Source of the DNA: an uncultured Lentisphaeraceae bacterium
GTDB lineage: Bacteria; Verrucomicrobiota; Kiritimatiellia; RFP12; DVOR01
Length of the DNA: 64,000 bases
Assembly (NCBI GenBank): GCA_949289005.1
Contig: CASEMQ010000070.1
Coordinates: 62,001 to 126,000, forward strand
Reading direction: 5' to 3'
This document shows, piece after piece, positions 1 through 64,000 of this stretch. Position 1 is the first letter of the stretch, and every line of letters begins with the position of its first letter. Position numbers and translations under genes: made by a program. The notes below the pieces were generated by a model that was not told where the DNA came from, searched no databases, and saw only the letters and a list, made by a program, of their open reading frames with translations.

Positions 1-2
1 GT

Positions 3-3000
3 ATCGAGGTCGTCAATGCCGCGCAGTTGCAGGCCGCCACGGATGCCTCGCTGACGATTGACACGCTCAAGGGCAACGGCACCGTCTCCTTTGACGGCAA
101 TGTAACCATCGGTTCCGCGTTGGTCCAGGAAGGCACCACGCTGACCTTTGACAATCATCCCCTCTCCGAAGGGGCGGCCACTTTGGAGGCCGTCTCCGGC
201 ACCGGCACCGTTATCTTCGGCAAGTTGGGTGCCGCCGGCACCACCGGCGTCCAGAAGGTCGCCGATGCCTTGGAGGCCGGCAACTTCACCGGCACTCTCT
301 CCTTCCTTGTCGGCACCGGATCCTCCTCCGAGGAGCAGGATTATCTGGAGGTCGACTTCGCGGCCACCGACGTCCCGCGGCTTCCCTACACCCTCGCCGT
401 CCAGCCCGGGCAGACCCTCGTCATGCGCCTCGACCAGTACGCCGATTCCAAGATCCTCTGGCCCGAGGACTGCTCCGCGGTCAAACTCATCCTTGTCGAG
501 GCCGGCCCCTTTGGCGGCGAGGCAACCATCCCTGCCTGGCCCGAGGATGTCGCCTTTGAGTTCCATCGCTACGACACCGCCGACGGCATCCCCGGCGCCG
601 CCGACACCCACAAAGATCTCGACGAGTTCTATCCCGGCGCCCTCTTTGACCCCTATGAGGTCTTCCCCAACGTCAACCAGGGCACCGTCGACCTCACATG
701 GGAGGAGCCCGTCCTCTCCGGTAAGGTCGCCTGGCTTGACATGGAGTTCAACGGCAATTCCAAGAACACCGGCTGGTTCAGCCTCGGCGACGAGGACCAG
801 AACGGTATGCTCAGAGGTGCCGCAGGAAGCTTGGGTGCCGGAAGCGAAGGCGAGTTGATTCCGGATTCGGCAGAAGCGTATGATACGACGCATAACCCTC
901 AATCCAAGGGCATCAACATCGACTATAAGCCGTATATCGCACCGGCCTCCTTCAGCCTTCCGGAGGAGCAGTGGAGTTTGGTCACGCGTATCATGATGCC
1001 GGAATACAGCAATATGTCCGTCTTGACCATCGGCGCGAACTATGACGACACCACGGGTGACAGTGGCGCGACGTACGAAACGGACGGCTATTCCGTCTTG
1101 GCCTTGGCTGTCGGTGCGCTGAAGGGAGATCGTCGGAACAACGACACGGAGGGCGACGAGCTTATCCTGTGGTATATCCCGAAGAACTCGACCGAGGAGA
1201 TGGTCAAGTTGGCGACCGCCACTGTCCCCTGCATCACGGAATCGCAACACTTGGTCTCGATTCTCTTCGACCGTGGGCTCGTCGAGGTGTGGCTGAACGG
1301 CAATCGCCTGATTCGCACGCAGTTGCCCGCCGGCGCGAAAATCGGCCCCGGCCTTCAGGTTGGGTCGCTCATGGGCGGCGCGAATCTCGACGGTGACTTG
1401 AAGGATACGATTCTTGGCATTGAAACCAAAGGGACTAATCCTTCCGATCCCGGCACGGTGGACTTCATCCGCGTGTACAACGGCTTGCTCTCGGAATCCG
1501 CGCTGAACGCGTTGGTCTGCGATTATCCTTACATCCACAAGGAGGCGGGTAACAGTGACGTCATTCGTGACATCCGCTATGTCCGCGAATTGAATGGCGG
1601 CGAGATCCTCTGGGTGGACGATTCGAAGCCTTGGCGTCGCGAATATAAAGGCGATTCTGGGTGGTGGTATAGGAGCCGCGAGGGAGTTGTAACAGAAGAG
1701 GATGATTATGTCGAGCCTGCCGAGGGCGCCATTATCGTGCTCAACTGTACGCGCGACACGACAATCTATGTGAACACCAAGAAGGGCGGCGTTTTCCCCT
1801 CCGCTGACCGTACATACGCCCAATTGATCGTCGAAGGCGGTGCCCGCGTGACGATTCGCCCCTATGATGATGAGTCCACGGAAACGTTGGACTGGGAGAC
1901 GGCTACTGACGAGGACGGCAACTATCTGTATGGGCGTCTCTACTTCTCCGGTGGTGCCGGCGAGGCCGTGGCATTGCATGCCCGTGATGAGGCCACGGAC
2001 CACAATCAAAGCGGTTCCGGCTCCGCCGCGGCTTGCTTCGTGCACGACGCGATTCTGTATGCCTCGGTCTGCGATTTGTCGCGAGACGCGGTGCGCCTGT
2101 TCCACACTGAGAGTCTCTTTGATGAGCATACGGCGCGTCTTCAGATGTTCGCGGACGAGGCGCGTATGCGCGGCGAGACGCGTGATGTCGTCGAATGCCA
2201 CTTGACCGGCCAGGTCTCCGGGCAGGGCTATCTTGAGATCACTCCTGACACCTCATTGAACCCGGCCTATGAGCAGGTCTCCACGCACGTGTATGTCCAA
2301 AACTTCATTCCCGCGACGAGCGAATGGTTGATTACGGATACGACCGAGACCAACGAGCATAACAGTTCGTTCACTAGCTCCGGTGGCTCCCTCAACGTCG
2401 GCAAGGGCGGTCTGTATGCCCGCTATGCGAAATATCCCGGTCCGCTGTACCTGGAGCTGAACGTCGACCAACTCGCCGCGGGCGAGGGGAACCTTGCGGA
2501 TCAGGAGTGGTATAGCTTCGGGTATCATGGCGACACGGCGGCGGAGACGCGTTCGCGCCTCGCGCCGGAGAAGCCGAAGTCCGCCAATGCCTTCGAGGAG
2601 GCATCCGCGCTCTACATCCGCCTGAAGGATGGGGACACGGACGACGTGCTCCGCGTGAGCGCGGACAAGCGAATCGCGGATCTGACCATCGCGGCCCCGA
2701 AAAAAGACGACGAGGCGACCACCGAATCGCTCCGCATCCTGCCTTCCCAGGACGACAAGCGCCTGACCGTGACGGACAGCGTGACGACGGCGCGCCGCCT
2801 GGAGGTCTACGACGTCGAGGCGAATGCCGGCGCGACCGGCGAGGGCGTGGATGGCATCCAGCTGGAGCCCCGCGAGGAGATCGTGGGTGACACGGAGGGT
2901 GGCACAACGACCGTCATCGAGACGGGCACGTTGCTTCATGGCGTGGGCCAAGGCGCGTTCGTGGCCGGCAACACGAAGGTGGAATACCCGCTGGACGGCT

Positions 3001-4604
3001 CCACCATCGCGCGGATTGAGAGCGTGAATGCGGTCACCTTCGCGGCGGCGCAGGATCTCTCGGCGACGACGTTGGCGGCGGCCGAGGAGGCGATTGTGGA
3101 GCAGACGGGTGCGGACAATGGCTTTCTCGCGAAGGCGATGGAATTGGCCCAAGGGAGCCGCTTCCGCTTCGCCTCCTCGGCGGCGACGGTCGATGAGGGG
3201 ATCACCCTCACGGGCGACGCGACGCTGGAAGGTACGGGCACGGCGGCGAAGCTGACGCCGACCGAGGGCGTCAAGGGCCGGGCCGGCACGGAGACGCTGA
3301 CGCTCGACGCGGCGTACGGCGCGGACTGGAAGCTCCTGAACGACGAGGTAGGCAACCTGCCGCTGACGAAGGCGGGCGCGGGCGTGGCGGACATCGCCAC
3401 CGACCTGCCGCCGAACGCGGGCTTCGTGAACGTCCAAGAAGGCACGCTCGCCGTGGCGACGGGCCTCGCGGGCGAGGGTCAGGCCGTCGGCCAGAAGAGC
3501 CTGAAGGTGGCCGAGGGCGCGACGCTCGCGCCGACCTCCGGCACCATCGACACGGATGTGCTGGCGGAGATCCCCGCCGAACAGAGCGTCTCGGGCCTGG
3601 GCCGCATCGCCGGCACGCTGCGTCTGGAGACGGGCGCGACGCTCGATGCCACCGACGTGACGGACGACCTCTCCCTCTCCGTGCGCGACGTGCAGACCGA
3701 CGGCCTGACGGCTTTGGCGGACGTGAACGTTTCCTTGCCCGCGAACACGCAGGAGGGGCTCGTCTTCCTCCGCTCGGACGAAGAGTCGCTGAACTGGACG
3801 GCCCGTGCGCGTCTGTTGGCGACCGACGCCGACGCGACCCGCTGGGACGTGTTGCTACGGTATCGTCGTGACGCGGAGGAGGCCGTTGAGGGCACGAACT
3901 ATCTGGTCGGTGCCGCCGGCCTGAGCGTGCCGAACCCCGACGCCATCCCCGGCGACATCCCCGAGGGCGAGCGTCCCGGCGATGATGACCTGGCGGGCAA
4001 CAAGTGGCCCGAGGGCTCCGAGGATGAACCCGCCGTCGACGACGAGGTGACCGACCAGATTCAGGGCGGCGGCAACGTCGCCGGCGAGGCGGAAGGTTAC
4101 ACGATGGCCAACCACAAGTGGTTGATGGCCCCCGAGATTGCCAACGCCTACGCGTGCTTCGGCAACGTCTGGACCATCGCCCCCCGCTCCCTCGACCCGC
4201 AGAGCGAGGACTACGCCACGCGCGACCTGTTGATGGCCTATGAGTTCGGCATCTCGCGCATGGCCTTCTCGGAGGATGGCAAGTCCCTCGTGGTCGAGGT
4301 CACGCTTCGCAATGCCCTCGGGAACTGCAGCTACTTCACGCCGGCGCAACTCCAGGGCGCGGACAAGCTCACGCCCATCTTCCTGCCCGGCGTGCGGATC
4401 GAGATCTCCGGTTCCGATGGCACCGCCATCGATGGCGTGCGTGAACTCACGGCGGACGAGGCCAAGACCTATGGCCTGGCACCCAACGTGCCCGCCAATG
4501 AGGCCGCGCGTTGGTTCCTCGTGCCCTATGACGAGGCACACTTCCCCGCGGGCGTGGCGACGGGGCTGACGGTTCGCGCGCTCCCGCCCACGGAGGCGAA
4601 GTAA
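3..4604 (+). CDS. Giant LamG-type surface/secreted protein, 5' partial
   Basis: The reading frame is open from base 3, so the true start and any signal peptide lie outside the window; about 1534 residues are visible. Residues roughly 230-500 (counting from the first visible Met at base 27) resemble a concanavalin A/LamG-like sandwich, with phrases such as LVEVWLNGNRL and VDFIRVYNGLLSESAL. The first 130 residues and the part from about 880 to 1250 are Gly/Thr/Ala-rich repetitive beta-strand sequence (GTGTVIFGK, GDATLEGTGTAAKL) typical of autotransporter-like beta-helix passengers. I see no catalytic motif, C-terminal membrane anchor or PEP-CTERM tail. It is probably an exported adhesin or glycan-binding protein. 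The family assignment is by style, not by a strong motif. Confidence 0.7.
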   Translation: MEVVNAAQLQAATDASLTIDTLKGNGTVSFDGNVTIGSALVQEGTTLTFDNHPLSEGAATLEAVSGTGTVIFGKLGAAGTTGVQKVADALEAGNFTGTLSFLVGTGSSSEEQDYLEVDFAATDVPRLPYTLAVQPGQTLVMRLDQYADSKILWPEDCSAVKLILVEAGPFGGEATIPAWPEDVAFEFHRYDTADGIPGAADTHKDLDEFYPGALFDPYEVFPNVNQGTVDLTWEEPVLSGKVAWLDMEFNGNSKNTGWFSLGDEDQNGMLRGAAGSLGAGSEGELIPDSAEAYDTTHNPQSKGINIDYKPYIAPASFSLPEEQWSLVTRIMMPEYSNMSVLTIGANYDDTTGDSGATYETDGYSVLALAVGALKGDRRNNDTEGDELILWYIPKNSTEEMVKLATATVPCITESQHLVSILFDRGLVEVWLNGNRLIRTQLPAGAKIGPGLQVGSLMGGANLDGDLKDTILGIETKGTNPSDPGTVDFIRVYNGLLSESALNALVCDYPYIHKEAGNSDVIRDIRYVRELNGGEILWVDDSKPWRREYKGDSGWWYRSREGVVTEEDDYVEPAEGAIIVLNCTRDTTIYVNTKKGGVFPSADRTYAQLIVEGGARVTIRPYDDESTETLDWETATDEDGNYLYGRLYFSGGAGEAVALHARDEATDHNQSGSGSAAACFVHDAILYASVCDLSRDAVRLFHTESLFDEHTARLQMFADEARMRGETRDVVECHLTGQVSGQGYLEITPDTSLNPAYEQVSTHVYVQNFIPATSEWLITDTTETNEHNSSFTSSGGSLNVGKGGLYARYAKYPGPLYLELNVDQLAAGEGNLADQEWYSFGYHGDTAAETRSRLAPEKPKSANAFEEASALYIRLKDGDTDDVLRVSADKRIADLTIAAPKKDDEATTESLRILPSQDDKRLTVTDSVTTARRLEVYDVEANAGATGEGVDGIQLEPREEIVGDTEGGTTTVIETGTLLHGVGQGAFVAGNTKVEYPLDGSTIARIESVNAVTFAAAQDLSATTLAAAEEAIVEQTGADNGFLAKAMELAQGSRFRFASSAATVDEGITLTGDATLEGTGTAAKLTPTEGVKGRAGTETLTLDAAYGADWKLLNDEVGNLPLTKAGAGVADIATDLPPNAGFVNVQEGTLAVATGLAGEGQAVGQKSLKVAEGATLAPTSGTIDTDVLAEIPAEQSVSGLGRIAGTLRLETGATLDATDVTDDLSLSVRDVQTDGLTALADVNVSLPANTQEGLVFLRSDEESLNWTARARLLATDADATRWDVLLRYRRDAEEAVEGTNYLVGAAGLSVPNPDAIPGDIPEGERPGDDDLAGNKWPEGSEDEPAVDDEVTDQIQGGGNVAGEAEGYTMANHKWLMAPEIANAYACFGNVWTIAPRSLDPQSEDYATRDLLMAYEFGISRMAFSEDGKSLVVEVTLRNALGNCSYFTPAQLQGADKLTPIFLPGVRIEISGSDGTAIDGVRELTADEAKTYGLAPNVPANEAARWFLVPYDEAHFPAGVATGLTVRALPPTEAK

Positions 4605-4638
4605 ACAGAGCATTTGCTCCTTGCACACACCAAGGAGC

Positions 4639-4670
4639 GACCCCGGAGGGCATTGCCCCCGGGTTTTTTT
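4639..4670 (+). terminator. Rho-independent terminator after the surface protein
   Basis: CCCGG-A-GGG pairs with CCC-CCGGG around a five-base loop, followed directly by seven T. It lies 35 bases after the stop codon and separates the surface protein from the recN operon. Confidence 0.85.
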
Positions 4671-4712
4671 GTCCTTTTCCCGGCAATTGCGTGGCGGCGC
4701 GGGGGTGGTTTT

Positions 4713-4721
4713 TGGTATGCT
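4713..4721 (+). promoter_or_regulatory. Extended -10 promoter of recN operon
   Basis: TGGTATGCT sits just nine bases before the recN ATG, and no ribosome binding site is visible. The transcript would start at or next to the ATG. No good -35 is present at the right distance. Confidence 0.5.
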
Positions 4722-4730
4722 AGGGACACT

Positions 4731-6410
4731 ATGTTGGTGCGGTTGGCAGTTCGAAATCTGGCGGTGGTCGAGGCGGCGGAGGTGCCGTTCGGCCCGGGGC
4801 TCAACGTGATCACGGGCGAGACGGGCGCGGGCAAGTCCGTGCTGATGGGGGCGTTGCATTTGGTGCTGGGGGAGCGCGCGGAGCGCACGTTGATCCGGAC
4901 GGGGGCCGGGGAGGCGGCGGTGAGCGCGGTCTACGAGCTGGCGGACACGCGGGCGGTGGACGCGGTGTTGGCGGAGGCGGGGCTGGCGCCGTGCGAGGAG
5001 GGGACGTTGATTTTGCGGCGGACGCTCGCGGCGAACGGCACGGGGCGCATCCGGGTGAACGACGCGCCGGCGACGGCGGCGTTGTTGCGGCGCCTGGCGC
5101 CGTTGCTGACGGACATCCACGGGCCGAACGACAATCTGTCGTTGCTGGACGAGACGTTCCAGTTGCGGTTGCTGACGGCCTATGCGGGGGCGGACGCGGA
5201 GGAGGCGGCGTACGCGGCGCGGTGGGCGGCGTTGGGGGAGGCGCGGGCGCGGTTGCGTGAGGCGGTGGGGAACCCGGGGGAGCGCGAGGCGGAGCTGGGG
5301 CGACTGGCTTTCGAGGCGGAGGAAATCCGCGTGGTGAACCCGACCGCGGAGGACGGGGAGCCGCTTTTGGAGCGCCATCGGGCGGCGGCGAACGCGGGGG
5401 AGATCTTGTCGGTGGGGAACGCGCTGACGGAGCGTTTGACGGATGGGGAGAACGCGCTTTCCGAGCAACTGATGGAGGTGCACCGGGCGTTGCGGTCGCT
5501 GGAGGGGCTGTTGCCGGAGGCGGAGGCTTGGGGGGAGGAGCTGTCGGGGGCGCAGGTGCAGCTGCAGGAGCTGTCGCGGGCCATCGCGGTGCGGCTGTCG
5601 CAGGTGGAGGCGGACCCGGAGGAGTTGGGGCGGCTGGAGGCGCGGTTGGGGCAAATCCAGCGGCTGAAGCGGAAGTATGGCCCCACGTTGGAGGATGTGC
5701 TGGCGCATTGGGAGGCGGTGCGGGCGCGGCAGACGGAGCTGAACGACGCGGAGGGGGCCATCGAGCGTCTGCGCCAACGGGTGGCCGAGGCCGAGGCGGC
5801 GTTGCGCGCGGCGGGGGAGGCGTTGCGGGCGCGGCGGGTGGCGGCGGCGCCGAGGCTGTCGGCGGCCATCACGGCGGAGTTGCGGGATCTGGGGTTCGCG
5901 CAGGCGTCGTTTCCCATCGCGGTGGAGCCATGCGAGGCGGGGCCGACGGGGATGGACCGGGCGGTCTTCCGGTTCGAGCCGAACCCGGGCGAGGCGGCGC
6001 GGCCGTTGGCGGAGATTGCGTCGTCGGGCGAGATCGCGCGTGTGATGCTGGCGGTGAAGGTGATTTTGGCGCGGCACGACGCCACGCCGACCTTGGTCTT
6101 CGACGAAATCGACGCGAACGTGGGCGGCGAGACGGGGCGGCGCGTGGGGCAGAAGTTGGCGCGACTGGCGGAAAGCGCGCAGGTGCTCTGCATCACGCAC
6201 CAGCCGCAGGCGGCCGTCTACGGGCGGGACCATTTCCGCGTGAGCAAGTCCGTGGAGGGCGGGCGGACGGTGACGCGTATCGTGCGGCTCACGCCCGCGG
6301 AGCGGGTGGGGGAGATCGCGCGGATGTTGGGCGGGGGCGACGCGGCCCTCCGCCACGCGCAGGCCATGTTGGCCGCGCGGGAACCCGAACAGACGGAACT
6401 TGGCCTATGA
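4731..6410 (+). CDS. recN: DNA repair protein RecN
   Basis: SMC-like ATPase that gathers DNA ends in recombinational double-strand-break repair; cytoplasmic. The 559-residue product has the Walker A motif GETGAGKS near residue 30, a central coiled coil (about 160-370), an ABC-type signature SSGEIARVMLAVK near residue 430 and Walker B LVFDEIDANVGGE near residue 457. Length and domain order match RecN. The start at 4731 gives the canonical N-terminus (MLVRLAVRNLAVVE); the open frame upstream runs through the terminator and is not used. There is no Shine-Dalgarno; an extended -10 lies nine bases upstream. Its stop overlaps the next start (ATGA), so it heads a six-gene operon. Confidence 0.96.
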   Translation: MLVRLAVRNLAVVEAAEVPFGPGLNVITGETGAGKSVLMGALHLVLGERAERTLIRTGAGEAAVSAVYELADTRAVDAVLAEAGLAPCEEGTLILRRTLAANGTGRIRVNDAPATAALLRRLAPLLTDIHGPNDNLSLLDETFQLRLLTAYAGADAEEAAYAARWAALGEARARLREAVGNPGEREAELGRLAFEAEEIRVVNPTAEDGEPLLERHRAAANAGEILSVGNALTERLTDGENALSEQLMEVHRALRSLEGLLPEAEAWGEELSGAQVQLQELSRAIAVRLSQVEADPEELGRLEARLGQIQRLKRKYGPTLEDVLAHWEAVRARQTELNDAEGAIERLRQRVAEAEAALRAAGEALRARRVAAAPRLSAAITAELRDLGFAQASFPIAVEPCEAGPTGMDRAVFRFEPNPGEAARPLAEIASSGEIARVMLAVKVILARHDATPTLVFDEIDANVGGETGRRVGQKLARLAESAQVLCITHQPQAAVYGRDHFRVSKSVEGGRTVTRIVRLTPAERVGEIARMLGGGDAALRHAQAMLAAREPEQTELGL

Positions 6411-7990
6411 TTCCCCTTGCTTCCCCGACGCTTTTTCTCTACGGCCCGCCGGCCACCGGCAAATCCACCTGCGCGCAGAACCTCGCCGTCGTCTTGGGCA
6501 AAACGGCGATAGACTTGGACACGGAGGTGGAGCGGCGCGTGGGGATGTCCATCCCCGAGTATGTGGCCAAGGCGGGGGCGACGGCGTTCCGCGATGCCGA
6601 GAGCGAGACGTTGCGGGCGCTTTGCGCGCGTCGGCCCGACGCGGTGGTCGCCTTGGGCGGCGGCACGTTGTTGCGCCCCGAGAACCGTGCGTGCGTGGAG
6701 GCGTGCGGGCCGGTGGTGTGCATCCGGACGCCCATGGAGGTGCTGGCGCGGCGGGTGGAGCGCAAGGCGGGGAGCCGCCCCTTCTCGAAGGACGCGGAGG
6801 CGTTGCGCAAGACGGTGGAGGAACGGCTGGAACATTACGATTCGTTCCCGTTGTGCGTGACGTTGCTGGGCGATCCGCCGCCGCAGGAGGTGTGGCCGCG
6901 CGTGTTGGCGGCCTTTGGGCGCTATCGCGTGGCGGGCATGGCCTCGCCGTATCTGGTGGAGGTGGCGCCGGGGGCCTTCGCGGAGTTGCCGCGCGTGCTG
7001 GCGCGGTTGGAGCCCGCGCCGCGCCATCTGCTTTTGGTGGGCGATTCCAACACGCTCCCGCTTTACAGGGAGAAGGTTTTCGCGGCCTTGGGGCGCGAGG
7101 TGCCGTGCCACGCGATTCCCGCGGGCGAGGCCCACAAGACGCTGGCCACCGTGGAGCGGATTTGGGAGGCCATGTTGCGCGCGGGGCTGGAGCGCGGCGA
7201 TTTGGCGTTGGCGCTCGGCGGCGGCGTGGTGGGCGACCTGACGGGCTTTGCCGCGGCGGCGTGGCTGCGCGGGATCCGTTGGCTGAACCTGCCGACGAGC
7301 CTGCTGGCGATGGTGGATGCCGGGGTGGGGGGCAAGACGGGCGCGGATTTGCCTGCGGGCAAGAACCTGATCGGCGCCTTCCATCCGCCCTGCGCGGTGC
7401 TCTCGGACACCGAGACGTTGGCGACGTTGCCCGAGCGCGAATGGCGTTGCGGTTTGGCGGAGACCTTCAAGCACGCGGTGATCGGCGACCCGGGGCTGAT
7501 GACGCTCTTGGGCGACTTCGCGGCGCGGCGGGGTGACGTCGATTTCCTGACGCAGCTGGTCATCCGCTCGGTGGGCGTGAAAATCCGCGCCATCCAGGAA
7601 GACCCGTTCGAGAAGACGGGGCGGCGCGCGGCGCTGAACCTGGGGCATACGGTGGGGCACGCCGTGGAGGCCGCGAGCGCGTTCACGGTGGCGCATGGCG
7701 AGGCCGTGGCCATCGGCACGGTGGCGGCGGCACGCATCGCCGAACGGATCGGGCTGGCGCGGCCGGGGCTTGCGCAGACCCTCAAGGTGGGGCTGGAGGC
7801 GCTGGGGCTGCCCACCGAAATCCCGGCCGGGATGGCGCCGGCGACGCTGCGGGACTATCTTTCTCACGACAAAAAGAAGGCCGGCGGCCAGGTGCGCTTC
7901 GCGTTGCCCAAGGCCATCGGCGAGGTTCAGACCGGTTGCACGGTGCCGGAGGAGGTGCTCAATGGGATTCTTGCAGGACAACGGGCTTGA
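6407..7990 (+). CDS. aroKB: Bifunctional shikimate kinase / 3-dehydroquinate synthase (AroK-AroB fusion)
   Basis: Two enzymes of the shikimate pathway in one 527-residue chain. Residues 1-170 are shikimate kinase: Walker A GPPATGKST near residue 13, the shikimate-binding FRDAE, and the LGGGT loop. Residues about 180-527 are the NAD- and metal-dependent 3-dehydroquinate synthase: LALGGGVVGDLTGF, GVGGKTGADLPAGKN and the metal ligand HTVGH. The two steps are not consecutive in the pathway. The gene starts inside the recN stop (ATGA), so it is translationally coupled, and its end overlaps the hexokinase start by 29 bases. Confidence 0.95.
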   Translation: MIPLASPTLFLYGPPATGKSTCAQNLAVVLGKTAIDLDTEVERRVGMSIPEYVAKAGATAFRDAESETLRALCARRPDAVVALGGGTLLRPENRACVEACGPVVCIRTPMEVLARRVERKAGSRPFSKDAEALRKTVEERLEHYDSFPLCVTLLGDPPPQEVWPRVLAAFGRYRVAGMASPYLVEVAPGAFAELPRVLARLEPAPRHLLLVGDSNTLPLYREKVFAALGREVPCHAIPAGEAHKTLATVERIWEAMLRAGLERGDLALALGGGVVGDLTGFAAAAWLRGIRWLNLPTSLLAMVDAGVGGKTGADLPAGKNLIGAFHPPCAVLSDTETLATLPEREWRCGLAETFKHAVIGDPGLMTLLGDFAARRGDVDFLTQLVIRSVGVKIRAIQEDPFEKTGRRAALNLGHTVGHAVEAASAFTVAHGEAVAIGTVAAARIAERIGLARPGLAQTLKVGLEALGLPTEIPAGMAPATLRDYLSHDKKKAGGQVRFALPKAIGEVQTGCTVPEEVLNGILAGQRA

Positions 7991-9212
7991 CCCGGCCAAC
8001 ATCGACGCGGAAGCCATTCTGCGCGATTTCATGAAGGACATGGAGGCCGGCTTGCGCGGCGATCCGGAGGGGCTGGCGATGTTGCCTTCCGCCTTCACGC
8101 TCTCGAACGACGTGCCGCGCAACGTGGAGGTGCCGGCCTTTGACGTGGGCGGCACGAATATCCGCTCGGCGCGCGTGCGCTTCAACGCCGAGGGGCACCC
8201 CACGGTGCTCAACCAACTGCGCGGCTACATGCCGGGCTCGCGCGGGCCGGTGGATCACGAGACCTTCTATCGCACGTTGTGCGACGTGTTGGCCCCGAAC
8301 ATCCGCCCCGGGGAAACGTTGGGCTACTGCTTCTCCTATCCGGCCGACCAAGACGGGAAGTTGCTCTTCTGGACCAAGGGCATCCAGGCGGAGGCCATCG
8401 TCGGCTCCAACGTCGGGCTCGGTCTCGCGGACGCGTTGGCGGCGCGCGGGATCCCCGGGTGCCGCGTTCGCGTGCTCAACGACACCGTCGCGACCCTCTT
8501 GGCGGCCATCGCCCACAAGGACGGCGCGTCGCGCGCCGGCAACGTGGGCTTCATCTTGGGCACGGGCACCAACACGGCCTATGCCGAGCGCACGGCCAAC
8601 GTGACCAAAAACCCGGGGCTGCCGCCGGACGCGCTGGTGCCCATCAATTGCGAGTCGGGGAGTTTCATCCATTTCCCGCGCTCCCTCTTCGATGTGCGCT
8701 ACGAGGCGGAAAGCGGCAACGGGCGCGCGTTGTGGGAGCGATGCATCTCGGGCGTCAATCTGGGCGCGATCGGCACGCTGATCCTTCATGGCGCCGCCAA
8801 GGAGGGGCTCTTCACGCCAGGCTTGCGCGACAACCTGCTCTCGCGCACCTTCACGAACATCGAGCTGGACGACTTCTGCGCCGGCCGCCGCACCGAGATC
8901 ATCTACTGCACGGCGGAGGAGGCGCGCGCCATCCGCGGCTTGCTTCTGCCGCTCTACGAGCGCGCGGCCATCTTCTCGGCCATCAACATCTCCGCCGCCG
9001 CGTTGGCCTCCGCCCATGCGCGGGGCTGCCGCGAGGGCGTGATCCGCGTGAACGCCGATGGTTCCACCTTCTGGAAGACGGCGTGCGTGCCCTTCGTGGA
9101 CATCGTGCGCAAGACGGTGGACAAACTGATCGGCCCGCGGGGCTTTTCCTGCGAGCTGTTGCAAATCGACGACGCGCCGTTGGTCGGCGCCGCGCTTGCC
9201 GCCGCGCATTGA
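7962..9212 (+). CDS. Hexokinase of the eukaryotic-type family
   Basis: ATP-dependent phosphorylation of glucose or another hexose at the entry to glycolysis; cytoplasmic. The 416 residues contain the phosphate-binding FDVGGTNIRSARV near residue 65, the family signature GYCFSYPADQDGKLLFWTKG, the catalytic-Asp region VLNDTVATLLA, and the adenosine loop FILGTGTNTAYAE. These mark the hexokinase family found in eukaryotes and in Bacteroides rather than the bacterial ROK or Glk families. GGAGG eight bases before ATG 7962 decides the start, which lies inside the end of aroKB. Sugar specificity cannot be read from the sequence. Confidence 0.9.
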   Translation: MGFLQDNGLDPANIDAEAILRDFMKDMEAGLRGDPEGLAMLPSAFTLSNDVPRNVEVPAFDVGGTNIRSARVRFNAEGHPTVLNQLRGYMPGSRGPVDHETFYRTLCDVLAPNIRPGETLGYCFSYPADQDGKLLFWTKGIQAEAIVGSNVGLGLADALAARGIPGCRVRVLNDTVATLLAAIAHKDGASRAGNVGFILGTGTNTAYAERTANVTKNPGLPPDALVPINCESGSFIHFPRSLFDVRYEAESGNGRALWERCISGVNLGAIGTLILHGAAKEGLFTPGLRDNLLSRTFTNIELDDFCAGRRTEIIYCTAEEARAIRGLLLPLYERAAIFSAINISAAALASAHARGCREGVIRVNADGSTFWKTACVPFVDIVRKTVDKLIGPRGFSCELLQIDDAPLVGAALAAAH

Positions 9213-9222
9213 GGAGCGCCCC

Positions 9223-11970
9223 ATGCCCGAGCCGCAACGCCACTTCATCGGCCGCGACGGCGCCGCGCCCGCGTTGGTTGTGCGTTGGTGCCGGGGGCGT
9301 TGGCCCGAGGCGTTGCCGGCGGGGTTGGTCTTTTGCGTGCCGACTTCGCTGGCGTTGCGGCGCTTGCGCGATGCCTTGGCGGATGCCTATGGCGCCTATC
9401 AGGGCGTGCGCTTCCTGACGCCGCCGCTCCTGCCCACGCTCTTCGCGCCGCCTACCGAGGCCCCTGTCGCGACCCAGGCGGAGATGCTGTGCGCGTGGTC
9501 GCGCGTTTTCGCGTGGCTTCATGCGAACGACCCCGATGGCGAGGTGCTGGCCTGTCTCTTTCCCGGGCGGCGCGCCTGGCTGGGGCGAGCCTCCGCGCGC
9601 TACGCGCTGGGGCGGCGCCTCATGCGCCTGCGTGCCACGTTGGCGGAATGCCGGCTGGACTTTGCGGCCGTTGCGGCGCACCCGCGGACAGCGCTGTTGG
9701 ACGCGCGCGAACGTGGCCGTTGGGCGGCGCTGGACGTGTTGGAGACGCGTTATCGCGAGGTTTTGGCCGAGGCCGGGTTGGAAGACCCGGAGGATCGCCT
9801 GCTGGCCATCCTCCGCAACCCGCAACCGCAGCCAATCGAGGCGGCCGAGACGTGGCGGCTGGTCGTGGCCGGCGTGCCGGACCTCTGGCCCGCGCTGACC
9901 GACCTCTTCGCCCTAGCCCCGGGCGGGTGCGATGTCTTGGTGCAGGCGGGAGCGGACGAGACCGACCGCTTCACCGCGGCCGGTCTCCCCGACCCGGAGT
10001 GGTGGGCCGGCGCCTCACTCGACGTGCCGGGCGAGGCGCTTCGCGTGGCCGAGAACCCGTCAAGCGTGGCGCACGTCGCCGAGCGTTTTCTCAACGCCCA
10101 CGGCACGGTCGCCCCGGACGCGCTCTGCCTTGGCGTGCTCGACCGTGAGGCAATCCCGCCCTTCACGGCGATGTTGGCCGCGCATGGCGTGACGGCCTTC
10201 GAGCCGGAGCCCATCGCCTTGGGCGAACAGCCCCCGGCGCGGGCGCTCTTGGCGTTGGCGGCCTTGACACGCGACAATCGCCTGGACGCGACGCTTCCCT
10301 TGTTGGCCTTGCCTGAGGTGGCGAAGGTGCTCGGGGCACCCTATCGCACCTTGTGCGCCGACTATGACGCGTTGGTCGAGGCGCACCGGCCCGAGACCCG
10401 TGCCGATGCACGCGCCTTCGCCAAAGGCGCGTTGGCGGACTTTCTGGCACGATGCGATGCTTGGGCCGAAGGCTTCCGCGACGACCCCGTGGTGGGGGCA
10501 AAGGCCTTTCTTGCCGCGCTTTATGGCGAAACGCCCATTGACCCTGTGCGGACGCCGTTGCGCTTTGCGGCCTTCGAGGCGTTGCGCAATCTCTTTGCCG
10601 AATTGACCGATTTGCGCGTCGGCGGCACGCCGGATGCCGCGCTCCTGACGGCGCTCTTGGCCGACGCGCAGTTGCGCCCGACGCGCGGCGATGCCGATTG
10701 CGCGTACGAGGGGCGCCTGGAACTGCTCTGGTCGTCGGCGCCAATCCTCATCCTGGCGGGACTCACCGAGGGGCTTTTCCCGGACACCACCTTCGAGGAC
10801 GCTTTTCTGCCGAACGCCTTTCGCCGGGCGCTTGGCCTGCGCTCCGACCTTACGCGTGTCGCCCGCGATGCTTACATCCTTGACACGATTTGCGGTTGGC
10901 GCGATCGCGACGACCTGTGCCTCGTCGTGGCGCGGGCCAACGCGCGCGGCGATTGGCTGAAGCCCTCGCGCTTGCTCTTCCGGTGCGCGCCCGCGGAACA
11001 AGCGCGCCGGTCGAGGAAACTCTTTGTGGAGCCGACGCGCACCGCGCCGCCGCCGGAGGCCGGGACGGCGCTTGCCTTCGCGGAGAACCCGGTTCGGTGG
11101 TCGCCGGACGCCGCGCCGCCCTCGCGCCTGTCGCCCTCGGCGATTGCCGCCTACCTGGCCTCGCCGCTGGAGTTTTGGCTGTCGCGCGTGTTGGGGCTCG
11201 CCGACACCGACGACTTGCCGGACGGGATGTCGTCGGCCTTGTTGGGCACGCTGACGCACGAGGCCTTGCAGACGCTCCGCATGGAGCGGGCAATGGATGC
11301 CGAGACGCTTACGCGTACGCTCGTGGCGGCATTCGACGCCTGCTTCGCCAAGCGTTATGGGCGGTCGCCGACGGTGGAATTGTTGGCCGCGCGGCAGTCG
11401 ATTCTCCATCGGTTGCGCGCCGCCGCGCGTTTGGACGCCCGGTTGCGCGCGGAAGGGTGGGAGACGCGCCATGTGGAAGCGCGTTGGGAGACGGGGCTGA
11501 CGGTGGGCGGGCACACCGTCACGCTTCTGGGAACGGTCGACCGCGTGGACTACAACGCGAATCTGGGTCGTTGGCGGATTTTCGATTACAAGACGGGCAC
11601 GGTTGCCGGGGGGAGTGCCACGCGTGCGCATTGGTCGGGTGGGCGCGGGGATGCACCCGTGACCTGGAAGTCGTTTCAGTTGCCCATCTATCGTCTCCTG
11701 GCGCGGCACGCCTTGGGACTGGGCGGGCGGGAGCCGATCGAGGCGGCCTACTTCGCGCTCCCGGAGGAGGGGCAGGCCGAAATCATGATTTTCGAGGACC
11801 CGGCCGGCGGCGAGGAGGCGACGCTTGCGGCGCTCCGCAAGACGCTCGCGGCAATCCTGGCGTTGGGGCGCGAACCGCTGCCGGCGGCCGTCGGCCCTTA
11901 TGGCAACCCGCTTTTGGTCACCTTGACCGAGCCAACGCTTGAAAAGGAAAAGGACACGCCATGCGATTGA
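9223..11970 (+). CDS. AddB-like PD-(D/E)XK nuclease / inactivated helicase-fold protein
   Basis: Likely a partner subunit in double-strand-break end processing, like AddB of alphaproteobacteria. Of 915 residues, the N-terminal two thirds look like a UvrD-fold domain whose Walker A site is absent (LVFCVPTSLALRRLRDAL stands where a P-loop would be). A helicase-like motif ILAGLTEGLFPD lies near residue 510. The C-terminal nuclease domain starts with LSPSAIAAYLASPLEFWL and has LGTLTHEAL, an Glu-containing strand (ETRHVEARWE) and the catalytic DYKTG near residue 788. It begins 10 bases after the hexokinase stop; ATG 9223 follows GAGGAG. No AddA-like partner is in the window. Confidence 0.75.
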   Translation: MPEPQRHFIGRDGAAPALVVRWCRGRWPEALPAGLVFCVPTSLALRRLRDALADAYGAYQGVRFLTPPLLPTLFAPPTEAPVATQAEMLCAWSRVFAWLHANDPDGEVLACLFPGRRAWLGRASARYALGRRLMRLRATLAECRLDFAAVAAHPRTALLDARERGRWAALDVLETRYREVLAEAGLEDPEDRLLAILRNPQPQPIEAAETWRLVVAGVPDLWPALTDLFALAPGGCDVLVQAGADETDRFTAAGLPDPEWWAGASLDVPGEALRVAENPSSVAHVAERFLNAHGTVAPDALCLGVLDREAIPPFTAMLAAHGVTAFEPEPIALGEQPPARALLALAALTRDNRLDATLPLLALPEVAKVLGAPYRTLCADYDALVEAHRPETRADARAFAKGALADFLARCDAWAEGFRDDPVVGAKAFLAALYGETPIDPVRTPLRFAAFEALRNLFAELTDLRVGGTPDAALLTALLADAQLRPTRGDADCAYEGRLELLWSSAPILILAGLTEGLFPDTTFEDAFLPNAFRRALGLRSDLTRVARDAYILDTICGWRDRDDLCLVVARANARGDWLKPSRLLFRCAPAEQARRSRKLFVEPTRTAPPPEAGTALAFAENPVRWSPDAAPPSRLSPSAIAAYLASPLEFWLSRVLGLADTDDLPDGMSSALLGTLTHEALQTLRMERAMDAETLTRTLVAAFDACFAKRYGRSPTVELLAARQSILHRLRAAARLDARLRAEGWETRHVEARWETGLTVGGHTVTLLGTVDRVDYNANLGRWRIFDYKTGTVAGGSATRAHWSGGRGDAPVTWKSFQLPIYRLLARHALGLGGREPIEAAYFALPEEGQAEIMIFEDPAGGEEATLAALRKTLAAILALGREPLPAAVGPYGNPLLVTLTEPTLEKEKDTPCD

Positions 11971-12959
11971 CCCAACAGGAAGCGGATTGGCTCTACGCAT
12001 TGCAGCGCTCGTGGCCGTTGGAGGCGCGCCCGTTGGAGGCGCTTGGGCGCACGCTCGGCGTGTCCGGCGCGGCGCTCGAGGCGTTCATCGCGCGCCTGCG
12101 CGCCGAGGGCTTGGTGCGGCGCGTGGGTGCCGTCTTCGACGCTCGGCGCTTGGGGTATCGCAGCTGTCTCTTCGCGATCCCGTCCGCCTCGCCGGAGGCC
12201 GAGGAGGCCGCGGCGCACGCGGTGGCCGCGTTGCCCGGGGTGACGCACGCCTACTTCCGCGGTTGGCCGGAGGGCGTGACGTTGGGGGGTGTCTCGGCGC
12301 GTGACTATGTGGGTTTGCCGCGCCTCTGGTTCACGCTCTCGGCGCGGGGCGACCGTTTCGAGGATGAGATCGCGCGCTTGGCGCATTTGCGCCCCATCCC
12401 CTTCCCGGCCCTGCGCCGCTACAAGATAGACGTGGTCTTCGACCCGCGCACCCGCCGTCGCGACGAACGCACGGAGTATGCCGCGCCCGCCGCGCCGCGC
12501 CCCGCGCCGCTCCCGGACGAGGCCGCCCGCGCCGTGGTGCGCCGTTACCAGGATGACACGGCGGATGTCGCATCGCCCTTCCGTGTGGAGGATTTGCCGC
12601 GTTTGCGCGCGTGGCAGGCGGATGGCACGCTGCGGCGTTTCGCGCTCCTGCTGTGGCACCGTGCGAGCGGGTTCGCCGCCAATGGCATGTGCTGTTGGCG
12701 TGTGCCCGAGGCGGAGGCCGACGCATTTGGGCACCGCCTGGCGGCGGACGCGGACGTGACGCATTGCTACGCGCGCCCGCTGATGGAAGTCTTCCCCTTC
12801 AACCTCTATGCCATGATTCACAAGACCTCATGGCAAGAGGGCTTTGACACCTTCCTGCGCCTGACGCGCGAGGCAGGGTTGCCGCCCGGCGGCAAGGTGT
12901 TGTTCTCGACGCGCGAGTTCAAGAAAAGCAGTGTCCGGTGCTTTGTGGAGGAGGCGTGA
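11961..12959 (+). CDS. Fused siroheme decarboxylase, AhbA-AhbB type
   Basis: Siroheme decarboxylases convert siroheme to 12,18-didecarboxysiroheme in the alternative heme / heme d1 pathways. They are Lrp/AsnC-like proteins normally made as two subunits of about 150-180 residues. This 332-residue protein has two such halves. The first half carries a winged helix (TLGVSGAALEAFIARLRAEGLVRRVGAVFD) and GVTHAYFR. The second half has LRRFALLLWHRASGFAANGMCCWRVPE, DADVTHCYARP, FPFNLYAMIH and ends in VLFSTREFKKSSVRCF, all hallmarks of the AhbB/NirD-L group. A plain Lrp regulator would be about half this size. It overlaps the upstream gene by 10 bases. No other heme gene is nearby. Confidence 0.8.
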   Translation: MRLTQQEADWLYALQRSWPLEARPLEALGRTLGVSGAALEAFIARLRAEGLVRRVGAVFDARRLGYRSCLFAIPSASPEAEEAAAHAVAALPGVTHAYFRGWPEGVTLGGVSARDYVGLPRLWFTLSARGDRFEDEIARLAHLRPIPFPALRRYKIDVVFDPRTRRRDERTEYAAPAAPRPAPLPDEAARAVVRRYQDDTADVASPFRVEDLPRLRAWQADGTLRRFALLLWHRASGFAANGMCCWRVPEAEADAFGHRLAADADVTHCYARPLMEVFPFNLYAMIHKTSWQEGFDTFLRLTREAGLPPGGKVLFSTREFKKSSVRCFVEEA

Positions 12960-12961
12960 CC

Positions 12962-13954
12962 ATGCGTACGCTCGTTTTGTTGTTTGCCCTCGTTGCGGCC
13001 TCGGCGGGGGCCGTCACCATCGAAAACCTCACCGATGCGAACCATCTCTCCGGCCCCTCCGTGAAACAGGCGGACGTGGACGGCAAGGCGTTGGCGGTGG
13101 TGCGCTGGGGGCTCGGCTGTGGGCCGTGCGCGCGCGCCATGCCGGCCATCTCGGAGTTCTACGACAAAGAGATGAAGAAGGATGCGCGCGTCGTCTTCAT
13201 CGCGGTGGAATCCTGGAACCGCCCCAAAGACGCCGTCCTGGATTATCTCAAGGAGAACGACTACGCCTTCCCGGTCTACCAACGCCTCGCGATCGCGGGC
13301 GAACCTAAGGCCGGCGGCGTTCCCTTTGCCTACGTGCTCAACGCCAAAGGCGAGGTCGTCTGGCAAGGCCACCCCGGGAACCGCACGTTCTTCGAAAACG
13401 CCGTCGAGGAAGCCGCCAAGACGGTTGTCCTTTCGCCCGATGCAGCATTGACGAACGGCCTCGCCTTCGAGCACAACAAGGATATGGCCCGTCGTTTGGT
13501 GCCGGGCCGCAACATCGAAGGTGCCCTCATGCAGCTCAAATCCCGCGCACGGCGCGGCGGCGCGGCCGGGGAAGAGGCGGCCGCCATCCTCGCGCGTTGT
13601 GAAACTTGGGGCACGGAGACAGAGGCCGCCGTGCGCGAGGCCCTCGCGACCATGCCCTCCAAGGCACTTATGCTGGGGCGCCTCTATATGCGCACGCTCC
13701 CCACAAAGGCCGCCGCGCTCAAGGCCGACCTGGCCGCCGCCGCGCAAGACCCCGCCACGCGCGCCCTCGCCTCCGCCCGTCAAACCCTGGATGCCACCCG
13801 CGCCAAACCCGCCACCACGCCCAATGCCCGCAAACAGGCCCTGACCCGCGCCAACCTCATGCTAGCCCGCCTTGACAAACTCGAAGGCGCCTCAGAGGCC
13901 GACCTCGCCGATGTTCGCGCCCAATGGCAAGCCTACGCAGACTCCCTTAAATAA
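12962..13954 (+). CDS. Secreted thioredoxin-like (TlpA/ResA type) protein
   Basis: The 330-residue protein has a signal peptide (MRTLVLLFALVAASAGA) and a thioredoxin fold with the redox pair CGPC near residues 53-56 inside VVRWGLGCGPCARAMP. The cis-Pro loop GGVPFAYVLNAKGEVVWQGHP is typical of TlpA-like thiol reductants outside the cytoplasm. From about residue 150 to the end is an Ala-rich helical extension with no recognised function. The start at 12962 follows GGAGGAGG and lies two bases after the upstream stop; it is the last gene of the recN operon. Substrates are unknown; reduction of c-type heme apoproteins is possible but not shown. Confidence 0.8.
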   Translation: MRTLVLLFALVAASAGAVTIENLTDANHLSGPSVKQADVDGKALAVVRWGLGCGPCARAMPAISEFYDKEMKKDARVVFIAVESWNRPKDAVLDYLKENDYAFPVYQRLAIAGEPKAGGVPFAYVLNAKGEVVWQGHPGNRTFFENAVEEAAKTVVLSPDAALTNGLAFEHNKDMARRLVPGRNIEGALMQLKSRARRGGAAGEEAAAILARCETWGTETEAAVREALATMPSKALMLGRLYMRTLPTKAAALKADLAAAAQDPATRALASARQTLDATRAKPATTPNARKQALTRANLMLARLDKLEGASEADLADVRAQWQAYADSLK

Positions 13955-14141
13955 TCCCCCAAAAAGAAACGCCTCCCATGTGGGCCGCGCCCGCGCCTTT
14001 TCTCCCCGTGGATTTAGACCTCGCCGTTCCATTGGCAGAGCCTTCCGTGTCCCACCCCTCAGTCTCTGTCGAATCCGCGTAAACTACGGTGTCGGGAGAC
14101 GGTTTGGATGTGGGGCGGCGGCAGTCAGTCGTCCTTTATGT

Positions 14142-15125
14142 TCACTCCGGGCACAACTTTGCCAGCATTGTCTTCGCGTACTGCGCGAGCGTCTTGGTGA
14201 AGGTGGTGAAAAGGATGCGTTTGCCCTCGAAACCCTTCTGCCGCAACAGCCAGCGCACGCGATGGAATGCCACCACCGATTTGCCCGTCCCCGCCGCCCC
14301 CGAGACCATCACCGGCCCGGCAGCCTCGATCTCCACGGCCTTCGTCTGCGACGGGTGCAAAAACACCTGCCAATCCTCCAGCTCACCGTTCAGGAACCGC
14401 TCGCGCAATTCGTCCGTCAACACGAAATATCGCTCCCGCATTTCAGGATGTTTCTCCAACGCTTTCTCGATGGGCGAACGCTTCCGCGCCGTCTCGATGC
14501 GTTCCATCTCACGCTCGCAAGTCGTTGTCCCCTCCGCCAACTCAAGCAACATGTTCCCCACCACGAGGTCTTCGACGAGGTCGCCCTTGGCGATCTCCTC
14601 ATACGTCGCTCCCCGCACGCGGTCGACCACTTCCTCCGTCACGCCCAAGCGCAGCAACTTCTCGCGAGAAACATCCGCGAAAGGTTTGGCATCGTCCGGC
14701 AAGGCCGGTTTCCTCGCCTTAGCCAACACCTCCCGGCGCGGCTCCATCACGGACACCTTCCGAACCGCGTAGGGGACGATGACCGGCTCTTCCTCCACCA
14801 CGATTGGCAGGTTCAATGTGCCATCCTTCCATTCCAACCGGCAATTGTGCGCCCGCCGATAGGCATCGTCATGCTTGTCGGCCAACAGTAGGATGAGCTC
14901 ATCGTCCTTCCACTTGTAGGTGATGAGTCGCCAGTCTTTGTTCACCCGATAGGAATGGAGCGTCTCCTTGGAGCGACAATGGATGTTCTCCGGCTTACGC
15001 CCGGAACCCAATCGATTGCGCCGCAACTCGGTTTCCAAGTCTTCCAACTCCCAACGGATAGTCTCCGGGACACCGTCGAGCGTCTCCTTGTATTTCTTGG
15101 TCATCGTGATTTTGACTTGCGGCAT
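14142..15125 (-). CDS. RelE-like/UvrD-type helicase, truncated after motif Ia
   Basis: The 327 residues begin with a RelE/ParE-toxin-like fold (SYRVNKDWRLITYKWKDDEL, KHDDAYRRA) as found at the N-terminus of one UvrD-helicase subgroup. A spacer follows (REKLLRLGVTEEVVDRVR), then the first helicase motifs: Q-motif-like FLHPSQTKAV, Walker A GAAGTGKSVVAFHRV near residue 285, and motif Ia RILFTTFTKTLAQYAK. The frame ends at LAKLCPE. A complete helicase needs several hundred more residues (DEXQ, motifs III-VI). Only 187 bases remain before an opposing gene, and no continuation appears in any frame. It is therefore a real 3' deletion and probably no active motor remains. It starts 8 bases after the PLD-SNF2 stop, as the last gene of the restriction module. 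Confidence 0.7.
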   Translation of the reverse strand: MPQVKITMTKKYKETLDGVPETIRWELEDLETELRRNRLGSGRKPENIHCRSKETLHSYRVNKDWRLITYKWKDDELILLLADKHDDAYRRAHNCRLEWKDGTLNLPIVVEEEPVIVPYAVRKVSVMEPRREVLAKARKPALPDDAKPFADVSREKLLRLGVTEEVVDRVRGATYEEIAKGDLVEDLVVGNMLLELAEGTTTCEREMERIETARKRSPIEKALEKHPEMRERYFVLTDELRERFLNGELEDWQVFLHPSQTKAVEIEAAGPVMVSGAAGTGKSVVAFHRVRWLLRQKGFEGKRILFTTFTKTLAQYAKTMLAKLCPE

Positions 15126-15133
15126 GAAACAAC

Positions 15134-18100
15134 CTATCTGAATTGGTCTTGTTCCGGGCCCGAGAGGGCGACGGAGAGTTGGGTGACGGGGCGAGGGGGC
15201 TCGGAGGCGGCGGTGCCGGCGAGGCGAAAATCGGCCAAGACGCCGCGGAGGGTTTTGGCATAGGTCGCGATTTCAGCCTCGGTGGCCGTGTCGTGGGAGA
15301 AGGGGCGCTTGGCCAGTTGCCTGACCCACCAATTGGCGAGGCGGCCTTCGTTAAGGGCCTTGCGCACGGCGCGGACATCCGCGGCGAGCGCGGGGGCGCG
15401 TTGCTCGACGAGCGCCAGGTTGTCGCGGGCGGCGCCGAAGGTGGGCGACACCCAGGCGGGCGAGGCGTCGCGGTAGTTTGCCAACGTGGACAAGGCGTCC
15501 CAAAAGGCCTTGCCGTGCACGGCGGTCTTGTCTAGGGGCTCGTTGGGTTCGCACCGGAGCGCTTCCAGGAGCGCGGTGGGGGCGATGGCGTGCGTCGCGC
15601 CCTCTGGCGACACGGCGAGCGCCTGCGGCAAGGCGCCGATGGTGCGCAATTGGTAGGTGCCCGGGGCAATACCCGGGGCGGCGGCGCGGGCGCTCTTGGC
15701 GTTCGGCGCACGCTCGCGGACGCGGGCGAAGAGTTCAGGGTCGCGGCGAGCCAGTTCCGCGTGGAGGCCGCGCCACTTGGTGATGGCGCCGGCTTCTTCC
15801 TTGTTGCCGTTGAGGCGCTCCCAAAGTTCCGCCGGCGTGGGTTCCTCGCCTTCATCGAAGAGTTTGACGTCCTCGCCGAGGGTCTTCTGGATGTTGAAGA
15901 GTTTTTCCCGGGCGATGCGTTCGTTGCCCACCAGATCGGCGCCGCGCTTGGTGGGGAAGAAGTTGACCGTGTGCAGTTCCTCGAAGACCTTCCCACCAAT
16001 GCGATTGATGCGGCCGAGGCGTTGCAGGACACGTGTGGGGTTCCAGGGAATGTCGTAGTTGACGACCACGCCGGCGCGGTTGAGGTTCAGCCCCTCGCTG
16101 ATTTTGTCCGTGCCCAGCAGGATGTCGAAGTCGTCGCGTTGCTGCGCCTTGGGGCACGAGGCGTCGAAGTTCGCCCGCAGCTCCTCGCGCTTGGCCGTGC
16201 CCAAATCGCGCACCACGCAAACGCGCCCGGGGAAGGCCGCCTCCAACCGCTTGGACAGGAAGGCCACCGTGTCGGCAAACTCGCTAAAGATGAGTATCTT
16301 ACGCTTGGGCGCGGCGGGGTTCGAGTCCTTGAGCGCCTTCCCGGCGAGAATGTCGCGGCAGACCTCCACGAGACGGGCGGACTTCGGGTCGTTGGCCAAC
16401 AGCCCAAGGCGCTTCATCTCCTTTTGGAGGGCCCCGAAAAGCATGATGTCCGTTCTGATAGCCTCCAGGAATGTCTTGCCGTTGAAGTTCGTGCTGTCCA
16501 TGTAGTAGACGGAGGTCTTCTTGCCTCCCTCTTCGCTCTGCTTCAGCAGCTCCGCCTCGACCGCCTCGTACGCTTCCTGGAATGCCTCCGGGTCGGCAAT
16601 CTCCATCAGCTTTTCCATCGCCTCGCGGTCGTAGAAGAATCGATTCGTTTTGAGCACGAAACCCTCCGCGTTGCGATACATCGCGCACATATTCTCTAGC
16701 GACTGCGCAAAGGCCGCGAAGGAACTCTCGAAGCGCCGCACAAGCATCCGCCGCATGTTATCGCGGATGTTCCCCTGCGTGGCATCCGCCTTGGGCTTCG
16801 GCAGCATATAGTCCTCCGGCTGATAGACCGGGGCGAGCCAGAGCGGCGTAAGCCCGCCGAAGACCTCGGTGACGATGCGGTCGTAAAAGGCGTCCTGCGC
16901 GTCGTCCAACGCGAAGTATTCCCGCGTCGGGTCGCACACCTTCGAGAGCGCCGGCAACGTCTTGCGGTAAATCGGATCCTCCAGCAAATCCAGGCGGTTG
17001 CGGCGGATGGTCACCTTCTCGAGCAAATCCCGCACCTGCCCCAGGAAATGGTCATGCCGGCGCTTGATGACCTTCACGGTCTCCTCGCGCCCGCGCAGGT
17101 TCTGCGCCAGCAATTTGTCCACCCCCAGCGCCACGAGCGTGCCCAGCCCCAACGCCTGCGCGGCGGACTCCGCCGCATCCAACAGCTTCGCCCGGAGGAG
17201 CGCGGCCTGACACTCCTTCAGCCGCTTGCCGATGGCCTTCAGGTAACCCTGCAGGTCGCCGCCGTAGACCAAAGGGTTGTTCCGGAGCGGCAGGAAGAGC
17301 CCCAAAAGCGCCGCCAGATCGTCCATCCGGTTGTTCAGCGGCGTGGCCGTCAGCAACAACACCTTCCGCCCCCGGCAGATGGTCTGCAGGTCGGCATAGC
17401 CCTTGCCTTCGGCATTGCGGAAGCGGTGCGCCTCGTCCACAATCACCATCCGAAAGCCCGGATCCTCCTCCAAGTCTTTCTTCACCTTATCCAGATTGCC
17501 GCTCGAATAGATCGGCCAGCGCGTCGGCCCCAGCCCGAAGGCCTTCCGATAGCCCTCCCAGTTCGCCACCAGCCCCGGCGGGCAAAGGATAATCCCCGTC
17601 TGCCCAAAATCCGAGGCCGCCGCCACCAACATCGCGATGAGGCTCTTGCCCAGCCCCACCACGTCCGCGACAAGCGCTCCACCATACGCCTCCAACATCC
17701 CGCACGCCTGCACCACCGCGTCCACCTGATAGGCAAACTCACGGAACTTCGCCCCCTCCAGCTCCCGCTTGATCCGCGCCGGCAGGTTCACATCCTCCGG
17801 CTCCGCCCGCACCACCGTATCCAACGCCAGCGCAAACGCCTCATACGGCGACAGCGGCGCCCGCGCCCCAAGCCGCCGCGCCAGCTCCCCGGCCTCCAGC
17901 GGCACCGCCTCCTCCCACAGCCGATCGAACCACGCCTGCGCCTCCGCGTAGCCCCAGTCCCACAACTCCACGTCCAGCTCGTCCTGCGTCTCCCCCTTCA
18001 GCGCCGCCCGCGAAAAGTTGCTGCTCCCCGTGATGAGCCGCCCCTCCACCAGCCCCTCCCGATGCTCCGGCGCGGTGTGGAAGAGCCACACCTTCGCGTG

Positions 18101-18487
18101 GTTCGGCCGACGCGTCTGCCGCACCTCCAGCCGCCCCGCCGCCAGCAGCTCCGCGAAAAACGCCCGCCGCCCCGCGTCCTGCCGCGTCTCCCCGATCCCG
18201 CTCCCCAGCACCCGCCCCAACCGCGCGTACGCCTCCCCCGCCAACGCCGCGTCATCCTTCCCCGCCGTCTCCGGCGCCAACTCCACCACCTGCCCCCGCC
18301 ACACATCCGCCGCCATCCCCACCAACACCCGCAACCTCACCTCCGGATGCGCCCGCAACGCCTCCTCGAACACCTTCAGCCCCGAGAACCAGAAGAACCC
18401 CACCAGCACATCCACCCGGTCCACATACCTCAGCGCCGCCTCAAAGCGCTCCCTCAGCACCCCCTCGCCATCGCGATACAGCAACAT
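15134..18487 (-). CDS. PLD-SNF2 helicase of a restriction-modification-like module
   Basis: The 1117-residue protein joins a phospholipase D-type nuclease domain to a Swi2/Snf2 ATPase. Residues about 125-160 hold one HKD-type site (NHAKVWLF then GSSNFS). The helicase has Walker A DVVGLGKSL near residue 280, DEAH (VIVDEAHRF) near 350, LLLTATPLNN, and the C-terminal lobe LLGTDKISEGLNLN with VLQRLGRINRIGG near 790-830. A long insert between the lobes (about 400-760) may bind DNA or the methylase. ATG 18487 follows GAGGAGGAGG and lies one base after the methylase stop; the longer frame upstream is Arg-rich shadow. Probably the DNA-translocating, cutting arm paired with the adjacent methylase. Confidence 0.85.
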   Translation of the reverse strand: MLLYRDGEGVLRERFEAALRYVDRVDVLVGFFWFSGLKVFEEALRAHPEVRLRVLVGMAADVWRGQVVELAPETAGKDDAALAGEAYARLGRVLGSGIGETRQDAGRRAFFAELLAAGRLEVRQTRRPNHAKVWLFHTAPEHREGLVEGRLITGSSNFSRAALKGETQDELDVELWDWGYAEAQAWFDRLWEEAVPLEAGELARRLGARAPLSPYEAFALALDTVVRAEPEDVNLPARIKRELEGAKFREFAYQVDAVVQACGMLEAYGGALVADVVGLGKSLIAMLVAAASDFGQTGIILCPPGLVANWEGYRKAFGLGPTRWPIYSSGNLDKVKKDLEEDPGFRMVIVDEAHRFRNAEGKGYADLQTICRGRKVLLLTATPLNNRMDDLAALLGLFLPLRNNPLVYGGDLQGYLKAIGKRLKECQAALLRAKLLDAAESAAQALGLGTLVALGVDKLLAQNLRGREETVKVIKRRHDHFLGQVRDLLEKVTIRRNRLDLLEDPIYRKTLPALSKVCDPTREYFALDDAQDAFYDRIVTEVFGGLTPLWLAPVYQPEDYMLPKPKADATQGNIRDNMRRMLVRRFESSFAAFAQSLENMCAMYRNAEGFVLKTNRFFYDREAMEKLMEIADPEAFQEAYEAVEAELLKQSEEGGKKTSVYYMDSTNFNGKTFLEAIRTDIMLFGALQKEMKRLGLLANDPKSARLVEVCRDILAGKALKDSNPAAPKRKILIFSEFADTVAFLSKRLEAAFPGRVCVVRDLGTAKREELRANFDASCPKAQQRDDFDILLGTDKISEGLNLNRAGVVVNYDIPWNPTRVLQRLGRINRIGGKVFEELHTVNFFPTKRGADLVGNERIAREKLFNIQKTLGEDVKLFDEGEEPTPAELWERLNGNKEEAGAITKWRGLHAELARRDPELFARVRERAPNAKSARAAAPGIAPGTYQLRTIGALPQALAVSPEGATHAIAPTALLEALRCEPNEPLDKTAVHGKAFWDALSTLANYRDASPAWVSPTFGAARDNLALVEQRAPALAADVRAVRKALNEGRLANWWVRQLAKRPFSHDTATEAEIATYAKTLRGVLADFRLAGTAASEPPRPVTQLSVALSGPEQDQFR

Positions 18488-18488
18488 C

Positions 18489-20807
18489 TCACGCCTCCTC
18501 CTCGTCGTCCGAGACCGCGTCAGAAACCGCCGGAGCCTCCGCCCGCTTCTCACGCTTCGCAAACGACCGCTCCACCAACGCAATCTCCTCCCCCGTCAGC
18601 CCATACAGACGATACACCACCGCGTCAATCTCTGCTTGCACATCCTCTCCCGCCTCCGCGCGCTTCACCAATGCTACCAGCGCATCCGCGTCCGCAGACG
18701 CCAATGCCGCCTCGGAGGGAATAGGAAGCTCCACCAATTCATAGAGATTGACATGGTTGTTGGTGGACGTGGTACGGAAAACCCAGTCCAACAGCCGCGA
18801 ATTCAAGAGCCCGACTGTAAGTCGGGCCCTTCCTGGACTCGGCAAATATGCAATATTTGCCGAGTGCAGGAAGACGATTCTCGTCTTCCTGCACTCGGCC
18901 CTGCACGCATGGATACGGAAACGATCCGTCGTCCCCGTGATGTTCTGGCAAACGACGGCCTCGCCCTCCGTGTTTTCCTTCGCAAGAGCCTTGACGTAAC
19001 CATTCTCTTCGCCATACATCAGGGCATCATCCAACAGATAACGATGGATGTTTTCGCCCTTGGCAATCCGAATGGAGGTGGGCGTGTAAGACCGAATGTC
19101 GTCGAGGTAAATCGTGTTGATATTGCCCTGCCGTGTTCCAGTCAAGATTGTGGAGAGCGGGCGGAACTGTGTTTTCATCTTGAGGAAGATGTTCCCCTCT
19201 CCCGAATGCAACAATGGAAACTCCAGGTTGCGCCCGCCCTTGAGGAGGTCGCCTTGCGCCAGATAGGCGAACTGCGGGGCGGTCACGGAGGCGAGCGTGT
19301 TATGGATGGAGAGTGCGAAGGGCTCGTCGTCTGGGGGGGCTTTGCGGAAAAAGGCGATGCAAGTGCCCGTGAGGACGCTCTTGAAGACCTTGACCTCCGG
19401 GTCGTCGGTGTCCTTGGGGAACTCGATGACTTGGAGGAGTCGCGTGTTGCGAAGGAGGAGTTCGCGGGTGGCAGTGGAAGAGAGGTCGCACATGAGCGAG
19501 CTCTGGACGATGAGACAGACCACGCCGTTTTGCGTGGCGAGGTTGTAGCCGTGTTCCACAAAGACCTTGTAGAGATTTTGCTTGCCCTTGTCTTTGCCTT
19601 CCGACCACGGGAACTGGCGAGCGGAGTACTTACCCTTCTTCTCCTGCACATACGGCGGGTTGCCGATGACGATGTCGAACTTGTCGATGCTGAACATCCA
19701 CTGAGAGTCAAAGATGGGGGAGGGGGCGGTGGGGTCGTAGGGATCCCAATTGGCGAGGAGGTCGACGCCGGCGAGGTGTTGGGAGCGGAAGTAATCTTGG
19801 ATTTGGGTGCGGAGTTGGCGGTCTTTGGCGCGGAGTTCCAGTTTTTTGGCGCGGGTGTGGGCTTGGATGTAATCGGCGCGGAGGGTTTTGAGTTCATCGC
19901 GCCAGGCCTCGACGTGCTTGGGGATGAGGTAGTTTTCGCCGTCATTGAAGCCGATGAGGGAGTTTGCGATGACGAGGTGGGTTTCGAGGTTGGGGAGTTG
20001 GTCGAGGCCGTGGTTGGGTTCGTTTGGCTTGACGGTTTGGTCGCAGAGGAGGGAGATGAAGAAGCGGAGTTTGGAGATTTGGATGGCGATGGGCTGGATG
20101 TCGACGCCGTAGATGGCCTGGGTGATGAGGTGGAGTTTGCGCTCGTAGTCGGGGCGGGGGTCGCCAAGGAGGCCGAGGAGTTCGACCATGCGGTTGAGGA
20201 GGCCCATGGGGAAGGCGCCGGAGCCGCAGGCGGGGTCGATGGTCTTGAGGGATTCGAGGCGGGCGCGGAGGGCGGCCTTGACAGGGGCGGGGAGGGCCTC
20301 GATGGCGTCGGCGTCGTTGCCGAAGAGGCAGTCGAGGGTGGCGGCGTCGGCGGCGGGGGCGAGCGCGGCGCGGAGGGCCTGGTCGACCATGTAGTCGACG
20401 ATTTCGCGGGGGGTGTAGAAGGAGCCGGAGGCTTTGCGGGCGGAGACGCCGGTCTCGGGGTTGTAGGAGGCGAGGAGGTTTTCAAAGACCTTGCCGAGGA
20501 GTTCGGGGTCGAGGGCGATGTCGGCGTCGGAGGCGTGGTTTTCGTCGATGGTGAAGTCGTAACGTTTGAGGAGGGGGAGGAGGCCGGCGGTGCCGAAGAA
20601 GAGGCGGTTGGGGAGGATGGCGCGGCTGTCGGCGCGGCGGGAGAAGCCGTCGCGGTAGACCTTGCGGTGGTTGTCGGCCTCGTCTTCGGTGTCGAGGCAC
20701 TCGAAGAGCCCGCCGTTGAGATAGGGAACGGAAGCGAAGACCTTTACGACGCGCTCATGCGGCAGCCTGAACCAGGATTTGCCAACGAGGGGGGGGGGTG
20801 GTATCAC
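18489..20807 (-). CDS. Eco57I-type adenine-N6 methylase, C-terminal frame (out of frame with its N-terminus)
   Basis: This frame carries the catalytic core of a large Eco57I/PglX-like DNA methyltransferase. It has the SAM-binding TIDPACGSGAFPMGLLNRM, the catalytic NPPY (DIVIGNPPYVQEKKGK), and a target-recognition region containing QNITGTTDRFRIHAC and TSTNNHVNLYELVELPIPS. There is no independent start with a ribosome binding site. It continues the protein begun at 21792 once one C is removed from a C10 tract at 20789-20798. Together the two frames give about 1100 residues, a usual length for this family. A triple palindrome at 18809-18899 lies inside the coding sequence. The stop is one base before the helicase start, so the two are translationally coupled. 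Confidence 0.85.
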   Translation of the reverse strand: MIPPPPLVGKSWFRLPHERVVKVFASVPYLNGGLFECLDTEDEADNHRKVYRDGFSRRADSRAILPNRLFFGTAGLLPLLKRYDFTIDENHASDADIALDPELLGKVFENLLASYNPETGVSARKASGSFYTPREIVDYMVDQALRAALAPAADAATLDCLFGNDADAIEALPAPVKAALRARLESLKTIDPACGSGAFPMGLLNRMVELLGLLGDPRPDYERKLHLITQAIYGVDIQPIAIQISKLRFFISLLCDQTVKPNEPNHGLDQLPNLETHLVIANSLIGFNDGENYLIPKHVEAWRDELKTLRADYIQAHTRAKKLELRAKDRQLRTQIQDYFRSQHLAGVDLLANWDPYDPTAPSPIFDSQWMFSIDKFDIVIGNPPYVQEKKGKYSARQFPWSEGKDKGKQNLYKVFVEHGYNLATQNGVVCLIVQSSLMCDLSSTATRELLLRNTRLLQVIEFPKDTDDPEVKVFKSVLTGTCIAFFRKAPPDDEPFALSIHNTLASVTAPQFAYLAQGDLLKGGRNLEFPLLHSGEGNIFLKMKTQFRPLSTILTGTRQGNINTIYLDDIRSYTPTSIRIAKGENIHRYLLDDALMYGEENGYVKALAKENTEGEAVVCQNITGTTDRFRIHACRAECRKTRIVFLHSANIAYLPSPGRARLTVGLLNSRLLDWVFRTTSTNNHVNLYELVELPIPSEAALASADADALVALVKRAEAGEDVQAEIDAVVYRLYGLTGEEIALVERSFAKREKRAEAPAVSDAVSDDEEEA
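18809..18899. repeat. Triple palindrome inside the methylase gene
   Basis: Three hairpins follow one another. GCCCGACT/AGTCGGGC is at 18809-18827. GGCAAATAT/ATATTTGCC is at 18841-18861, extendable to 21 pairs with one mismatch (18829-18849 with 18853-18873). GCCGAGTGCAGGAAGACGA pairs perfectly with its complement at 18859-18899 around loop TTC. A 15-base unit CTTCCTG(C/G)ACTCGGC occurs three times in alternating orientation (18829, 18859, 18885), so the second and third hairpins exclude each other. The frame stays open through all of it. Confidence 0.9.
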
Positions 20808-21792
20808 AATCGCGGAAGAGGGTATTCACGCCGTAGGTCTTGGACTTGCCTTGGAAGGCTTTGTCGTCGGCGAAGGCGCGTTGATCCACGGGCTGGTTGA
20901 GGGTGGCGAAGAAGAGGTTTTGGAGGATGGCGTTGTAGTAGGTGCCGTCTTCGGCGGCGGAGGGCACAAAGTCGCGCAAGAGCTCCTTGCCCAGCCATTT
21001 GTCGTCAAAGAGGTCGTCGGGGACGAGGCCGCGCTCGCGGACGAACCAGACGAACATGAGGCGGGTGATGAGGCGGATGAGGTGCTCCTTGGTCTTGGCC
21101 AGGTCGACCTTGCCGTCGGCACCTACCGCGTCGGGGAAGCGCACGCCGGTCTTGGGCTCGGCGGCCCACTCGTACCAGCCATACAGCTCGTCGTAAAACT
21201 CCTTGGTGAGGGCCTCGACGGAGAAGCGGGCCAGGAGCGAGCGCGCCCCGCCACGAGCCTTCTCGCCGGGGCGGCCGAAGACGGTGACCTTGGTGCCGTC
21301 AAAATACTTGCGGAAGGTTTGGTTCTTGGCGGGGTCGTCCACCAGGAGGAAGGACTGGCGCTTGTAGTCGGTGGCCGCCTGGTCGCGCGGGGTGACGAGG
21401 GAGAGGCGGGTGCGGCGCTCGGCGTCCGAGCGGAAGAAGAAGAGCGCGCCCGGCACGTCCTCGCCGCCCACGCCGCCGCCCCAACGCTTGATGATGTGCT
21501 TGGCGCAGGCGAACTGTCCCTTGCGCTGGGCGCCGCGGCCGATCCGCGCCGTCGCCACCAGGAAGACCGGCAGGGCCACCTTGGCGCCGTCGTCCGTCGC
21601 CCACGCCAGCGTCACATAGCCCAGCCGCTCGGCCCTGGAGACCCCCGCCCGCAGGAAGAGCGGCTCCGACAACGGCAGGCTCAACGTCTCTTCCGCGAAG
21701 GAATCGAAGGTCGCCCGCACCCACTTCAGCACGTTCGCGCGCGAAAACGCCACCACCAAACCATCCGTCGCCGCCAGTTGCTCCATCGCCAT
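20755..21792 (-). CDS. Eco57I-type methylase, N-terminal frame, interrupted at a C10 tract
   Basis: This is the 5' part (about 336 native residues, then 8 out-of-frame residues and a stop) of the adenine methylase that continues at 20807-18489. The N-terminal domain (AFSRANVLKWVRATFDSF, YDELYGWYEWA, LITRLMFVWFVRERGLVPDDL) is the helical region usual before the catalytic core of Eco57I/PglX-like enzymes. I see no PD-(D/E)XK nuclease motif. Reading ends 35 bases after ten C; with nine C the frame joins into LVGKSWFRLPHERVVK and the protein continues. ATG 21792 follows AAGGAAGGA. A strong promoter lies 24-53 bases upstream. It is either phase-variable and caught OFF, or a sequencing indel. Confidence 0.8.
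   Translation of the reverse strand: MAMEQLAATDGLVVAFSRANVLKWVRATFDSFAEETLSLPLSEPLFLRAGVSRAERLGYVTLAWATDDGAKVALPVFLVATARIGRGAQRKGQFACAKHIIKRWGGGVGGEDVPGALFFFRSDAERRTRLSLVTPRDQAATDYKRQSFLLVDDPAKNQTFRKYFDGTKVTVFGRPGEKARGGARSLLARFSVEALTKEFYDELYGWYEWAAEPKTGVRFPDAVGADGKVDLAKTKEHLIRLITRLMFVWFVRERGLVPDDLFDDKWLGKELLRDFVPSAAEDGTYYNAILQNLFFATLNQPVDQRAFADDKAFQGKSKTYGVNTLFRDCDTTPPPRWQILVQAAA
20789..20798. repeat. Homopolymer tract (ten G on +, ten C on the coding strand) at the methylase frameshift
   Basis: The coding strand reads ACC-A followed by ten C and TCGTTGG. Nine or twelve C keep the gene in frame; ten do not. Tracts of this length slip during replication and are the standard switch of phase-variable methylases. 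Confidence 0.9.
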
Positions 21793-21815
21793 CGTTCCTT
21801 CCTTGTTTATCGTGC

Positions 21816-21845
21816 AGTATACGCCATCCCCCAGTCCTCTGTCAA
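21816..21845 (-). promoter_or_regulatory. Sigma70-type promoter of the restriction module
   Basis: TTGACA (21845-21840) and TATACT (21821-21816) are 18 bases apart on the minus strand, 24 bases before the methylase ATG. The perfect -35 stands out from the extended -10 promoters of the surrounding genes. Confidence 0.7.
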
Positions 21846-21924
21846 TCTCCGGGCGCCGGCAGGGGTTGTCGATCGGTCACGGGGGCATGCAATCGTTCGA
21901 CGCACCCTTGTCGGGGATGCGGCC

Positions 21925-21978
21925 AATCGTGTCCGGGGAAAATGCCCTTCCTTGAACAAACTTTCCCCGGACACGATT
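21925..21978. repeat. 17-bp perfect inverted repeat
   Basis: AATCGTGTCCGGGGAAA at 21925-21941 is perfectly complementary to 21962-21978, around a 20-base loop. There is no T-run on either side. It directly precedes dispersed repeat copy A. The rest of the 494-base gap between the methylase and the fumarase-like gene holds that repeat and the promoter above. Confidence 0.8.
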
Positions 21979-21983
21979 TGGAT

Positions 21984-22142
21984 CGCGGCGTACCTCGGGT
22001 CGGGATGCGGCGCGTCTCGGGGAGAGGTACGGCGCATCCCGGAAAACGACCCCTTGTATAGATTGAAAAAAGGGTTTTCGGCCTCCTTCGGCCCCGCCCG
22101 CTTTCAACAGGTTTTCAACGGTTTCGCAAAAGTTATCGACAG
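21984..22142 (+). repeat. Dispersed DnaA-box-like intergenic element, copy A
   Basis: The 5' half carries GAGGTACGGCGCATCCCGG and GGAAAACGACCCC, then TGTATAGATTGAAAA. The 3' end carries three related 9-mers: CTTTCAACA (22100), TTTTCAACG (22111) and TTATCGACA (22132). Start-to-start spacing is 11 and 21 bases, as in copies B, C and D. The element lies upstream of the restriction module and downstream of the fumarase-like gene. Confidence 0.85.
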
Positions 22143-22286
22143 GCTTTTGGGGCTATCGCAAAGGGGCGCGGGCGTGGCACGCGCAGGATAGGATGCCCTG
22201 CGGGGAAAGACCATGCCTTCGCGTCCCATCACCCAAAGACCTTTTGGGCGAACAGGAGGGGCGAAAAGAAAAACCGTGGACGGCGA

Positions 22287-22853
22287 TCAGCCGTGCAGGA
22301 GGGTTTGGAGACGGGTGGCGGCGCGGGCGGCGACGGTGGCGTAAAGGCTATTGCCGTGGGCATCCATGGCAACGGTGACGGGGAAGCCGCGCACGCGCAG
22401 GTGCCACATGGCCTCGGCGGGGCCGAAGGCATCGAGGAAGTCCACGCCTTCCACACCTTGCACGGCGGCGGCGATGGAGGCGGCGGCACCGCCGACGGCT
22501 TGAAGATAGACGCAGCCGTGCTCGCGGCAGGCGGCCAAGGTTTTGGGGCCCATGCCTCCCTTGCCGATGATGAGGCGCAGGCCGAAGCGCGCGATGAGCT
22601 CGGCCTCGTAGGGTTCCTCGCGCGAGGAGGTGGTGGGGCCGCCGGCCACCATGCGCCACCCGCCCGTGCCGTCCGGCACCATCACCGGGCCGCAGTGATA
22701 GAGCGCGGAGGTGCGCAAATCCACGCCGGGCGGCAGGGCGCCGCCCTCGTGGAGGTATTTGTGGAGGCGGTCGCGCCCCGTGTGGACCAAACCTTCGAGG
22801 GTGAGGGTCTGGCCCAGGCGCAGGGCACGGGGATCGAGCGTGGCGATGTCCAT
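22287..22853 (-). CDS. Class I fumarase / tartrate dehydratase beta subunit, stand-alone
   Basis: The 188 residues match the C-terminal (beta) domain of iron-sulfur fumarases and L-tartrate dehydratases: HKYLHEGGALP, ALYHCGPVMVP, AGGPTTSSREEPYE, LIIGKGGMG, CVYLQAVGGAAASIAAAV and MWHLRVRGFPVTVAMDAHGNSLY. In two-subunit enzymes the alpha subunit, which holds the 4Fe-4S cysteines, is encoded next door; none is present here. It starts 15 bases after leuA on the same strand, so both are probably cotranscribed. The start at 22853 gives the canonical beta N-terminus; the long overlapping frame upstream is shadow of leuA. Fumarate/malate interconversion is most likely, but tartrate or mesaconate chemistry cannot be excluded. 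Confidence 0.85.
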   Translation of the reverse strand: MDIATLDPRALRLGQTLTLEGLVHTGRDRLHKYLHEGGALPPGVDLRTSALYHCGPVMVPDGTGGWRMVAGGPTTSSREEPYEAELIARFGLRLIIGKGGMGPKTLAACREHGCVYLQAVGGAAASIAAAVQGVEGVDFLDAFGPAEAMWHLRVRGFPVTVAMDAHGNSLYATVAARAATRLQTLLHG

Positions 22854-22867
22854 GATATCTCTCGGCG

Positions 22868-24448
<1,581 letters not shown>

Positions 24449-25009
24449 CTTCTTTGTCCTGTTTTGTGTGGTCGCCTCGGGGACGGCGTGCCCGGCCTAA
24501 AACAATGGCCCCCGCCGTCAACCAACCCGCGGAGGCCACGTTCGTTTGCCTTGACACCGACGGCTTCACACCGCCGCGCGAAACGACCGGGCACCTCCGC
24601 GTTCCCGCGGAAGCACGCTAAGTCGAAGCAACAATGCGACAGCCATCCGTCTCATGACGCCCAAACAATACCAAAAACCCTCCCCCTCCCGCAAGACTAA
24701 TCGTCCACAATGCGATCGCGCCGTCAAACGTGCGGCGGGTCGCCTTTTGCTTGCGTTCTTTTTCCCATCCCCATATCTGTACCTTTCCTGTCCACTTTTG
24801 ACATTCGCCGATGGACGGTCGCGAGCACGAGATCGCCGAGAGACTGTTGTGTCACATCAACCGTAAAGGCCGAAAGGTCATTGCGACCGGAGACGGGCGG
24901 TGCCTTAAAAGCCGGGAAGTGGCGGTAGGATGGGGGCTGGCGATGCGTGCGGGGATGGCGTCTGTTTTCCTTCCCGCGGCGGAGCCGTTGGTTGCGGGAT
25001 TGATGGGGG
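24449..25009. other. Intergenic stretch without a supported gene
   Basis: About 560 bases lie between the leuA start and the small membrane protein. I see no convincing ORF with a ribosome binding site. An 8-base pairing CGCGGAGG/CCTCCGCG (near 24531 and 24593) and several short GC stems could belong to a leuA leader on the minus strand, but no known riboswitch or T-box motif is recognisable. Confidence 0.5.
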
Positions 25010-25015
25010 TATGAT
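24988..25015 (+). promoter_or_regulatory. Promoter of the small membrane protein
   Basis: TTGGTT at 24988 and TATGAT at 25010 are 16 bases apart, 30 bases before the ATG. Confidence 0.45.
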
Positions 25016-25045
25016 AGCGTATATGCCGTCGAAAGGAGGTTGACG

Positions 25046-25204
25046 ATGGATTGGTCTGTTGGTTTTATGGTTCCTTCCGGGGAGGATATTTATGGTGGCG
25101 GGGGTGGCGGGGGATCGCGCGAGGGTGGGGTGGCGTTCGGGATTGTGCTCTTTTGGGTGGCGGTTTTGGTTTATTCTTGGTTTGATTCGCGTCCCAAGCG
25201 ATGA
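25046..25204 (+). CDS. Small single-span membrane protein, 52 residues
   Basis: A strong ribosome binding site (AAAGGAGGT, five bases before ATG 25046) opens a 53-codon frame. It encodes a short head, a run of seven Gly (residues 17-23), and one transmembrane segment of about 18 residues (VAFGIVLFWVAVLVYSWF, residues 29-46). It ends in a basic tail SRPKR. A bidirectional terminator lies 30 bases after the stop, and a plausible promoter lies upstream, so it forms its own transcription unit. No known family is recognised. The pattern of one helix with a positively charged C-terminal end suggests an inner-membrane small protein with its N-terminus outside, but topology is inferred only from charge. 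Confidence 0.65.
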   Translation: MDWSVGFMVPSGEDIYGGGGGGGSREGGVAFGIVLFWVAVLVYSWFDSRPKR

Positions 25205-25233
25205 GGCGCGGGATTGGATTGTTGTTTGGGACG

Positions 25234-25271
25234 AAAAAGGCTCCCATCGCGTTGGCGATGGGAGCCTTTTT
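25234..25271. terminator. Bidirectional Rho-independent terminator
   Basis: A perfect 17-base stem (AAAAAGGCTCCCATCGC with its complement) surrounds a four-base loop and has A-run and T-run flanks. It ends the small membrane protein gene on + and can back up the hisG unit on -. Confidence 0.9.
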
Positions 25272-25308
25272 CGTTTCGTCTTGCGTCGTTCCGGCCGGGG
25301 GGAGGGAG

Positions 25309-25337
25309 AGAAAAAAGCCGCCTTTTTGGGGCGGCTT
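25309..25337 (-). terminator. Terminator of the hisG operon
   Basis: AAGCCGCC pairs with GGCGGCTT around a seven-base loop, followed by TTTTTT on the minus strand, 13 bases after the stop of the 28-residue protein. Confidence 0.88.
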
Positions 25338-25349
25338 GCAAGCGGGTGC

Positions 25350-25436
25350 TTACTTTTTGTGGCGGTTGGCCTTGATGCGTTTGCGGTATTTGTGCTTGGA
25401 CATCTTGGCGCGGCGTTTCTTTTTGATGGAACCCAC
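25350..25436 (-). CDS. AURKAIP1/COX24-domain (bS22-like) ribosomal protein, 28 residues, GTG start
   Basis: The frame reads (M)GSIKKKRRAKMSKHKYR and ends ANRHKK, which is the pattern of the tiny AURKAIP1/COX24-domain proteins. The mycobacterial relative is bS22 of the small ribosomal subunit, and the mitochondrial relative is mS38. The start is GTG at 25436, with AGGAG seven bases upstream. It lies 24 bases after hisG, is cotranscribed with it, and is closed by a terminator. Fifteen of 28 residues are Lys, Arg or His, as expected for an rRNA-binding protein. It is easily missed because of its length and GTG start. Confidence 0.8.
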   Translation of the reverse strand: MGSIKKKRRAKMSKHKYRKRIKANRHKK

Positions 25437-25460
25437 GTTCGTGCTCCTTGGTGTGGTTGG

Positions 25461-26330
25461 TTAGAAAATGACCTTGTTGAGGGCCAATTCGATGATGCCT
25501 TGCGCGCCGGCGGCGCGTAGGGCGGGGATGAGGTCGCGGACCTCGTCCTCCAAAATGACGGTTTCGATGGCGACCCAGCCTTCGGCGCTGATGCGGTTGA
25601 CGGTGGGCGCGTGGAGGGAGGGGAGGAGTTTGGTGATGGCGGGAACCTGGGTCTCGGGGGCGTTCATTTTGAGGAGAACGCGGCTTTCGGCGGCGAGGGC
25701 GCCTTGGAGGAGCATGGCGATTTGCTCGATTTTGGCGCGTTTGTCGGGGTCTTGCCAAGCGGTCTTGTTGGCGATGAGGCGGGTGGTGGAGGTGAGGACG
25801 GTGTCGACGATGCGGAGGTTGTTGGCGCGGAGGGAGGAGCCGGTCTCGGTGAGCTCGATGATGGCGTCGACGAGCTCGGGGGCCTTGACTTCGGTGGCGC
25901 CCCAGGAGAATTCGACGGTGGCGTTGACGCCGTGTTGTTCAAGGTAGCGGCGGGCGAGGCCGACGGCCTCGGTGGCGATGCGCTTGCCTTCGAGGTCGCC
26001 GGGGGTCTGGATGGGGGAGTCGTTGGGGACGGCGACGACCCAGCGGACGGGGCGGCTGGTGGCCTTGGAGTAGCACATTTCGCAGACTTCGTGGACGTCG
26101 GCGCCGTTCTCGTAAATCCAGTCGAAGCCGGTGATGCCGGCGTCGAGGAGGCCGAGCTCAACGTAGCGCGCGATCTCTTGGGGGCGGATCAGGCGGCATT
26201 TGAGCGTGGGGTCGTTGACGGTGGGGACGTAGGAGCGCGACGAGCAGGTCATGGCGAAACCGGCGCGCTTCATGAGATTGAAGGTGGATTCCTGGAGGGA
26301 ACCCTTTGGAAGGCCAAGCGTAATGGGCAT
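25461..26330 (-). CDS. hisG: ATP phosphoribosyltransferase, long form
   Basis: First step of histidine synthesis: condenses ATP with PRPP. The 289 residues include the N-terminal catalytic lobes (ITLGLPKGSLQEST, LGLLDAGITGFDWIYE), the PRPP loop DAIIELTETGSSLRANNL, and the C-terminal ACT-like histidine-binding domain (about 215-289: VLLKMNAPE, VNRISAEGWVAIETVI). This is the self-sufficient HisG-L form that needs no HisZ. The start at 26330 is preferred over the in-frame ATG at 26336, because AGAGA then has normal spacing. It shares a promoter region with the divergent D-aminoacylase gene and is followed by the bS22-like gene. Confidence 0.93.
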   Translation of the reverse strand: MPITLGLPKGSLQESTFNLMKRAGFAMTCSSRSYVPTVNDPTLKCRLIRPQEIARYVELGLLDAGITGFDWIYENGADVHEVCEMCYSKATSRPVRWVVAVPNDSPIQTPGDLEGKRIATEAVGLARRYLEQHGVNATVEFSWGATEVKAPELVDAIIELTETGSSLRANNLRIVDTVLTSTTRLIANKTAWQDPDKRAKIEQIAMLLQGALAAESRVLLKMNAPETQVPAITKLLPSLHAPTVNRISAEGWVAIETVILEDEVRDLIPALRAAGAQGIIELALNKVIF

Positions 26331-26354
26331 GAGCATTCTCTTTTGGGTTGAAAA

Positions 26355-26425
26355 ACCCGGATAGTATGGCATATTTGCTTGAGAGGCGCAAGTTTTTTGC
26401 GCATTTCGTTGGGTTGGGTTATACT
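26355..26425. promoter_or_regulatory. Divergent promoters of hisG (-) and the D-aminoacylase gene (+)
   Basis: On +, TTGCGC (26397) and TATACT (26420) are 17 bases apart; TATACT ends only six bases before the ATG at 26432. On -, TTGCGC (26391-26386) is followed by CATACT 17 bases on. The two -35 boxes form the palindrome GCGCAA-N5-TTGCGC at 26386-26402. Confidence 0.55.
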
Positions 26426-26431
26426 AGCGGC

Positions 26432-28033
26432 ATGGATTTTGACTTTTTGTTCAGGGGTGCCGCGGTAATCGATGGCACGGGCGCGCCGGCCTTTTTGGCG
26501 GATGTGGGCGTGCGTGGCGAACGGATTGCGGCGATCGGCGACTTGGCGTCGGCGCAGGGTAGGGAGGAGCGTGACGCGCGTGGGCTGTGGTTGACGCCTG
26601 GGCTGATTGACGCGCACACGCACTCGGACGCGTTTTTGTTGCTGGAGCCGATGTGCCCGAGCAAGTTGGCGCAGGGGGTGACCACGGAGATCGGCGGGCA
26701 GTGCGGGGGGAGCGCGGCGCCGCGGCTGAATGGGGCACGGTTGCCTTCGGATTGGGAGGCGCAGACGTATCCGCCGCGGGTGGGGCACGCGGCGGGTCCG
26801 GGGCCGAATTGGGACACGGTGGCGGATTATCGCGCATGCCTGGAGGCGGCGCGCCCGGCCACGAACCTGATTCTTTTCGCGGGGCACAACACGATTCGCA
26901 AGGGCGTGATGGGCGATGCGCCGCGGGCGGCCTCGGCGGAGGAGACGGCGCGGATGGTGCGGGTGCTGGAGCAGGCGCTCGACGAGGGCGCGTGGGGCAT
27001 CACCACGGGGTTGGTCTATCATCCGGGCGTGCACAGCCGGCCGGAGGAGGTGTCGGCGTTGGTGGGGGCGTGCGCGCGGCGCGGCGGCTGGTATGCCACG
27101 CATATGCGCAACGAGGGCGACCGCTTGTTGGAGGCGTTGGACGAGGCGTTGGGGCTGGCGCGCGCCACGGGTGTGCGAACGCAAATCTCGCACCTCAAGA
27201 CCGCGGGTCGGGCAAATTGGGGCAAGGTGGATGCGGCATTGGCGAAAATCGAGGCCGCCCGGGCCGGGGGGCTTTGCGTCCATTCCGACCGTTATCCCTA
27301 TCTTTCTTCGGGGACGGAGCTGGACATTGTGTTGCCGGATTGGGCCGCGGCAGGGGGCAACGCGGCCATCCTGGCGCATTTGGACGCGCCCGCGGACAGT
27401 GCGCGCATTGTCGCGGAACTGGACGTCTCGGGGCGCGACCCGGAAGCCATCCGGATCGGTGGCACGTGGACGCCGGAGACGCGGCCGTGCTCGGGGCGCA
27501 CGGTGGCGGAGTTGATGGATGCCTGGGGAATGACCTTCGGCGAGACGATCGTGCGCATTCTGCGGGCGGATCGCAGCCGTACGGGCGCGTTCTTCTCCGG
27601 AATGTGCGAGCCCAACCTGCTGAAGATTCTCGCCAAGCCGTGGGTGATGGCAGGCTCGGACGCATCGCTGCGAGCGCCGTGGGGGCCGCTCGGCCGCGAT
27701 TGGCCGCACCCGCGCGCCTATGGCACGCACCCGCGCTTCTATCGCATGCTTACGCAAACGCTCGGCCTCGCGCCTGAGGCTGCCATCCATCGCATGACGG
27801 GGTTGCCCGCGACGGCTTTCGGCATCCCGCGCCGCGGCTTCGTCAGGGTGGGGGACTTCGCCGACTTGGCGTTGATTGACCTGCGGGCTTGGCGCGATGT
27901 CGCCGATACTGCCCGGCCGCACGCCTTCGCGCAGGGCGTGGACACGGTGTTGGTCAATGGTTCGCCGGTCTTCATGTGCGGCCAGTTCAACCCCTCCGCG
28001 CCGCGCCGCGGACGATTTTTGGAACGCGCATGA
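26432..28033 (+). CDS. N-acyl-D-amino-acid deacylase (D-aminoacylase) family amidohydrolase
   Basis: Zinc amidohydrolase, 533 residues. It has the metal-binding DAHTHSD near residue 59, LAQGVTTEIGGQCGGS, the HMRNEGD and ISHLKTAG strands with further metal ligands, a substrate loop with SDRYPY, and the catalytic-Asp loop MAGSDASLRAPW. A C-terminal beta domain (RVGDFADLALIDL, VNGSPVF) is usual for the family. It would release D-amino acids from N-acyl-D-amino acids or related peptidoglycan fragments; specificity is not readable. The start is ATG 26432: there is no Shine-Dalgarno, and a -10 ends six bases upstream, so the message is probably leaderless. Its stop overlaps the hydE start (ATGA). 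Confidence 0.85.
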   Translation: MDFDFLFRGAAVIDGTGAPAFLADVGVRGERIAAIGDLASAQGREERDARGLWLTPGLIDAHTHSDAFLLLEPMCPSKLAQGVTTEIGGQCGGSAAPRLNGARLPSDWEAQTYPPRVGHAAGPGPNWDTVADYRACLEAARPATNLILFAGHNTIRKGVMGDAPRAASAEETARMVRVLEQALDEGAWGITTGLVYHPGVHSRPEEVSALVGACARRGGWYATHMRNEGDRLLEALDEALGLARATGVRTQISHLKTAGRANWGKVDAALAKIEAARAGGLCVHSDRYPYLSSGTELDIVLPDWAAAGGNAAILAHLDAPADSARIVAELDVSGRDPEAIRIGGTWTPETRPCSGRTVAELMDAWGMTFGETIVRILRADRSRTGAFFSGMCEPNLLKILAKPWVMAGSDASLRAPWGPLGRDWPHPRAYGTHPRFYRMLTQTLGLAPEAAIHRMTGLPATAFGIPRRGFVRVGDFADLALIDLRAWRDVADTARPHAFAQGVDTVLVNGSPVFMCGQFNPSAPRRGRFLERA

Positions 28034-29034
28034 CGCTCGCGCGCGCGGACATTCTGCGGTGGCTCACCGTGCCCGACGCGGAGCCGCTCTTCGCCAAGGC
28101 GCGGGCCGTTCGTGCGCGCACCAAGGGTAGGGGCGTCTGTTTGCGCGGTTTGGTCGAACTCGCCAGCGTCTGCGACCGCGATTGCCTCTATTGCGGCATG
28201 CGCCACGCCAACACCGCCGCGCGCCGCTATGCCATGCGCGACGACGAGATTGTCGCCTGTGCGCGCTTGGCCGGGGATTTGCGTTTCGGCACCGTCGTGC
28301 TCCAGGCCGGGGAATGCCCCGCGCTGTGGACGCGCGAACGCGTCGCCGTGCTCATCCGCCGCATCCGCGCCGAGACCGGCCAACACATCACGCTTTCGCT
28401 CGGCGAACGCAGCGAGGCCGATACTGCCGCTTGGCGCGAGGCCGGCGCGGAACGCTACCTGCTCCGTTTCGAGACCACCGACCGTGCCCTCTTTGCCCAC
28501 ATCCATCCCGGCGCGCCGCGCGACGGCGAGCATCCGCGCCTGGCCCAACTCCGCCGCATGAAGGCGCAAGGCTACGCGATCGGCGCCGGCATGATGCTCG
28601 GCCTCCCCGGGCAAACCCTCGCCTCCGTGGCCGACGACCTCCTCACGCTACGCGACCTGCGCGCCGACATGGTTGGCCTTGGCCCCTACCTCCGTCACCC
28701 CGGGACGCCTCTCGGCCAAGAGACCACCCCCTCCGAAGTGCCCGTCTCGGTGGACTTCACCTGTCGCTGTTACGCCCTTGCGCGCCTTCTCCTCCCCAAT
28801 GCCAACATTCCCTCCACCACAGCCCTCTCCACGCTCGACCCGCGCCACGGCCGTCTCCGCGGGCTCAACGCCGGCGCCAACGTCTTCATGCCCAACCTCA
28901 CGCCCGCCGCCTATCGCGATGGCTACCAAATCTATCCCGACAAAATCTGCGTCATCGCCCCTCAAGCCGATTCACTCGACACCTTGCATGCCGACCTCGC
29001 TTCCCTCGGTCTCCACCACTTCCAGGACCAATGA
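28030..29034 (+). CDS. hydE: [FeFe]-hydrogenase maturase HydE (radical SAM)
   Basis: Radical SAM enzyme that helps build the 2Fe subcluster of [FeFe]-hydrogenase. The 334 residues carry CX3CX2C at about residues 48-55 (CDRDCLYCGMR). Diagnostic HydE stretches include FGTVVLQAGEC, ITLSLGERSEAD, WREAGAERYLLRFET, GMMLGLPGQTL, DMVGLGPYL, NIPSTTALSTL and GANVFMPNLTP. BioB and PylB share the fold but not this set. It is translationally coupled to the D-aminoacylase gene (ATGA). HydF, HydG and the hydrogenase itself are not in the window. Its presence implies hydrogen production or use under anoxic conditions. Confidence 0.88.
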   Translation: MTLARADILRWLTVPDAEPLFAKARAVRARTKGRGVCLRGLVELASVCDRDCLYCGMRHANTAARRYAMRDDEIVACARLAGDLRFGTVVLQAGECPALWTRERVAVLIRRIRAETGQHITLSLGERSEADTAAWREAGAERYLLRFETTDRALFAHIHPGAPRDGEHPRLAQLRRMKAQGYAIGAGMMLGLPGQTLASVADDLLTLRDLRADMVGLGPYLRHPGTPLGQETTPSEVPVSVDFTCRCYALARLLLPNANIPSTTALSTLDPRHGRLRGLNAGANVFMPNLTPAAYRDGYQIYPDKICVIAPQADSLDTLHADLASLGLHHFQDQ

Positions 29035-29163
29035 ACATCCACGGAGGCTTCACAAGGCACACCGGACACAACAAAGGGTAGGGTGGGAGAAACTGCGCGA
29101 GACGCGGTGACCCGCCATCGCAACCGTCGCCGCTTCCCCTCGTCCGCCGGAGTCTTTCCAAAG

Positions 29164-29328
29164 GCCTGTCGATAATTTCACGAAATCTGTTGAAAACTTG
29201 TTGAAAGCCACCTCGCCCCGAGGGGCCTCAAATCACATTTTTCAATCAGGGAGCGGGGTCATTTTTCGAGACACGCCGTACCTCACATCGAGACACGGCG
29301 CATCCCACCCCGAAGTACGCCGCGTTCC
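29164..29328 (-). repeat. Dispersed DnaA-box-like intergenic element, copy B
   Basis: Read on the minus strand, it has GAGGTACGGCGTGTCTCG, then AAAATGACCCCGCTCCCTGATTG. The three 9-mers are CTTTCAACA (29207-29199), TTTTCAACA (29196-29188) and TTATCGACA (29175-29167), again 11 and 21 bases apart. It belongs to the CTCCCTGATTG subtype with copy C. It is the only copy in this orientation. Confidence 0.85.
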
Positions 29329-30004
29329 CAATCGCCCCTCGTCGCCCTCTACAGCGTATCAAACCCGGGGAACGCAACCCATCGTCCCCGGCAAAAGACG
29401 GTCCATTGGCATAAGCGGACAGCGATGCATAGGCGGTAACTGCGTCAGGGAGGGCGTCGCTCGGCCGATGGCGCGTTTGGGCGTTCGCTCCCCGGTGCTG
29501 TCGTTGTGGGCCGAAGCGCGTACAATTCCTTCGGATTTGCCCGAAAAGCATCCAGGCAAGGCGCCGCGGTTTGTGAGGATTGATTTGCCTGCGTGCGGTT
29601 CGCGCCGAGTCTCTCTCCGGAAATACCTTATGCGTCTGAATCCCGTGCGATGGGGGAGTGCGCACAAGCCGCTCCAAACCTCCTTGCATTACGCCGTTTG
29701 CATTGTCGCATAATGCCAGTTCTGTTGAAAAACGGCCGCTTCCGATTGATTATCCCCTTGTCGTTTAATGGATTGCAAAAGGTCTCATAAAACAGGGATG
29801 GGTAAAGTTGAACTACGGAATGGCGCGTGCCTGATGTGCGGATGTCTGGGACGGTTGGGTGATTTCGACGGTTGTGCGGGGAGAAAGGCCGAGAACGCCC
29901 CGGAGAGCTCGGCCAACTGTTCGCGGTGTGCGCGGGTTATGGGCGGGTGACGAGTGGATTTTTTGCGTCACTGTGCTTTTTTGTCTTCCCATTGGGACTG
30001 ATTT
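29329..30004. other. Intergenic stretch without a supported gene
   Basis: About 675 bases between dispersed copy B and the gdhA promoter. Open frames exist on both strands, but none has a ribosome binding site or recognisable protein. A small stem (CCGGGGAACG with CGTCCCCGG, near 29354) and a 7-base stem near 29886-29914 are the only structures I see. Confidence 0.5.
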
Positions 30005-31399
<1,395 letters not shown>

Positions 31400-31420
31400 G
31401 CGACCCTCCGCGAACGGTAC

Positions 31421-31458
31421 AAAAAAGGCCCCGAGCCGGGAGGCTCGGGGCCTTTTTT
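31421..31458. terminator. Bidirectional terminator between gdhA and ilvD
   Basis: GGCCCCGAGCC and GGCTCGGGGCC form an 11-base stem, with an A-run before it and a T-run after it. It terminates both convergent genes. Confidence 0.92.
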
Positions 31459-31479
31459 GTCGGTGCGCTCCCCTACCCT

Positions 31480-33150
31480 TTAGGCGAGCGTGGCGCCGGT
31501 GGAGGCGTTGCCGACGAGTTTGGCGTAGCGGGCGAGCCAACCGGTGACAGGGCGCGGGGGCCAAGGTTGGGCGGCGGCGCGACGGGCGGCGATTTCCTCG
31601 TCGGAGAGTTTGGCCTCGAGGAGGTTGTGGGGGATGTCGATATGAATGGGGTCGCCATCCTTGATGAGGCCGATAAGTCCGCCCTCGGCGGCTTCGGGGG
31701 AGACGTGGCCGATGCAGGCACCGTGGGTGGCGCCGGAGAAACGGCCGTCGGTGATGAGGGCGACCTTTTCGCCGAGGCCCGCGCCGATGATGTAGGCGGT
31801 GGGCGCGAGCATTTCCTGCATGCCGGGGCCGCCCTTGGGGCCCTCGCCGCGGATGACGACGACGTGGCCGGGTTTGACCTTCCCGGCAAGGATGCCTTCG
31901 CAGGCTTCCTCCTGGGAGTTGAAGCAGATGGCCTGGCCGTCGAAAGTGAGCATGGAGGCGTAGACGCCGGCGCGCTTGACGATGGCGCCCTGCTCGGCGA
32001 GGTTGCCGTGGAGGACGGAGAGACCGCCATCCTGGGAATAGGCATTGTCGAAGGTGCGGATGACCTGGTCGTCGGTGATGGTGGCGGCCTTGGCGATTTG
32101 CGCGAGCGTCTTGCCGGAGACGGTTTGTTTCCCCAAGTGCAAGAGGCCGGGGCGCTCGGCGAGGCGCTTGAGGATGCCGGGGATGCCGCCTGCGCGATCA
32201 ACGTCCACCACATGGTAGGCACAGCTTGGCGCGACTTTGCAGACGTGCGGGGTGCGTTTGGAGATGGCGTCGATGCGGCGCAGGTCATAGGCAACGCCGG
32301 CCTCGTGCGCGAAGGCGAGGGTGTGGAGCACGGTGTTGGAGCTGCCGCCCATGGCCATGTCGAGGGCGAAGGCGTTGTCGATGGCCGCCTCGTCAACCAA
32401 AGCGCGCGGGAGCGGGCCGCCGGCTTTGGCCATCTCGACGATGCGGCGGGCGGCGGCGCGCCAGAGGTCCTTGCGGCGCGGGTCGACGGCGGGGATGGTG
32501 CCGTTGCCGGGGAGCGCGAGGCCGAGCGCCTCGCAGAGGCAGTTCATCGAGTTGGCGGTGAACATCCCCGAGCAGGATCCGCAACCGGGGCAGGAGGTTT
32601 CCTCGATGGCCTCCAGCTGTTTCTCGGTAATGGTCGCGTTCTTGTATTGCGCCACCGCCTCGAAAACGGTGTTCAGGTCGGAGGCCGCCCCCGTGACGGG
32701 GTTGACGCCCGGGAGCATTGGCCCGCCCGAGGCGAAGATGGCTGGGATATTCACGCGCAACGCCGCCAAAATCATGCCGGGGACAATTTTGTCGCAGTTG
32801 GGGATGCAGATGACGCCATCGAAGCAATGCGCGCGCAACATGGTCTCCACCGAATCGGCGATCAGTTCGCGGCTGGGCAGGCTCATCTTCATCCCGTCAT
32901 GACCCATGGCGATGCCGTCGCAGACCGCGATGGTATCGAACTCGAAGGGCACGCCTCCCGCCGCGCGGATCTCTTCCTTGACGAGCTCATTGACCGCCCG
33001 CAGATGGCAATGGCCGGGAACGATGTCGGTGTACGACGAGCAAACCGCGATGAAGGGCTTGCCCAAATCCTCGCGCTTCACCCCCGCCGCGAAGAGGAGG
33101 GAACGGTGGGGCGCGCGCTGATAACCGGACTTGATGGTATCGCTATGCAT
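31480..33150 (-). CDS. ilvD: Dihydroxy-acid dehydratase
   Basis: Iron-sulfur dehydratase that makes the 2-oxo acids of valine and isoleucine, and so feeds leuA. The 556 residues include the cluster and Mg2+ ligands in [24 protein letters not shown] and [19 protein letters not shown], plus [19 protein letters not shown] and [12 protein letters not shown] in the C-terminal half. The start at 33150 ([16 protein letters not shown]) matches the family; the longer frame upstream runs through the promoter. GGAG lies five bases before the ATG. Confidence 0.95.
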
Positions 33151-33180
33151 AACAGCTCCAGTGGTTTCGAAACAGGCTTC

Positions 33181-33189
33181 ATTATACCA
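33181..33189 (-). promoter_or_regulatory. Extended -10 promoter of ilvD
   Basis: TGGTATAAT on the minus strand, 30 bases before the ilvD ATG, is a near-perfect extended -10; no clear -35 is present. Confidence 0.65.
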
Positions 33190-33214
33190 CGCTTGCGCGC
33201 GAATGGCGGGCGAT

Positions 33215-33246
33215 TTGCGACGGGGAAGCGGGAATTGTGATAGACT
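33215..33246 (+). promoter_or_regulatory. Promoter of the eboB-kinase-eboC operon
   Basis: TTGCGA at 33215 and the extended -10 TGATAGACT at 33238-33246 lie 31 bases before the ATG, divergent from the ilvD promoter. Confidence 0.5.
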
Positions 33247-33277
33247 ACGCAACGTTTCGCATGAAGGAGTTTCATCG

Positions 33278-34123
33278 ATGAAAGCCATCATTGAGCCGCA
33301 CATTCACATGATTGCCCGCACGACGGATGATTATATGGCCATGTATGCCAATGGAATCCGCGTGTGCGTGGAACCCGCGTTTTGGTTGGGGGAAAATCGG
33401 CGATACGCGGGCTCGTTCTTTGATTATTTCCGGCTTTCGCTGGACTTCGAGCACACGCGCGCGGCGCGCTATGGGGTGGATCACTGGAGCGCCATCGGCA
33501 TGAATCCGAAGGAGGCGGAGGACCGTGCGCTGGCGGACGCGGTGATTGACGGCATGGGCGAGTATCTGGACCATCCGCGTTGCGTGGCGTTGGGCGAGAT
33601 TGGCTTCAACAACATCACGCCCAATGAGGAGCACGCGTTGGTGCGGCAGTTGCGCATGGCAGAAGAACGCAAGATGCCCGTGGTGCTCCATCTGCCGCAC
33701 TTCAACAAACTCAAGGGTATCACGCGTGTGTTGGAAATCATCAAGGCAGAGGGACTCACACGCGAGCGAATCGACATCGACCACAACGTGGAGGAGACCA
33801 TCGGCTTGGCCTTGGAGAGCGGATGCTACGCGGGCATGACCGTCTATCCCTACTCCAAACTTTCCCCGGAGCGCGTGAGCGCGATGCTCAAGGAACATGG
33901 CCACGAGCGCGTGATCGTGAACGGATCGGCGGATTGGGGCATCAGCGACCCTCTTTCTCTCATCAAAGTCGTCAAACGCCTGCGGGAGGACGGATTTGAC
34001 GAGGCGGTCATCGAGGCCATCACGCACGACACGCCCATGAAGTTCTATTCCGCGTCGCCGCACTGGAAACCAAACTTCGCCGTGACCCCGCAAGATCCCG
34101 CCACCTATCAACGCCAACCCTGA
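33278..34123 (+). CDS. EboB-like TatD-family metal-dependent hydrolase
   Basis: The 281 residues have the TatD-type amidohydrolase barrel: [14 protein letters not shown] at the N-terminus, [31 protein letters not shown] and [11 protein letters not shown]. The phrases [38 protein letters not shown] and [10 protein letters not shown] match the EboB branch encoded in ebo gene clusters rather than housekeeping TatD nucleases. AAGGAG eight bases before ATG 33278 decides the start. It opens a tight five-gene operon whose last gene is an EboC-like prenyltransferase. The biochemical role of EboB is not established; ebo clusters have been linked to export of secondary metabolites. Confidence 0.75.
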
Positions 34124-34136
34124 AGGATGCCTTGGC

Positions 34137-37073
<2,937 letters not shown>

Positions 37074-37076
37074 GCG

Positions 37077-37847
37077 ATGACCGACACCACCGCCACGTTG
37101 CTTGCCATCCGCACCCTGGCCCAGGATTACGCCGTGCTGACCTTGCAAGCCCCGGCAATTGCCGGAGAGGCACGCCCCGGGCAGTTCATCCACGTCCGCA
37201 TCCCCACGTTGGAGCCTTCGCGGTTGCGTCGCCCTTTCAGCATTTACGATGCCGACCCCGCGACGGGGCGGATCGAGGTGCTTTACAAAGCAGTCGGCCT
37301 TGGTACGCACCGTCTGTCGGCGTTGCCCGTGGGCACGGCCTTGACCGTGCTCGGCCCGATCGGCCGCCCCTTTCCGCTTACGCCCGAAGGCACGCCCTTC
37401 TTGGTCGGCGGCGGCTACGGTGTGGCGCCGCTTTGGTTCCTGGCCACCCACCTGCCGCGCAAAGGCATTCTTTTCGTGGGCGGGCGCACGGCGGCGGACA
37501 TCCTGGAGACCGAGCGTTTTCGCGAGGCGGGTTGGGAGGTGCGCGTGGCGACGCAGGATGGCTCGCTCGGCACCCAAGGGCTGGTGACCGCACCGCTCGA
37601 CGAGGCGCTCGCCGCCAAGCCGCAGGCGGAACTTTTCGCGTGCGGCCCGGACGGTATGTTGCGCGCGGTGGGCGAGCGCGCCATCACGGCCGGCCTGAAA
37701 GCTTGGCTATCGTTGGACAAGCGCATGATTTGCGGTGTGGGCGCCTGCTTGGCGTGCGTGCAAAAGGTGCGCGACGCGGACGGCGAGCGGTTGGCGCGCG
37801 TGTGTGTGGATGGGCCTGTCTTCGAGGCCCGTGAGATTGTTTGGTGA
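37077..37847 (+). CDS. PyrK-like ferredoxin-reductase-family electron-transfer subunit
   Basis: The 256 residues match the dihydroorotate dehydrogenase B electron-transfer subunit. It has an FAD-binding barrel with RRPFSIYDAD near residue 51 and VLGPIGRPF, an NAD-binding half with LVGGGYGVAPLW and ACGPDGML, and a C-terminal four-Cys 2Fe-2S site (ICGVGACLACVQKV then RVCVDGPVF, about 218-245). Family members pass electrons from NADH to dihydroorotate dehydrogenase. No pyrD lies nearby, and the neighbours are a kinase and ebo-like genes, so service to another enzyme is possible. The start follows AAGGAG, three bases after the kinase stop. Confidence 0.82.
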   Translation: MTDTTATLLAIRTLAQDYAVLTLQAPAIAGEARPGQFIHVRIPTLEPSRLRRPFSIYDADPATGRIEVLYKAVGLGTHRLSALPVGTALTVLGPIGRPFPLTPEGTPFLVGGGYGVAPLWFLATHLPRKGILFVGGRTAADILETERFREAGWEVRVATQDGSLGTQGLVTAPLDEALAAKPQAELFACGPDGMLRAVGERAITAGLKAWLSLDKRMICGVGACLACVQKVRDADGERLARVCVDGPVFEAREIVW

Positions 37848-37857
37848 AAGGATTCCC

Positions 37858-39429
37858 ATGATGACTCGTTTCCTCACCGTTCTGTTTGCGGTCGTCGCGA
37901 CGTTCGTGCTTCCGGCGCATGCCGCGGAGGCCGGCGCCGAGCGCCTCAAGGGCGACTATGACGCGGCGCTGGAGGTTACCTACCCCGACACGCCGGGGCT
38001 GGTTCTGCGCGATGCCCTGCTCCGCCTTCAGGCCAAGCCGGACTCCGCCATTGACGTCGAACCGGTGCGCCAAGCGGTCATCAAAGGCACGGACGCGGCG
38101 CTGACGCCGGTGTTGATGGCGATTGTCACGCTCAACGCGGCCGCCACCCCCGATTTGGCCGGCTATCGTGGCGGCTTGGCGCGGTTGCGCGAGACCACCG
38201 AGGATGCCCGCATTTTGCGTTTGGCCGATGTCTCCGATACGCTGGTCGTTTGCCGGGAATGCCGGGGCAACCTACGGTGCGACACATGCCGCGGCAACCT
38301 GAAATGCAACGCCTGCAAAGGGCGCGGCTTCATCATCCGCCGCAACCAGGGCGCGAACTTCCGCGCCTCCGATGATTCACGCACGCTGGGCGGTTCATCG
38401 CTCCGCTCGGGCGCGTCGTCCGCCTCCGCGTTGCGGGTGCGGTGCACGGCCTGCGAGGGCACGGGGCGGTGCCCCAAGTGTCACGGCACACCCAAGCGGT
38501 GCGCTGTCTGCGGCACCTCCGGCAAGGTCCCCGACCCCGCCAAGGCGCGTGAGCGCGTCGCGCAACTCGCCAACGAGGCCGCCGACCACCTGACCAAGAC
38601 GCTTGCCGACGAAATCGCCGCCCGCGAGCAAACCGGGCTATTGGCAGAGGATGTTCGCAAGGCCCGTGGCATCGCCGACCCCAAGGAGGCGCTCGACTTC
38701 TTGGCCTCGCTCCCGCCCGAGCGCGTCAAGGCCGCGCAATGGTCACAGGTCGCCGTCGTCCGCGCCGACTTGGAGGCCATCGTGAAGGCGCGCGAGGCAA
38801 CCTCCGCCGAAAAGGTCTCCGAGCGCACGGCGCTGCGCGAGGCGGTGCGCCTGGCCCAGCAGAAGGCTGACCCCATCCAAGGCATGGAGGCACTCCTGAA
38901 GGTCTTCGACAGCTTTGCCGATTGCGATGCCCTGCCCGAGGCGAAGACGGCCTTCGATGGACTTGTCGCCGCCGCGCAGGCCGCGCAACGGATGCGCGTC
39001 GAGGCGTTGGGCGATCGGATTGCCACCATCGCGGCCATCTCCGACCCCGCGGACAAACTGGCCCAAGTGCAAGCATGCCTGTCCGACTGGCCGGAGAAAC
39101 GCACATCGAAGGCACTCTTGGCTTACGCCAAGGCTAACCGCCACACCGCCTTGGAACGCTTGCTTGAGGATGACGCGCTGGACACGCTCCGTGCGCGGAT
39201 CGAGCGTCTTCGCAAAGAGGCCGAGCAAGTGCAGACAGAAGCGGCCGAGAAGCCCGCGTGGTGGGTGTGGGTCGCCGTCGGGGTGGGTGCGTTGGCGGTG
39301 CTTTACGTGTTGGCCTCCGCCCTGCAAAGCTTCTTGGCTGCCAGAGCCGAGGCCAAACGCAAAGCCGCCAACCGCGCCGCGATCGACAGCATCCGCAACA
39401 CCTTCGCGCACCGGCGCGACCGGCGATGA
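37858..39429 (+). CDS. Secreted, membrane-anchored protein with DnaJ-like CXXC zinc domain
   Basis: The 523-residue protein starts with a signal peptide (FLTVLFAVVATFVLPAHA). A cysteine-rich zone at about 125-225 has seven CX2C pairs (CRECRG, CDTCRG, CNACKG, CTACEG, CPKCHG, CAVCGT) resembling the zinc-binding centre of DnaJ. It is split by a Ser-rich linker. After that comes a long Ala/Glu/Arg-rich coiled coil and a C-terminal transmembrane span (WWVWVAVGVGALAVLYVLA). The domain order suggests a scaffold in the periplasm or on the membrane, possibly a partner of the upstream kinase, with which it shares the zinc-plus-coil style. Function unknown. AAAGGA precedes ATG 37858; its stop overlaps the next start (ATGA). 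Confidence 0.7.
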   Translation: MMTRFLTVLFAVVATFVLPAHAAEAGAERLKGDYDAALEVTYPDTPGLVLRDALLRLQAKPDSAIDVEPVRQAVIKGTDAALTPVLMAIVTLNAAATPDLAGYRGGLARLRETTEDARILRLADVSDTLVVCRECRGNLRCDTCRGNLKCNACKGRGFIIRRNQGANFRASDDSRTLGGSSLRSGASSASALRVRCTACEGTGRCPKCHGTPKRCAVCGTSGKVPDPAKARERVAQLANEAADHLTKTLADEIAAREQTGLLAEDVRKARGIADPKEALDFLASLPPERVKAAQWSQVAVVRADLEAIVKAREATSAEKVSERTALREAVRLAQQKADPIQGMEALLKVFDSFADCDALPEAKTAFDGLVAAAQAAQRMRVEALGDRIATIAAISDPADKLAQVQACLSDWPEKRTSKALLAYAKANRHTALERLLEDDALDTLRARIERLRKEAEQVQTEAAEKPAWWVWVAVGVGALAVLYVLASALQSFLAARAEAKRKAANRAAIDSIRNTFAHRRDRR

Positions 39430-40274
39430 GACCGCTTCCCACGACTGTGCGGGCGTGGCTGGAATTGTTGCGCCTGCCCAATCTCTTCACCGTCCCGGGC
39501 GACATCTTGGTGGGGTGGGCTCTGGCGGGGGCGCGCGGTTCGCCCGCCTTGGGCGTTGTTGCCGCGTTGTGTCTCTATGTCTCCGGGCTACTCCTCAACG
39601 ATTGGTTCGATGTCGCCGTGGATGTGCGGGAACGCCCGGGGCGCCCCATTCCTTCAGGACGTGTCAGCCGGCGGGCGGTTCTCTTTCTGGCGGTGTCGCT
39701 GTTGGCGCTTGGGATTGGCTTGGCGGGGTCGGGTTGGGTGGTGGCGGGTCTCCTCGCGCTTGCCATCTTGGCCTACGATGGGTACGCCAAGAACGTGCCG
39801 GGGCTGGGCGTCGGCACAATGGGGCTCTGCCGTGCGCTCAATGTGTTGCTCGGCGCGGCGGCCACGTGGCCGCCGCCGTGGCCGCCCGTTGGCGTGCCGT
39901 TGTTTGTTGCGGCGGGCTTCTTCTGGGTTTACATTGTCTTGGTCTCGGTCGTTGCGCGTGGCGAGGCCAATCCGGGATCCGAGCCAACGCTCGGGTTGCG
40001 TTGGTCGCCGTTGGCGCTTGTCCTTGTCTTGGTGCCCCTGTTCTGGTGGCAAGGGAAGGACGGGATTGCGCCCATCGTCGCCGCCGTATTGCTTGTGCCC
40101 ATCCTGCGCAGGCGAGGCGATGTCCCTGCATTGGTCTCGGGGCTGATTCGTTTTCTCATTCCCCTGCAAGCGGTTTGGTTGCTTGATGCACCCGTCTCGC
40201 CGATTTTCTCGACGGCATTGTTGATCTGCTGGATTGCCGCCATCGCGTGCGGACGGCGCTTTTCCGGCTCCTGA
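39426..40274 (+). CDS. EboC-like UbiA-family prenyltransferase
   Basis: Integral membrane protein of 282 residues with about eight hydrophobic segments. The first Asp-rich motif of UbiA enzymes is present as LNDWFDVAVDVRERPGRPIPSGRVSRR near residue 57. The second region reads AILAYDGYAKNVPGLGVGTMGLCRALNVLLG, and VVARGEANPG follows. This wording is that of EboC-type proteins in ebo clusters rather than UbiA, MenA or chlorophyll synthase. It would transfer an isoprenoid chain to an unidentified acceptor. Translationally coupled to the CXXC protein and followed by a terminator. Together with the EboB-like gene at the other end, it makes this operon ebo-related. Confidence 0.75.
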   Translation: MRPLPTTVRAWLELLRLPNLFTVPGDILVGWALAGARGSPALGVVAALCLYVSGLLLNDWFDVAVDVRERPGRPIPSGRVSRRAVLFLAVSLLALGIGLAGSGWVVAGLLALAILAYDGYAKNVPGLGVGTMGLCRALNVLLGAAATWPPPWPPVGVPLFVAAGFFWVYIVLVSVVARGEANPGSEPTLGLRWSPLALVLVLVPLFWWQGKDGIAPIVAAVLLVPILRRRGDVPALVSGLIRFLIPLQAVWLLDAPVSPIFSTALLICWIAAIACGRRFSGS

Positions 40275-40294
40275 TGGCCTTGGTTTTGTCTGTG

Positions 40295-40326
40295 TTTTGC
40301 GGTAGGCAGTCCGCAAAGCGTTTTTG
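40295..40326 (+). terminator. Terminator of the ebo-like operon
   Basis: TTTGCGG (40296) pairs with CCGCAAA (40311-40317) around an eight-base loop, followed by GCG and a run of five T. Confidence 0.65.
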
Positions 40327-40353
40327 TTCAGATATGTTTTTCTTCTGTCCCCA

Positions 40354-40362
40354 TGCTATCCT
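40354..40362 (+). promoter_or_regulatory. Extended -10 promoter of the glycosidase operon
   Basis: TGCTATCCT ends six bases before the ATG of the fucosidase-like gene. There is no Shine-Dalgarno, so the transcript is probably leaderless. Confidence 0.45.
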
Positions 40363-40368
40363 AATGGC

Positions 40369-41745
40369 ATGGCACATCTCGTCAAACAATTGTTCGCTGC
40401 GTTTCTCGTTTGCGTCGCCGTGGGGCACTCCCCCACCCTGCGGGCGGAAAAGGGGCTTGTCGTCCCCTCGCCGCGACAGGTCGCTTGGGCGGAGGCGGAA
40501 ATGGGCGTCATCATCCACTTCGACATGCCCGTCTTCCACCCAGGCTACAACTGGCGCAAGTGGGGCTCACACCCGCCGGCCTCCTCCTTCGCGCCCAACG
40601 GCGTGGACGTGGAACAATGGGTGCTGACGGCCAAGCGGCTGGGCGCGAACTACGCCGTGCTCGTGGCCAAGCATTGCAGCGGTTTCAGCCTCTGGCCCAC
40701 CGCGGCGCATGATTACGACATCGCCCATTCGCCCTACAAAGGCGGCCAGGGTGACATCGTGCGGGAGTTCGTGGATGCCTGCCGCGAACATGGCCTCAAG
40801 CCGGGCCTGTACGCCAGCACCACCGCCAACGGCTACCTCTGGGTGAACAATCCAGGCCGCGTGCAGGCCGGGGGCCCAGTCACCCAAGAACAATACAACG
40901 CCATTGTCGAGACGCAATTGCGCGAGCTATGGACGAACTATGGCCCACTCTTCGAGGTATGGTTCGATGGCGGCGTCTTGGCGCGTGACAAGGGTGGCGC
41001 GGACGTTGCCGCGCTCCTCACGCAACTCCAGCCGCAGGCCATCGCCTTCCAAGGCCCTCCCGAGCACACCAACCTCGTCCGCTGGGTTGGCAACGAACAT
41101 GGCACCGCCCCCGACCCCTGCTGGGCCACCTGCGCCGAAACCACCAAGGCCGACGGCACGCGCGTCATCGAAGGGCTTCACGGCGACCCCAAAGGCGCCC
41201 GTTGGTGCCCCGGCGAGGCCGATTTCACGCTCCGCCACAACAACTCCTTCCAAGGCGGCTGGTTCTGGCACAAAGGCCAGGACAATCGTATCTTCACGGT
41301 GCCCGAACTCATGAAGAAGTACGAGGAGACCGTCGGCCGCAACACCAACATGCTCTTGGGCATCGTCATCGACGACCACGGCCGTGTCCCCGAGGCCGAT
41401 TGCCGCCGCCTGGCCGAGTTCGCCGACGCCATCCGCGCCCGCTACGGCACGCCCCTCAAGACCGTCTCCGGAAAGGGCGCGACCGTCGAGTTGCGTCTGG
41501 ACGCGCCCACGGCCATCGACCGCGCCATCCTGCAAGAGGAGATCGCCCAGGGCGAACGTGTCCTGGCCTACGAACTCGAGGGGCGCGAGGGCGATGCGTG
41601 GGTACCGTTGGCCAAGGGCACGAACATCGGCCACAAACGCATCGCGACCTTCGCCCCGCGCACGCTTTCCGCCGTGCGCCTGCGCGTAACCCGATTCAAG
41701 GCCGAGCCGCGCATCCGCGCCCTCTCCGTTTTCACAAAACAATAA
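40369..41745 (+). CDS. Secreted alpha-L-fucosidase, GH29
   Basis: Retaining glycosidase that removes alpha-L-fucose from glycans; periplasmic or secreted by its signal peptide (LVKQLFAAFLVCVAVGHSPTLRA). The 458 residues contain MGVIIHFDMPVF, GANYAVLVAKHCSGFSLWP, EHGLKPGLYAS and the nucleophile Asp in FEVWFDGGVL near residue 199. A C-terminal beta-sandwich follows (from about 365). These are typical GH29 blocks. The start at 40369 is chosen because it leads directly into the signal peptide; the frame upstream crosses the promoter. It is the first of three secreted enzymes, with 10 bases to the next gene. Confidence 0.88.
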   Translation: MAHLVKQLFAAFLVCVAVGHSPTLRAEKGLVVPSPRQVAWAEAEMGVIIHFDMPVFHPGYNWRKWGSHPPASSFAPNGVDVEQWVLTAKRLGANYAVLVAKHCSGFSLWPTAAHDYDIAHSPYKGGQGDIVREFVDACREHGLKPGLYASTTANGYLWVNNPGRVQAGGPVTQEQYNAIVETQLRELWTNYGPLFEVWFDGGVLARDKGGADVAALLTQLQPQAIAFQGPPEHTNLVRWVGNEHGTAPDPCWATCAETTKADGTRVIEGLHGDPKGARWCPGEADFTLRHNNSFQGGWFWHKGQDNRIFTVPELMKKYEETVGRNTNMLLGIVIDDHGRVPEADCRRLAEFADAIRARYGTPLKTVSGKGATVELRLDAPTAIDRAILQEEIAQGERVLAYELEGREGDAWVPLAKGTNIGHKRIATFAPRTLSAVRLRVTRFKAEPRIRALSVFTKQ

Positions 41746-41755
41746 AGGAACCCTC

Positions 41756-43195
41756 ATGAAGCCCGCACTGTTTGCGCTCTGCGCCCTTTCCGCCGGCGCC
41801 GCGTTCGCCGCGCCCCTTTTCATCGGTGCGCAGGAATACGGCGTTCGCCCCGGCAACGAACTCATCTGGCGCGTGCCTGTCCACGGCGCCACCGCCGTCG
41901 AGGCCGTGAAGTTGCCCGAAGGCATTGCCTTTGATGCCGCGAACCGTACCCTCCGCGGTCGCATCGCGAAGCCCGGCGACTACGCCGTTACGCTCCGCGC
42001 CACCGACGGCAAGGCGACAACGGAGGAGCGCCTCACCATTCGCGTGGGCGAAACTATCTGCTTGGCGCCGCCGATGGGCTGGAACAGTTGGTATTCCTAC
42101 TCCGAGGCCGTCAGCCAAGAGGGCATGGAAAAGGTCGCCCGCCTCTTGGAGAGCAGTGGGTTGGCCGACGCCGGCTGGTCGTACGTGAACATCGACGATT
42201 GTTGGCAAGGCGAGCGCGCCCCCGGCGGCGCCCTTCAGGCCAACGCCAAGTTCCCGGACATGAAGGCGCTGTGCGATGCCATCCACGCACATGGCCTCAA
42301 GGCCGGCCTTTACTCCTCCCCTTGGAAGGGCACCTACGCGGGTTTCCGCGGCGGCTCCTTCGATGATGAAGAGCCCGGCGCGTTGCCCGATGAAAAGCGC
42401 CTTCAGCCCGGGCAAATCTATGGCCGTTACCCGGGCGTCCATCGCGCCAAGGCCGACCGCGTGGGCAAGCATTGGGCCTTCGACAAGGATGCCAAGCAGT
42501 GGGCCGCTTGGGGCTTTGATTACGTGAAGGTGGACTGGAACCCCAACGACATCCCCACCACTGCCCGCATCGCCAAAGACCTCCGTGCCTCCGGCCGCGA
42601 CATCGTCCTCAGCCTCTCCAACGCCGCGCCCATCAAAAACTTCCCCGGCCTCGACAAACACGCACAGCTCTGGCGCACCACGGGCGACATCCAGGACACG
42701 TGGGGCTCCATCCGCAACATCGGCCGTGCCCAACTCAACTGGCTCCCCCACCGATCCAAAGGTCATTGGAATGACCCGGACATCCTCCAAGTCGGCCTCA
42801 TCGGCACGCCCAATCGCCCCAACGTCACCTTCCGCCCCAGCCGCCTCACCCAGGCCGAGCAACGTTACCAGATGACCCTCTGGTGCTTCCTTTCCGCGCC
42901 GCTTCTCATCTCCAGCGACCTGGAGCATCTCGCGCCCGAGACCAAGGCCCTGCTGACCGACCCCGACCTTATCGCCCTCGCCCAACGGTACGCCGCCGCG
43001 CCCATCGCCGTGGCGCAACAAACCAAAGACTTCTTCGTGTTGCGCAAGGACATCGCCCCCGACACCCCCGTCCACGGCCTCTTCAATGACTCCAACGTCC
43101 CCCAGACCATCACGCTACCCGATGGCTCCAAGCACACCGTCGCGCCGCACTCCGCCCGCCTTGTTCCCGAGCACCTCCCCACCCTAACCAAATAA
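41756..43195 (+). CDS. Secreted alpha-galactosidase-type enzyme, GH27
   Basis: The 479 residues begin with a signal peptide (MKPALFALCALSAGAAFA). A small beta domain resembling a putative-Ig/cadherin-like fold follows (about 25-98: NRTLRGRIAKPGDYAVTLRA). The GH27 barrel has APPMGWNSWYSY, YVNIDDCWQ, HAHGLKAGLYSSPW, the nucleophile Asp in FDYVKVDW near residue 258, and the acid/base in HWNDPDILQVG near 339. Further blocks are WCFLSAPLLISSDL and a C-terminal beta domain. It would cleave terminal alpha-galactose or alpha-N-acetylgalactosamine. AAAGGA lies before ATG 41756. Confidence 0.9.
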   Translation: MKPALFALCALSAGAAFAAPLFIGAQEYGVRPGNELIWRVPVHGATAVEAVKLPEGIAFDAANRTLRGRIAKPGDYAVTLRATDGKATTEERLTIRVGETICLAPPMGWNSWYSYSEAVSQEGMEKVARLLESSGLADAGWSYVNIDDCWQGERAPGGALQANAKFPDMKALCDAIHAHGLKAGLYSSPWKGTYAGFRGGSFDDEEPGALPDEKRLQPGQIYGRYPGVHRAKADRVGKHWAFDKDAKQWAAWGFDYVKVDWNPNDIPTTARIAKDLRASGRDIVLSLSNAAPIKNFPGLDKHAQLWRTTGDIQDTWGSIRNIGRAQLNWLPHRSKGHWNDPDILQVGLIGTPNRPNVTFRPSRLTQAEQRYQMTLWCFLSAPLLISSDLEHLAPETKALLTDPDLIALAQRYAAAPIAVAQQTKDFFVLRKDIAPDTPVHGLFNDSNVPQTITLPDGSKHTVAPHSARLVPEHLPTLTK

Positions 43196-43204
43196 GGAAC
43201 AAAC

Positions 43205-45169
43205 ATGAACCGTCTCCTTCCCTTCGCGGGCCTTGCGCTCGTTTTCCTCCTCTCCTGCCCCCTGTCCACGTTTGCCGCCGAGACCGCGCCCGCCGCCATT
43301 GCCGCCGACTCCGTAAAGGAGGTGCGATGGCAGGGGTATCGCCGCGTCACCTTCACCTTTATGGGGCACGCGGCATGGGTCACCTTCCCCAAGGCCGCAG
43401 CCCCGGGCAATCCGTGGATGTGGCGCGCCCGTTTCCCCGGCTACCACGACGAAATCGACTTGGGGCTGCTGCAACGCGGCTACCACACCGTCCACGTGAA
43501 CACCGCGGACATGTACGGCTCGCCCAAGGCGATGGCAATCTGGGACGCGCTCTACCGCCACGTCACGCAGACCTATGGCCTCAACCCGCGTACCGTGCTC
43601 TATGGGTGCAGCCGCGGCGGGCTCTTCATCTACGCCTTCGCCAACCGCTGGCCCGAACGCGTCGCCGTCATCTATGGCGACACTCCCGTGATGGACTTCA
43701 CCACCTGGCCCGAGGGCAAGGATGGCCGCGGCACCCGATCGGAAAACGACTGGACGCGCCTCAAGCAGATTTACGGTTTCGCCTCCGATGCCGAGGCCGA
43801 GGCTTGGCGCGGCACCGGCCTCTACTGCGCCGAGCGCCTGGCCAAGGCAAACCTGCCCATCTGGCACACCATCGGCCCGGAAGACAAAATCGTGCCGCCC
43901 AAAAATAACACCGAGCCCTTCGCGGAACGCTTCCGCGCCGCGGGTGGCGAGATGGTCGTCCACGCCAACAAAGGCCCCTACGCGCTTGGCGGCCATCACT
44001 TCCCGCTCGACGCCGTGAAGCCAACCGTGGACTTCATCGAGGCGAACACGCCGTTGCCCGACCTTCCCGTCGAGACGATGGCCACCTGGTCGCGCGACGT
44101 CGCCGCCCTGCGTCCCGCCCTTGACCGGCTGGCCACCCTCAAGGAAGCCCGCGTGGTCTACCTCGGCGGCTCCATCACGCAAAATCCCGGCTGGCAAAAC
44201 CTCGTCTCCGAGAGCCTCCGCCGCCGTTATCCCAACGTCTCCTTCACCTTCGTCAACGCCGGCATCGCCTCGCTCGGCTCCCTTAGCCATGCCTTCCGTT
44301 GGCGCGAGCACGCCGGTCAAGGCCCCATCGACCTCCTCTTCTTCGAGGCTGCCGTGAACGACCTGCACAACGCGCAAACCGCCGAGGAAACCGAGCGAGC
44401 CTACGAAGGCGTCATCCGCGGCGTCCTCCAAGACAACCCCAAGGCCGGCATCGTCTGCCTCCACTTCGCCGAGCCCCGCCACACCGCCGACTACAAGGCC
44501 GGCCGCGAGCCTGCCGTCGTCGCGCGCCAAGCCGCGATTGCCGCGCACTACCGCGTCGCGCAGGTCAATCTCGCCAAAGAGGTCGCCGACCGTCTGGCCG
44601 CCGGGCAATTCGACTGGGGGCGCGACTTCCGCGACCTCCACCCCGCCCCCTTCGGCCAACGCCTCTACTACAACGCCATCCGCCGCTTGCTCGACGCGGC
44701 GGCCGACGCCCTCGCGCCCACGGTCTCCCCCACCCTCCCCGCGCCCCTGCGCGCCGATTGCTGGGACAACGCACGCTTCATCCTAGGCGCGCAAGCCACC
44801 GATCTCCACCAAGCCGAGGCCATCGCCAACTGGCGCCCCGACCCGCCCAAGGAGACCCGCCTCCGCTTCACCGACTGCCCCGTGCTGCGACTCAAGGGCG
44901 AAGGCGCCTCCTGCACCTTCACCGCCCGGGGCTCCACCTTTGGCGCCTACCTCATCTGCGGCCCGCAAACCGCCATCCTGGAATGGTCTGTCGATGGCGG
45001 GCCTTGGCAAAGCCGCGACGCCTTCACCCCGTGGAGCGGCCACATCTACATGCCGTGGCCCTATATCCTCGCCACCGGTCTGCCTGAAGGCAACCACACC
45101 ATCCGCCTGCGTCTCAAGCCAAACGGTTCACGCGACGCGCTCCTCCTCTACGCCCTCATGGCCGACTGA
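43205..45169 (+). CDS. Secreted double esterase: alpha/beta hydrolase fused to SGNH hydrolase
   Basis: The 654 residues include a signal peptide (LLPFAGLALVFLLSCPLSTFA) and two hydrolase modules of different folds. Residues about 35-275 are an alpha/beta hydrolase with nucleophile elbow GCSRGG near Ser136 and a His in GGHHFPLD. Residues about 310-490 are an SGNH/GDSL esterase with GGSITQNPGW near 322, an Asn in FFEAAVNDLHN and the catalytic DLHP near 478. The last 130 residues form a beta domain (WSVDGGPWQSRDAF). Two esterases in one secreted chain suggest removal of acetyl or other acyl groups from glycans cut by the neighbouring GH29 and GH27 enzymes. It ends the operon, nine bases after the GH27 gene. 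Confidence 0.78.
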   Translation: MNRLLPFAGLALVFLLSCPLSTFAAETAPAAIAADSVKEVRWQGYRRVTFTFMGHAAWVTFPKAAAPGNPWMWRARFPGYHDEIDLGLLQRGYHTVHVNTADMYGSPKAMAIWDALYRHVTQTYGLNPRTVLYGCSRGGLFIYAFANRWPERVAVIYGDTPVMDFTTWPEGKDGRGTRSENDWTRLKQIYGFASDAEAEAWRGTGLYCAERLAKANLPIWHTIGPEDKIVPPKNNTEPFAERFRAAGGEMVVHANKGPYALGGHHFPLDAVKPTVDFIEANTPLPDLPVETMATWSRDVAALRPALDRLATLKEARVVYLGGSITQNPGWQNLVSESLRRRYPNVSFTFVNAGIASLGSLSHAFRWREHAGQGPIDLLFFEAAVNDLHNAQTAEETERAYEGVIRGVLQDNPKAGIVCLHFAEPRHTADYKAGREPAVVARQAAIAAHYRVAQVNLAKEVADRLAAGQFDWGRDFRDLHPAPFGQRLYYNAIRRLLDAAADALAPTVSPTLPAPLRADCWDNARFILGAQATDLHQAEAIANWRPDPPKETRLRFTDCPVLRLKGEGASCTFTARGSTFGAYLICGPQTAILEWSVDGGPWQSRDAFTPWSGHIYMPWPYILATGLPEGNHTIRLRLKPNGSRDALLLYALMAD

Positions 45170-45273
45170 ACGCACTCCCGCTCCTTCAGTGTGTGTGGCA
45201 AGGCAGGCGGGGTGCCAACCTGTTGAAGCCCCGGGGATTTGTTGACAAGTCGCCCGGGTATCCCTTTCGGGGA

Positions 45274-45433
45274 TACGGCGCACCTCGCCCCGAGACACGG
45301 CGTACCTCGGGGCGAGGTGCGCCGTGTCTCGGAAAATGACCCCGCTCCCTGATTGAAAAACGGGATTTTACCCCCTCTCCGGCCCTCCCGATTTCAACAG
45401 GTTTTCAACAGATCCTCGAAAGTTATCGACAGG
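45274..45433 (+). repeat. Dispersed DnaA-box-like intergenic element, copy C
   Basis: It holds a 20-base perfect inverted repeat (45275-45294 with 45306-45325; arm ACGGCGCACCTCGCCCCGAG) around an 11-base loop. Next come GTCTCGGAAAATGACCCC and GCTCCCTGATTGAAAAA. The three 9-mers are ATTTCAACA (45391), TTTTCAACA (45402) and TTATCGACA (45423). It fills the gap between the esterase gene and the ruvB promoter; nothing else is seen in that gap. Confidence 0.9.
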
Positions 45434-45497
45434 GTTGCGAGAAGGCGGCAGGATGGCGGGAATGGACGATTGTCTCTGTGCCGGGCGTGTCGCGGTG

Positions 45498-45506
45498 TGA
45501 TATAAT
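45498..45506 (+). promoter_or_regulatory. Extended -10 promoter of ruvB
   Basis: TGATATAAT, a perfect extended -10, ends seven bases before the ruvB ATG. No Shine-Dalgarno exists, so a leaderless message is likely. Confidence 0.6.
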
Positions 45507-45513
45507 GCGTGGC

Positions 45514-46533
45514 ATGAGCACAATGAGGCCGGCAGATGAGATGAACCAGCGGAACGCGTCGTTTGACAATCGACTGCGGCCGACGCGGTTTGCGGATTTC
45601 GTGGGGCAGCAGAAGGTGCGAGACCGGCTGATGCTGGCGGTGGAGGCGGCGTTGGGGCGTGGGGAACAACTGGATCATGTATTGCTTTCGGGGCCGCCGG
45701 GATTGGGGAAGACGACGCTGGCGTATATTCTGGGCGAGGCGATGGGCGTACACGTGAAGGCGACCAGCGGGCCGGTGATTGACAAGCCGGCGGATCTGGC
45801 GGGGTTGCTGACGTCGCTGGAGCCGGGGGATTTGGTGTTCATCGACGAGATTCACCGGATGCAGCGGACGGTCGAGGAATATCTGTATTCCGCGATGGAA
45901 GACTTTGTGATCGACATCATGATCGACCAGGGGCCCAACGCGCGGAGCGTGCGGTTGGAGCTGCCGCGGTTCACGCTGGTGGGGGCGACCACGCGCATCG
46001 GGCTTATCTCGGCGCCGCTGCGGTCGCGTTTCGGGTTGCAGAATCGCCTGGATTATTATTCGCACGAGGATTTGGCCGGGATTGTCACGCGCAACGCGGC
46101 GACTCTGGGCGTGGAGATCGACGGGCAGGGGGCGCTGGAGATCGCGGCGCGGAGCCGTGGCACGCCACGCATCGCCAACAATCTGTTGCGACGGGTGCGG
46201 GATTATGCGCAAGTGCGGGCGGACAACCGGATCACGGGCGAGGTGGCCGACCGGGCGTTGGCCTTGCTTGAGATTGACCCGCAGGGATTGGACGAGATGG
46301 ACATCCGTATCCTGGAAACCATCGTGGCGAAGTTCGGCGGCGGGCCCGTGGGGGTCGGCACCATCGCGGTGGCGGTGGGCGAGGAGCCGGACACGGTGGA
46401 GGAGGTCTACGAGCCGTATCTCATTCAGGAGGGCTACATCGACCGCACGCCCAAAGGGCGCGTGGCGTTGCCCAAGGCCTACAAGCGGCTGGGGCTTGCG
46501 CCCGCGGCGCGGCAGGATTCGCTCTTTCTTTGA
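45514..46533 (+). CDS. ruvB: Holliday junction branch-migration helicase RuvB
   Basis: AAA+ motor that, with RuvA, drives branch migration at Holliday junctions. The 339 residues show [15 protein letters not shown], Walker [13 protein letters not shown], Walker [12 protein letters not shown], sensor [18 protein letters not shown] with the arginine finger, and the C-terminal winged helix ([22 protein letters not shown]). The start at 45514 is chosen because it gives the usual N-terminus and lies just behind a -10 element. No ruvA or ruvC is in the window. It is followed by a GspG-like gene. Confidence 0.96.
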
Positions 46534-46550
46534 CATCGGGGAACGCACGC

Positions 46551-47237
46551 ATGGCCGTCCATCTCTCCAAGCCTCCCGAAACGCCCGTGCGCGTCAAGCG
46601 CACCGAGCCTGTGCTTGGCCTGAGATGGCGCAGCGCGGAGGAACGGCGCGAGGCGCGCCGCAAGATTGACGCCATCCGCCGTGACGCGGAGCGGCAACGG
46701 CTTGAGGCGTTGCGCATCGACGCGAAGGCTTTCCATTCGCCTAAAGTGTTGTTGGCCATCCTGATGGGAATGTCGGTCGTCGCGGTGGCGCTCATGTTGC
46801 TGATGGGGCGGCCGCAACCGGAGAAGCCGGACATCACGCCGCTGAACCAACGTCGAGCCCGCAAGAGCGTGGCGACGATTGCGCTTGCCATGACGCTTCA
46901 CCGCGTCCACACCGGTGCGTGGCCGCAACAACGGCTTGGGCTCTTCGCGTTGGCCAAGGATTACGGCACGCCCGGCTGGAAGGGGCCTTACATCAACTGG
47001 GCCTACAAGGATCCGTGGGGCACGCACTACGTCTATCGAATGCCGCAATCGCCCTTTGAGGCCCCCACCCTCTTTTCCTGCGGCCCCGACAAATTGCCGG
47101 ACACCAACGACGACATCCGCGCCCTTCCCGAGGACTTCGCCTGCAAGGAAGGAGACTGGCGACGCACCGAGGCACCGGCCGAGCCCGCGCCAATCGCACC
47201 AACGCCCATATCCCCCGAAACAAGGACCACGCCATGA
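46551..47237 (+). CDS. GspG-like pseudopilin-domain protein with cytoplasmic head
   Basis: The 228 residues comprise a basic, helical head (1-60), one transmembrane segment (about 63-85: VLLAILMGMSVVAVALMLLMG) and a C-terminal domain like the type II secretion major pseudopilin GspG. The matching features are the helix RRARKSVATIALAMTLHRVHTGAWPQ, then GPYINWAYKDPWGTHYVYR, SCGPDKLPDTNDDI. There is no prepilin peptidase site (no G-F-T-L-I-E), so it is not processed as a pilin. The tail is Pro-rich. ATG 46551 is preferred; the nearby TTG overlapping the ruvB stop is an alternative. Its stop overlaps the next start (ATGA). Role unknown. Confidence 0.65.
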   Translation: MAVHLSKPPETPVRVKRTEPVLGLRWRSAEERREARRKIDAIRRDAERQRLEALRIDAKAFHSPKVLLAILMGMSVVAVALMLLMGRPQPEKPDITPLNQRRARKSVATIALAMTLHRVHTGAWPQQRLGLFALAKDYGTPGWKGPYINWAYKDPWGTHYVYRMPQSPFEAPTLFSCGPDKLPDTNDDIRALPEDFACKEGDWRRTEAPAEPAPIAPTPISPETRTTP

Positions 47238-50200
47238 ACAAACTGCGAACCGTGATTGCCAACCCTTGGCTTTGGGGCGCGATCGCCCTGATTGTCTTTC
47301 TGCCCGGCCTGACGCCGTGGGTCTATCCCGGCGAGGGGGCACGCTTCATGGCGCACGCGCTCGGCGTCTGGCCGGCCGCCATCGGCGGGCAACACCCCCT
47401 CGCGCAAGCGGTCTTCCGCGGCCTCGCGTGGGTCGCCCCGACGGTTGTGGCCTTCAACGTGGCCAACGCCCTCGTCGCGGCGCTGTGCGTGGCCTACCTC
47501 TGCGCGCTCGTGCGTTGGCTGATTGTCCTGCTGACGCCGGAGCCGCGCACGGCGGCGCATCGCGCGGTTGCCGTGGCCGTGGGCGTGCCGTTGGCGGCGG
47601 TGGCGCTCTTGGTCTCGACGGATTTTCTCCGCGCGGCCACGCATTTCCAGTGGCAGACGCTTGACTTGGCGCTGACCCTCGCGACGGCCCTTCACATTTG
47701 CAGGGCGGCCCACAACGGCCACCATCGGCGCATGTGCTTTGCGGCCTTTGCCATCGGCGTCATCGCGCTCAACTCGCCGTGGCAGCTGATTTTGGCGCCG
47801 CTCTTCGTCTTGGCGCTGGGGTTGGGCTACTTCGCGGCGCACGACCGGGTGCGCATCCGCCCCTTCGTTACCTGCCTCCTGCTCCCCTTGGCCGTGGGCG
47901 TGGCGCTGACGGCGTGCATCGCGGCGGGCCTCGCGGTCGGGGCCGGCGCGCCGAGTTTCGCCGGGGCGCTCAAGGTGCACGTGCTCACGCAGGCGCTCGG
48001 CACGCTCGAGGCGTTGCGCGGGCCGTGGTTGCTGATGGGGCTTTTCGTTGTGGTGCCGGGGCTGTTGGCGCCCTTCGTGATTGCGGCCGTCGGCGCGAAC
48101 CGCCGCACGCTGGCGGTGGTGGGCACCTATCTCTCGATGGCCGTCTTGGCGGCGCTCACCTTCTTGCCCCTGCCCATCGCCACCGCGGAACTCGCGGCGG
48201 AATGGGGCGAGACCTATCCGCTTCTGGGCGCCGCCCTCATCGCGTTGGCCGTCGGCGCCGTGGGTGGCGCGGGCGCGCTTCTCATCGCCGTGCGCCGCCC
48301 CGCCGAGGGTGGCGAGGGCGAGCGGGTTGGCGCGCGCGCCGCGGGCCGCGCGGTCGCCTGGCTGGCCCTCGGCGTCACGGCCGTCTGCCTCGGTTTCGGC
48401 GCATGGGGCACCATCCGCGCCGTGCGCGCGGACGCCGCGTTGGAGACCTTGCCGCGCGCCTACGCCGACGCCGTGCTCAAGACCGAGGGCGTCTCGTGGC
48501 TGTTGAGCGACGGCTTCGCCGACCCTTACCTGGCCTTGCGCGCCGCCGAGAAGGAAAACGGCCCCACGGTCATCTCCCCCGCCGCCGTCTCCAAGCGGGA
48601 TCTCGACCGCATCCGCGACGCGCTCGCGGCGTCGCCCGCCTTCGCGGACAAGGACGACCTGCGCCGCCGGCTAGGCTTCTCGCTGGATCTCGGGTTGGTG
48701 CCGTTCATTCAGGACTGGCTGCGCGCGGACGAGGCCGCCTGCGAGCGCTTCGCCACGTTGGGTCTGCCCGACCTGTGGTACGCCGGCAACCGCCAGCCAT
48801 TGCCCGAGGGCTTGGTCTATCGCGGCGCCCGCACGCGCGAGGCGCAGCACGCCGCGCTCAAGGTGCCGGCGCAGGTGGACGCGGCGCTCCCCAACATCGC
48901 GAAGGACATCCCCGACGCGGCCTTCCCCACCCTGCGGGGCTTCGCGCGCTACGCCCGCCGCCAGGTAGGCTTCGTGGCGAACAACACCGCCTTCTACCTC
49001 GCCGACGCCGGCAAGAAGGAGGAGGCGTTCGCGCTCTTCCGCGCCGTCTACGACTACGACCCCGACAACGTCTCCGCCCTCTTCAACATCTTCGAGCTGG
49101 TCAACGGCGGCCTCCATCCCGAGCAGAAGGAGTGGTGCGAGGGCGAGATGAAGGCGCTCGTCAAGAAGCTGAGCGGGCGGCGCATCCGCTTCCAAGCGCT
49201 CGCGCAGACCTATGGTTACATCCGCTCGCCGCAGTTGCTCAGCGCGCTCGCGGGGAGTTGGGCCATGAGCGGGCAGACCGGCGCGGCGCTCAGCGGCATG
49301 GATCTCGCCGCCGGCATGGTCGGCGAAGACAAGCAGTCCGCCGCCTACCAGAACGCCGTCGCCGCGCTCTATGCCATGTCGCCCGGACGGCGGCGTGACG
49401 CCATCGCCCGCTACAAGAGCCTCCTGGCGCAAGCCACCGACCCGCGCCAGAAGTTGCCCCTCCTCCGCGAACTCGTCCGCATGACCATTCTGGAGAACGA
49501 CCTCGCCGAGGCCGAACGCCTCCTCGATCAGGCCGAGGAGACGGGCGACCGCGTGGAGCTGGCCTACGAGCGCGCGTTGTTGCACGCCGCCGCGGGGGAC
49601 GCAAACAAAGCCTTGGAGGCGCTCAAAATCTACTTGGGGCGCTATCCCAAGAATCCCGAGGCCACCGCCATGCTCGCCACCCTGCAACTTCAGGCCGGCG
49701 CGCTCGAGGAACTCCGCAAGCAGACCCTGCCCAAGCTCATCGCCGCAGCCGGCTCCGAAGAGGACTACTTCGTGCAGATCATCAACGCGCAACTCGCCGA
49801 GCGCGAAGGCAATCCCGAGCGCGCCCGCGCCTTCTACCTCCGCGCCCTCGCCCTCAAGCCCGAGGTGCACGCCCTGCGCAACACCGTCCTGGCGCTCGAC
49901 ATCCGCCTCAATGACAAGGTCGCTGCCGAGCGCCATGCCCGCGAATTCCTCACACAGGACCGTACCCTTCCCTTGGCCAACTACATCATGGGCTCCCTGG
50001 CGCTCGGCGAGGGCAACCTCGACCGCGCCCTCGGTTATCTTACCTTTGCCACCGACCCCGCCTACCAGCCGCCGCTCCCTGAGGCGTTCAACGACCTCGC
50101 CGAGACCCTGCGCCGCATGGGCCGCTGGGAACAGGCGCTCGCCGCCGCCGAACGCGCCTGCGAGCTGGCGCCGAACCTGGCCGTCGCCCACGAGACGGCC

Positions 50201-50467
50201 GCCGCCGCGCTCTACGGCTTGGGGCGTTACGACGAGGCGCACGCCAGGCTTGAGAAGGCCTTCGCGCTCGACAAGCAATTCCGCCCCGACCAGCCCACCG
50301 ATCCGCGCTTCCTCATCACCCTCGCGCGCCTCCACGTCAAGGAGGGACACCCCGACTTGGCCCGTGCGGCCTTGGCCGAAGCCCGCAAGCAATACACCAA
50401 GCTCGACCCCGGCGCGAAAACCGAGTTCGACGAATTGGACGCGACCTTGAACAGGGGGGCGGACTGA
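47234..50467 (+). CDS. Large membrane protein with TPR domain, DUF2723/GT117-like N-terminus
   Basis: The 1077 residues split in two. Residues 1-400 hold about nine or ten transmembrane segments and open with LTPWVYPGEGARFMAHALGVWP, HPLAQAVFRGLAW and FNVANALVAALCVAYLCAL, which resembles the start of DUF2723 (GT117-like) membrane glycosyltransferases. Residues about 560-1077 are tetratricopeptide repeats, for example AFALFRAVYDYDPDNVSALFNI and AERACELAPNLAVAHETAAAALYGLGRYDEAHA. The TPR part probably faces the periplasm. It may glycosylate exported proteins or lipids or act as an envelope assembly scaffold; no catalytic residue can be assigned firmly. It starts inside the stop of the GspG-like gene and its stop overlaps murD by one base. 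Confidence 0.65.
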   Translation: MNKLRTVIANPWLWGAIALIVFLPGLTPWVYPGEGARFMAHALGVWPAAIGGQHPLAQAVFRGLAWVAPTVVAFNVANALVAALCVAYLCALVRWLIVLLTPEPRTAAHRAVAVAVGVPLAAVALLVSTDFLRAATHFQWQTLDLALTLATALHICRAAHNGHHRRMCFAAFAIGVIALNSPWQLILAPLFVLALGLGYFAAHDRVRIRPFVTCLLLPLAVGVALTACIAAGLAVGAGAPSFAGALKVHVLTQALGTLEALRGPWLLMGLFVVVPGLLAPFVIAAVGANRRTLAVVGTYLSMAVLAALTFLPLPIATAELAAEWGETYPLLGAALIALAVGAVGGAGALLIAVRRPAEGGEGERVGARAAGRAVAWLALGVTAVCLGFGAWGTIRAVRADAALETLPRAYADAVLKTEGVSWLLSDGFADPYLALRAAEKENGPTVISPAAVSKRDLDRIRDALAASPAFADKDDLRRRLGFSLDLGLVPFIQDWLRADEAACERFATLGLPDLWYAGNRQPLPEGLVYRGARTREAQHAALKVPAQVDAALPNIAKDIPDAAFPTLRGFARYARRQVGFVANNTAFYLADAGKKEEAFALFRAVYDYDPDNVSALFNIFELVNGGLHPEQKEWCEGEMKALVKKLSGRRIRFQALAQTYGYIRSPQLLSALAGSWAMSGQTGAALSGMDLAAGMVGEDKQSAAYQNAVAALYAMSPGRRRDAIARYKSLLAQATDPRQKLPLLRELVRMTILENDLAEAERLLDQAEETGDRVELAYERALLHAAAGDANKALEALKIYLGRYPKNPEATAMLATLQLQAGALEELRKQTLPKLIAAAGSEEDYFVQIINAQLAEREGNPERARAFYLRALALKPEVHALRNTVLALDIRLNDKVAAERHAREFLTQDRTLPLANYIMGSLALGEGNLDRALGYLTFATDPAYQPPLPEAFNDLAETLRRMGRWEQALAAAERACELAPNLAVAHETAAAALYGLGRYDEAHARLEKAFALDKQFRPDQPTDPRFLITLARLHVKEGHPDLARAALAEARKQYTKLDPGAKTEFDELDATLNRGAD

Positions 50468-51813
50468 TGCCGCGCTACGACCGGCGCAACGCCCTTGTTC
50501 TGGGTGCCGGACGTAGCGGGCAGGCCGCCGCGCGCCTCATGCTCGAAATTGGCGGGCGCGTCGCCGTGGTCGATGAACACTGGCCGCAGGAGGCGCTCGC
50601 CGCGCTCTCCACCCAGGGCGTCTCCTGCCTGCATGCCGACCACACGCACCTGCCCGACGGCGCGTACGACCTTGCCATCGTCTCCCCGTCCTTCCCGCTC
50701 GACCACCCATGGGTCGTCGCCGCTCGCAATCGCGGCCTCTCCACCATCTCCGAACTCGAGTTGGGCGCCTCTCGTTGGCGTGGCGACGTGTTGGCCATCA
50801 CCGGGAGCAAAGGCAAGAGTTCCGTCGTCAAATGCCTGGCCGACGCGCTTTGCCTCGCAGGCCGTCGCGCCGTGACCGCCGGGAACTACGGCGTGCCGCT
50901 CTCCGAGCGCGTGTTGGAGTGTCCCGACGATGGCGCGGGTACCATCGCCGTGACCGAGGTCTCCTCCTTCCAACTGGAACTCACGCGCACCTTCGCCCCG
51001 CGCCTGGCCGCCATCCTCAACATTCAGGCCGACCATTTGGATCGCCACGGCTCAATCGAGACCTACGCGCGCATCAAACGGCGCATCTTCCAAGCCCAAC
51101 GCCCCGAGGCCGGTGCCCGCGCCTACCTTCCGTGGGGACTCTCGCCTTTAGGCATCGCCCCAGACGTCCCGCTCGAGCGCTTTGGGCGAGAGGCATGGGT
51201 CGATTGGCGCTACATCCCGGGCGCCATTCTCCACAAGGGCTTGGATAAGATTGTCTTCTCGGGGTACTTCGACAATCCCGTGCTCGGCCCTGCCGCCGCG
51301 CTTGTCGCGGCCATGCTGGACGCCTGCGGCCTCACCGTCGACCAAATCGCCCAGGGGCTCAGCGCCTTCCGCCCGCTCCCCCACCGCATGCAACCCATCG
51401 GCACGCGCAACGGTGTCACCTTCATCGACGATTCCAAAGGCACCTCTCTGGCCGCCACGCAGGCTGCGCTCCGCATGGCCGGCCCCAACGTGCGCCTCAT
51501 CGCCGGGGGGCTCCTCAAGGAAAGCGACCTCGACTTCCTGGAGGAGGAACTCGCCGCCAACGTGCGCAAAGCCTACCTCATCGGCCAAGCACAAGACGCG
51601 CTCCTGCATGCGTGGGGCGACATCGTCCCCTGCCAACCCTGCGGCGATATGGCCACCGCCGTCCACGCGGCTTTTTCGGACGCCACGCCGGGCGACACCA
51701 TCCTGCTCTCGCCCGGTTGCGCCAGCTTCGACCAATATCCCGGCATGGCCGCCCGCGGCAACGACTTCCGCGCGCAATTCCAATCCCTCGCCGCACCCGA
51801 AACGGCGCACTGA
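50467..51813 (+). CDS. murD: UDP-N-acetylmuramoyl-L-alanine:D-glutamate ligase
   Basis: Cytoplasmic Mur ligase that adds D-glutamate in peptidoglycan precursor synthesis. The 448 residues have an N-terminal Rossmann lobe (ALVLGAGRSGQAAARL), the ATP loop ITGSKGKSSVVKCL near residue 115, EVSSFQLE, LNIQADHLDRHGS, KRRIF, and the C-terminal lobe FIDDSKGTSLAATQAAL and LLSPGCASFDQY. The carbamoylated-Lys region is less clear than usual. It is the last gene of the ruvB unit, far from any other mur gene. Confidence 0.93.
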   Translation: MPRYDRRNALVLGAGRSGQAAARLMLEIGGRVAVVDEHWPQEALAALSTQGVSCLHADHTHLPDGAYDLAIVSPSFPLDHPWVVAARNRGLSTISELELGASRWRGDVLAITGSKGKSSVVKCLADALCLAGRRAVTAGNYGVPLSERVLECPDDGAGTIAVTEVSSFQLELTRTFAPRLAAILNIQADHLDRHGSIETYARIKRRIFQAQRPEAGARAYLPWGLSPLGIAPDVPLERFGREAWVDWRYIPGAILHKGLDKIVFSGYFDNPVLGPAAALVAAMLDACGLTVDQIAQGLSAFRPLPHRMQPIGTRNGVTFIDDSKGTSLAATQAALRMAGPNVRLIAGGLLKESDLDFLEEELAANVRKAYLIGQAQDALLHAWGDIVPCQPCGDMATAVHAAFSDATPGDTILLSPGCASFDQYPGMAARGNDFRAQFQSLAAPETAH

Positions 51814-51910
51814 CCGCAAAGACACAACAACAGTGAACAGTGAGAAGTGAACCGTGAGTAGTTCGCCCCTCCGGGGCGACAGGTATGTCATTGCGCAAAA
51901 ATTGACCCGT

Positions 51911-51935
51911 CGCGCCGAATGGCGCGTTCTGTTTG
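51911..51935 (+). terminator. Possible terminator after murD
   Basis: CGCGCC-GAAT-GGCGCG is followed by TTCTGTTTG; the T-run is imperfect. Confidence 0.35.
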
Positions 51936-52032
51936 CTGTTTTCGCGTTCTGTCTTCTTGTTCGGCGTCCGCCGTCTGCGCATCTGTGGCTCTTTGTTCTC
52001 TAAGGATTCTTTTGTTTTCGACAAGACATTGA

Positions 52033-52094
52033 GGCGTGGAAGGTGTGCGCGGTAGGGCGCGAAGCGACCGGTGGAGCGCACAGCCTTCCACGCC
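52033..52094. repeat. Long hairpin near the arfB 3' end
   Basis: GGCGTGGAAGGTGTGCGC (52033-52050) pairs with 52076-52094 with one bulged base, around a 25-base GC-rich loop. It has no T-run. It could be a structured 3' end or small RNA. Confidence 0.6.
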
Positions 52095-52133
52095 CGAGTC
52101 GTGTCTTTGTGGTCTGTGCGCAGGCCCGCGCGC

Positions 52134-52541
52134 TCAATCCGCGCCGGGCGACCAACGACGCGCGGCCTTTTTGGCGGCATGTTTGGCCTTGTCGTCCAAC
52201 ATCCGCGCCTTCTGACGACGGGAACGGCGACGTTTTTGGCGGCGGATCTTCTCGCGCTCCTGTTGGCGGGCAGAACGTTCGCCGTCCCGGATTTCCAAAA
52301 TACGCTCGGCCAACGCACGGCGCGCCAGCCAGCGATTGTCCTCACGCGAACGCGAACTTTGCACCTTCACCCAGAGGCCCGTGGGCAGGTGGGTGAGGCG
52401 CACGGCGGAGGAGGTCTTGTTGATTTTCTGGCCGCCGGAGCCGGTCCCCAGAACGAATTGCTCGCGAAGCGTCTCGTCCGTGAGTCCCGCGCGCGCCATG
52501 AGCGCCTGGATGGCGGCGATTGTCGCGGGGCTCAACGGCAT
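52134..52541 (-). CDS. arfB: ArfB/YaeJ-type peptidyl-tRNA hydrolase (ribosome rescue)
   Basis: The 135 residues carry the class I release-factor catalytic domain with GSGGQKINKTSSAVRLTH; GGQ near residue 36 hydrolyses peptidyl-tRNA. A very basic C-terminal tail rich in Arg and Lys (EREKIRRQKRRRSRRQKARM) follows and, in ArfB, enters the empty mRNA channel of stalled ribosomes. There is no codon-recognition domain, so it is not RF1/RF2. It starts 15 bases after tyrS on the same strand and is probably cotranscribed. PrfH-like factors share the domain but lack this tail arrangement. Confidence 0.85.
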   Translation of the reverse strand: MPLSPATIAAIQALMARAGLTDETLREQFVLGTGSGGQKINKTSSAVRLTHLPTGLWVKVQSSRSREDNRWLARRALAERILEIRDGERSARQQEREKIRRQKRRRSRRQKARMLDDKAKHAAKKAARRWSPGAD

Positions 52542-52556
52542 GGCACGAGCCTTTCC

Positions 52557-53834
52557 TTACGCGAGACGCAGCAGGAAGTAGTTCTTCTTCCCCTGGCGCA
52601 ACAACACCATCCGCCCCTCGACGGGGGCGTCCGCGGGAACGGCAAAGGCAGGGTCGGTCACCTTCTCGTTGTTGAGCGAGAGGCCTCCGCCCTGGATGAG
52701 CCGCCGGGCCTCGCCCTTGCTCTTGACGAACCCCGCCGCGACCGCCACGTCCACGAGCGGCTTGCCGATGACGGCCTCGCGCGGGAGCGTGCCGCTGGGA
52801 ACGTCCGCCGCGATGGCCTCCAAGTCCGCCGCGGAAACACCTTCAAGCGAACCGCCGAAGAGGACGGCGGAGGCACGCTGCGCGGCACGGAGTCCGGCCT
52901 CGCCATGGACGGCGCGGGTGAGTTCCTCGGCCAAGACACGTTGCGGTTCGCGTGCCTCGGGGTGCTCGCGTTGGGCGGCGGCCAGTTCGGCGATGCGCGC
53001 GTCGTCCAGGAAGGTGAAGATACGCAGGTAGCGGATGGCATCGGCGTCAAGCGTGCGCAGGAAGAATTGATAGAAGGCGTAGACGCTCGTCTTGTCGGCG
53101 TTGAGGAAGATGGCGTTACCGGCGGATTTGCCGAACTTCTGGCCGTTGGCATCGCAAACGAGCGGGATGGTGAGGCCGTTGACCTCGGCCTCGGGCTCCA
53201 AGCGGCGGATGAGGTCGGTGCCGGCGGTGATGTTGCCCCACTGGTCGGCGCCGCCCACCTGCAGCGTGCACCCATAGTGCTTGTAGAGGTGGTAGAAGTC
53301 GTAGCCCTGCAAAATCTGGTAGGTGAACTCCGTGAAGGTCATGGAGTTCGTCTCGGCGTTCAGGCGCTTCTGCACGGAATCCTTGGCCAACATCGGCTTC
53401 ATGCGGAAGAGTGTGCCGACCTCGCGCAGGAAGGGGAGAATGGCGTAATCCTTGTACCAGTCGTAGTTGTTTACCAAGATGGCCGGATTGGTCGGGTGGT
53501 TGAAGTCCAAGAAGCGCGCGAGGTTCTCCTTGATGCCCTCCAGATTGCGCAGCAACTGCTCCTCGGAGAGGAAGTTGCGCTCCGTGGAACGGCCCGAGGG
53601 ATCGCCAATCATACCCGTGGCGCCCCCCACCAAGGCAATGACGCGATGCCCCGCGCGCTGGAATTGCGCCAAGGTCTGGATGGCCACATAGTTGCCGGCC
53701 TGAAGGCACGAGGCCGTGGGGTCAAAGCCGATATAGAGCGTCAGCGGCTTTTCCAACAACTCCGCCATCTTTGCTTCCGGGCACGTGCACGCCTCGACCA
53801 AGTGGCGCGACTTCAGGAAATCATAAAACGTCAT
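52557..53834 (-). CDS. tyrS: Tyrosyl-tRNA synthetase
   Basis: The 425 residues have the class I Rossmann domain with YIGFDPTASCLQAGN, ALVGGATGMIGDPSG, the tyrosine pocket YQILQGYDFYHLYKHY and LQVGGADQWGN, the KFGKS loop, and a C-terminal S4 RNA-binding domain (VAVAAGFVKSKGEARRLIQGGGLSLNN). The HIGH-like element reads QAGN: the first His is Gln and the last is Asn. The final Asn is common in TyrRS; the Gln is unusual. The start at 53834 gives the normal N-terminus and follows GAGG. It is transcribed with arfB. Confidence 0.93.
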   Translation of the reverse strand: MTFYDFLKSRHLVEACTCPEAKMAELLEKPLTLYIGFDPTASCLQAGNYVAIQTLAQFQRAGHRVIALVGGATGMIGDPSGRSTERNFLSEEQLLRNLEGIKENLARFLDFNHPTNPAILVNNYDWYKDYAILPFLREVGTLFRMKPMLAKDSVQKRLNAETNSMTFTEFTYQILQGYDFYHLYKHYGCTLQVGGADQWGNITAGTDLIRRLEPEAEVNGLTIPLVCDANGQKFGKSAGNAIFLNADKTSVYAFYQFFLRTLDADAIRYLRIFTFLDDARIAELAAAQREHPEAREPQRVLAEELTRAVHGEAGLRAAQRASAVLFGGSLEGVSAADLEAIAADVPSGTLPREAVIGKPLVDVAVAAGFVKSKGEARRLIQGGGLSLNNEKVTDPAFAVPADAPVEGRMVLLRQGKKNYFLLRLA

Positions 53835-53861
53835 GGTGCATCCTCGTTCAATGTGCCGCCG

Positions 53862-53870
53862 AGTATACCA
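53862..53870 (-). promoter_or_regulatory. Extended -10 promoter of tyrS-arfB
   Basis: TGGTATACT on the minus strand ends 27 bases before the tyrS ATG. Confidence 0.6.
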
Positions 53871-54042
53871 AAAAGCAAACATCGTCGGCTGCTTGGAAGG
53901 ATAGGCACGCGTTTTCGGCAGGCGTGCGCATTATTGGATGCGGCATCTTTTCCCCCTTCTCTTCTTTCATCCGCGCAATCACATTGTGGACGATTCACAC
54001 ACGACACAAGTCGGAAAAGTGTTTCCCGCGGGGTGTGGAATA

Positions 54043-54051
54043 TGGTAGACT
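54043..54051 (+). promoter_or_regulatory. Extended -10 promoter of the GH2 gene
   Basis: TGGTAGACT lies 53 bases before the ATG at 54105. Confidence 0.5.
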
Positions 54052-54104
54052 GGCGGCAGTACGTAGAGAAGCGCGCGGCGAGCGCGTGACTAAGGAGCGA
54101 GACA

Positions 54105-57100
54105 ATGAAAGGTTTTTTGGCGTTTGCGACGATTGGCTGGTACGCGGCGTGCGTGATGGCGGCACCGCCGACGGTGGATTTGGCGGGAACGTGGCAAGTG
54201 CGTCTGGGCGAGGCGGCACCGGCGCAGGTGCGCTTGCCGGGGACGTTGGGGGACGCGCAGTTGGGCCCCGCGGCCGAGAAGGCGGTCTACGGCGCGCTGA
54301 CGCCGCGCCATCAGTACGTCGGGCCGGCGACCTACTCCACGACGGTGACGGTTACGCCGGAGATGGCGGGGGATTACGAACTCTTCCTGGAGCGCGTGAT
54401 GTGGAAGAGCGCGGCAACGTGGGACGGCACGGCGTTGGGCACGTGCGATTCGTTGGCGACGCCGCATGTCTACGACGTGCCGGCGAAGTTGATGACGCCG
54501 GGCAAACACACGCTGACGCTGACAATCGACAATTCGTTGATTCACCCCATCGGGGAGAAGAGCCACAGTTATGGCGACTCGATGCAGACGCGTTGGAACG
54601 GGGCGATCGGGCGGCTGGAGTTGCGCCCGGCCAATCCGTTGCGTCAGGCGCGGGTCTTTGCGCCGTTCGGGGAGACGGTGACGGTTCGCCTGCCGGCGCT
54701 CAGCCATCCGGTGGCGACCGGCGCGGAGGGGCCGGTCATCGCGGGCAAGCCGGTGGAGGCGACCGTCGAGGGCGTGCAGGCGAAGCGGGTGGCCGCGACG
54801 GCCGACAGCATCACCCTGCGCGTGCCGGGGGCGAAGCCGTGGAGCGAGTTTGACCCGCAACTCTACACGCTCGTGTTGAAGTGGAACGGCTTGGAGCACC
54901 GCGTGCGTTTTGGGTTCCGCTCCTTCGAGGTGCGTGGGCGCCGGGTCTTCATGAACGATCGCCCGTTCTTTGTGCGCGGGAACACGGAAAACTGCCACTT
55001 CCCGCTCACGGGCTATCCGGCGACGGACAAGGCCACGTGGCTGAAAATCTTCGGCACGCTCAAGGCCGAGGGCATCAACCAGGTGCGTTGCCACACGTGG
55101 GCGGTGCCGCAGGCGGCCTATGACGCGGCCGACGAACTGGGGCTGCTCATCTCGCCCGAAGTCGTCTGGATCGATGGCTGGATGGTGCGCGACCATAAGT
55201 ATCTCAAAGGCATCGGGCGCGGGCCGAAGGATGTGGACGACTTCGTGCACAACGAACTCTTCCGTATTCTTGACGCTTACGGCAACGCGCCCTCCTTCTT
55301 CTCGCTGAGCGTGGGCAACGAGCTGGGCAGCTCGGATTTCGCGCTCCTGGGCAAATGGATGAACGAATGCAAGGCCTATGATGGGCGGCACCTTTATGCC
55401 GCCAGCTCGGCGCGCCAGATTTCGTCGGGGGATGACTTTTTGGTGACACACAACTATCCGGGCGTGGGCATGGTGCGCGAACGCCGCCGCGAGGGGACGG
55501 ACTGGGACTACGAGGATGTCTACGGTCGCACGAAGTTGCCCACCGTGGCGCACGAGATTGGCCAATGGCCCGTCTTCCCCAACTTTGACCGCGAGATACC
55601 CAAGTACACCGGCCTGCTTCGCCCATGGAACCTCGAGAACCTGCGCGAGGCCAGCGCGGAGGCCGGCGTGCTCCGCTTCAATGACGCCTACACGCGCGCC
55701 TCGTTGATGACGAACCGCCTGATGTACAAAGACGAGATCGAGAGTTTCCTGCGCACGCCCTCCTGCGCGGGGTTGCAATTGCTCGGCATCCAGGATTATT
55801 CGGGGCAGGGCGAGGCCCTCATCGGGTGGTTGGACTCCTTCTACGACGCAAAGCCCGGTGCCGAACGCGCGGTGCCCGTGGCCAACTATTTCGCGCCGGT
55901 GGCCTATTTGGCGCGCTTCCCCAAATACACGTGGCGCGCCGACGAAACCTTCTCGGCCAAGCTGGTCATCCACAATTATGGCGACAAGCCGCTGAACGGT
56001 CCCTTCGCTTGGTCAATCCCCGCCCTCGGTCAGAGCGGTACCTTCGCGCAAGCGGTGCCGGTGGGCGAGGTGCGCGAGGTGGGGCAGATCCGCGTGAGCC
56101 TTGCCAACGTCCAGGCCCCGGCCAAGGTAGAACTCCATTTCGGCAACAACCGTTGGCCGCTGTGGGTCTACCCCGCGGCAATCGACGCCACCGTGCCGGC
56201 GGGCGTGACCTTCACGGACGACCCGGCCGAGGCCAAGGCCGCGCTCGCCAAGGGCGGCCGCGTCCTCTTCGACGCGCACGCCTGCCCCGCGCCCAAGGCG
56301 ACCATCTTCTCCGCGTTCCGCCCCGTCTACTGGAGCACCACGTGGTTCCCCGGCCAGCGCAACGCCACGCTGGGCATGGTGGTGCAGGACAAGAGTCCCG
56401 CCTTCGCGGCCTTCCCCACCGAGGATTGGCAGGACTGGCAGTGGCAACACCTGGTCAATGGCGCCACCACCTTCCGCATTGCCGGCGCGGCACCCGATTT
56501 CACGCCGTTGGCCATGCCGGTGGTGGACTTCCACAAGCCCGCGCTTGCCGCGCTCCTCTTCGAGACGGCCGTCGGCCCCGGAAAACTCTTGGTCTCGGGC
56601 TTCAATCTTTCCGCGAAACGCCCCGAGGCGCAACAACTGCGCCGCTCGCTTCTGGACTACGTGGCCTCCGATGCCTTTGCGCCCAAGGCCGCGGTGGGGG
56701 AGCAAGCGTTGTGGACGCTCTTCCACGACGCACGCGCCGATCTTGCGCCCCGCCCGGCGGCATACAAGTCCGCCGTGGTCTATATCGAATGTGCGGCCTT
56801 CCTCCGCCAACGCGGCGCCGACATCCCGTGGGATGCCAAGCGCGACCGGGCCGAACTCGTCTCCGGCTCCTATACGCTCGCGGGCAAGGGGGTGCGCACC
56901 TGGGGCGACAAAGACGGCACCTATTGGGTGGGCGAGGATACCACCATCACCCTGACGGGCTGCGCCAACGTGCGCGGCAAACTGCTCGTTCGCTTCCGCG
57001 ACCCCAACGGCAACGGCCGCACGGCCAAGGGTTCCTTTGATGGCGGACGCACCTTCACCATCCCCCCGCACGCGAAGGGCAAAAACAACCCCGATGGCAG

Positions 57101-57227
57101 CCATTGGCTCACGCTGCCGGTGGATATGGAAGACTTCCTGGACGGCAAGCTGGAGCTGCGCATTCAAAAGACTTCCGGCCCCAACTTCATGATTGACCGC
57201 CTCATCCTCATCCCCAACGAAGCCTGA
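54105..57227 (+). CDS. Secreted GH2 glycosidase (beta-galactosidase/glucuronidase-like)
   Basis: The 1040-residue retaining glycosidase has a short signal peptide (FLAFATIGWYAACVMA). Next come a jelly-roll and Ig-like beta domains (about 25-280: YSTTVTVTPEMAGDYELFLERV). The TIM barrel follows (about 280-570: NDRPFFVRGNTENCHFP, INQVRCHTWAVPQAAYDAADELGLLI). The acid/base Glu is in SVGNELGSS near 404, and the nucleophile Glu is in VAHEIGQWP near 483. The C-terminal 450 residues form extra beta domains, with a late GKLLVRFRDPNGNGRTAKGSF sandwich. Substrate is unclear within GH2. AAGGAG precedes ATG 54105. It stands alone, 9 kb from the other glycosidases. Confidence 0.85.
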   Translation: MKGFLAFATIGWYAACVMAAPPTVDLAGTWQVRLGEAAPAQVRLPGTLGDAQLGPAAEKAVYGALTPRHQYVGPATYSTTVTVTPEMAGDYELFLERVMWKSAATWDGTALGTCDSLATPHVYDVPAKLMTPGKHTLTLTIDNSLIHPIGEKSHSYGDSMQTRWNGAIGRLELRPANPLRQARVFAPFGETVTVRLPALSHPVATGAEGPVIAGKPVEATVEGVQAKRVAATADSITLRVPGAKPWSEFDPQLYTLVLKWNGLEHRVRFGFRSFEVRGRRVFMNDRPFFVRGNTENCHFPLTGYPATDKATWLKIFGTLKAEGINQVRCHTWAVPQAAYDAADELGLLISPEVVWIDGWMVRDHKYLKGIGRGPKDVDDFVHNELFRILDAYGNAPSFFSLSVGNELGSSDFALLGKWMNECKAYDGRHLYAASSARQISSGDDFLVTHNYPGVGMVRERRREGTDWDYEDVYGRTKLPTVAHEIGQWPVFPNFDREIPKYTGLLRPWNLENLREASAEAGVLRFNDAYTRASLMTNRLMYKDEIESFLRTPSCAGLQLLGIQDYSGQGEALIGWLDSFYDAKPGAERAVPVANYFAPVAYLARFPKYTWRADETFSAKLVIHNYGDKPLNGPFAWSIPALGQSGTFAQAVPVGEVREVGQIRVSLANVQAPAKVELHFGNNRWPLWVYPAAIDATVPAGVTFTDDPAEAKAALAKGGRVLFDAHACPAPKATIFSAFRPVYWSTTWFPGQRNATLGMVVQDKSPAFAAFPTEDWQDWQWQHLVNGATTFRIAGAAPDFTPLAMPVVDFHKPALAALLFETAVGPGKLLVSGFNLSAKRPEAQQLRRSLLDYVASDAFAPKAAVGEQALWTLFHDARADLAPRPAAYKSAVVYIECAAFLRQRGADIPWDAKRDRAELVSGSYTLAGKGVRTWGDKDGTYWVGEDTTITLTGCANVRGKLLVRFRDPNGNGRTAKGSFDGGRTFTIPPHAKGKNNPDGSHWLTLPVDMEDFLDGKLELRIQKTSGPNFMIDRLILIPNEA

Positions 57228-57310
57228 CCCCGGATCACGACGCGTCGTTGAATCCCACCCTTTGTCGGGAAAAGTCCCCGGCGCCCCCGTTTCGGAATGC
57301 GCCGCGGCAC

Positions 57311-57457
57311 ACCGCGAGACACGCCGCACATCGAGACGAGGTACGGCGTGTCTCGGAAAATGACCCCGCGTATAGATTGAAAAGCCCAACTTGAGGCGCC
57401 CCCGCCTCTGCCCGCTTTCAACAAGTTTTCAACAGGTTTTGCAAAGTTGTCAACAAG
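57311..57457 (+). repeat. Dispersed DnaA-box-like intergenic element, copy D
   Basis: It holds GAGGTACGGCGTGTCTCGG, AAAATGACCCC and GCGTATAGATTGAAAA, then the 9-mers CTTTCAACA (57415), TTTTCAACA (57426) and TTGTCAACA (57447), spaced 11 and 21. It shares the TATAGATTG subtype with copy A. It occupies most of the gap between the GH2 and PurF-like genes. Confidence 0.85.
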
Positions 57458-57530
57458 GCATTCCGGTTCCGCAAAATTGCCCAAGAGGCGTAATTTCCCA
57501 GAAGGGACGGACGCACGACGGGCGCGTTTT

Positions 57531-57539
57531 TGCTAGAAT
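57531..57539 (+). promoter_or_regulatory. Extended -10 promoter of the PurF-like operon
   Basis: TGCTAGAAT lies 36 bases before the ATG at 57576; GGAAGGAG sits between them. Confidence 0.55.
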
Positions 57540-57575
57540 AACGCCGTTCTTGGTTACCTCGGGAAGGAGTAGGCT

Positions 57576-59063
57576 ATGGGCGGATTTTTCGGTGTCGTCG
57601 CGCAACAGGGTTGCGTGCCGGACATTTATTTTGGCACGGACTATCACTCGCACATGGGAACCGTACGCGGCGGCATGGTTGTCTACGCCGGGAACACGTT
57701 TCATCGTTCCATCCACAACATCCAGAACGCGCAGTTCCGCACGCGTTTCGAGGGTGCGGCCAAGCGTTTCGCCGGGCTGAACCCCAATTACGGCATGGGT
57801 GTCATCAGCGACCAGGACGATCAGCCCATTCTCGTGCGCTCGCATTTGGGGATGTTCGCCTTGGCTTTCGTGGGGTTGGTGACCAACCTGCAGGAAATTG
57901 TCGACGAATTGGTGAAGGATCGCCACACGCATTTCTGCGAGCTGGGCAAGGACAGCGCCATCAACACACTGGAGGTGCTGGCGATGCTCATCAACAGCCG
58001 CGACACCTTTGAGGAGGGGCTTGTCTACGCGCAAAGCCGCGTGGAGGGCTCGTGTTCGCTGCTGTTGCTCTCGGAGCGTGGCGTGCTCTACGCGGCGCGC
58101 GACCGCTTTGGGCGGACGCCCATCGTGCTCGGCGAGAAGGAGGATGGCGGCCATGCGGTGACGATGGAGACGGCCGCCTTCCCAAATCTGGGCTATCGAC
58201 GCACGCGCGACCTGAAGGCCGGGGAAATCGTCGCGCTCTCGCTTGACGGTGTGCGGACGGTGGTGGAAGGGCGTGAGGAATCCGCCATCTGCGCCTTCCT
58301 TTACGTTTACTATGGCTACCCCGCCAGCACCTACGAGGGCGTGGGCGTGGAGCGGACGCGGTATCGCAGCGGCGCATTGCTCTCGCAACAGGCGCCCGTG
58401 GAGGCCGATCACGTGGCGGGCATTCCCGATTCGGGCGTGGCGCACGCGCTGGGCTATGCCTTCAAGAGTGGCATCCGCTACGCGCGCCCGTTCGTGAAGT
58501 ACACACCCACGTGGCCGCGCAGTTTCATGCCGCCGGATCAAAGCCTGCGCCAGAAAATCGCCAACATGAAGTTGCTTCCCGTTCCGGAGCTGATTGAGGG
58601 CAAGCGGCTTATTTTCTGCGACGATTCCATCGTGCGCGGTACGCAATTGCGCAATCAGGTGGGGCGTCTCTTCAAAGCCGGCGCCAAGGAAATCCACGTG
58701 CGTATCGCCTGCCCGCCGTTGCTTTACAAGTGCAAGTTCCTCACCTTCTCGCGCACGGAGAGCGTGATGGATCTGATCACGCGGCGCGTCATCCTGGAGC
58801 TGGAGGGGCCGGACGCGGACATCCGCAAGTATCGCGACCCGGACGGCGAGCCCTACAAGCGGATGGTGGAGGAAATCCGCCGGCGGCTCGGCATGACCAC
58901 GCTCGCCTTCCAGCGCGTGGGCGATGTGGCGAAGTCCATCGGCATCGGCCCGCGGATTTGCACCTATTGTTGGACGGGCGAGGATGTTTCCCTGGCGGGG
59001 CATGGTGGCTGCACCGGCCATTGCGCCTGTTGCGCGGATCGTTGCGCAATGGAGAGGAAGTAA
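57576..59063 (+). CDS. Amidophosphoribosyltransferase-like protein lacking the N-terminal cysteine
   Basis: The 495 residues show the two domains of PurF. An N-terminal Ntn glutaminase-like fold has HSHMGTVRGGMVVY, GNTFHRSIHNI, SHLGMFALAFVG and DRFGRTPIVLGEKEDG. A C-terminal phosphoribosyltransferase has GIPDSGVAHALGYA, KYTPTWPRSF and the PRPP loop LIFCDDSIVRGTQLR near residue 350. The start reads MGGFFGVV, so the catalytic Cys1 of true glutamine amidotransferases is missing; the nearest Cys is at residue 13. This MGGFFG variant is, to my knowledge, a recurring subfamily. The C-terminal 30 residues hold eight Cys (CTYCW, CTGHCACCADRC), which looks like a metal site. AAGGAG precedes the ATG. 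Confidence 0.85.
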   Translation: MGGFFGVVAQQGCVPDIYFGTDYHSHMGTVRGGMVVYAGNTFHRSIHNIQNAQFRTRFEGAAKRFAGLNPNYGMGVISDQDDQPILVRSHLGMFALAFVGLVTNLQEIVDELVKDRHTHFCELGKDSAINTLEVLAMLINSRDTFEEGLVYAQSRVEGSCSLLLLSERGVLYAARDRFGRTPIVLGEKEDGGHAVTMETAAFPNLGYRRTRDLKAGEIVALSLDGVRTVVEGREESAICAFLYVYYGYPASTYEGVGVERTRYRSGALLSQQAPVEADHVAGIPDSGVAHALGYAFKSGIRYARPFVKYTPTWPRSFMPPDQSLRQKIANMKLLPVPELIEGKRLIFCDDSIVRGTQLRNQVGRLFKAGAKEIHVRIACPPLLYKCKFLTFSRTESVMDLITRRVILELEGPDADIRKYRDPDGEPYKRMVEEIRRRLGMTTLAFQRVGDVAKSIGIGPRICTYCWTGEDVSLAGHGGCTGHCACCADRCAMERK

Positions 59064-59066
59064 GCG

Positions 59067-60266
59067 GTGGCGCGGAGCCGGGTGCGGCTGATTGAGCGGC
59101 TCGAGAGTTTCGTCATCCCGCTCATCCAGCAAGAGGGCGCGGATCGGGCGGTCGTTGGCTTTTGGCCCAAGGCGCTGTTGGCGGTGCTCAAGGGCATCTC
59201 CAAGATTTACGGCGCCATCGTCTGGTTGCGGATGTGGTTCTTTCGCATTGGCGTGTTGCGGCGCTGGCCGCTTGGGTGCCAGGTGATCAGCGTGGGGAAC
59301 GTGACCGCCGGCGGCACGGGCAAGACGCCCGTGGTGGAAATCTTCGCGCGCGAGCTCACCAAGGAGGGGCGCAAGGTGGCCATCCTCTCGCGCGGCTATC
59401 GCCGCAAGGAGAAGCCTTTCCTGCAGCGTCTCTTCAGCGACACCATCGAGCCCCCGTTGGTGGTGAGCGATGGGCGGCGCGTCCTGCTCGACTCCGAGAC
59501 CGGCGGCGATGAGCCCTACATGTTGGCCTCCAACCTGCCGGGCGTGGTGGTATTGGTGGATCGCAATCGCGTGAAGTCCGGCCGCTATGCCATCCGCAAG
59601 TTCGGTTGCGACACGTTGGTATTGGACGATGGGTTCCAGTATCAGCGCCTGCGCCATTCGCACGACATCGTGCTGGTGGACAAGACCAACCCCTTTGGCA
59701 ACGGTTATCTCCTGCCGCGCGGCGTTTTGCGCGAGGGCATCCAAAACCTTCGTCGTGCCGACTTCATTTTCATCACCAAGAGCGACGGCAACTCCGATGC
59801 GCTTCGCGCCAAGATCCGCAAACTCAACAACCACGCCGAAATCATCGAATGTCGCCACGCGCCCAAGCGCCTCAAGAATGTCTATGGCAAGGCCAATCGC
59901 GACCTCTCGTGGTTGGCGGGCAAGAAGGTGCTTGCGCTCTCGGGCATCGCCGTGCCGCAGAGTTTCGAGGGTTTCCTGCGCGGTTATGGCGCGGATCTCG
60001 TGGAATGCGTGCGTTATGCCGACCACCACCGCTACGCCACGCAGGAGGTCATCAACGTGGTCAACCGCGCGGCCGACCTGGGGTGCGACGCGGTCATCAC
60101 CACCGAGAAGGATGCCGTGCGCTTCCCACGCTTGGCGTCCGTGGCCGTGCCGGTCTACTACCTACGCATTGAGATCGAGATTCTTAAAGGCGCGGAGAAC
60201 TTCCACGAGGCCGTCTCGCATATTTGCTTCAAGCCTTTCAAGAGGCACCCCGATGCCGATCGGTGA
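59067..60266 (+). CDS. lpxK: Tetraacyldisaccharide 4'-kinase (lipid A synthesis), GTG start
   Basis: Phosphorylates the 4' position of the lipid A disaccharide at the inner membrane. The 399 residues have an N-terminal membrane-associated helix (AIVWLRMWFFRIGVL), the unusual P-loop ISVGNVTAGGTGKTPVV near residue 75, AILSRGYRRKE, GDEPYMLA, VVVLVDRNRVKSG, LVLDDGFQYQRL, and the C-terminal ALSGIAVPQSF and ITTEKDAVR. GTG 59067 follows GAGAGGAAG, three bases after the PurF-like stop. Its presence shows that the organism makes lipid A. Confidence 0.93.
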   Translation: MARSRVRLIERLESFVIPLIQQEGADRAVVGFWPKALLAVLKGISKIYGAIVWLRMWFFRIGVLRRWPLGCQVISVGNVTAGGTGKTPVVEIFARELTKEGRKVAILSRGYRRKEKPFLQRLFSDTIEPPLVVSDGRRVLLDSETGGDEPYMLASNLPGVVVLVDRNRVKSGRYAIRKFGCDTLVLDDGFQYQRLRHSHDIVLVDKTNPFGNGYLLPRGVLREGIQNLRRADFIFITKSDGNSDALRAKIRKLNNHAEIIECRHAPKRLKNVYGKANRDLSWLAGKKVLALSGIAVPQSFEGFLRGYGADLVECVRYADHHRYATQEVINVVNRAADLGCDAVITTEKDAVRFPRLASVAVPVYYLRIEIEILKGAENFHEAVSHICFKPFKRHPDADR

Positions 60267-60299
60267 GCGTAGGGCGGGCACTTGGCCCGGAGGTGCGCC

Positions 60300-61856
60300 A
60301 TGAGCGTCTTGCGCAAGGTGGGCGTGGTGAGCGCGATGACCGCCATCAGCCGCGTCTTCGGGTTGGTGCGCGAAATCCTGATGGCGCATTTTTTTGGCAC
60401 GGGCACGCTTCAGAGTGCCTTCGTCATCGCCTTTCGCATCCCGAACCTGTTTCGTCGCCTCTTCGGCGAGGGTGCGCTGGGCGCCGCCTTCATTCCCGTC
60501 TTCGCCGAGATTGAACGCACCGAGGGGCATGACCGCGCCCAACTGTTCCTGGCGCGCATTCTCGGTTTGCTTGTCTGCGCGCTTGGGCTGTTGGTGGGGC
60601 TGGGCGTGGCCGTCACCTATGCGGTGGAAATCGCCGCCGCGCCCGACTCGCGCTGGGCCGAGGCCATGCCGCTCACGCGCATCATGCTCCCCTACGCGTT
60701 GCTCATTTGCGTAGCGGCCATTGTCTCGGCCGCGCTCAACGTCCGCGACCGCTTTGCCATACCCTCGCTCACGCCCGTCATCCTGAACCTCTGTTGGATT
60801 GCCGCGTTGGTCGGCGTCTGCCCCTTTTTGCCGGCGGAGGGCTACTGGCGCATTGGGGCCGTTTGCTGGGGTATCTTGCTTGCCGGCTTCGCGCAAATCG
60901 CCTTCCAGTTGCCCGCATTGCGGCGGGTGGGCTATCGGCTTCGCTTCGCTTTCACGGGATGGCGCGCCTCGCCCTACGTCCGCCAGGTGCTCCTCCAGAT
61001 GGGGCCGGCCTCGTTGGGCATTGCCCTCGCGCAAATCAACATCTGCGTGGATGGTTGGCTGGCTTTCTATGGCGCATCCTGGGCGCCCTCCGCGCTGGAA
61101 TACGCCGACCGGATCATCTACTTGCCGCTTGGGCTCTTCGGCACCGCCTTTGCCACCGTGCTCCTCCCCACCTACAGCCGGCAAGCGGCGAGCGCGGATC
61201 GCGCCGCGCTCGTGTCCACGCTGGAACGCGCGTTGCGCAATCTCTTTGTCATCATGGCGCCAATGGCCTTTGGGCTCGTGGCGCTTGCCGCGCCCACCGT
61301 CTCCCTGCTCTACGAGCGCGGCGCCTTCGATGCCCAGTCCACCGTCTGGACCGCGCGCGCCGTGACGGCCTATGCCTTTGGGCTCATCGCCTTTTCTTCC
61401 GCAAAGACCGTTATTCCAATCTTCTATGCCCACAAAGACCTGCGCACGCCCGTGACCGTCGCGGCCTGGTGCATCTTGGGCAACTTCACGCTCAATTTGC
61501 TTTCCGTGATTTTCCTCCCGGAGGGGTGGCGACACGTGGGCATCGCCCTAAGCACGGTGCTCAATTCTTTTGCCAACACCATCATCCTCTTGGCCATTTT
61601 GATGCATCGCGGCCTCCGCCCCAACTTGGCGGGGCTGCTCTCCGTGGCCGTGCGCACCTTGGCCGCGGCGGGGCTCATGGCCGCGGCGGTCCGGGCATTA
61701 CACGGTCTCTTGGCCGCGCACGGCGTTTCGCTCTTCCTCTCCGTGCCGACGGCCATTGCAGCCGGCGCGGCGCTTTACCTGCCGCTGGCGCGCCTCTTCG
61801 TCCCGACCGCATTCCGTGAGGTGCTGGCGGACTTCCCCTTGCGCCGCCGGCGATGA
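60300..61856 (+). CDS. murJ: Lipid II flippase MurJ
   Basis: The 518-residue polytopic membrane protein of the MOP superfamily has about 14 hydrophobic segments. Signature parts are AISRVFGLVREILMAHFFGTG, FRIPNLFRRLFGEGALGAAFIPVF, a helix with ALNVRDRFAIPSLTP, and LLYERGAFDAQSTVWTARA. It moves the peptidoglycan precursor lipid II across the inner membrane. The start at 60300 follows GGAGG; the upstream in-frame ATG adds residues not typical for the family. It lies 33 bases after lpxK. Confidence 0.95.
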   Translation: MSVLRKVGVVSAMTAISRVFGLVREILMAHFFGTGTLQSAFVIAFRIPNLFRRLFGEGALGAAFIPVFAEIERTEGHDRAQLFLARILGLLVCALGLLVGLGVAVTYAVEIAAAPDSRWAEAMPLTRIMLPYALLICVAAIVSAALNVRDRFAIPSLTPVILNLCWIAALVGVCPFLPAEGYWRIGAVCWGILLAGFAQIAFQLPALRRVGYRLRFAFTGWRASPYVRQVLLQMGPASLGIALAQINICVDGWLAFYGASWAPSALEYADRIIYLPLGLFGTAFATVLLPTYSRQAASADRAALVSTLERALRNLFVIMAPMAFGLVALAAPTVSLLYERGAFDAQSTVWTARAVTAYAFGLIAFSSAKTVIPIFYAHKDLRTPVTVAAWCILGNFTLNLLSVIFLPEGWRHVGIALSTVLNSFANTIILLAILMHRGLRPNLAGLLSVAVRTLAAAGLMAAAVRALHGLLAAHGVSLFLSVPTAIAAGAALYLPLARLFVPTAFREVLADFPLRRRR

Positions 61857-61860
61857 TTTC

Positions 61861-61869
61861 TGGTAAACT
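61861..61869 (+). promoter_or_regulatory. Extended -10 promoter of the parvulin-tex pair
   Basis: TGGTAAACT lies directly after the murJ stop and 28 bases before the ATG at 61898. Confidence 0.5.
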
Positions 61870-61897
61870 GTTGCTTTAATTCCGAAAGGGCACAGAC

Positions 61898-62797
61898 ATG
61901 GCAGAACAGATTGTGGCAACCGTCAATGGCGACCCCATCCCCTGGCAGGCCGTGGACTTCGAACTGCAGCGGCTCATCCATTTTTATCGCCAACAAGGGC
62001 TCCCCGACGACCAAATCCGCCTCCAACTCGATGCGTTGCGCGCACGGGCATTGGATCAGGCCATCGGCACCAAGCTGTTGATCGACGAGGCCAAACGCCT
62101 GGCCATCCCCGTCACCGGCGATGAGTTGGATGCGCAGTTCGAGACCTACGTGCGCCAATTCGGCGGCGACCGTTCCGCGTTGGAAAAGGCCATTGCCGCG
62201 CAGGGACTGACCGTGGATGCCTTCAAGCAAGAGTTGCGCCAAGGCGTCATGATCAACAAGCTCATCGAACAAATCTGCTCCGCCGTCCCCCACCCCACCG
62301 AGGAGGCAATTCGCGCGCATTACGAGGCCCACCAATCGGAATATGCCACGCAGGATCGCGTGCTCGCCCAGCACATCCTCGTCAAGCCTGACAGCGACAG
62401 CGACGCCGACAAGGCCACCGCCCGCACCAAACTGGAGGCCATCCGTGCGCGCATCGTCTCCGGCGAGAGCACCTTCGCCGACGAAGCCGCCGCCTACAGC
62501 GATTGCCCCAGCGGCAAAAACAACGGCGGCTCGCTCGGCTGGTTCGGCCGCGGCATGATGGTCAAACCCTTCGAGGATGCCGCCTTCGCCCTCGCGCTCA
62601 ACACCGTCTCGGACATCCTGGAGACACCCTTCGGCTATCACATCATCGTCAAGACTGGCGAGGAAAAGGGCCACACACCCACGCTGGAGGAGATTCACGA
62701 CAAAATCGCCTCCTTCCTCTTCCATGCCGCGCGCGGCCAGGCCGTCACCGACCACGTGGCTGAACTGCGCGCCAAGGCAGACGTCAAGCTGGCCTAA
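61898..62797 (+). CDS. Parvulin-type peptidyl-prolyl isomerase (PpiC/SurA family) without signal peptide
   Basis: The 299 residues have a SurA-like helical chaperone domain (about 1-140: VATVNGDPIPWQAVDFELQRL, ELDAQFETYVRQFGGD). A rotamase domain follows (about 153-255: QHILVKPDSDSD, DCPSGKNNGGSLGWFGRGMMVKPFEDAAF, TPFGYHIIVKTGEEKG). The family is usually exported, but here the chain starts MAEQIVATVNG with no hydrophobic segment, so a cytoplasmic folding role is likelier. GAAAGG lies before ATG 61898. It is followed nine bases later by tex. Confidence 0.85.
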   Translation: MAEQIVATVNGDPIPWQAVDFELQRLIHFYRQQGLPDDQIRLQLDALRARALDQAIGTKLLIDEAKRLAIPVTGDELDAQFETYVRQFGGDRSALEKAIAAQGLTVDAFKQELRQGVMINKLIEQICSAVPHPTEEAIRAHYEAHQSEYATQDRVLAQHILVKPDSDSDADKATARTKLEAIRARIVSGESTFADEAAAYSDCPSGKNNGGSLGWFGRGMMVKPFEDAAFALALNTVSDILETPFGYHIIVKTGEEKGHTPTLEEIHDKIASFLFHAARGQAVTDHVAELRAKADVKLA

Positions 62798-62806
62798 GGA
62801 ATGCCC

Positions 62807-64000
62807 ATGGACATCGCGCGCTTTCTTCCGGACCTCTCCGCCGAGCTCAACATCTCGCCACGCCAAATCGAGGCCGTGGCCAAATTGCTTGAGGAAGGTT
62901 GCACCATTCCCTTCATCGCGCGCTATCGCAAGGAAGCGCACGGCAACCTTGACGAGGTGCAGATCGGCGCCATTCGCGACCGGCTGGCCTACCTTCAAGA
63001 ACTTGATGCGCGCCGGGAGGCAATCCTTTCCTCCATCATCCAGCAAGACAAACTGACCGACGAACTCAAGGCCGCCATCTTGGCCTGCAAGACCCGCGCC
63101 GCGTTGGAAGACCTCTACCTGCCCTATCGCCCCAAACGCCGCACGCGCGCCGGCATCGCCCGCGAACGCGGTCTCGAGCCGTTGGCCGAACACATCCTCG
63201 CCCAGGGCGACGATGACCCGGAAACGGTGGCCGTCGCCTTCGTCGACCTCGCGCGCGAAGTGCCCGACGCCGCCGCCGCGCTGAAGGGCGCACGTGACAT
63301 CGTGGCGGAGCGCGTGGCCGAAGACGCGGACTTGCGCGGCTACGCCCGCGCATGGTTCGCCAAATACGGCATCCTGTGCGCCGCGGTCTCCGACCCGCCC
63401 CCCGCCACCCCAACGAAATACGAGCAGTACTATGACTTCCGGGAGGCCATCGCCGATATCCCCTCGCACCGCTACTTCGCCATCAAACGCGGCGAAGCCG
63501 AGGGCGTTCTGCGCGTCTCCCTCCAGGTCGATGCCGACCCCGTGCTCCAAAAGGCGCTCGAGCGGTTTGGCTTCCGCGAGACCAGTCCGTGGGCGGATGC
63601 CTTGCGGACGGCCGCGCAGGACGCGTTGCGCCGCCTGCTCGCGCCGAGCATTGAGCTGGACATCGCCGTGGAGCTCAAGCAACGGGCCGACGCGGAAGCC
63701 GTGGAGGTTTTCGCGGAGAACCTGCGCCACCTGCTGTTGCAGGCGCCGCTCGGCGAGCGCGCCGTGCTTGGCATCGACCCCGGCATCCGCACAGGCTGCA
63801 AGTGCGTGGCGCTGGATGCCACCGGCAAGTTCCTCGCGAACGCCACCATCTATCCTTCGCAAGGGCAACAGGGCGAAATCGCGGCCGCGGTCGAGCTTAT
63901 GAAACTCATCGCCCGCTTCCATCCCTATGCCATCGCCATCGGCAACGGCACCGCGGGCCGCGAGACCGAGCAATTCGTGCGCCACACCCTCTCGCGCACG
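62807..64000 (+). CDS. tex: Tex-family RNA-binding transcription accessory protein, 3' partial
   Basis: The frame runs off the right edge after 398 residues. It shows the Tex N-terminal helical region (CTIPFIARYRKEAHGNLDEVQI, ALEDLYLPYRPKRRTRAGIARERGLEPLA) and the start of the YqgF/RNase H-like domain (VLGIDPGIRTGCKCVALDATG). The C-terminal helix-hairpin-helix and S1 domains lie outside. Tex binds RNA and affects transcription and toxin expression in other bacteria. ATG 62807 is chosen over 62801 because AAGGA at 62796 then has proper spacing. Confidence 0.93.
   Translation, partial: MDIARFLPDLSAELNISPRQIEAVAKLLEEGCTIPFIARYRKEAHGNLDEVQIGAIRDRLAYLQELDARREAILSSIIQQDKLTDELKAAILACKTRAALEDLYLPYRPKRRTRAGIARERGLEPLAEHILAQGDDDPETVAVAFVDLAREVPDAAAALKGARDIVAERVAEDADLRGYARAWFAKYGILCAAVSDPPPATPTKYEQYYDFREAIADIPSHRYFAIKRGEAEGVLRVSLQVDADPVLQKALERFGFRETSPWADALRTAAQDALRRLLAPSIELDIAVELKQRADAEAVEVFAENLRHLLLQAPLGERAVLGIDPGIRTGCKCVALDATGKFLANATIYPSQGQQGEIAAAVELMKLIARFHPYAIAIGNGTAGRETEQFVRHTLSRT

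What the first reader, a model, noticed from the sequence alone, without database searches (positions are those of the whole stretch)
20755..21792. Adenine methylase interrupted exactly at a C10 tract: likely phase-variable
The coding strand has ten C at 20798-20789. With ten, the frame stops after PPPRWQILVQAAA; with nine, it reads straight into LVGKSWFRLPHERVVK and the catalytic core. Poly-C/G tracts switch many methylases by slipped-strand mispairing, including pglX of the Streptomyces Pgl system. In the OFF state the downstream helicase would also be affected through translational coupling.
Basis: partly seen in the sequence, partly recalled or inferred. Interest (0 to 1): 0.8.

Follow-up and report, generated by a model that had tools for sequence, protein, structure and literature searches.

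The report
Phase-variable methylase among many poly-C/G switches
A DNA-modifying defence gene in an uncultured Kiritimatiellota bacterium is cut in two by a run of ten C that very probably lengthens and shortens to switch the gene on and off, and its genus carries dozens of similar switches on other defence genes and in front of cell-surface protein genes.

Summary
In detail: ten C at 20798-20789 (coding strand) join the N-terminal part of an Eco57I-type adenine methylase to its catalytic part in the wrong frame; nine or twelve C would join them. Two congeneric orthologues (75% and about 50% identical over the catalytic part) have a homopolymer at the same place, but of G (G10, G9), and are also out of frame, by different amounts. 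Relatives outside the genus keep one uninterrupted frame without a C/G tract there. The part beyond the break is under purifying selection (dN/dS 0.18), so it is not a dead gene. Genome-wide, C/G runs of 10 or more number 26 against about 0.4 extrapolated. Other tracts break a type III Mod, a second Eco57I methylase, HKD-SNF2 helicases and large surface proteins. About 30% sit between the -35 and -10 of sigma-70-like promoters, mostly at a total spacer of 17, mainly ahead of PEP-CTERM (exosortase-sorted) protein genes. Best reading: slipped-strand phase variation of a methylase/HKD-SNF2-helicase defence operon, one of many contingency loci. Length variation within a population was not observed. 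The methylase resembles phase-variable type IIG genes; the PEP-CTERM promoter switches appear new.

The parts
20789..20798 (-). C10 homopolymer, frame-breaking tract; full-length frame at 9 or 12 C
20755..21792 (-). N-terminal ORF of the methylase as assembled (345 aa, 331 aa upstream of the tract); stops about 14 codons from the tract start
   Evidence: collinear with residues about 1-330 of uninterrupted homologues
18489..20807 (-). catalytic and target-recognition part (open frame from GTG 20807; no ATG/GTG/TTG near the break in the G005 orthologue)
   Evidence: Eco57I PF07669 E 5.9e-29, N6_Mtase PF02384
20211..20237 (-). SAM-binding motif DPACGSGAF
   Evidence: sequence; nearly invariant in alignment A1
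19650..19661 (-). catalytic motif NPPY of N6-adenine methylases
   Evidence: sequence; nearly invariant in A1
18495..18503 (-). putative Shine-Dalgarno GAGGAGGAG for the helicase, inside the methylase 3' end
   Evidence: sequence
15134..18487 (-). HKD (PLD-like)-SNF2 helicase, 1117 aa, ATG 1 nt after the methylase stop; 76% and 69% identical in G005 and G015
14142..15125 (-). truncated third gene of the operon (UvrD-like helicase that stops about 70 residues into the helicase domain); longer in G015 (L040)

Best explanation
The C10 tract is a contingency locus. Slipped-strand mispairing during replication changes its length; 9 or 12 C give a full-length (about 1100 aa) Eco57I-type N6-adenine methylase, other lengths stop translation shortly after the tract (OFF, as assembled). 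The tract lies in a loop between the N-terminal part and the methylase domain that is naturally variable in length in the family, so a short Pro (or Gly, in relatives) run is tolerated in the ON state. The methylase forms an operon with an HKD-SNF2 helicase, presumably a restriction-type anti-phage system; switching would change genome methylation and phage restriction in subpopulations. It is one of many poly-C/G contingency loci in this genus. Shown: tract, frame relations, orthologous tracts, purifying selection, genome-wide excess. Inferred: actual switching, methylation, restriction, effect on the helicase.
For: Tract at the homologous place in all three congeneric orthologues found (10, 10 and 15 nt after the LFRD codons; C10, G10, G9) and in none of the other NGGLF-bearing homologue loci; ON lengths differ (9/12, 8/11, 8/11), all three OFF. 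One continuous ORF in homologues. dN/dS of the catalytic part G000-G005 0.18, N part 0.34. C/G runs >=10: 26 seen, 0.4 expected. Runs >=10 flanked by coding on both sides: 9 frame-broken against 2 in frame (7 against 2 without the methylase itself); runs of 5-7: 65 against 1165. Other tracts break a type III Mod, an Eco57I MTase and HKD-SNF2 helicases. An orthologous surface protein is ON at G9 in G000 and OFF at G10 in two relatives. 32 of 108 runs >=9 lie in promoter spacers against 8 of 2342 runs of 5-7. Loop variable in length in the family.
Against: No reads or same-species strains were available, so length polymorphism was not seen. All three assembled alleles are OFF. The assembly looks like a MAG (71 contigs, 94% complete) of unknown read type, and homopolymer length can be miscalled. 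Only 3 of 17 genus genomes carry the gene. In the G015 comparisons dN/dS is higher (0.5-0.6), partly because the target-recognition region differs.
Confidence: 0.85

Rival explanations
1. Assembly or sequencing error: the real tract has nine C and the gene is simply intact.
For: Homopolymers are the commonest place for indel errors (general knowledge); 7 of 43 runs >=9 in this assembly lie within 150 bp of a contig end against 0.4 expected.
Against: Three separate assemblies each carry an out-of-frame tract at this place with different base and different needed shift. The presence of the tract, which is the unusual thing, does not depend on its exact length. G005 and G015 contigs carry SPAdes-style NODE names, suggesting short-read data.
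Confidence: 0.08
2. Plain pseudogene caused by a frameshift in a mutation-prone run.
For: Out of frame in all three assemblies; the third operon gene is truncated here.
Against: No other stop or frameshift in about 1100 codons in three species; purifying selection on the distal part; tract conserved in position although its base changed.
Confidence: 0.03
3. Programmed frameshifting or transcriptional slippage at the tract makes some full-length protein from every tract length, rather than a heritable switch.
For: All three alleles are out of frame yet conserved; polymerase slippage on runs of this length is possible (general knowledge).
Against: The needed shift differs between orthologues (lose 1 or gain 2; lose 2 or gain 1; lose 1 or gain 2), and both C and G runs are used, so there is no fixed shift signal. 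Many sister tracts lie in promoter spacers, where a frameshift has no meaning. It could coexist with phase variation.
Confidence: 0.04

Closest known systems
cj0031 (type IIG R-M gene) of Campylobacter jejuni NCTC11168, poly-G phase-variable (PMC4889913)
   Same: Adenine methylase split into two ORFs by a G9 tract between conserved parts; length change restores one frame; other homologues lack the tract
   Different: cj0031 is a fused restriction-modification enzyme; here no nuclease domain was recognised in the methylase and it is paired with an HKD-SNF2 helicase; the tract sits between N-terminal part and methylase domain; C in one species, G in two; other phylum
pglX of the Streptomyces coelicolor Pgl system (PMC4365076)
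   Same: Adenine methylase of a phage defence system switched by a G tract (8 to 7 G)
   Different: Not a PglX equivalog (best scores about 59 bits against cut-offs of 400 and 500); no other BREX/Pgl genes among the neighbours scanned
Akkermansia muciniphila homopolymer tracts (PMC3048395)
   Same: Phase variation by mononucleotide tracts suggested for a member of the wider PVC group
   Different: 17 genes with tracts over 8 bp, capsule genes stressed; no methylase or promoter-spacer tracts mentioned in the passages read
Phase-variable promoters of Neisseria and Bordetella with homopolymers in the promoter region (own knowledge; leads PMC1891110, PMC5320596, PMC2791445, abstracts only)
   Same: Tract length alters promoter spacing
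   Different: Here the controlled genes are mostly PEP-CTERM (exosortase) proteins, many per genome

Membership tests
Homopolymer contingency locus (phase-variable gene) | Long tract in the coding region whose length decides the frame | tested here: met
Homopolymer contingency locus (phase-variable gene) | Tract over-represented and kept by selection | tested here: met
   orthologous tracts and genome-wide excess
Homopolymer contingency locus (phase-variable gene) | Reversible length variation seen within a population or between strains of the species | not testable with these tools
   no reads or same-species genomes; only between-species differences seen
Eco57I-type N6-adenine methylase | Eco57I/N6_Mtase domain with SAM motif and NPPY | tested here: met
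Type IIG restriction-modification enzyme (fused nuclease) | Nuclease domain in the same chain | tested here: inconclusive
   N-terminal part: no Pfam hit and only a weak type IIG profile hit, E 3.5e-4; fold not tested, structure job did not finish
BREX PglX | Score above PglX equivalog cut-off | tested here: not met
   catalytic part 58.8 bits, cut-off 400; an uninterrupted homologue L047 reaches only 76 bits
DISARM class 1 (DrmMI, DrmD, DrmA, DrmB, DrmC) | DrmD equivalog next to DrmMI | tested here: not met
   helicase 136 bits against cut-off 610; DrmMI profile only 44.6 bits
DISARM class 1 (DrmMI, DrmD, DrmA, DrmB, DrmC) | drmA, drmB, drmC nearby | tested here: not met
   no such hit among the flanking ORFs scanned; in L039 and L040 only methylase, helicase and a UvrD-like gene recur

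The most novel reading that the evidence does not exclude
The genus of this genome (uncultured Kiritimatiellota) has a large set of contingency loci of two kinds built on poly-C/G: coding tracts that switch defence and surface genes, and tracts that span the -35/-10 spacer of sigma-70-type promoters and switch many PEP-CTERM (exosortase-sorted) proteins and large signal-peptide proteins on and off through spacer length (17 optimal). The promoter element is concentrated in this genus, present at lower numbers in its order and nearly absent elsewhere in the phylum.
Probability: 0.8. Interest if true: 0.75.

Novelty: new member of a known kind. Interest (0 to 1): 0.62.

Why it matters
It gives strong comparative evidence for a phase-variable methylase in Kiritimatiellota, a phylum for which the paper library returned nothing together with 'phase variation'. 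A tract kept in place while its base changes from C to G points to selection for instability itself. Together with the promoter tracts ahead of PEP-CTERM genes it suggests that these bacteria vary defence, methylome and cell surface in subpopulations, which can be tested directly on existing metagenome reads.

Tried and rejected
First codon model trained on longest ORFs was misled by antisense ORFs in this GC-rich genome; replaced by one trained iteratively from known genes. Structure of a tract-free homologue: single-sequence model useless (mean pLDDT 33); the alignment-based job had not finished. BREX and DISARM membership rejected on cut-offs and gene content. Literature: phase variation with Kiritimatiellota, no paper; with PEP-CTERM, four papers, of which only the Akkermansia one was opened; exosortase with homopolymer/phase-variable, none of the six listed held 'exosortase'. 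No same-species strains or reads could be reached, so length polymorphism could not be tested.

Full report
Observation. The coding strand has exactly ten C at 20798-20789. The frame that enters from the ATG at 21792 stops at 20755 after ...TTPPPRWQILVQAAA. The frame that leaves the tract runs to 18489 and holds the Eco57I/N6 methylase domain with DPACGSGAF and NPPY. Nine or twelve C join the two into about 1100 aa. In 13 homologues checked, both halves align in order to one ORF, and 77 homologue ORFs of 950-1450 aa with the NGGLF anchor are uninterrupted.

Relatives. The window lies in a 2.36 Mb, 71-contig assembly. Two genomes of the same genus carry the gene; they appear in the public set as uncultured Kiritimatiellaeota MAGs, L039 and L040. 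Both have a homopolymer at the same place, but of G: G10 and G9, 10 and 15 nt after the LFRD codons (10 in the window). Both are out of frame. The lengths that would restore the frame are 9/12 C in the window, 8/11 G in G005 and 8/11 G in G015. Among 100 NGGLF anchors scanned in the fetched relatives, only these two orthologues have a C or G run of 7 or more in the linker. In the family this linker varies in length, so a short Pro or Gly run should be tolerated.

Not a dead gene. Between the window and G005 the catalytic part has dN/dS 0.18 and the N part 0.34 (simple Nei-Gojobori, probably overestimated because of GC bias; comparisons with G015 give 0.4-0.6). Neither part has another stop or shift in the three species. 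In G005 the distal frame opens only four codons before the tract and has no ATG, GTG or TTG there.

Genome-wide setting. Runs of exactly 7 and 8 C or G number 194 and 24 in this genome; a geometric extrapolation gives 3 runs of nine and 0.4 of ten or more, while 17 and 26 are seen. A codon-usage frame test was made on stretches from four genomes. Among runs of ten or more with coding sequence on both sides, the frame changes in 9 and is kept in 2 (7 and 2 without the methylase itself); among runs of 5-7 it changes in 65 and is kept in 1165. Genes broken by tracts include a type III Mod followed by its Res (L194), a second Eco57I methylase cut just after NPPY (L197), HKD-SNF2 helicases with a tract at the same place in two genomes (L148, L221), and a ResIII protein (L168). 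A large surface protein has G9 just after its signal peptide in this genome (ON) and G10 in two relatives (OFF); all three would be ON at 9 or 12.

Promoter tracts. 32 of 108 runs of nine or more lie between a TTG-type -35 and a TAnnnT -10, 18 of them at a total spacer of 17; for runs of 5-7 it is 8 of 2342 (Fisher p about 1e-38). Of 29 proteins examined downstream of such tracts, 23 end in PEPTALALLALGxAGxALRR or a close variant, the PEP-CTERM signal of exosortase systems, and four are 1256-1505 aa proteins with signal-like N-termini, of which three are 42-48% identical to one another (two further ones are cut or short). The genome has 32 PEP-CTERM matches over the Pfam cut-off; by comparing positions, eight of them have a tract upstream. 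A strict G-only pattern (TTGAC, at least 8 G, TATNNT) is found in 13 of 17 genomes of the genus with up to 17 places, in about 22 of 98 others of the order with 1-5, and outside the order in only 3 genomes among those drawn from the phylum; the backwards control gave none.

The operon. The helicase starts 1 nt after the methylase stop (TGA-G-ATG), with a Shine-Dalgarno-like GAGGAGGAG just before. It has an HKD-like motif (HAKVWLF...TGSSNFS) and SNF2 domains and is 76% and 69% identical in the two relatives. It is below the cut-off for DrmD and the methylase is below those for PglX; neighbours scanned show no DISARM genes. A third, UvrD-like gene follows; it is longer in G015 and truncated in the window.

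Mechanism and confidence. The best explanation is slipped-strand phase variation of a methylase-helicase defence operon (0.85). The rivals are an assembly error (0.08), slippage-based decoding (0.04) and a plain pseudogene (0.03). What is missing is direct proof of length variation, which needs reads or strains that could not be reached here.

Known and new. Poly-G control of an adenine methylase is known from cj0031 of Campylobacter (PMC4889913) and pglX of Streptomyces (PMC4365076), so the methylase is a new member of a known kind. The phylum, the switch of base at a conserved site, and the large set of promoter-spacer tracts ahead of PEP-CTERM genes appear undescribed in the library searched.

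Noticed in passing
L161, L172, L176, L178, L181 and others in the window's genome; L184-L203, L209-L219 in relatives: Poly-C/G tracts of 9-14 in sigma-70-like promoter spacers, total spacer mostly 17, ahead of PEP-CTERM protein genes and 1256-1505 aa proteins with signal-like N-termini: probably phase-variable promoters.
   Followed up: yes
L166 near 3991, L193 near 4114, L205 near 4009: Large surface proteins with a G tract right after the signal peptide: G9 in frame in the window's genome, G10 out of frame in two relatives.
   Followed up: partly
L194 3787-5726 and L197 3277-5512 (genome G015): Type III Mod and a second Eco57I methylase, each broken by a ten-base tract (both ON at 9 or 12).
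   Followed up: partly
L148 920-4280, L221 780-4100: HKD-SNF2 helicase genes of two species with a G10 tract within the first 20 codons, both out of frame.
   Followed up: partly
window 37042-37050: C9 tract about ten codons before the stop of a 978 aa protein kinase-like gene with zinc ribbon (34137-37073, PD-T4-6/Mad6-like kinase); a length change would alter only the C-terminal end.
   Followed up: no
window 14142-15125: UvrD-like helicase gene cut short about 70 residues into the helicase domain; the G015 relative is longer, and in G005 the 5' part is replaced.
   Followed up: partly
window 4614-6410: SMC/RecF-like ATPase similar to the MADS defence protein Mad3 (99 bits), next to a 1525 aa ORF.
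   Followed up: no
G000 contigs C4, C7, C14, C56, C68, C69: Seven of 43 long C/G runs lie within 150 bp of contig ends (0.4 expected), as if assembly breaks at these tracts.
   Followed up: no
G013:C3 near 77494-77568 (L226): Run of 75 C at a contig end, probably an assembly or sequencing artefact; it inflates that genome's C10 count.
   Followed up: no
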